IMG/VR virus record: IMGVR_UViG_3300010354_000575
Span: 1-25,605 of that record
Source: a virus
DNA: 25,605 nucleotides
Direction: 5' to 3' (one strand)
Shown: piece by piece, positions 1 through 25,605 of the stretch
Numbering within the stretch: the first letter of the stretch is position 1
How the letters are laid out: each line of letters starts with the position of its first letter
The notes under the pieces: generated by a model
What the model was told of the DNA's origin: nothing
The model's database searches: none
What the model saw: only the letters and a program-made list of their open reading frames with translations
Program-made: the position numbers and the translations under genes

Positions 1-33
1 TCCGTGGCTGGCTCGATCCAAGCCAAGGCCTGA
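1..33 (+). CDS. C-terminal end of upstream gene, probably major capsid protein (partial)
   Basis: The first reading frame of the window is open from base 1 and ends at TGA 31-33, giving the tail SVAGSIQAKA. Nothing in ten residues identifies a family. In T7-like phages the gene directly upstream of tail tube A is the major capsid protein, with a terminator between them, and a terminator-like hairpin follows here. The capsid call is therefore purely positional. Confidence 0.45.
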   Translation, partial: SVAGSIQAKA

Positions 34-38
34 TAACG

Positions 39-67
39 GCCCCTGGGACCTTCGGGTCCCTCGGGGC
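39..67 (+). terminator. UUCG-capped hairpin between capsid and tail genes (Tphi-like)
   Basis: Bases 39-43 (GCCCC) pair with 63-67 (GGGGC), and 45-50 (GGGACC) pair with 55-60 (GGTCCC) around a TTCG tetraloop at 51-54. Only a small internal mismatch interrupts the stem. There is no strong T run after it. The position matches T7 Tphi, between genes 10 and 11, so an attenuating terminator or RNA-processing hairpin is the likely role. Confidence 0.6.
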
Positions 68-87
68 ATACCATTCCCTAGAAATAA

Positions 88-693
88 ATGGCAAAGCTTA
101 CTAAGTTAGCAGCTATTAACATCGTCCTTTCTAATGTAGGCCAATCACCAGTCACGAATATCGACGCCAGTAACCCAGCAATTAAGCTGGCGGAAAGCAT
201 TCTCGATGAAGTGACAAATGCTCTACAGACTGAGCAGTGGCATTTCAATACCGAACAGGACTATCCGTTTGTTCCTGATGTTACCGGTCAAATCGTAGTT
301 CCCTCGAATCTTCTGGCTCTTGACCTTGTGCCTTGGGATGAGCGTGACATTGTCATCCGAGGTGGCAAGCTCTACGACAAGAAGAATCACACTTATACCT
401 TCTCAGACACGCTCTATCTGGATGTAGTTTGGTCGTTTGATTACATGGACCTGCCTGAGGTGTTCAAGCAGTATGTAGCCATTCGAGCCGCCAACTTGTT
501 TGCTGGTCGTGCTGTTGGTTCGACCGAAGTTGTCAAATACTCGGAGCGTGAAGAGAGCATTGCTAGAGCTGCTTGTCTTGAGTATGAAACTCGTCAAGCT
601 GACTACAACATCTTCAGTGACGTTGCAGGTGATACCAGTGTGATTCATTTCCGCCCATATGACGCCGTAACTCGTCCACGTAGAAACATCTAA
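88..693 (+). CDS. Tail tubular protein A (T7 gp11-like)
   Basis: This 201-residue protein is close to the 196 residues of T7 gp11. Gp11-type proteins form the adaptor ring between the portal and the nozzle of the short tail. The N-terminus (AAINIVLSNVGQSPV, then a helix with SILDEVTNALQTEQWHFN) is typical of this family, with W51 in a conserved-looking helix end and a mixed beta domain after it. It sits just after the presumed capsid terminator and two bases before the nozzle gene, which supports a shared late transcript. The ATG at 88 is preceded by CTAGAAATAA, so the ribosome-binding site is weak. Identity is secure from sequence flavour and gene order together. Confidence 0.9.
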   Translation: MAKLTKLAAINIVLSNVGQSPVTNIDASNPAIKLAESILDEVTNALQTEQWHFNTEQDYPFVPDVTGQIVVPSNLLALDLVPWDERDIVIRGGKLYDKKNHTYTFSDTLYLDVVWSFDYMDLPEVFKQYVAIRAANLFAGRAVGSTEVVKYSEREESIARAACLEYETRQADYNIFSDVAGDTSVIHFRPYDAVTRPRRNI

Positions 694-695
694 CA

Positions 696-3428
696 ATGGC
701 AGCAGTTTCTCAATCAATCCCCAATTTGCTTGGTGGTGTAAGTCAACAACCAGATCCCATCAAACTGCCGGGTCAAGTAAGAGAAGCTGTCAATGCTTTT
801 CTTGATCCGACATTTGGTTGTAAGAAAAGACCTGCCACTGAGTTTATTGCAAAGCTGGCGTCGAATATCCCAGCCACGGCCAAGTGGTTTCCAGTATTCC
901 GCGATGTCACAGAGAAGTACATCGTCTGCATCTACCGCAACCCAAGTCTGGTTGTTCGTGTGTGGGATGCAACTACTGGAGTAGAGAAGACCGTCACACT
1001 TAAGCCAGGTGCTGATGCATACCTGTCTTTTACTGATCCAGATAGCCTTACCTATCTCCCACTGGCTGACTACACCCTGATCGCAAACAAAGAACGTGCG
1101 ATCACGATGAACGAGGTTGATACCACCGCCAAGCCTGAAGAGGCTCTGGTGATCATCAACTCCGTTGCTTACAACACTACTTATAGCGTTGACCTGTCCA
1201 AGGATGGCGCTGGTGGTTCTCCTGTAAAGGTCTATTCAGCTTCAAAGCTGGAAGTCACCCCAGGCTCCTATGAGGTTGCTGATGGTGGTGTTTGTACGCA
1301 GAACTCTGCCCAGGACCATTCGGTTACCTCCGGCGCTAAGACTGGCCTCCAATTCAGGATCGTCAATCAATGTGCTGCTTACCTTGATACAGCAGCCAAT
1401 GCTTACAGATCCCGCTACACCGTTAGCGTCATCCTGAAGAACGGTGGTGTTGGTTGGCGTGTTGGAGATGAGGTTCAGGTAACCCAGGCGGGTAAGACCT
1501 TTACTGTGCGGGTGTCCGAAGAGACATTCGTCTACACCTACGCGAGTGATGGCACAGCAACCTATACCACCCCTAGTGATGCCACCTCTGGCACTCTGAC
1601 AGTCACCACCATTGTGACTAACCTTCAGAATGCCATTAATGCCATCACTGGTTATTCTGCTTCCTATGTCGGCAATGTTCTGAGGATTAAGCGTACCGAT
1701 ACACGTCGCTTCAACCTCTCTGTTCGTGGCGGTATCACGAACAATGCCATGGTCGGCATCAAAAATACTGCTAATGATTTTGCTTTACTGCCTGAGCAGT
1801 GCTTTCCTGATTTTACTGTTCTGGTAAAGAACACGGATAACACTGACTCTGACGATTACTACGTCAAGTTCACGCCTGACGTTGAGGGTGTTCCTGGTTT
1901 GGGCTCGTGGGAGGAAACTGTTGCTCCCAACATCACCACAAACCTAAACCCCTCGACCATGCCTCACGCATTGGTACGACTGGCTAACGGTAATTTTGAA
2001 CTTCAACCACTTGATTCCAGCAGCGCCTTTGGTGGATGGGCTGGACGAGAGGTTGGTGATGAAAAGACCAACCCTGAGCCCAGCTTTGTTGGGAACTCAA
2101 TCTCCAGCATGTTCTTCTATGCGAACCGACTTGGGTTCCTCAGCGAAGATGCTGTAATTATGAGTCAGCCTGGCGATTACTTCAACTTCTTTGTCCAGTC
2201 TGCATTGACTGTTAGTGATGCTGATCCTATTGACCTGACTGCTGCCTCGACTCAGCCTGCCATCCTTCGACATGCCATTGGCACCTCTAAGGGTCTGCTG
2301 TTGTTTGCCGAGAATGCTCAGTTCCTGATCTCCACTACTGAAGTTGCTTTCGGACCAAGCACCGTCAAGCTGACAGAGATTGCTAACTACAACTATCGCA
2401 GTAACGCCCTCCCCATCAATACGGGTGTGAGTGTGATGTTTGCAACGGAAGCCGATACCTATTCCAAGGTGTTTGAGATGGCTGTTGACTCTGTCGACAA
2501 CCGCCCTCAGGTGGCAGAGAACACCAGGATCATCCCTGAGTACATCCCCCCAGGCTTGTCCTGGTCAGCCAATAGCCCCAACAATAGCTTGGTGCTGTTT
2601 GGTGATGGCTCAAAGAATGTGTATAACTTTAAGTTCTACAATAACGGTAATGAGCGCCAGATTGCTGGTTGGGGCAAGTGGCAGTTCCCCGCGAACGTGG
2701 TTCTGTTTGGCTGCAACAACGACACCAATTACCTCGTTCAATATGACGGGACCAACCATTGCCTAACCAGCATGGAGTTAATTGATGATCCAGATACTGC
2801 TCCTGTTCAGACAGCTTTCTCAAAGTTTGTTCCTAGGCTGGATAACCTTGTCTATAAGGCTGATGCAACCATTGTCAGTGGCACCTCTCAGGACAAGGTC
2901 TACTTCCCAGCAGGTGCTTTTGTCACTGGCTACCAGCCTGTGTTCATGGCTTCTAGCGGGGTAGAGGCCGGTACGTTCTTGCGTCTTTCTATTAACACCG
3001 ATGCTACTGGCAAGTACATCCTCGTTGATAAAGCATTAACTGCCGTCAATTTTGCCATTGGCCTGGAGTATCGACTGCGACTAGATCTGCCTGCGTTCTA
3101 TGTAACTCAGCAGAATCGCGCTGACCGTATCGATAACCCAATCGTCGAGACGTTGTATTTAGATCTTTACTATTCAGGTCGTTATCAGCTTGTCGTTAAG
3201 CGATCTGGTTACGACGACTTTACCTTTGATATTGATGTTGCTCGTGCAGACCTTTATGGGGCTAACTCAGTTCCCATTGCAGAGGTCTTTACTCAGCAAT
3301 GTCCGATCTACTGCCAAGGCAAGGATGCATTGGTCTCTGTCTATGCAGATGATCCTGTGCCTGCCGCTCTAACCAGCTATGGCTGGCAGGGTCATTACAA
3401 CAAGCGTGGTATTGCTGCTCTTCGTTAA
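696..3428 (+). CDS. Tail tubular protein B, nozzle (T7 gp12-like)
   Basis: This 910-residue protein is longer than T7 gp12 (about 794). The family forms the hexameric tail nozzle, a beta-propeller assembly to which the fibres attach. The N-terminus SQSIPNLLGGVSQQPDPIKLPGQ is the diagnostic start of the family (asparagine-leucine-GGVSQQ). Other gp12-like stretches are the FYANRLGFLSED segment near residue 475 and the repeated propeller-like strands up to about residue 700. The extra length lies mainly in beta-rich inserts around residues 190-360. The gene starts two bases after the gp11 stop, and its stop overlaps the next start by one base (TAATG), so translation is probably coupled. Confidence 0.93.
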   Translation: MAAVSQSIPNLLGGVSQQPDPIKLPGQVREAVNAFLDPTFGCKKRPATEFIAKLASNIPATAKWFPVFRDVTEKYIVCIYRNPSLVVRVWDATTGVEKTVTLKPGADAYLSFTDPDSLTYLPLADYTLIANKERAITMNEVDTTAKPEEALVIINSVAYNTTYSVDLSKDGAGGSPVKVYSASKLEVTPGSYEVADGGVCTQNSAQDHSVTSGAKTGLQFRIVNQCAAYLDTAANAYRSRYTVSVILKNGGVGWRVGDEVQVTQAGKTFTVRVSEETFVYTYASDGTATYTTPSDATSGTLTVTTIVTNLQNAINAITGYSASYVGNVLRIKRTDTRRFNLSVRGGITNNAMVGIKNTANDFALLPEQCFPDFTVLVKNTDNTDSDDYYVKFTPDVEGVPGLGSWEETVAPNITTNLNPSTMPHALVRLANGNFELQPLDSSSAFGGWAGREVGDEKTNPEPSFVGNSISSMFFYANRLGFLSEDAVIMSQPGDYFNFFVQSALTVSDADPIDLTAASTQPAILRHAIGTSKGLLLFAENAQFLISTTEVAFGPSTVKLTEIANYNYRSNALPINTGVSVMFATEADTYSKVFEMAVDSVDNRPQVAENTRIIPEYIPPGLSWSANSPNNSLVLFGDGSKNVYNFKFYNNGNERQIAGWGKWQFPANVVLFGCNNDTNYLVQYDGTNHCLTSMELIDDPDTAPVQTAFSKFVPRLDNLVYKADATIVSGTSQDKVYFPAGAFVTGYQPVFMASSGVEAGTFLRLSINTDATGKYILVDKALTAVNFAIGLEYRLRLDLPAFYVTQQNRADRIDNPIVETLYLDLYYSGRYQLVVKRSGYDDFTFDIDVARADLYGANSVPIAEVFTQQCPIYCQGKDALVSVYADDPVPAALTSYGWQGHYNKRGIAALR

Positions 3429-3886
3429 TGAATGCTTTTTACCGCAAAGCCACCTTTGCCGATGCATTGCAAGTTGGTTTAAACCTACGAGAAGAAGACA
3501 GGCGTGAGATCGAAGGTCTTGGTCATTCACCTTTAATCCTCCCTGCTTGCGTTCAGACCAGTCGGGAGTCCGTAGCCTTCTTTGATGAAGATGGATCTAT
3601 TGCAGGGGTTGGTGGCATCTCGCCAGACCCCTCTAATAGCGCCTGTGGCATCGTTTGGCTTCTATGTACGCCTGTCATACATAACAAACCCCAGACCTTT
3701 GTTAGAGGGGCTCGTAGGTGGCTCTCAGAGCACGAACAGAACTACAAGCTTCTATGGAACCTGGCAGACGCAAGGAACCACTATCACCACAAGCTACTAA
3801 GGATGCTCGGCTTTAAGGCTCTGAGAGTAGTTAATACTAGACCATATTTTCTTCCATACTTGGAGATAGTCAAACTATGTGCTTAG
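3428..3886 (+). CDS. Internal virion protein, T7 gp13-like, GNAT-like fold
   Basis: This 152-residue protein lies between the nozzle and the gp14-like gene, where T7 has gene 13 (138 residues). The sequence resembles an acetyltransferase fold: RKATFADALQVGLNLREEDRREI at the start, a central strand pair (VAFFDEDGSIAGVGGI), and a late helix-strand pair (HHKLLRMLGFKALRVV) like the closing GNAT helix. T7 gp13 is a minor virion component needed for assembly or infectivity. Acetyl transfer has not been shown for it, to my knowledge. The start overlaps the previous stop by one base and the end overlaps the next gene by ten bases. Confidence 0.8.
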   Translation: MNAFYRKATFADALQVGLNLREEDRREIEGLGHSPLILPACVQTSRESVAFFDEDGSIAGVGGISPDPSNSACGIVWLLCTPVIHNKPQTFVRGARRWLSEHEQNYKLLWNLADARNHYHHKLLRMLGFKALRVVNTRPYFLPYLEIVKLCA

Positions 3887-4599
3887 CAGCAATCGGTATT
3901 GCAGCTGGTGCTGCCTCAGGCACTGGTGCTGCTGCTTCCTTGGGTGCTGCGATTGTTGGTTCTGTTATCTCAGCTGCTAGTACAGCTGCAGGCATCTACC
4001 AACAGCAGCAACAAATGCAGTATCAGACTGCAATGAATCAATATCAGGCTGACGTTAATTACCAACAGCAAAACATTGCTTTTCAGAACCAGCAACGTCA
4101 GGCCTATTTTGATAAGCAGCAGCAAGTCACCAAACACATTGGTGATGTCCAGGCTCAGCAGGCTTCAATGCTTGCGTACCAGCGCAACATTTACAACAAC
4201 AACGAAGCTGCCAACAAGGTCTACGTGTCCGAGCAGCAGAAGATGCTTGAGGCAAAGCAAAAGGCAGCGTTTAAGTCCGTTGATATTTACGCCAAACAGA
4301 TCGGTTCTATGGGCAAGGTCCTGAGTTCCGGTGCCGTTGGTAAGTCCGTTGGTCTTCTGGCTATGGACTCAGAGCGGGCAGCTGGTCGCGCTATGGCTGA
4401 GCAGAACGCAAGCATCCGTAGTGCTGGTGACTCTATGACCATTGGCATGGCCGCTGCACAGAACCAAAGCGAATCTGCTAACAACCAGGCTCTCTCTCGC
4501 GTCTCTGCACCTATCCAGGCTCCACAGTTTGCACCCTATGCAACTGGTATTGGTCAGAACCTTGGTCTTGGCATCCCCTCTTATAACTGGGCAGCATAA
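3877..4599 (+). CDS. Internal virion protein, T7 gp14-like core protein
   Basis: This 240-residue protein is in the T7 gene 14 position (T7 gp14 is 196). Residues 1-40 are rich in alanine and glycine and hydrophobic enough to insert in a membrane. Residues 41-90 are glutamine-rich (QQQQQMQYQ) and likely a long helix, followed by a lysine- and alanine-rich helix and a small-residue C-terminus ending NLGLGIPSYNWAA. T7 gp14 is ejected first and forms the outer-membrane part of the ejection channel; the same role is inferred here. The start lies inside the previous gene, and the stop forms TAATG with the next start. Confidence 0.85.
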   Translation: MCLAAIGIAAGAASGTGAAASLGAAIVGSVISAASTAAGIYQQQQQMQYQTAMNQYQADVNYQQQNIAFQNQQRQAYFDKQQQVTKHIGDVQAQQASMLAYQRNIYNNNEAANKVYVSEQQKMLEAKQKAAFKSVDIYAKQIGSMGKVLSSGAVGKSVGLLAMDSERAAGRAMAEQNASIRSAGDSMTIGMAAAQNQSESANNQALSRVSAPIQAPQFAPYATGIGQNLGLGIPSYNWAA

Positions 4600-7139
4600 T
4601 GGCTAGGATCTACGAACAACAAAACTATGGCGATCTCTTCGAGAGTCATGCCAGATCCCGTGAGTTTAACCCTGTAGCTGCATACGACCCGTCCAATCAG
4701 ATCCAAGAAAGGACACGTCAAAAGCTACAAGACATTCAGATGTTGGCTCGTGGCGCACAGCGTCAGTACGAGCTGGATCAGATGTATGTCCAGGCAGAGA
4801 GTGCTAATCGGAGCAGGAACATTACCCTCCAGAGCTCCCAGTCTACGAGCACTACTCAGACCATGAACTCTTTGATGCAGCTCTCAGGGCTAGCAGCAAA
4901 GACCTATGGGACTGTTAACGAGGCTGCAGCAACTTATAAAGCCGAAGTTCTTGAACTTGAAGGTGTTGGACTGGGCTTGGATCCTAACATCCAGCTTACT
5001 CCTGAACAGCAACAGCAAGAAGCTGAGAAGCAAACTGCTATCAAAGCTGATTCTAAGGGGACCACTGAGGTTGCTACAGAGCTCACCAAGGCTGGTGGAC
5101 TTGAGAACCAGGGCGTCGCTCATGCTCTTCAGCAGACCACTGTCTATCAGTCCCTGAAAGGCGCTGAGAACAACACCTTTGCGGCTATCGCTGCTTACCC
5201 GGCTTTCCTTACTGAGTTTCGGAATGCTACCCCTGCGGACAAGCTTCCCAAGACACCTGCAGAGACTCAGGCTTATCTACTTGAAGCCAACCGTCTGTTC
5301 TTCCGACAGACCGGGATGTATGGCGCTTCCCATGCTGACAAGCTTCGCCTGGCCCGCTCGATGGCTGGTACAGGGCAGAACTTTATTCTTCAACAGGTCA
5401 CTCAGACCATCAAGTTTGAGAAGGACGAAAACCTTGCCGATGCTAAGGCTTTTGTCTCTACCCTTGTTGATGCTCACGGGACTGAGCAGGGAGTAAGTGT
5501 CCAGGAAATCTGGGATAAAGGATCAGCTCGCTACCTTCAAGGGAACGTTGGCTACAACGATAATCCCAGAGGCGGTAATCGTGCTGCTCTGGAAGACATG
5601 CTCCAGAATGCTGTCGACCAAGGTAACTCTGCTTTTATTGAGCAACTTGCTAATGTTGAGAAAGTTCCAGGAAACAAAGGAACCCGTCTTGGCAAGGAGT
5701 ACGACGATGTCTTTGATAAGTATCGCCGGCAGCTTCGTCAGCAGAAGATTCAGGACTACAACCTGAGAGAGGCTGAAGAGAAGGTCCAGGTTGGTGAGGT
5801 TATCCGTGACTACATGGAAAACCCAACTGTCCCTGGAGCTCGACGTAAGGCCATTGAATCCTTGTTTGCTATTGGCACTGACGCTGCTATCAAGGAAGCA
5901 CAAAGTCTTCTTGAGAAGGGTTTCAATTACGACCCCACCAAGGCCCTAGAGCTTGAGGACATTCGCTCCAGAGGTGGAACTATTGATCAGGGTCAGCTTG
6001 ACTCCATGATGAAGCAGGGAGTCATCTCTCCTGATGAGTACAAGCGTTATACCAAACGTGGTCCCGCAGCTGAAGCCGATAAAGAGGTTAGTAAATTCCT
6101 CAATAGCTTAAGTGCTAGCTACAAGGCAGCCATGCAGGGTAATGCACCATCTACGGCGCTTACCCAAGACCTCAAACTTCAACTCATTTCACGTCACCAA
6201 CTCTTCATGGATGAGTTGAAGCAATCGGTGATGATGGAGATTGCTGTTAATCCCAACCTGGCCAATGACAAGGCAGCCCTTTCCAAGTTGGTAGAGCAAA
6301 AGTCTGCTGTGCTCATCAAACAGCCTCAGTATCAGCTCAAGCCCGATCCCAGGGCAGGCTGGCACTTCTCTGGTGACTTGAATCCCACCAGGAACTTGAT
6401 TAAGGCCAATCGTGGTGGCTACTACGACTTCTCTTCTTTGCCTGCTGAAAAACTCTTTGGCCCTAAGATTTCGATTCCACTAGGACAAGTTAAGGTAGGT
6501 AGAGACCGCTTCATTAGTTATGAAGCTCTGAAGTCCGATGTGCGTGCTGTCCTTGCTGGACGTGATGCCTCGAACAACACCCGTTTGATTGCCAAGAAGT
6601 TTGGGCTGAGCTCCCAAGCCTTTGTTGATCAGCAGCTTAAGGCTTATGGCCTCCCTGGCATTGCTGCGCTTAAGGAGTCTCCCGATGGGCAGGCTCTGAT
6701 GCCTGGTGGTGATGGTGATGTGCGGGACGCTTCCCACGGCATGCGCCTTCTACGTGCTGTTGGCTTTCCTAAGAAGTCTGCTGCCTACCTTGCTGGCAAC
6801 ATCCAACAGGAAAGCGGTTTTACCGGCCGTCGTGAATGGTATAGCCCTATGGACGATGGATCTGGCCGCAATGGTGGTCTGATCTCTTGGAACCAAGGAC
6901 GCATTAGAAACATTGAACGCTACTTCGGTAGAAACATCAAATCCATCACTGAGATTGAACAGCTTCAGTACATGGTGATGGAAATGAAGCGGTCCTACAA
7001 AGCTGCTTACCGAGTCTTTATGAACCCTAACTCGTCAGAGAACGATCTGAGGCGAGCCTCTTATCACTACTGGGGTTACGGCCATGAGGGCGCTCGGTAT
7101 GCATATGCAAAAAGTCTCGAGAAATACGGACGTATCTAA
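4599..7139 (+). CDS. Internal virion protein, gp15-position core protein with C-terminal phage tail lysozyme domain
   Basis: This 846-residue protein holds the T7 gene 15 position (T7 gp15 is 747). Residues 1-690 are mostly helical with long charged stretches (for example DYNLREAEEKVQVGEVIRDY near 395), as expected for the ejected core tube. From about residue 706 the sequence changes to a globular domain: MRLLRAVGFPKKSAAYLAGN, then IQQESGF with E738 as probable catalytic acid, then GGLISWNQGRI, which fits the GL-x-x-W signature of phage tail lysozymes. It ends in a helical bundle. A peptidoglycan-cutting role during DNA ejection is inferred. T7 has this activity in gp16, as an unrelated transglycosylase. 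The core-protein call rests on position. Confidence 0.85.
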   Translation: MARIYEQQNYGDLFESHARSREFNPVAAYDPSNQIQERTRQKLQDIQMLARGAQRQYELDQMYVQAESANRSRNITLQSSQSTSTTQTMNSLMQLSGLAAKTYGTVNEAAATYKAEVLELEGVGLGLDPNIQLTPEQQQQEAEKQTAIKADSKGTTEVATELTKAGGLENQGVAHALQQTTVYQSLKGAENNTFAAIAAYPAFLTEFRNATPADKLPKTPAETQAYLLEANRLFFRQTGMYGASHADKLRLARSMAGTGQNFILQQVTQTIKFEKDENLADAKAFVSTLVDAHGTEQGVSVQEIWDKGSARYLQGNVGYNDNPRGGNRAALEDMLQNAVDQGNSAFIEQLANVEKVPGNKGTRLGKEYDDVFDKYRRQLRQQKIQDYNLREAEEKVQVGEVIRDYMENPTVPGARRKAIESLFAIGTDAAIKEAQSLLEKGFNYDPTKALELEDIRSRGGTIDQGQLDSMMKQGVISPDEYKRYTKRGPAAEADKEVSKFLNSLSASYKAAMQGNAPSTALTQDLKLQLISRHQLFMDELKQSVMMEIAVNPNLANDKAALSKLVEQKSAVLIKQPQYQLKPDPRAGWHFSGDLNPTRNLIKANRGGYYDFSSLPAEKLFGPKISIPLGQVKVGRDRFISYEALKSDVRAVLAGRDASNNTRLIAKKFGLSSQAFVDQQLKAYGLPGIAALKESPDGQALMPGGDGDVRDASHGMRLLRAVGFPKKSAAYLAGNIQQESGFTGRREWYSPMDDGSGRNGGLISWNQGRIRNIERYFGRNIKSITEIEQLQYMVMEMKRSYKAAYRVFMNPNSSENDLRRASYHYWGYGHEGARYAYAKSLEKYGRI

Positions 7140-7143
7140 TCAC

Positions 7144-7174
7144 CCCGAGGTTGCGACTTCGGGATCTTTCTTTT
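7144..7174 (+). terminator. Rho-independent-like terminator between gp15- and gp16-like genes
   Basis: Bases 7144-7150 (CCCGAGG) pair with 7157-7163 (CTTCGGG) through seven pairs including one G-T, with a six-base loop. The run ATCTTTCTTTT follows at 7164-7174. The only gap in the core-protein operon (40 bases) holds this element, so it may lower expression of the huge downstream gene. The short stem suggests partial read-through. Confidence 0.55.
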
Positions 7175-7179
7175 GAGAA

Positions 7180-10100
7180 ATGCCCGATTACATTGATCAG
7201 TTATTTGACGCTAATAAACCTCAGCAAACACCTGGCCTTAGTGGGGCCAATCTTGAGGATGCGTTAACCAAGGACAACGAACAAGCAGTTGTAGCTCAGC
7301 AACCACAGCAAACTCAAACTGCTCAGTCTCCTGTTGCTCCAAGGCAACAACGACAGACTGTTAATGGTCTCTTTGGCTACAACCCTAACACTGGCCTGGA
7401 CTCCGTTGGCAAGTTCCTAGAGCAAAATGTACTTATTCCTGGGGCTGATCTAATTGACAACCTTCAGGGTGACAAGAAGACCCCTGATCAGATCGCTAAG
7501 GAACGGCAGCAGCAACGACTTAAGGCTCAGCAGAAGACTCAGGCCACAAACAAGGCCCTCACCGAGGCTCAGCCAGAGCCAGTCCGTGCTGTACGTGGTG
7601 CCATTCGTGGTGCTGCTGAGAGCACGCTGAACACAGCTGAGCTTGTTGGAGACGCTCTACAAACCCTCAATCCATTCCGTCAGTTCCCAACCATTGGTGG
7701 CCCTGCTACGCAGATCGCCGATAAGGACAACATTTTCTCGAATAAGTATGAGTGGGCCAAGTGGGATCTGGGTCGAGATGAAGTAGGTGCCAAGACTCCG
7801 GTTGGCAAGGTTGCCCAGGACCTCCTTGAGTTTGTTCTTCTTGCTGCCCCCACTGGAGGATTTGGTGCTCTTCGAGGTATTGGACCCAAGCTTGCATCTG
7901 CACCTGGAGTACTTGGAAAGACCGGTGTTCTGCTGAAGTCTGCCGGCTATGGAGCTGTTCGTAATGCTCCAGCTGATCTGGCTATGGCATTGCGGGGTGA
8001 GGGAAACCTCTCCAACACCCTCCGTGAGGCAGGGCTCCCTAATTGGGCGACCCCTCTTGCTATTGACGAGAATGATACAGGTGCAAGTCTTGCGGCGAAG
8101 AGTGTCCTTGAAGGCAACTTAATTGCCCTCCCCTTCAGCTTTGCCGCTGATGGTGTAGAGGCTCTTCTGGCTGGTCGTAGAGCTGTAGCTGCTGCCACCA
8201 AGGCTGGTAAGACCCAAGACGAAGCTGTTGCTGAAGGCATCAATGAGCTACAGGAGACCCTAAAGGACTCCATCCCTAATGCTCAGTCTGGTCATATGAA
8301 TGCCCAGCAATATCTGGATACGGTGAGTTACAACCAAACTCATCACCCATCCAGGAGCTGGCGCATTGAGCCTGTCAGTGAAGAGGTTCTGGCTTCTGGC
8401 CGTCCCGTAACCACGGACAACATCACTGGTGTTCTTGATGGTCAGGGTGGACTGCATGGCATTGTCATTGATCCAGCTGCAACACCTTCAGAGTTTGTCG
8501 ACTTTATAGCAAGGGCTCGTGACGAGGGAGTTACTCATTTCAGCCTTTACACCCCAGGCTCTGTTGTCGGTGGTGAAGTCAGGAACATTCTGAGTATTGC
8601 TAGTTACAGGGAAATTGGTACGTCAGCTCCTGACTACGCACAGCTGCGAGCTAGTGGGTGGGACCCACAAAATGCTATTTCCCCCGAAGAAGCTGCTCTT
8701 AATGGCCCACGCCTTAGCCATTACGTCTTAGACCTTACTGGGGAGCTTCGCCCGTCTAATCAACTTCTTGCTAATGCTGATGAAGCCTATGCGCTTCGCA
8801 ATGCAACTGCTCAGCAGCTTGCCGGCAAAGTACCGGATCTGAATTCCAGCGTCAATGAAATCCGTCGTCTTCCAGCCAACCAGCAGCTCTACTGGTTTGA
8901 CCGCCAACCTATCAGCACTGTTCGACTAACTGATCTTGGCGTTGAAGCGCAGCTTGAAAGAACTAGCCGAGCGTTCAGAACTATCACCTTGCCAAATGGC
9001 ACTGATGTTCGCTTCTCCTTTGTCAAGCAGCCTATTCCCAATGGCTTGCTCACTGACGTTAGAGCTGTTGAAGTCGAATTTAGCGTTTCTGGCGGTGATA
9101 TCGGAGCTTACGGTAAGCGTATCGTTTCTTGGTGGAATCGACTTGTAAGGGATGAGCTTTCCCCAGGTACTGTTGTCACCAACGTACCTGCCTCCAATGC
9201 TTATGGTAGAGGAACTAGCGATGCTCAGCTTCGTCGTGGAGCCATTGATCCTGATGATCGAATCCGTGAGCGCATCTATCGCCGGATGGGATTCAGTAAG
9301 GGATTCCCAGACAATGAGGGTTTCTGGAAGCAGTACGCTGTAGTTCGCTTTGAGCCTACTGGTAGTGGTCGCTTTTTGGAGCCTTTGCGTGTTGAGCTTG
9401 ATCCTAATGAGTATTACCACGGAAGCTTTGCAAACCCTGAGGATCTTTATCGGCAAATCCAGGCTCAACGTAATCCATATGAAGTAGCCAATCAAATCCT
9501 TAGTCAGAGCCCTAACAACACTCCATCTCGTGCTGTTGGCATTGGGCGTTTGTCCCGACAGGCTGCAAGCGGTATTCCTGTTACTTGGGATGATGTAGCT
9601 GCTGTTACTCCAGAGCTATTTACCCCTGGTACTCGTGACGTCAGTCAATTATCGACGGATCTTCAGTCGCTCTTTGACTCTCTTATGGATTCCCCTGGAT
9701 CGAGGTTTATCTACGATCCTGTTACCAGAACCCCAGTTTCCCAGGGATACGCAGTCTTCATAGATGGTGTCGAGCTTTTTGATGACAGTGATGAAGCTAT
9801 TAGTTCTTTCTTTGCTCGTCATTCCGACATCTTCTCTCGTACTGATACCGCCTTGGAGATGGGTATTCGTGATGGCGAGATCTATATCAGGCCTGTGCGT
9901 TTGATCGCTGATGAGCAGGAGGCAATTGCACTTGGCCGTTTATTTGACCAGCCTGAGATCTTCGAAACTCAAGGGCTGCGTCAAATCAATACCTATGGCT
10001 CAGATAATCTTAGGGACACCATGGGGCAGCACCTTGCTTCCACGTATGGCGTTCCTGTTGAGCCGAGGCTTGTTACGCCCACTGAGGCCCTTGCTGATCA

Positions 10101-12702
10101 GCTGAACACCCAGAGCCTTCTGAATGGTCGTCGCGCCTCGCGTCGGACTGTAACCCAGGCTCAGATCCGTCAGATTGCTGCTGCTACCTCTGATGGTGCC
10201 GGCAATCTTCTGCGCCGCATGGTGCAGCAAAACCCGATTGATTTGGAGGAGCTTTCTGATATCTCCCGCATGAGTGAAGAGGAGATCGTCATGGATGCCT
10301 GGCGTGGCATGCAAGATGCTCTTGGTGAGAACTTCGACGTTGATATGTCGCAGCTCCTCACTCAGCAGGTCGGCAACGATGTTCTCTTGTCCCGAGCTGG
10401 CATTGTTCAGGTGCGTGGTCTGATGCAGGAGCTGGCTAACCAGATGTATGAGACTGCTGGCCCGCTCATGACGATGATCGACAACAACGTCGATGCAATT
10501 CCTGCATTTAGCCGTCTTGCAGACAATCTCAAGGCCCTGATGCGTGTCCACAAGGTCAGCGCCAATGTCTACGGCAACATGCTGAGGGCTTATCAGATCC
10601 CCATCCCCCTGCTGGGCGGAACGATCTCCATACCCGTCAGGACTCTGACTCCTGAACAGCTTGCCCGTGAGATCAGGAATGTTGACCAACAGCTCGATGG
10701 CATTGTTCGTCGCATGGCTGAGGCTGACCCTGAAGCTCGTCAGGCCGGCTACCGGCTGCTGAACGCCCTGGTGCTTGCTGAAGGTGATGTGTCCAAGATG
10801 GCAAGCCTTGGTAAGTGGATGGACAAGCTCATTGTTGGCAAAGGTCTGTCGATCTTTTACAACTCCCTGCTTGCTGGCCCCAAGACCCAACTCACCAACA
10901 TTGTGAGTGGGATGGTCAACACCATCTATCGTCCCATCGCTGCTGCAACTGGTGGCAATGCCTCCGCTAAGAAAGCTGCTGCAGCATCGTTCTACAACTT
11001 CTCTCAGACCATCCAGGACGCCTTTGATATTGCTTGGCGCTCCATGAAGGATGGGGCTGTCAATGAGGGTGATAAGGGCTTTATTGAGGCCACTCAGGCC
11101 GACCTGCAGCTTCAGATCCTCCGCAAGTCGGCTGAGATTTCTGATGACATGGGCTTTAAGGCAGGTGTTGGCCTCATCGATATGATGAACAACATCGCTA
11201 ACTTCCCGCTGTTCAACTGGCCTAGCAAGTTGTTGACGGGTGGTGACGAGTTCTTCAAGACCATGGTCTCTCGTATGGAGTACAACTCCAGGACCATGAT
11301 GAAGGCTATCGAAGAGTCTGCTGGAACTGATGATCCTGTTAAGGAGGTCTTCGAGCGCCTTTACAAGGCAAGCTACGACCGTACCTTTGACCCTGATACT
11401 GGACGCATCCTCGATGATGAGCTTCTCGATGTCGCTAAGGATGTGACCTTCCAGGCAGAACTGGAGGGTATGGCTAAGTCATTCGGGAACTTTGTTAACT
11501 CAGTACCTGTGATGAAGATCTTCTTCCCATTTGTGAAGACAGGTCATAACATCTTGGTCTATGCAGGGACTCATGTTCCTGTTCTTGGCAAGTACTTGGA
11601 TGAATATAAGGCTGTTATGGCCGGTGAGGATGAATATGCCAAGGCTGTGATGCGTGGTAGGCAGGCTTGGGGCACCGTCTTGGTGCTTGGAGCGGCTCTA
11701 TCTGCTCATAACGGCATGATCACGGGTAATGGCCCACCGGATCCCGAGGAGCGCAAGCTTTGGCTGAAGCAGCACCCGGCTCGGTCTATCCGAGTTGGTG
11801 ATAAATGGATTGATTACAGCCGTATCGAGCCTTTTGGCTGGCTGCTGAGCTCTGTGGCTGACCTCTATGACATGACCCAGCGTGGTCGACTCTCTGAGGA
11901 CCGTGCAGGCTATCTGGCCGGCTATCTGACTTATGCAGTTGCTGCAAACTTTACTAATAAGAGCTACATGCAGGGTGTTGTGCCTCTTGGTCGCATCCTT
12001 ACCCCTGGCTGGCAAGGTATTGAGACCTTGAAGCAGGTTCCTGTAGACACTATCAATAACTTCATTCCCTTGGCTGGTGTTCGCTCGACGTTTGCGAACA
12101 TGCTGACCCCCTACATGCAGGAATACAACGAGGTCTTAGACCGTTCTCTGTTCCGTGCAAGTGGTGGTTTGGCCAAGGTCGGAGCTCCTATGTACGACTG
12201 GCTCGATGGAAGCTTGGTGCCTAACCCCAATGCTGGATTCAATGCCATTAACCCCATTGCTATCCGTACTAGGAAGAAAGACATCGTGCGCGATGCGTTA
12301 GAAGATATTGAGTTTGACAATACGGTGATCTCGAAGACGGTATCCAAGGTCAAGCTTGACAGGGAACAACGTTCCCGCATGCAACAGATAATGGGGAATA
12401 GTACTCTCCATAAAGAGCTTGAACATTGGATTAAACAGCCGTCCTTCTCCACTGCAGTTAAGGACTTTAGGGCCCGACTTGCTGCAGGGGATCGTGTTGT
12501 TAAAGAGAATGAGCCCTTCTACAGCGAGATTGTTCGCATTATTGAGCGTCATCGTGATGCTGCTGTTGAGCAAGTGAAGCGAGAGTTCCCTGAGCTGCAA
12601 GGGGAGATCCGTGAGAATCAAATCCTTCGGGATTCACAACGCAGGCCGCAGGTCGACTCAAGCACCATCGACTTAGATCGAATCGTAAACATGCCTAAAT
12701 AG
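7180..12702 (+). CDS. Very large internal virion protein, gp16-position ejection protein
   Basis: This 1840-residue protein lies in the T7 gene 16 position (T7 gp16 is about 1318). Residues 1-125 are rich in glutamine, proline and threonine and look disordered. Residues 125-340 hold small-residue and hydrophobic helices. Residues 580-760 look like an independent mixed domain, with an RIRERIYRRMGF stretch near 697 like a GNAT helix and a YHGS motif near 746. Residues 1200-1800 are long helices with a KGLSIFYNSLLAGPKTQL segment that I associate with large phage ejection proteins, and RVGDKWIDYSRIEPFGW near 1530. I see no transglycosylase at the N-terminus, unlike T7 gp16. Transfer of DNA across the inner membrane is inferred from position. 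Confidence 0.8.
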   Translation: MPDYIDQLFDANKPQQTPGLSGANLEDALTKDNEQAVVAQQPQQTQTAQSPVAPRQQRQTVNGLFGYNPNTGLDSVGKFLEQNVLIPGADLIDNLQGDKKTPDQIAKERQQQRLKAQQKTQATNKALTEAQPEPVRAVRGAIRGAAESTLNTAELVGDALQTLNPFRQFPTIGGPATQIADKDNIFSNKYEWAKWDLGRDEVGAKTPVGKVAQDLLEFVLLAAPTGGFGALRGIGPKLASAPGVLGKTGVLLKSAGYGAVRNAPADLAMALRGEGNLSNTLREAGLPNWATPLAIDENDTGASLAAKSVLEGNLIALPFSFAADGVEALLAGRRAVAAATKAGKTQDEAVAEGINELQETLKDSIPNAQSGHMNAQQYLDTVSYNQTHHPSRSWRIEPVSEEVLASGRPVTTDNITGVLDGQGGLHGIVIDPAATPSEFVDFIARARDEGVTHFSLYTPGSVVGGEVRNILSIASYREIGTSAPDYAQLRASGWDPQNAISPEEAALNGPRLSHYVLDLTGELRPSNQLLANADEAYALRNATAQQLAGKVPDLNSSVNEIRRLPANQQLYWFDRQPISTVRLTDLGVEAQLERTSRAFRTITLPNGTDVRFSFVKQPIPNGLLTDVRAVEVEFSVSGGDIGAYGKRIVSWWNRLVRDELSPGTVVTNVPASNAYGRGTSDAQLRRGAIDPDDRIRERIYRRMGFSKGFPDNEGFWKQYAVVRFEPTGSGRFLEPLRVELDPNEYYHGSFANPEDLYRQIQAQRNPYEVANQILSQSPNNTPSRAVGIGRLSRQAASGIPVTWDDVAAVTPELFTPGTRDVSQLSTDLQSLFDSLMDSPGSRFIYDPVTRTPVSQGYAVFIDGVELFDDSDEAISSFFARHSDIFSRTDTALEMGIRDGEIYIRPVRLIADEQEAIALGRLFDQPEIFETQGLRQINTYGSDNLRDTMGQHLASTYGVPVEPRLVTPTEALADQLNTQSLLNGRRASRRTVTQAQIRQIAAATSDGAGNLLRRMVQQNPIDLEELSDISRMSEEEIVMDAWRGMQDALGENFDVDMSQLLTQQVGNDVLLSRAGIVQVRGLMQELANQMYETAGPLMTMIDNNVDAIPAFSRLADNLKALMRVHKVSANVYGNMLRAYQIPIPLLGGTISIPVRTLTPEQLAREIRNVDQQLDGIVRRMAEADPEARQAGYRLLNALVLAEGDVSKMASLGKWMDKLIVGKGLSIFYNSLLAGPKTQLTNIVSGMVNTIYRPIAAATGGNASAKKAAAASFYNFSQTIQDAFDIAWRSMKDGAVNEGDKGFIEATQADLQLQILRKSAEISDDMGFKAGVGLIDMMNNIANFPLFNWPSKLLTGGDEFFKTMVSRMEYNSRTMMKAIEESAGTDDPVKEVFERLYKASYDRTFDPDTGRILDDELLDVAKDVTFQAELEGMAKSFGNFVNSVPVMKIFFPFVKTGHNILVYAGTHVPVLGKYLDEYKAVMAGEDEYAKAVMRGRQAWGTVLVLGAALSAHNGMITGNGPPDPEERKLWLKQHPARSIRVGDKWIDYSRIEPFGWLLSSVADLYDMTQRGRLSEDRAGYLAGYLTYAVAANFTNKSYMQGVVPLGRILTPGWQGIETLKQVPVDTINNFIPLAGVRSTFANMLTPYMQEYNEVLDRSLFRASGGLAKVGAPMYDWLDGSLVPNPNAGFNAINPIAIRTRKKDIVRDALEDIEFDNTVISKTVSKVKLDREQRSRMQQIMGNSTLHKELEHWIKQPSFSTAVKDFRARLAAGDRVVKENEPFYSEIVRIIERHRDAAVEQVKREFPELQGEIRENQILRDSQRRPQVDSSTIDLDRIVNMPK

Positions 12703-12704
12703 CA

Positions 12705-15700
12705 ATGGCGCTTACTGAAAATAACTATGTAGGGAACGGCTCAACCGTTCTCTACTCTTTTACTTTTCCATACCTCAAGGCCACAGACATCAAGGTTCAA
12801 CTTGATGGGGTAATTACAACTGCATACTCTCTCGCCAATGCGACTACCGTACAGTTTAATGCTGCCCCCACAAACGGTACTGCAATTCGTATTTACCGTG
12901 ACACCGACGATTCAGCCTTGCCGGCTACGTTCTATCCAGGTTCCACCGTCAGGGCAAAGGACCTAAACGATAACTTTACTCAGTCTTCTTTCATTAACCA
13001 AGAAGTTAAGGCTCGGTTTGTGGACGCCACCGGCGCTACCATGTCCGGTAATCTTGGTTTTGCGGCTGGTAAAGGCATTGTTTTTGAAGGAACGACAGAT
13101 GATGCATTCGAGACCACCCTTAATGGCGGTGATCCAACAGCAGATCGCACCTTAAGCCTGCCTAATGTTTCTGGCACGCTTGTCAGCACTGGTGACACAG
13201 GTACTGTCTCCACCGCAATGGTGGCTAATTCTGCCGTTACTACTGCAAAAATCAATGATTCAGCAGTTACTACTGCTAAGCTTGATTCTGGAGCGGTAAC
13301 TTCAGCTAAAATTGCTGATGGCACCATTGTTACAGGTGATCTGGCCGATGGAGCTATTACCTCTGCCAAGATTGCAGATGGAACGATTGCAACTGTTGAC
13401 ATAGGCGACAGTCAAATCACCACAGCCAAGATTGCTGATGCAAATATTACAACGGCTAAGATTGCTGATGCCAATGTAACTACTGCTAAGGTTGCAGATT
13501 CTGCCATAACCAGTGCAAAGATTGCTGACGGCACAATTGTTGCTGCTGATATTGCTGCTGATGCAGTTATCACTGCAAAGATCCTCGACGCAAACGTAAC
13601 CACTGCCAAGATCGCCGATAGCAACGTTACCACTGCCAAGATTGCAGACGGTAATGTCACAACTGCAAAGATCCTTGATGCCAATGTCACAACTGCAAAG
13701 ATCGCAGACAGTAATGTGACAACGGCAAAGATTGCCGATTCCAACGTCACCACAGCAAAGATCGCTGACAGCAATGTCACTACCGCAAAGATCGCTGATA
13801 GCGCGGTTACTGCAGCCAAGATTGCTGATGGTGTGATCTCTACGACGAAGCTGACTGATGGGACGGTGGTCACCAATGCTGAGCACTCAGCTTTGACCCC
13901 CAACGACACCAGCTTCTTTACCACTTCTGCTTCTGATGCTCGGTACTTCCGTCAGGACAGCACCGAAACCATCTTCAGTGGCGATACGTGGTCGTCTAGC
14001 GACTCCAGGATTGCCTCTACGGCTGCCATCGATGCACGGATCATTGATCTTGTCGATGACGTGGGCGGCTTTGTCCCCATTGCCAACGAGACCAGCTTCC
14101 CCCTTACCAACCCGGACATCAACAACCCGGATGGGGCTGGGACGATCATCAGCATCAAGGAGATCAGCACCTCTAGGACTCCCTCCTCAGGGATTGTGAC
14201 CATTGCTAATGGTGCTGGCACCAATACCGTCACCATCAACGGTTGCGGTTCTACAGTGCTTGCGGCTGGCTTTGGGGTGCTTGTTGAGACCACCTCGACG
14301 CTTCACACGTACACCTTCCATCGTCTTGTTCCTAAGGCTACGGAGGTGACGACTGTGGCTGGCATCAGCTCTGATGTCACTACTGTTGCTACAAACAGTG
14401 CCAACGTCACTGCAGTTGCTTCAAATGCTGCCAACGTCAATACCGTTGCAGGTAGTATTGACAATGTAAACAACGTTGGTGGTTCGATTGCCAACGTGAA
14501 CAGCGTTGCCAGTAACCTGAACACGGTTAATGACTTTGCAGCTCGTTACCGTGTTTCCTCTACTGATCCGACCACTAGCCTCGATACTGGTGATCTAGTC
14601 TTCAACACCACTAACAATGAGCTGCGTGTCTTTAACGGTACTGCTTGGCAGGGTGGTGTAACCGCTACTGGCAACCTTGTCAGTAAGTCTGGCGATACCC
14701 TTACTGGTCCTCTTGGAATCACAGCAGGTACGGCTGCGTTGCCGTCTCTGTTCATCTCTGGTGATCCCAATACGGGAGTGTTTAGCGCTGGTGCTGATCA
14801 GCTGTCCTTTACGACTGGTGGTACGGAAAGGATCTCCATTAGTGCTGCAGGCAATGTAAATATTCCTGGTGCCCTGACTAAGGGTGGGTCGAACGTCGTC
14901 ACTGTTGGCGATACCGGCACGGTGACCAACACGATGCTGGTGGGAAGCATTGACAAGACCAAGATAACCGGAACTGCTATTACCGCCACTGACATTGGAA
15001 CCGTCACCAGCACAATGATTGCTGATGGCACCTTGGTCAACGCTGATATTAATGCTTCTGCGGCAATAGACAAGACAAAAATCAATGGCACCGCAATAAC
15101 TGCAGCCGACACTGGCTCAGTAACCAACACAATGTTGGCAGGTAGCATTGACAAGGCCAAAATCAGCGGCACCGCAATTACCGCAGCCGATACTGGCACG
15201 GTGACATCAGCCATGATTGCTGACGGCACCATCGTGAATGGTGACATCAGCGCTACGGCCGGGATTGCAGTCAGCAAGCTGGCGGCCAACACTATTAGTG
15301 GCGTGACGCTGGGCGGCAGCCTGAGTTCCGTCACCTTCAACAACGGTGGCGCTGGTGGCGCATCTGGCAGCACCTTTAATGGTTCCGGCGCTTTGACTGT
15401 CTCCTACAACAGCGTGGGAGCGCCTTCTGCGACAGGTGCTAACGCATCTGGCACCTGGGGCATCAACGTCACTGGCACCGCAGGTTCGATCAGCGGATTT
15501 AATAACCCAACGACCTCTGCGACAGGAAACACGATTGTCTACCGGGATGGCAATGGCGACATTTACGGTCGCTACTTGTTTGTGCAGCACTTAAACCAGG
15601 CATCCACAAACAACGAAAACCCGGGGGTTAGCCAAATTCTTGTTACCAATGGCTCTGATAATTACGCCCGAAAGGCCAGCATTTCTCACCTAGCAAGCGC

Positions 15701-16109
15701 AGTCCAATCCAACGCAGGCGGCACCTGGGGCATCAATGTTTCGGGTACAGCAGCTGCGCTGTCAACCGCTTCTGGTTCGGCTCCGTCTTACGCAGCACGC
15801 GCCTGGGTGAACTTCAACGGCACTGGGACTGTGGCGATTAGAGCAAGTGGCAACGTGAGCAGTATTACGGATAACGGGGTGGGGGACTATTATGTGAACC
15901 TTTCTACGGCAATGTCGGACGCCAATTATGGCGCGCATGTCACTACCCAGAGTAGCCCAGCAGACGGCCCAGATTCACCCTGTGTATTTTACAACAGAAC
16001 AGCTAACGTTAAGGAGAATCCCACAACAAGTTCTTATCGACTTTGCATAACAGCAAGCAATGGTATTGCCAAAGATCGTGATTACGTCTGCACTTCTGTT
16101 TTCCGCTAA
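12705..16109 (+). CDS. Tail fibre protein with T7-type N-terminal anchor and long repeat shaft
   Basis: This 1134-residue protein is about twice T7 gp17 (553). Residues 1-110 match the T7 fibre anchor: NNYVGNGSTVLYSFTFPYL, then IRIYRDTD, FYPGSTVRAKDLNDNF and Q-rich helix starts. Residues 168-387 are 22 decapeptides around VTTAKIADSN. Residues 545-615 have an N-V repeat of coiled-coil type (ANVNTVAGSIDNVNNVGG). Residues 735-859 hold a second repeat family, and GTWGIN motifs recur near 917 and 1007. The C-terminus from about 1025 (ARAWVNFNGTGTVAIRASGN) resembles tips shared by cyanophage fibres and probably binds the host. The start is two bases past the previous stop. Confidence 0.92.
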   Translation: MALTENNYVGNGSTVLYSFTFPYLKATDIKVQLDGVITTAYSLANATTVQFNAAPTNGTAIRIYRDTDDSALPATFYPGSTVRAKDLNDNFTQSSFINQEVKARFVDATGATMSGNLGFAAGKGIVFEGTTDDAFETTLNGGDPTADRTLSLPNVSGTLVSTGDTGTVSTAMVANSAVTTAKINDSAVTTAKLDSGAVTSAKIADGTIVTGDLADGAITSAKIADGTIATVDIGDSQITTAKIADANITTAKIADANVTTAKVADSAITSAKIADGTIVAADIAADAVITAKILDANVTTAKIADSNVTTAKIADGNVTTAKILDANVTTAKIADSNVTTAKIADSNVTTAKIADSNVTTAKIADSAVTAAKIADGVISTTKLTDGTVVTNAEHSALTPNDTSFFTTSASDARYFRQDSTETIFSGDTWSSSDSRIASTAAIDARIIDLVDDVGGFVPIANETSFPLTNPDINNPDGAGTIISIKEISTSRTPSSGIVTIANGAGTNTVTINGCGSTVLAAGFGVLVETTSTLHTYTFHRLVPKATEVTTVAGISSDVTTVATNSANVTAVASNAANVNTVAGSIDNVNNVGGSIANVNSVASNLNTVNDFAARYRVSSTDPTTSLDTGDLVFNTTNNELRVFNGTAWQGGVTATGNLVSKSGDTLTGPLGITAGTAALPSLFISGDPNTGVFSAGADQLSFTTGGTERISISAAGNVNIPGALTKGGSNVVTVGDTGTVTNTMLVGSIDKTKITGTAITATDIGTVTSTMIADGTLVNADINASAAIDKTKINGTAITAADTGSVTNTMLAGSIDKAKISGTAITAADTGTVTSAMIADGTIVNGDISATAGIAVSKLAANTISGVTLGGSLSSVTFNNGGAGGASGSTFNGSGALTVSYNSVGAPSATGANASGTWGINVTGTAGSISGFNNPTTSATGNTIVYRDGNGDIYGRYLFVQHLNQASTNNENPGVSQILVTNGSDNYARKASISHLASAVQSNAGGTWGINVSGTAAALSTASGSAPSYAARAWVNFNGTGTVAIRASGNVSSITDNGVGDYYVNLSTAMSDANYGAHVTTQSSPADGPDSPCVFYNRTANVKENPTTSSYRLCITASNGIAKDRDYVCTSVFR
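13206..13865 (+). repeat. Tandem 30-base repeats, 22 units, coding decapeptides of the fibre shaft
   Basis: From residue 168 to 387 of the fibre the frame divides without gaps into 22 units of ten residues. The commonest form is VTTAKIADSN. Weaker units occur (IVTGDLADGA, IATVDIGDSQ, IVAADIAADA). The DNA units differ at many third codon positions even where the peptides are identical, for example GTAACCACTGCC, GTTACCACTGCC and GTCACAACTGCA for the same four residues. Confidence 0.95.
14907..15281 (+). repeat. Second repeat family of the fibre (GTAITAADTGTVT type)
   Basis: Residues 735-859 alternate two blocks. One is DTGTVTNTMLVGSIDKTKI-like and the other DIGTVTSTMIADGTLVNADI-like, joined by a recurring GTAITAAD. 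Two copies of each block are visible, of unequal length (27-39 residues). They share the T-K-I/T-A-x pattern with the upstream decapeptides and may derive from them. Confidence 0.8.
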
Positions 16110-16115
16110 CCCATC

Positions 16116-16361
16116 ATGAAACGAATCATCTTCCAAAACGAGACCGGCGGAGTCTCCATCATCATCCCCACCGGCGAACTCCCCATCGAGGACGTTGCCC
16201 AGAAGGACGTTCCTGCAGGCGTCCCTTACCTGTTTTCTGATCTCACTGACATCCCCAGCGACCGCACCTTCCGCGAAGCCTGGGAGGCTGACTTCAGCAA
16301 CCCTGACGGCTACGGCATTGGTGCCGACGCTTACTTCGCCGCCAAGGAGGCAGCCCAATGA
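16116..16361 (+). CDS. Small fibre-associated protein of unknown function (first of a pair)
   Basis: This 81-residue protein follows the fibre gene by six bases. It begins MKRIIFQNETGGVSIIIPTGE, continues with IEDVAQKDVPAGVPYLF, and ends with DIPSDRTFREAWEADF. I recognise this pattern from small proteins that accompany tail fibres in many tailed phages, usually without a proven function. A role in fibre assembly or fibre chaperoning is inferred from position. Its stop overlaps the next start (ATGA at 16358-16361), so the two are probably translated together. Confidence 0.75.
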   Translation: MKRIIFQNETGGVSIIIPTGELPIEDVAQKDVPAGVPYLFSDLTDIPSDRTFREAWEADFSNPDGYGIGADAYFAAKEAAQ

Positions 16362-16594
16362 TCACCATCAACATGGACAAGGCCAAGGCTATTGGCCACG
16401 ACCGTCGCCGCCAGCAACGCGCTGAGGAGTTCAAGCCCTACGACGAAGTGATCATGAAGCAGATTCCTGGCAAAGATACCGCTGACGCAGAGGCCAAACG
16501 TCAAGAGATCCGCAATAAATACGCTGTTATTCAAGGTGAAATTGATGCAGCTCAAAGCCCTGAGGAGATTAAGGCTGCTCTTGGGCTGGAGTAG
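16358..16594 (+). CDS. Small fibre-associated protein, tail assembly chaperone-like (second of a pair)
   Basis: This 78-residue, highly charged and mostly helical protein starts MITINMDKAKAIGHDRRRQQ and ends AAQSPEEIKAALGLE. That layout, a short MITINxDKAK strand and helix followed by a charged helix and a SPEEIKA tail, resembles the small phage tail-assembly-chaperone-like proteins encoded after fibre genes. It overlaps the preceding 81-residue gene by four bases. Function is inferred from position and resemblance only. Confidence 0.72.
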   Translation: MITINMDKAKAIGHDRRRQQRAEEFKPYDEVIMKQIPGKDTADAEAKRQEIRNKYAVIQGEIDAAQSPEEIKAALGLE

Positions 16595-16612
16595 TCCAAC
16601 CCTCTAGTTCAT

Positions 16613-16768
16613 ATGGATCTCACTAAAGATGAAATCAGGGTTGTCTGGCTAGCCCTTCACAACTACTTGCCTTACGACCCCACGATCGCTTGCGGTTTAT
16701 CCGAAAGCCGTCAAGTAGAGATCTGCAGTGATATTCGTGCCAAGATCTTTGCTGAATTCACCAAGTAG
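16613..16768 (+). CDS. Hypothetical 51-residue protein
   Basis: An ATG at 16613 opens a frame of 51 residues ending at TAG 16768 (MDLTKDEIRVVWLALHNYLP and so on, ending KIFAEFTK). It fills the space between the fibre-associated pair and the next small ORF. It looks helical with no membrane segment, and I recognise no family. Support comes from tight packing (18 bases after the previous stop, 15 before the next start) and ordinary codon use. A clear ribosome-binding site is not visible. Confidence 0.5.
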   Translation: MDLTKDEIRVVWLALHNYLPYDPTIACGLSESRQVEICSDIRAKIFAEFTK

Positions 16769-16783
16769 CCCCCTTCACTACCG

Positions 16784-16963
16784 ATGACCCGCGCCTTCTC
16801 TGAACTCACCAAGGATTTCAGCCCTGAGCGCCGGGAACGCATCGAGCAGCGCAAAGAGCAGCTGCGGGATCTGCTTTCATACAAGCCAATCACCCGCCCT
16901 GTCCAAGAGCAACTACCCGATCACCTACCAAACAACCCTCCCGCTTTCGGGGTGTCTAGGTAG
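16784..16963 (+). CDS. Hypothetical 59-residue protein with an antitoxin-like N-terminal segment
   Basis: An ATG at 16784 opens 59 residues ending at TAG 16963. The start, FSELTKDFSPERRERIEQRK followed by EQLRDLL, strongly resembles the opening helix of helix-turn-helix antitoxins of the HigA type (SPERRxRIExR pattern). In those proteins it precedes the DNA-binding domain. Here the rest is a proline-rich tail (RPVQEQLPDHLPNNPPAFG) with no helix-turn-helix. It may be a remnant or a protein using only the helix. No toxin gene is adjacent. Confidence 0.5.
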   Translation: MTRAFSELTKDFSPERRERIEQRKEQLRDLLSYKPITRPVQEQLPDHLPNNPPAFGVSR

Positions 16964-16991
16964 CTATCCGCCCCGTTCTGTGCTAGGTAAT

Positions 16992-17032
16992 GGTGGGGCC
17001 GCGCTGCGTCAACAGCCGACCCCGTGACCACC
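16992..17032 (+). other. Nested hairpin upstream of the ribbon-helix-helix gene
   Basis: GGTGG (16992-16996) can pair with CCACC (17028-17032), and GCTG (17003-17006) with CAGC (17013-17016). A G run at 16995-16998 and a C run at 17020-17023 can extend the structure. It fills an 82-base gap and ends 13 bases before the next ATG. It could be an RNA control element or a terminator; no T run follows. Confidence 0.4.
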
Positions 17033-17045
17033 CTGCGTACACAGG

Positions 17046-17246
17046 ATGATGACCCAATTAAATCAGCCACAATTAGGTGGGGCAAGCTCTGCGGACTTTG
17101 TGCCCCACTTTCGACGCAACTCCCAGCGCGTGACCATCACGATGAGCTGGGCCTTGCATCAAAAACTCATTAAGCGTTCCGACCAAGAAGGTCGAAGCCT
17201 AAGCAATCTTCTTGCGTATCTCATCGAGAGGTCTTGTCAAGAGTAG
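17046..17246 (+). CDS. Ribbon-helix-helix (CopG/Arc-type) DNA-binding protein
   Basis: This 66-residue protein has a flexible N-terminus (to about residue 25), then QRVTITMSWALHQKLIKRSD, which reads as a beta strand (RVTITMS) and first helix. EGRSLSNLLAYLIERSC follows as turn and second helix. This is the ribbon-helix-helix fold of small dimeric repressors that insert the strand into the major groove. The ATG at 17049 is an alternative start because AGGATGATG places two ATGs together. Such a regulator between the tail and lysis genes suggests control of transcription late in infection, but its operator is unknown. A candidate half-site follows the gene (17251-17265). Confidence 0.75.
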   Translation: MMTQLNQPQLGGASSADFVPHFRRNSQRVTITMSWALHQKLIKRSDQEGRSLSNLLAYLIERSCQE

Positions 17247-17250
17247 CTGA

Positions 17251-17265
17251 ATTAGATCGGTGCGC
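17251..17265 (+). promoter_or_regulatory. Possible half-operator after the ribbon-helix-helix gene
   Basis: ATTAGATCGGTGCGC begins four bases after the regulator stop. It shares ATTAGATC, GGT and GCGC, in order, with the spaced inverted repeat at 23655-23675. This is a resemblance seen by eye over a short stretch and may be chance. Confidence 0.25.
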
Positions 17266-17289
17266 TTTTAACCATATCTCTCACTAATC

Positions 17290-17490
17290 ATGCTTACCTT
17301 TCTTGGTTTGAAGGTCTCTTATGAGACCCTCGTTTTCTTTGCCCTTTTCTTGGGCTCTGAAATCATTGGCGCTAGCAAGCTCAAAGATAACAGCATCGTC
17401 CAAATTGTCCTGTCTTTGGTGGCTTACCTCAAGGTGGTCCGCAAGGAAGACGACAAGCTTCAAAAACTGAAGGACATTCTTAAAGGCTGA
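17290..17490 (+). CDS. Small membrane protein, holin candidate
   Basis: This 66-residue protein has a hydrophobic segment around residues 11-24 (YETLVFFALFLGSEIIG) and a second around 36-47 (IVQIVLSLVAYL). A charged tail follows (KVVRKEDDKLQKLKDILKG). The SEIIGASKLKDNSIVQ core is a pattern I recognise from small cyanophage proteins of unknown function. Two short membrane segments, a charged C-terminus and the position just before a peptidase make it a reasonable holin candidate. No T7 gp17.5 similarity is evident. Confidence 0.7.
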   Translation: MLTFLGLKVSYETLVFFALFLGSEIIGASKLKDNSIVQIVLSLVAYLKVVRKEDDKLQKLKDILKG

Positions 17491-17494
17491 GTCA

Positions 17495-18049
17495 ATGATA
17501 CTGCTTCCAGTCAAGCAGTATTACTTACAGACCGACAGTGCCACTGAGCATGGAGATCGGATGTGCTTTAGCTCAACGTGTGCTATGGCCATCAAATATC
17601 TCAGGCAGGATGCGCTTAAGGGCAGTAATGCTGACGATAGCTATTTAAAAACAGTTTTAAAATACGGGGATACAACCCAATACACGTCTCACATTAAAGC
17701 CTGCAGCGACTACGGTGTCCATGCCAGTTTCTATCAAAATGGAACTCGTACTGCTCTGCTATCAGAGTTAAAGCAAGGCTTTCCAGTCGCCACTGGTGTG
17801 CTTCATAAAGGCCCTGTGTCAGCTCCACGTGGTGGGGGTCACTGGATGCTTTTGATTGGTGATGATGGCATCAATGGCATCTTTCATGACCCCTACGGGG
17901 AGATGAACAATGTTGCTGGTGGCTATGTCACCCGTGGATCTGGTGGATGTGAGGTCCGTTATACCTGGACAAACTGGATTCGGCGTTGGGCTGTTGAAGG
18001 GAATGGAACCGGGTGGTTCATGACTTTTAGGCCCAAGGAACCCAAATGA
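17495..18049 (+). CDS. C39-family-like cysteine peptidase, endolysin candidate
   Basis: This 184-residue protein carries a papain-like layout of the C39 type. Cys24 opens the helix in MCFSSTCAMAIKYL (compare the usual CGPxSLAM), His116 lies in GGGHWMLLIG and Asp132 in HDPYGE. C39-like domains cut peptide bonds, in bacteriocin leaders or in peptidoglycan cross-links. Between a holin-like protein and a membrane-anchored coiled coil, cleavage of host peptidoglycan is the natural inference. There is no signal peptide, so export would need the holin. The start is four bases after the previous stop, and the stop overlaps the next start (ATGA). It replaces the T7 amidase (gp3.5), which sits elsewhere in T7. 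Confidence 0.8.
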   Translation: MILLPVKQYYLQTDSATEHGDRMCFSSTCAMAIKYLRQDALKGSNADDSYLKTVLKYGDTTQYTSHIKACSDYGVHASFYQNGTRTALLSELKQGFPVATGVLHKGPVSAPRGGGHWMLLIGDDGINGIFHDPYGEMNNVAGGYVTRGSGGCEVRYTWTNWIRRWAVEGNGTGWFMTFRPKEPK

Positions 18050-18279
18050 TCGAAGCTGTAATTTCGGCCGCTATTGCGGGACTCACAGGCCTCTTTGCCA
18101 TCAACACACGATTGAACAATCGAATCATGGAAGTCGACAAACGCATGGATCGTATGGAGCTTCGTATGGCTGAACGCTACGTGCCAAAGGAAGAGCTATC
18201 CCATGCGTTGGCCAAGATGGAAGACCACATGGTTCGCATTGAGAACAAGCTTGATCAAATCGTATTCAAGCATAACTAG
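18046..18279 (+). CDS. Membrane-anchored coiled-coil protein, spanin or holin candidate
   Basis: This 77-residue protein has one N-terminal membrane segment (VISAAIAGLTGLFAI, residues 4-18). A long charged amphipathic helix follows (RIMEVDKRMDRMELRMAERY and a second stretch ending MEDHMVRIENKLDQIV). This anchor-plus-coiled-coil plan matches inner-membrane spanins such as T7 gp18.5 and also some XhlA-type lysis proteins. It overlaps the peptidase gene by four bases and precedes the small terminase, which is in the lysis region of T7-like genomes. No lipobox partner (o-spanin) is visible. Confidence 0.65.
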   Translation: MIEAVISAAIAGLTGLFAINTRLNNRIMEVDKRMDRMELRMAERYVPKEELSHALAKMEDHMVRIENKLDQIVFKHN

Positions 18280-18287
18280 GAGTCAAC

Positions 18288-18518
18288 ATGACTAAGCGAG
18301 CAGGTGAAGAAGCCTTTGATGAGCTTCATGCTCTTTTGACGAAGGAACTGATCACCAGGATTAAGACCGGGGAGGCCTCTACGGCTGATCTCCGAGCCGC
18401 CTGTGATTGGCTCAAGGCCAATGATGTGACTGGTGTTGCTGTCGATGGTTCGCCGTTGGCCAGCCTGGCTGGTCTGATTCCTGAGCTGACTTTCGAGGAA
18501 GTTCAGGAGCACATCTAA
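18288..18518 (+). CDS. Small terminase subunit (T7 gp18-like, DNA maturase A)
   Basis: This 76-residue protein is close to T7 gp18 (89). It starts with a good ribosome-binding site (TAGGAGT, 5 bases before the ATG). Helices such as AFDELHALLTKELITRIKTG and ADLRAACDWLKANDV, followed by a short acidic end (LTFEEVQEHI), fit the DNA-packaging A protein of podoviruses. That protein recognises concatemeric phage DNA and recruits the large terminase. Three genes separate it from the large subunit here. The stop forms TAATG with the next start. Confidence 0.82.
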   Translation: MTKRAGEEAFDELHALLTKELITRIKTGEASTADLRAACDWLKANDVTGVAVDGSPLASLAGLIPELTFEEVQEHI

Positions 18519-18766
18519 TGGCTTACAACCCTTACAAGAAGAACCCAAAGCTAAGGGCTAAGAAGAACGCTTACCAGCGTAAATACAACAAGAAGCCCGG
18601 CGTTAAGCAGAAGTCTGAGGAACGCTGGACGGAACGTCGCCGCCGTGGAATTGCCGGAAAGGGTGGCAAAGATTTGAGCCATACGAAGAGCGGACGCCTT
18701 GTGTTGGAGTCCCCTTCTAAGAACCGCTCTCGCAATGGAAAGAACGGTAAATCAACCCTGAAGTAA
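18518..18766 (+). CDS. Small highly basic protein, possibly HNH-derived
   Basis: This 82-residue protein is about one-third lysine plus arginine (AYNPYKKNPKLRAKKNAYQR at the start). The second half has GIAGKGGKDLSHTKSGRLVL and NRSRNGKNGKSTLK. The G-KD-x-x-H and N-R-x-x-N spacing recalls phage HNH-type proteins in which GDGKEVDH and a late N-x-x-R-N occur, but the leading aspartate of the DH pair is a serine here. It lacks zinc cysteines. Nucleic-acid binding seems likely; nuclease activity is doubtful. It is coupled by one-base overlap to the small terminase and followed by a true HNH gene. Confidence 0.65.
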   Translation: MAYNPYKKNPKLRAKKNAYQRKYNKKPGVKQKSEERWTERRRRGIAGKGGKDLSHTKSGRLVLESPSKNRSRNGKNGKSTLK

Positions 18767-18776
18767 TGAGCCACCG

Positions 18777-19043
18777 ATGGACACTCCCCGAAGCCTCATG
18801 CATGAACTCCTCACGTTTCGCAGCTCTGATGCCAAGCGAATGTGGAGAGATGAGATCAAGCTTCGGGATAACAATCGCTGCGTTTATTGCGGTTCCACCG
18901 CCAATTTGACGATTGATCATGTCCGCCCCCGCAGCAAGGGGGGTGAGACATCAGCTACTAATTGTGTAACCGCCTGTCGTTCTTGTAACCAGGCCAAAGG
19001 ATCTATGACGGTCCAAGAATTTCTGTACTACCAAACTGCTTAA
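18777..19043 (+). CDS. HNH endonuclease
   Basis: This 88-residue protein has a complete HNH signature. Cys35 and Cys38 (CVYC) and Cys67 and Cys70 (CRSC) form the zinc pair, Asp47-His48 lies in LTIDHVRPRSKGG, Asn62 follows, and Asn71 sits in the C-terminal NQAKGS. The basic helix before the domain (RMWRDEIKLRDNNRC) is usual for small phage HNH proteins. Its place between small and large terminase genes suggests a role in DNA cutting at packaging, as known for HNH proteins beside terminases in other tailed phages. A free-standing homing endonuclease is the alternative. Confidence 0.88.
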   Translation: MDTPRSLMHELLTFRSSDAKRMWRDEIKLRDNNRCVYCGSTANLTIDHVRPRSKGGETSATNCVTACRSCNQAKGSMTVQEFLYYQTA

Positions 19044-19045
19044 CA

Positions 19046-19276
19046 ATGACTGCTCAAGTTTTTACTGCCACTGTTAAACCCGCTTCGGCCCTTTCTACCT
19101 GCAAAGCTGAGTCCGACGCCAAAACCAAGCTTGATGCAACTGCTGTTGCTGCTCTGGCTGCCCTGACCACGGCTAACCGTGTGGACGATGCCCTGGACAT
19201 TCTGAGCTCCTGTGTTGCCCGTGGCAATGCTGTGACCTCTAGCTCGATTGGTCTGGCTACTTCGGTCAAGGCGTAG
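19046..19276 (+). CDS. Hypothetical 76-residue alanine- and threonine-rich protein
   Basis: The protein starts two bases after the HNH stop, so it belongs to the same transcript. It is dominated by alanine, threonine and serine (for example LDATAVAALAALTTANRVDD), with two cysteines (C19 and C56) and a single aromatic residue (F6). A helix-rich small scaffold or structural protein would fit the composition. No family is recognised. A reverse-strand ORF covers the same bases but has no context and is taken as a shadow. Confidence 0.6.
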   Translation: MTAQVFTATVKPASALSTCKAESDAKTKLDATAVAALAALTTANRVDDALDILSSCVARGNAVTSSSIGLATSVKA

Positions 19277-19284
19277 TTAACCGT

Positions 19285-19324
19285 TAGAGGCATCTACAAG
19301 GCCCTACGAGGCCTGTTGATTGCC
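19285..19324 (+). other. Nested hairpin after the 76-residue gene
   Basis: GAGGCA (19287-19292) can pair with TGCCTC (19319-19324), enclosing AGGCC and GGCCT arms separated by CTACGA. No T run follows directly (CTTTGG comes next), so termination would be weak. It separates the HNH unit from the lysozyme-terminase unit. Confidence 0.4.
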
Positions 19325-19350
19325 TCTTTGGTGTCTCCCATCCTTCTGCC

Positions 19351-19384
19351 CTCTAGGGGCCTCTCCAGGGGGCTTCTAGGGGGC
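19351..19384 (+). repeat. Three imperfect tandem units of the form CTCTAGGGGC
   Basis: The units are CTCTAGGGGC (19351-19360), CTCTCCAGGGGGC (19361-19373) and TTCTAGGGGGC (19374-19384). TCTTTTTAT and the next start codon (19403) follow. G runs lie on the + strand. They may serve ribosome binding or be a protein-bound repeat; no function is known. Confidence 0.5.
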
Positions 19385-19402
19385 TCTTTTTATAGCTACC
19401 CC

Positions 19403-20173
19403 ATGGCACCTCGTAACTACTTTGCTGTCACCAGATCAGCAGAACTTGAAACCGCTTGGAACTACCTGACTAGCGGCCAAGCTTCTAAAGAGAGTGGTGG
19501 CAGGCTTCCTAAATTCACACCTCAACAGGCAGCAGGCCTTATTGGCTCTTGGATCGTCGAGACCGGCAGACCAAACCTTAAAGGCCTTGATGTTATCGAA
19601 AAGGGAGCTGGCCTTGGACGGGGTCTCTCCCAGTACACAGGCGAGCGACGCATTGCCTACGACAAGGCGCGTGCTGCTGCCTTGCGGGCTGGACAAGATC
19701 CCAACTCCATCCAGTGGCAGCTGAAGTACTTCGTTCAGGAATACGTCGGTAAGCACGACCTGAAGCCTGGGGCCAGCCTTAGCGGGTGGACCCGTGTGTT
19801 TGAGAACTCCCCGGCCAAAGGCTCTCCGGGGTTCTTTGCTCAGTACTTCACCGGCTCTGCCGCCACGGGCACGGGTTACTTCCGACCGTCCGTCCCTCAC
19901 ATTGAGAAACGCCAGGACGCTGCCAATCAGGTCTACAAGCTCTTCTCGACCCCTCCTACTCCCCCACCGCCTGTACCGGAAAAAAAGAACCTCTTCCAGA
20001 TTCCATTCTTCAAAAGTGAAGCCATGCCCATGGGGCCTCAGGGGCCTTACACCCCGCTGCCATCTCCTGGTTGGAATCCTGGAATGACACAACCAACAGG
20101 CAGTCCCACCTTCCGACCTTCCCCGATCTGGGAGCGGATCCTCCCGACTGGAGCCAAGGTACCGTTCGCATGA
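19403..20173 (+). CDS. Phage lysozyme-like protein with proline-rich tail
   Basis: From ATG 19403 this is 256 residues. A longer TTG start at 19316 would add 29 residues read through the G-run repeats and is judged less likely. The N-terminal domain resembles phage tail lysozymes: AAGLIGSWIVETGRPNL with E58 as candidate acid, then GLGRGLSQYTGERRIAYDKA, which fits the G-L-x-Q-W/Y-x-G-x-R signature, then SIQWQLKYFVQEY. From about residue 185 the chain is proline-rich (TPPTPPPPVPEKK) and low in complexity. It could be an endolysin or a virion lysozyme. Its stop overlaps the large terminase start (ATGA at 20170-20173). Confidence 0.75.
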   Translation: MAPRNYFAVTRSAELETAWNYLTSGQASKESGGRLPKFTPQQAAGLIGSWIVETGRPNLKGLDVIEKGAGLGRGLSQYTGERRIAYDKARAAALRAGQDPNSIQWQLKYFVQEYVGKHDLKPGASLSGWTRVFENSPAKGSPGFFAQYFTGSAATGTGYFRPSVPHIEKRQDAANQVYKLFSTPPTPPPPVPEKKNLFQIPFFKSEAMPMGPQGPYTPLPSPGWNPGMTQPTGSPTFRPSPIWERILPTGAKVPFA

Positions 20174-21903
20174 ATGTTCAAGAACTTGATCGCCGCATCA
20201 GAGAAGACTTCAAGGTCTTCCTGACATTGATCTGGCGGGAGCTTGGTCTCCCCAAACCAACAAGGGCTCAGCTGTCCATTGCGGACTACTTACAGCACGG
20301 GCCGAAGCGTCTGCAGATATCCGCCTTTCGTGGTGTTGGCAAAAGCTGGATTACCGCTGCCTTTGTCCTATGGACTCTCTACAACGACCCGGATCGGAAG
20401 GTGATGGTGATCTCGGCCTCGAAGGAACGAGCCGACAACTTCTCGATCTTCTGTCAGAAGCTCATTCTCGATATTTCTTGGCTCTCCCATCTGGGGCCGA
20501 AATCAGACGACCAGAGGTGGTCGCGGATCTCCTTCGACGTAGGGCCGGCAAAGCCCCACCAGGCACCCTCTGTGAAAAGTGTGGGCATCACCGGTCAGAT
20601 GACTGGTTCCCGTGCCCATTTGATGATTTTTGATGACGTGGAGGTCCCCCTCAACTCAGCCACTGACATGCAGCGCGAGAAGCTGCTGCAGCTGGTCACA
20701 GAAGCCGAGTCGATCCTGACCCCTGATGAGACCAGTCGGATCATGTTCCTGGGGACTCCACAGTCCACCTTCACCGTCTACAGAAAGCTTGCTGAGAGGT
20801 CCTACAAGCCCTTTGTTTGGCCCGCTAGGTATCCCAGGGACCATGGCCGCTATGAAGGCCTTCTAGCGCCTCAGCTGCTGGAAGATATCGAAGCTGGTGC
20901 CCAACCCTGGGAGCCAACCGATGATCGCTTCACCGACTCCGATCTCCTAGAGCGGGAAGCCGCCATGGGGCGCTCCAACTTCATGCTCCAGTTCATGCTT
21001 GATACCAGCATGACGGACGCTGAGAAGTTCCCTCTGAAGTTCGCTGATCTGATCGTTACTCCTCTCGGTCCTGAATGCGCTGAACGATATGCTTGGTCCT
21101 CTGATCCACGCTATTGCCTTAAAGAACTGTCTGCTGTGGGCCTACCTGGAGATCGCTTCTATGGACCCATGTTCATTGACGAGGGAATCGTTCCTTACGA
21201 TGAAACGATTGTATCGATTGACCCGTCAGGACGAGGCAGTGATGAAACTGTGGCCTGTGTCGTTAGCCAAGCTAATGGATACATTTTCCTCCGTTCCCTA
21301 AAAGCCTATAAAGATGGGTACTCTGACGATACTCTTTCTGACATTGTTCGTCTTGCTAAGCGTTACAACGCAACCAAACTCCTAGTCGAATCCAACTTCG
21401 GTGATGGCATGGTCGCCGAGCTCCTCAAGCGACACGCCATTCAAGCCCAGGCTCTCCTCGACATCGAAGAAGTCAGAGCCACCGTCCGCAAGGAAGAGCG
21501 CATCATCGACACCCTGGAGCCGGTGATGAACCAACACAAGCTCATCATTGACCCCAAGGTCTTTGAGTACGACTACAAGTCCAACGAAGACGCTCCCCCT
21601 GAAAAGCGTCTGGAGTACATGCTCATGTACCAGATGTCCCGCATGTGCCGGGAGAAGGGAGCCGTCAAGCACGATGACCGCATTGACGCTCTCTCTCAAG
21701 GCGTTCAGTACTTCATCGATGCCCTCGCTCAGTCCGCCTACCAGGCCCAGGCCCTACGCAGACACGAGGAATGGACCGCCATGCAGGAAGCCTTCCTAGA
21801 GGCACCACAACAGGCCACAGATTGCCTTGTATTGGGCCTCAGCTTTAAACAGGCAATACGTGGCAATAAACCAGTCTATGACTGGGTTTCTCCCTCTCGT
21901 TAG
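20170..21903 (+). CDS. Large terminase subunit (T7 gp19-like, DNA maturase B)
   Basis: I start this at ATG 20170, giving about 577 residues (T7 gp19 is 586). An ATG at 20071 in frame would add 33 residues but overlap the previous gene by 103 bases, whereas 20170 gives the usual ATGA overlap. Walker A is AFRGVGKSW near residue 52, Walker B LMIFDDVE near 151, and the coupling motif is FLGTPQ near 192. The nuclease acids are D350 in SIDPSGRGSDET, E406 in VESNFGDGM and D501-D502 in KHDDRIDAL. The protein powers DNA translocation and cuts concatemers. Whole stretches match T7 gp19 as I remember it (ISASKERAD, SVKSVGITGQ). Confidence 0.97.
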   Translation: MNVQELDRRIREDFKVFLTLIWRELGLPKPTRAQLSIADYLQHGPKRLQISAFRGVGKSWITAAFVLWTLYNDPDRKVMVISASKERADNFSIFCQKLILDISWLSHLGPKSDDQRWSRISFDVGPAKPHQAPSVKSVGITGQMTGSRAHLMIFDDVEVPLNSATDMQREKLLQLVTEAESILTPDETSRIMFLGTPQSTFTVYRKLAERSYKPFVWPARYPRDHGRYEGLLAPQLLEDIEAGAQPWEPTDDRFTDSDLLEREAAMGRSNFMLQFMLDTSMTDAEKFPLKFADLIVTPLGPECAERYAWSSDPRYCLKELSAVGLPGDRFYGPMFIDEGIVPYDETIVSIDPSGRGSDETVACVVSQANGYIFLRSLKAYKDGYSDDTLSDIVRLAKRYNATKLLVESNFGDGMVAELLKRHAIQAQALLDIEEVRATVRKEERIIDTLEPVMNQHKLIIDPKVFEYDYKSNEDAPPEKRLEYMLMYQMSRMCREKGAVKHDDRIDALSQGVQYFIDALAQSAYQAQALRRHEEWTAMQEAFLEAPQQATDCLVLGLSFKQAIRGNKPVYDWVSPSR

Positions 21904-21913
21904 CACCTAGGTG
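21904..21913. repeat. Perfect palindrome CACCTAGGTG right after the terminase stop
   Basis: The ten bases following the TAG are their own reverse complement. This could be a protein site or chance. It opens a run of inverted repeats up to 22033. Confidence 0.4.
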
Positions 21914-21920
21914 TCCGCTT

Positions 21921-21948
21921 ACGCTGAGGAAGTGGTGCTCCTCAGTGT
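21921..21948 (+). terminator. Ten-pair hairpin downstream of large terminase
   Basis: ACGCTGAGGA (21921-21930) pairs with TCCTCAGTGT (21939-21948) through ten pairs including one G-T, with an eight-base loop. GGATTTTGCGG follows, so only a short T run is present. It is the first of two or three stacked hairpins ending the late operon. Confidence 0.55.
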
Positions 21949-21963
21949 GGATTTTGCGGTGAT

Positions 21964-21989
21964 AAGGGCCCTGAAAGACGGGGCCCTTT
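21964..21989 (+). terminator. Strong terminator hairpin, end of the late operon
   Basis: AAGGGCCC (21964-21971) pairs perfectly with GGGCCCTT (21981-21988) around a nine-base loop, followed by TTCCTCC. Together with the hairpin 16 bases upstream this most likely ends late transcription before thyX. Confidence 0.65.
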
Positions 21990-21991
21990 CC

Positions 21992-22020
21992 TCCCCCTCA
22001 TAGAACACAGTCCCCCTCAT
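21992..22020. repeat. Direct repeat TCCCCCTCAT, two copies 19 bases apart
   Basis: TCCCCCTCAT occurs at 21992-22001 and again at 22011-22020. The second copy also forms the left arm of a hairpin with the G run at 22025-22033 (AGTCCCCC with GGGGGACT). Confidence 0.6.
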
Positions 22021-22046
22021 GGGAGGGGGGACTATAGGGGGGAGGG
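22021..22046 (+). promoter_or_regulatory. G-run element with ACTATAGGGG core, promoter or G-quadruplex candidate
   Basis: GGGAGGGGGG is followed by ACTATA and GGGGGGAGGG. The core ACTATAGGG equals the initiation part of the T7-type promoter (CACTATAGGGAGA), while the upstream specificity part is only G. The four G runs would also allow a G-quadruplex. A near mirror copy lies on the opposite strand at 23555-23580. Confidence 0.35.
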
Positions 22047-22086
22047 TGAAGAGAACACACACAAAACAAGACAGCACTAATAAGTA

Positions 22087-22162
22087 GAATATATTATATA
22101 TGGGAGAATATAGCCGCTTACTTTGTAAGACAGAATATCATCCTCCATATTATATATAGCCG
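22087..22162 (+). promoter_or_regulatory. AT-rich region with repeated ATATTATATAT, probable promoter of the thyX unit
   Basis: ATATTATATAT occurs at 22091-22101 and 22147-22157, each followed by AGCCG (12-16 bases after the first copy, directly after the second). This is the most AT-rich stretch of the window and sits directly before thyX, with several possible -10 boxes (TATTAT, TATATA). I cannot define a matching -35 box with confidence. Confidence 0.45.
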
Positions 22163-22176
22163 TATACCCACTCTCT

Positions 22177-22830
22177 ATGTCTGATGTTTCTCTGATCTCA
22201 GTCACTCCTAAAGCAGAAGAGCTGATTGCTTACTGTGCCAGGGTCTCTAACCCTCAGAATCAGGATAACCCTGATAGTGAGAGACTGATTCGTTACCTCA
22301 TCACCCACCAGCACTGGTCTCCCTTTGAAATGGCTCATGTGGTGATGGAGATCAACACCACCCGTTCTATCGCTGCTCAGATCCTCCGCCATCGGAGCTT
22401 CTCCTTCCAAGAGTTCTCTCAGCGGTATGCCGATGTCTCCAGCCTTGACTTCGCTAGAGCCCCTCAGCTCCGCCGTCAAGACACCAAGAACCGTCAGAAC
22501 AGCATCGATGATCTCGATAGTGCTGTGGTGATGGGGTTTACCCGTCGTATCTCCCGCCTCTTTGCTGAGACAGAAGACATCTACCGGGAGATGGTGTCTG
22601 CTGGGATTGCCAAGGAGTGTGCTCGGGATGTACTCCCCCTAGCCACTCCAACCCGCCTCTACATGGCTGGCAGTGTCCGTTCCTGGCTGCATTACATCGA
22701 TCTGCGATCTGGTAATGGCACCCAGCGTGAACACCAGATCATCGCCCTTCAGTGCAAAGAGACACTCCGTAAGGCACTGCCCACTGTCTTTCAAGCTTAT
22801 TTCGGTTGTATCAATGGCCCTCTTCCCTAA
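22177..22830 (+). CDS. thyX: Flavin-dependent thymidylate synthase ThyX
   Basis: This 217-residue protein carries the ThyX signature RHRSFSFQEFSQRY at residues 71-84 (family pattern RHR-x7-8-S-x-R). It also has HQHWSPFEMAHV near 45-56 and a C-terminal SWLHYIDLRSGNGTQREHQI, with the arginine and Q-x-E-type residues that bind dUMP. ThyX makes dTMP from dUMP with FAD and methylenetetrahydrofolate. In phages it supports thymidine supply for replication and is common in cyanophages. It opens a unit of overlapping small genes and has its own AT-rich upstream region after a strong terminator. Length and motifs are complete, so it should be active. Confidence 0.96.
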   Translation: MSDVSLISVTPKAEELIAYCARVSNPQNQDNPDSERLIRYLITHQHWSPFEMAHVVMEINTTRSIAAQILRHRSFSFQEFSQRYADVSSLDFARAPQLRRQDTKNRQNSIDDLDSAVVMGFTRRISRLFAETEDIYREMVSAGIAKECARDVLPLATPTRLYMAGSVRSWLHYIDLRSGNGTQREHQIIALQCKETLRKALPTVFQAYFGCINGPLP

Positions 22831-22939
22831 AGCGTCCCTCGCTACCCGTAAGACCTTCTCTGGTCGACTCACAGATCGTCAAGCCAAAGACCGCAGCTTT
22901 GACGCCAAGACCAGTTCGGTTGTCGTTGTCAAATACTGA
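22814..22939 (+). CDS. Micro-ORF, 41 residues, overlapping thyX
   Basis: An ATG at 22814 lies inside thyX (17-base overlap, other frame). It opens 41 residues beginning MALFPKASLATRKTFSGRLT and ending KTSSVVVVKY. The protein is basic, with six lysines and five arginines. No family is recognised. Support comes from its place in a chain of overlapping frames: its stop shares one base with the next start (TGATG). The aliphatic VVVVKY end is unusual. Confidence 0.5.
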   Translation: MALFPKASLATRKTFSGRLTDRQAKDRSFDAKTSSVVVVKY

Positions 22940-23115
22940 TGAGCTTCAACGCAAATACCCAATACAAAGCCATTGACCTTCAACAACTTGCCAACGAATG
23001 TCGTCAAGCCATTGAAGGTCGATCTTCTTCTACTGCTGATCAGTGGGAGGGGGAGGATCTTCATCAGTGGCCCCTAGAAGCGTCTCTAAGGGGGTTTAAG
23101 GCTGATGTTGGATAG
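22939..23115 (+). CDS. Small ORF, 58 residues, tryptophan-containing acidic protein
   Basis: An ATG at 22939 shares a base with the previous stop and opens 58 residues (MSFNANTQYKAIDLQQLANE and so on, with STADQWEGEDLHQWPLEASL near the end). It is mildly acidic with two tryptophans and no membrane segment. No family is recognised. The stretch WPLEASLR is coded by the first copy of a 21-base repeat whose second copy codes ALEEALR in the last micro-ORF of this unit. Confidence 0.5.
   Translation: MSFNANTQYKAIDLQQLANECRQAIEGRSSSTADQWEGEDLHQWPLEASLRGFKADVG
23072..23092 (+). repeat. Copy 1 of a 21-base hairpin-forming repeat
   Basis: The repeat begins CCCTAGAAG and ends CTCTAAGGG and is identical to 23401-23421 at 19 of 21 bases. 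CCCTAGA can pair with TCTAAGGG leaving one bulged A and a six-base loop. Both copies are read in the same frame. Confidence 0.75.
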
Positions 23116-23395
23116 GTTGGTCCTAAATGAGTTTAAAGACGCTTACAAGGGCTTACAGCCCTATCTGGTGAAGCCCCTTGATTTCCTCGTCTATGGGCTG
23201 TTGATCTGGTTGCAGGACAAGGTCATTGATTACAAGACCACCGTTGCTGTTGATGAGGCCATTCGTGCCTTTGAACAGGCTGAAGTGAAGGAGCCTCCGT
23301 TGACTGAGGGTGTGTACTCAGAGAGCGGGAGTGATTTCTTCGATGAGATGAGGATGACTGCCCGTTTTGCATTGAACAATGAAAAGTCCTCGTGA
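23105..23395 (+). CDS. Hypothetical 96-residue protein with one possible membrane-associated helix
   Basis: An ATG at 23105 overlaps the previous ORF by 11 bases. Residues 24-40 (PLDFLVYGLLIWLQDKV) form a hydrophobic stretch that could touch a membrane or pack in a helix bundle. The rest is helical and acidic (VDEAIRAFEQAEVKEPPLTE, then SDFFDEMRMTARFALN). It is the largest unknown gene of the thyX unit. No family is recognised. Confidence 0.6.
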   Translation: MLDRLVLNEFKDAYKGLQPYLVKPLDFLVYGLLIWLQDKVIDYKTTVAVDEAIRAFEQAEVKEPPLTEGVYSESGSDFFDEMRMTARFALNNEKSS

Positions 23396-23507
23396 GGGGG
23401 CCCTAGAAGAGGCTCTAAGGGCTGTGGAGGCTAAGGGGAATGCCACCCTGGCCGATAGCATTAGAAGGGCCTTAAAGGCGCTCAGAGAGGCCTCTGAAAA
23501 GGTCTGA
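23379..23507 (+). CDS. Micro-ORF, 42 residues, single amphipathic helix
   Basis: An ATG at 23379 overlaps the previous gene by 17 bases and opens 42 residues starting MKSPREGALEEALRAVEAKG and ending DSIRRALKALREASEKV. The whole protein reads as two amphipathic helices rich in alanine, leucine, arginine and glutamate. It contains the second copy of the 21-base repeat. No family is recognised; real expression is suggested by the coupled layout only. Confidence 0.5.
   Translation: MKSPREGALEEALRAVEAKGNATLADSIRRALKALREASEKV
23401..23421 (+). repeat. Copy 2 of the 21-base hairpin-forming repeat
   Basis: This copy differs from 23072-23092 only at its 10th and 12th bases, both inside the hairpin loop or its edge. 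The bulged stem is retained in full. Confidence 0.75.
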
Positions 23508-23654
23508 GTATTTTGCCACAAATTTCCAAAGGGATAGCGCCAAATGCGTCGCGAGCCCTGCCCCCCTATACCCCCCACCCATCGAAATAAACCGGGCCCC
23601 CCATCGCTCCTGAATGGGTGCGGCCGCTGGAATCGCAAGCTCTGCCTGGGTTCT
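23508..23654. other. Noncoding interval at the late-to-early boundary
   Basis: No convincing + strand gene occupies 23508-23654. Frames on the - strand here run into thyX-unit genes and look like shadows. The stretch begins AT-rich and then holds a C-run element (23555-23580) and a GC-rich part with a GCGGCCGC site at 23620-23627. A physical genome end or concatemer junction could lie here or in the 273 bases before thyX. Confidence 0.4.
23555..23580 (-). promoter_or_regulatory. Reverse-strand copy of the G-run TATA element
   Basis: Read on the - strand this is GGGT, six G, TATA, six G, then CAGGG. It matches the + strand element at 22021-22046 except for two missing bases before TATA and single changes. 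Together the pair brackets the thyX unit in opposite orientations. Confidence 0.4.
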
Positions 23655-23675
23655 CATTAGATCCGGTATCTAATG
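23655..23675. promoter_or_regulatory. Perfect spaced inverted repeat CATTAGAT-N5-ATCTAATG, operator candidate
   Basis: CATTAGAT (23655-23662) and ATCTAATG (23668-23675) are exact reverse complements separated by CCGGT. The spacing between centres is 13 bases, near one helical turn plus, which suits a dimeric DNA-binding protein. It stands before the first early-type gene. As RNA it would also form an eight-pair hairpin, but no T run follows. Confidence 0.55.
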
Positions 23676-23789
23676 CGCTGGGAGGGGGGCCAATTCAGCA
23701 GGCCTGACACGCCTTGGCATGGTACAAACGTACCCATCGCTGAGATCGCAGTGTTGGCCTACATTCTTCTCAACATCTGTCGCCCAACA

Positions 23790-24029
23790 ATGAGACAATC
23801 CCAGAAGACCAAGATTCAGCAGCAGCTGATACATAAAACCCTCGCTGAAACGTGGCAACGTTTGCAATACCTAGCTGATAAAGTTCCCGAAGGTGTTAAC
23901 TGCGACGAAGACGAAGAAGCCCGCATGAATGTATTAAACATCTGGGCAATCGAGGAGGAGTGGATTATTGACCCTGAGCTGCGTGCTGAAATGTCAATGA
24001 TACAAACTGATGAGGATGGTGAGGATTAA
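23790..24029 (+). CDS. Hypothetical 79-residue acidic protein, early region
   Basis: I choose ATG 23790 (MRQSQKTKIQQQLIHKTLAE). The frame is open further upstream to ATG 23673, but that start lies inside the inverted repeat at 23655-23675 and would add a GC-rich, low-quality N-terminus (118 residues in total). The protein is helical, with an acidic middle (VNCDEDEEARMNV), a tryptophan-rich part (IWAIEEEWIIDPEL) and an acidic end (QTDEDGED). Acidic small early proteins in phages often act as inhibitors or DNA mimics, but nothing specific supports that here. No family is recognised. Confidence 0.6.
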   Translation: MRQSQKTKIQQQLIHKTLAETWQRLQYLADKVPEGVNCDEDEEARMNVLNIWAIEEEWIIDPELRAEMSMIQTDEDGED

Positions 24030-24141
24030 GAACCAGCCCGAACAGTTCCTATCATCCAAACCTAAAGACAATCCGGAATGTATCCGTTGCTGCTTGCGCT
24101 AAGGCAACTGAGGGGGCATCATTGCGGCGCTGGTGCTGCGA

Positions 24142-24161
24142 GGCCCGGCAACAAGCGGGCC
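24142..24161 (+). terminator. Hairpin GGCCCG-N8-CGGGCC, weak terminator candidate
   Basis: The six-pair GC stem (24142-24147 with 24156-24161) encloses an eight-base loop and is followed by AGCCCTTAAGG rather than a T run. It could end transcription from the 79-residue gene or be a processing site. Confidence 0.35.
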
Positions 24162-24181
24162 AGCCCTTAAGGCCTAAATAC

Positions 24182-24289
24182 ATGATCGTCCTGTGGCCAG
24201 CGGATATGTGGCCACCTCGCCGAAGTCCCAGAGAACGGCTGCGTGAAATGCTGGACTGTTACAAATTGTGTCATTATCACTGCCACTAA
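24182..24289 (+). CDS. Doubtful 35-residue ORF
   Basis: An ATG at 24182 opens 35 residues (MIVLWPADMWPPRRSPRERL, then REMLDCYKLCHYHCH). It ends with a cysteine and histidine cluster that could bind metal, but length and context give little support. No ribosome-binding site is evident. Confidence 0.2.
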   Translation: MIVLWPADMWPPRRSPRERLREMLDCYKLCHYHCH

Positions 24290-24348
24290 GGCAAGTGAGG
24301 CCAGACTAAGGGCACGCAAGCGCACCGCTTGCACCGCCAATCAAGGCA

Positions 24349-25068
24349 ATGACCAACGGCATCAACTGGAATGGGCGCGTTCTTTGGCAGGGCAACAGCC
24401 CTATCGATGGCGCCCCGATTGTCTGCATTGTCACCGGCCTGACTGAGGCCAGCGGCAACAGCAAGACGGGCCGGATGCTTCAGGTGTGGATCCTGCGAGC
24501 TGACTGCCCACCCCACCATGCTTTTAAGGATGGACGGGGACGGAGCGTGTGCGGTAACTGCCCACACGCTGGCTACAACAACGGCACGTGCTACGTGCGG
24601 TGGTATCAGGCCCCACTATCAGTGTGGAACTGCTACCAGCGCGGCGGCTACCTGCCCATCGGTTACAGCTGGGACCTGTTTGATGGGGCCACGGTTCGGT
24701 TCGGCTCTGCCGGTGATCCGGCAATGGTGCCGGCTGAAATCTGGGCCAACATCCTTCAGCACTGCGCTAAGCACACTGCCTACACCCATCAGTGGCGGCA
24801 GCCTTGGGCGCAGCATCTGAAGGGCATCGCTCAGGCCTCCTGTGATGGGTTCGCTGATTACTTGGATGCTTCCGCCCATGGGTGGAAAACCTTCCTAGTC
24901 AAGCCAGCCCATATCGAAGCGCCTGCAGGCACTGTGCATTGTCAGGCCAGCATCGAAGCAGGTCAGAAGACAACCTGTGCCCTATGCACCCTGTGTGATG
25001 GGGATCGCCGCCACGTGGTGATCAACGCCCACGGAGCCAAGGCCGCCAAGGTTGCTTTTATTGCTTAA
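24349..25068 (+). CDS. Cysteine-rich phage protein of unknown function
   Basis: This 239-residue protein has two cysteine clusters. The first is SVCGNCPHAGYNNGTCYVRW (C68, C71, C81) after a DGRGR turn. The second is near the C-terminus, TTCALCTLCDG (C210, C213, C216), followed by RHVVINAHG. Other marks are KTGRMLQVWILRADCPP near 40, VWNCYQRGGY near 93, and SAHGWKTFLV near 175. I recognise this pattern from proteins encoded by many phages and some plasmids with no established activity; their place beside replication genes has led to suspicion of a replication role. Zinc binding is inferred from the cysteine pairs. The protein looks complete. Codon use is richer in GGC and GCC than in the late genes. 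Confidence 0.8.
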   Translation: MTNGINWNGRVLWQGNSPIDGAPIVCIVTGLTEASGNSKTGRMLQVWILRADCPPHHAFKDGRGRSVCGNCPHAGYNNGTCYVRWYQAPLSVWNCYQRGGYLPIGYSWDLFDGATVRFGSAGDPAMVPAEIWANILQHCAKHTAYTHQWRQPWAQHLKGIAQASCDGFADYLDASAHGWKTFLVKPAHIEAPAGTVHCQASIEAGQKTTCALCTLCDGDRRHVVINAHGAKAAKVAFIA

Positions 25069-25085
25069 TCAATCCCACTAAACCC

Positions 25086-25232
25086 ATGGACCAAGTGAAA
25101 ATGGACGGGATCGTCAGCATCTTTGTGGCCACTGGCCTCACCTGTGCACTGGTGATCCTGGGGTTGGGCGAACTCTCGGCCAATCCCTACACGTATTCGG
25201 GCACACCGACCCCACAAACCCACACCCGGTGA
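25086..25232 (+). CDS. Small single-span membrane protein, 48 residues
   Basis: An ATG at 25086 opens 48 residues. Residues 9-27 (IVSIFVATGLTCALVILGL) are a clear membrane segment. A short polar C-terminus follows, with threonine and proline (TPTPQTHTR). It lies 17 bases after the cysteine-rich gene and 7 before the next. Small single-span proteins of this kind are common in phage early regions and sometimes alter host envelope functions; no family is recognised. Confidence 0.55.
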   Translation: MDQVKMDGIVSIFVATGLTCALVILGLGELSANPYTYSGTPTPQTHTR

Positions 25233-25239
25233 TCGCACC

Positions 25240-25446
25240 ATGTACACCACCAACCGGATTCCCCACTTCTCGGGGATGTATCACGAACAGATCTTCCACG
25301 ACAATCAAGTGGTGGCCCAGATCCTCAGTGATACCGACACCACGTACTGGTACGTGATCAACGGCCAAACAGTAATGGCAGGATTCCCCACCGTTGCTGA
25401 TACCAAGGCCGCACTGTTTCCGGTTCTCGAGGATATGTATGGATGA
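25240..25446 (+). CDS. Hypothetical 68-residue protein
   Basis: The protein starts MYTTNRIPHFSGMYHEQIFH and ends TKAALFPVLEDMYG. It is rich in aromatic residues (seven tyrosines or tryptophans) with alternating strands (VVAQILSDTDTTYWYVI, QTVMAGFPTV), suggesting a small beta fold. It overlaps the next micro-ORF by eight bases. No family is recognised. Confidence 0.6.
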   Translation: MYTTNRIPHFSGMYHEQIFHDNQVVAQILSDTDTTYWYVINGQTVMAGFPTVADTKAALFPVLEDMYG

Positions 25447-25549
25447 TCCTCTATTTAAGGCCTGGGCCCTGCGGCAGCAGTCTCAGATCCTGGGCCTTCT
25501 CACCATCGCCACATTCAGCTCCTGCGTCTTGGCCTTAGCGATCAGCTAG
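25439..25549 (+). CDS. Micro-ORF, 36 residues, single-span membrane protein
   Basis: An ATG at 25439 inside the end of the previous gene opens 36 residues. A short charged start (MDDPLFKAWALRQQSQ) precedes a membrane segment (ILGLLTIATFSSCVLALAI). The overlap and the clean hydrophobic span support a real coupled gene, though 36 residues is near the limit of what can be judged. Confidence 0.45.
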   Translation: MDDPLFKAWALRQQSQILGLLTIATFSSCVLALAIS

Positions 25550-25561
25550 GGCCATTTCTTT

Positions 25562-25578
25562 GGGCCAGCACCGGGCCC
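25562..25578 (+). terminator. Short GC hairpin at the window end, weak terminator candidate
   Basis: GGGCC (25562-25566) can pair with GGCCC (25574-25578) around a seven-base loop, followed by TCTCTAAC. Five pairs and no T run make this weak. Confidence 0.25.
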
Positions 25579-25605
25579 TCTCTAACAAGCCTCAACCGCC
25601 AGCCA

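Follow-up and report, generated by a model that had tools for sequence, protein, structure and literature searches.

A candidate right-end cassette of a T7-like cyanophage with a lineage-specific insertion after thyX and a putative lysis-module protein

The five overlapping ORFs that follow the large terminase gene (terL) of this T7-like cyanophage do not form one functional unit. The whole block is best explained, with a confidence that we put at about even, as the right-end cassette of the phage, into which micro-ORFs were inserted and in which the small protein o96 belongs to the lysis module. The window analyzed here comprises 25,605 bases, makes up an entire virus record, and represents a partial genome. 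For comparison we used isolate genomes, viral contigs, and a near-identical contig of 45,382 bp (G001, the record of L091) whose ends are identical over 52 bp, which suggests a circularly closed assembly. The initial annotation had described thyX and four micro-ORFs as a chain with overlaps of 17, 1, 11, and 17 bases, and the ORF listing reproduced these coordinates and overlaps exactly, with ATG as the start of all five. Its proposal of one functional unit after terL stood as regards the tight chain and the purifying selection on o96 and o42, but not as a five-gene unit dedicated to ThyX. The genes of the block and the insertion are the following:

20071..21903, + strand: terL, large terminase of T7 type (PF22530, E 2.5e-34; phrog_38, E 1e-113); its true start may lie downstream of the TTG
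22177..22830, + strand: thyX, flavin-dependent thymidylate synthase, 217 aa (PF02511, E 1.4e-47)
22783..23078, unstranded: lineage-specific insertion of 296 bp, from the alignment of the window with L092
22814..22939, + strand: o41, ORF of 41 aa found in this lineage only, with matches limited to three near-identical contigs
22939..23115, + strand: o58, mosaic ORF of 58 aa; residues 1-25 match an ORF found elsewhere and the C-terminus is the displaced 3' end of thyX
23105..23395, + strand: o96, conserved small protein of 96 aa (PHROG 22672/16742) with a hydrophobic helix and the C-terminal motif SESGSDFFDEMR(L/M)TA
23379..23507, + strand: o42, conserved small ORF of 42 aa overlapping o96 by 17 bases

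Dinucleotide shuffles of positions 22811-23510 gave four or more ATG-started ORFs of 41 aa or longer in 0.2% of cases. When the 296-bp insert was shuffled alone, one ORF of this minimum length arose in 26% of cases and the observed pair in 1.2%. The chain is therefore improbable by chance, while a lone 41-aa ORF is not. A Shine-Dalgarno-like AAGG was found only for o96 among the ORFs of the chain, and the TGATG junction between o41 and o58 would suit coupled translation.

The identity of ThyX, judged from its sequence, is beyond doubt: the match to PF02511 covers the whole domain (residues 6-203) and scored 162.4 bits against a curated cut-off of 24.8. The motif RHRX7S is the ThyX signature, and it is present as LRHRSFSFQEFSQRY, read directly in the translation. 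The gene yielded a dN/dS of 0.21 (NG86, window vs L092), and its product would provide dTMP for phage DNA. Comparison with L092 also revealed that the last ~16 codons of thyX were replaced by the insertion, so that the protein now ends in QAYFGCINGPLP where L092 has KAVWG. In cyanopodoviruses, thyX is already known to sit behind terL at the right end, and in Prochlorococcus phages talC replaces it in the same position (Huang et al. 2015, PMC4646655). A promoter is not mentioned in that text, and no mention of o96 was seen in the passages considered here. Compared with the marine cyanopodovirus locus as it is described there, the present lineage shares thyX after terL and differs by the 296-bp insertion and the altered C-terminus of ThyX.

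A compact control region lies between terL and thyX, and comprises the following elements:

21908..21924, + strand: putative phage-RNAP promoter TAGGTGTCCGCTTACGC (17-mer), with two matches in G001 and the position of the Syn5 promoter
21922..21947, + strand: conserved, covarying hairpin with loop AGTGGTGC; the transcript would be expected to begin here
21946..21963, + strand: conserved linker TGTGGATTTTGCGGTGAT, its GTGGA columns invariant and GCG nearly so across 24 sequences
21964..21988, + strand: intrinsic terminator stem followed by TTTCC, from its fold

The terminator that the initial annotation placed upstream of the chain was borne out in silico by the RNA fold (z -3.9 for 21922-21995) and by conservation of the stem in near relatives. 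The AT-rich, promoter-like region at 22080-22170 fared differently: sigma-70-type matches there (5 vs 3.7 +/- 1.8 by chance) were not above chance, and it was rejected as a sigma-70 promoter. This region is also poorly conserved over most of its length, and the 17-mer at 21908-21924 appears to be the better promoter candidate. On the coding strand of G001 the promoter-like sequence has two good matches, one of them early and the other after terL; their mismatches number 0 and 2, against five in the third-best match. Downstream of the early copy (L209-L211, coding-strand coordinate 3830) lies another small hairpin, GGGGAATACCCC, which differs and does not have the conserved loop. A proven 15-bp promoter has been published for the RNAP of phage Syn5 (PMC3950665); we located it right after the Syn5 terL and, within the first 20 kb, once more at 4929, inside the RNAP gene. 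Two copies per genome, one of them right after terL, are common to both phages; the sequence of the putative promoter differs from that of Syn5. T7 likewise has a phage promoter, phiOR, just after terL, but in the present phage the hairpin and the terminator come after the promoter.

The 7-bp core stem of the hairpin was paired in 168 of 168 cells (45-68% in slid controls), with double changes at 5 of the 7 pairs; these double changes numbered 37, against 11.2 in shuffles, among sequences that are related to each other. An outer pairing (ATTACC/GGTAAT), seen by eye in some relatives, was dropped because it is not present in Syn5 or P60. Among viral contigs, the hairpin pattern recurred in no fewer than 120 stretches. 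We recognized terL in 69 of the 79 hairpin pieces examined, and the loop lay 18-80 nt past the terL stop in nearly all 69. The invariant loop GTGGTGC and the linker TGTGGA..GCGGT were found after terL in many cyanopodophages, including Syn5 (L084), P60 (L085), and L225-L303, and a related hairpin occupies the same site in S-CBP4 and P-SSP7. The control region is tied to terL, not to thyX. No gathering-score match to the hairpin or within the window was found in Rfam, which returned only sub-threshold chance hits. A leader RNA, a replication primer, or a packaging signal are possible roles for the hairpin, and its presence at the second phage promoter offers a handle on right-end control in these phages.

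Alignment of the window with L092 halts at 22782 and restarts at 23079, while L092 is contiguous at that point; therefore, the lineage of the window holds 296 extra bases, spanning the whole of o41 and the larger part of o58. The latter ORF is a mosaic because its end is read in the frame of thyX and can be aligned to the former thyX tail. Its first 25 residues are 72% identical to an ORF in the viral contigs L123/L124. ORFs of this type, starting with MSFNANTQYKAID, occur within a cluster of small ORFs around position 3001 in L123/L124 and at 6703-6993 in L213; this cluster is possibly a mobile small-ORF module. Phage records yielded no donor of the insertion, whether o41 and o58 were searched by tblastn or the segment by blastn, and searches of G001 and sister records gave the known copies alone. 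Among relatives that keep thyX, o41 and o58 are confined to three contigs nearly identical to the window; sister phages whose ThyX is 70-78% identical are without the insert, which for these two ORFs is the kind of outcome that the initial annotation had named as refuting its unit.

Gain of this segment between thyX and o96 would have given thyX its new C-terminus and created both o41 and o58, which are probably recent by-products of the insertion and possibly non-essential. We consider it fairly probable that they are chance ORFs at a junction that tolerates spacer DNA. Around ten other loci have spacers of 130-184 nt between thyX and o96, and this junction is therefore a recurrent insertion point; moreover, a single ORF of the required length is readily produced by shuffling, as described above. 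What this reading explains less well is that both frames are open and the coupled junctions exact in all four contigs. The alternative, that the insertion brought functional new genes such as host-takeover peptides, seems rather doubtful to us. The rarity of the ORF pair in shuffles, the match of residues 1-25 of o58 in other viral contigs, and the 3 synonymous and 0 non-synonymous changes of both ORFs pooled against L091 are in its favor, but o58 shows 0 synonymous and 2 non-synonymous changes against L090 (all the data amount to 5 changes), its C-terminus is only the displaced thyX end, the searches returned no other homologue, and neither ORF has a Shine-Dalgarno sequence.

The last two ORFs of the chain are conserved. 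The initial annotation had assigned none of the micro-ORFs to a recognized family, which proved wrong for o96: residues 3-94 of its 96 matched the profiles of PHROG 22672/16742 (E 6.6e-11), while no match was found in Pfam. The library lists the function of PHROG 22672, 16742, and 3316 as unknown. Estimates of dN/dS, the check proposed at the outset, pointed to purifying selection on both o96 (0.14-0.21; 0.14 for window vs L092, NG86) and o42 (~0.26 vs L092, NG86). On sequence evidence, o96 represents an old cyanophage family under purifying selection. The identity of o42 was 78% in L092/L094, 76% in L093, and 49% in L119 (a weak homologue); its 17-base overlap with o96 is kept in L092-L094, and no homologue was found in phage records.

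An o96-profile search retrieved 79 loci (L126-L204), of which 78 had the order terL-thyX-o96; this search was keyed on o96 motifs, near-duplicates were included, and terL went unrecognized in a few short loci. In most of them, the thyX stop and the o96 start overlap by 1 to 22 bases. The same order is found in S-CBP1, S-CBP3, S-CBP4, S-SRP01, and DSL-LC07. The gene order after terL, which the initial annotation proposed to check in relatives, was kept for terL-thyX-o96 but not for o41 and o58, which are private to the lineage. In P-SSP7, P-SSP2, and P-GSP1, thyX is absent and o96 lies between terL and talC, and in L189 it occurs without thyX. The L189 neighbor, which stands in for thyX there, is a 107-aa ORF of unknown family (3675-3998) flanked by terL and o96. 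Since o96 follows terL with thyX, talC, or another ORF as its neighbor, and so outlasts thyX at the locus, thyX and talC give the impression of interchangeable cargo. The suggestion that the micro-ORFs serve nucleotide metabolism together with ThyX is contradicted both by o96 without thyX and by the lack of o41 and o58 in the sisters.

Homologues of o96 extend beyond the podoviruses. The T4-like cyanophages S-CAM7, S-B68, DSL-LC03, and S-CREM1 carry members (phrog_3316) in which an N-terminal hydrophobic segment is clear and the C-terminal EMRL..PW motif recurs; over the C-terminal half, hhalign showed the podovirus and myovirus families to be homologous (97.5%, E 7e-12). This C-terminal motif was lost in the P-SSP7 group. 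A search for myovirus members with a single sequence yielded 3 loci, and one with an alignment yielded 80. A lysozyme2-like ORF was found upstream of the o96 homologue in 78 of the 78 testable myovirus-type contig loci, within 200 nt in 37 of them, within 310 nt in most of the others, and up to ~1.8 kb away in the rest. None of 80 thyX-centered control loci had such an ORF; the comparison is indicative rather than a formal test, because the controls come from other phages and some of the contig loci are near-duplicates. In P60, far from thyX and upstream of terL, a PF18013 lysozyme gene overlaps the gene of the o96 homologue, gp46. The window itself has two genes of lysis type:

17495..18049, + strand: C39-peptidase-like protein of endolysin family phrog_10051 (E 2.6e-59)
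19316..20173, + strand: lysozyme-domain gene (PF18013, E 5.2e-13) directly before terL, of the family linked to o96 homologues elsewhere

Between these genes and terL, positions 18777-19043 hold an HNH endonuclease gene (phrog_2214), possibly of the homing type.

A lysis role of o96, as a small membrane protein rather than one of nucleotide metabolism, is in our estimate an evenly balanced proposition. Within it, o96 is most likely holin-like or inner-membrane-spanin-like, and a partner of a phage lysozyme or endolysin. The protein would insert by its central hydrophobic helix, and its conserved C-terminal tail would contact a partner. The hydrophobic stretch of the podovirus members is short (KD19 0.8-1.5, against 1.7-2.0 in myovirus members). 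The AF2 model, of low confidence (pLDDT 62), has a long helix at residues 23-59 and a disordered tail; the model of the myovirus type, from three sequences, is of low confidence too (pLDDT 60). No match of o96 to holin or spanin families was found, including Pfam holins, and the sole holin PHROG hit, with 2 members, was weak (E 0.18). Comparison by hhalign with gp17.5, the T7 holin, showed no homology (probability 0.3%), and o96 was rejected as its homologue. The T7 lysis and packaging region (17.5 holin, 18.5/18.7 spanins, 19 terL, phiOR) has small membrane-protein genes near terL; o96 is without homology to 17.5 and sits after terL and thyX. A limited search of libraries and papers returned no described membrane lysis protein of cyanopodoviruses.

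Two other readings of o96 can be set against the lysis role. An accessory operon, in which o96, perhaps together with the micro-ORFs, binds ThyX or a complex that makes dNTPs, or regulates either of them, would fit the tight and mostly overlapping thyX-o96 junction of most relatives. It would also fit cyanomyovirus S-CREM1, since the o96-like gene is there two genes before thyX and no lysozyme was seen nearby. We nevertheless judge it quite improbable: o96 stays where talC or another ORF replaces thyX, its P60 homologue adjoins a lysozyme gene away from thyX, all testable myovirus-type loci have a lysozyme beside it, and the sisters do without o41 and o58. The other reading makes o96 a protein of the virion or of packaging, expressed late through its adjacency to terL; it could be, for instance, a membrane-active peptide that is internal or bound to the tail and is injected along with the lysozyme. 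In podoviruses o96 is always near terL, and PF18013 carries the name "phage tail lysozyme"; the PF18013 protein may be virion-bound rather than a lysis enzyme, which counts against the lysis reading. However, o96 has no homology to any structural PHROG, and its direct neighbors in S-CAM7 are without structural annotation, yet a putative tail fiber gene lies 3.2 kb upstream, and we regard a virion role as unlikely.

In the sequence of the right-end cassette, terL is followed by the putative phage-RNAP promoter, the hairpin, the terminator, and an exchangeable metabolic gene (thyX, or talC in Prochlorococcus phages), with o96 beside that gene, after thyX or before talC, and o42 behind o96. Transcription of these genes would take place late and jointly, either starting at the right-end promoter or reading through from the structural genes, and their translation would use the overlapping starts. 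The lysozyme linkage of o96 is a new lead for PHROG 22672, 16742, and 3316, and a small lysozyme-linked family in T7-like and T4-like cyanophages represents a concrete lysis candidate that is testable in E. coli. More speculative, and in our view on the doubtful side, is that o96 founds a lysis-protein family across T7-like and T4-like cyanophages with a conserved tail motif, cytoplasmic or periplasmic (SESGSDFFDEMRLTAPW), and that the right-end promoter of cyanopodoviruses carries, in the covarying hairpin that follows terL, a structured leader RNA or a DNA signal not described before. Further downstream in the window, a 239-aa ORF (24349-25068; phrog_2554/DUF7227) is 96% identical in L097/L133, and the intervening region diverges.
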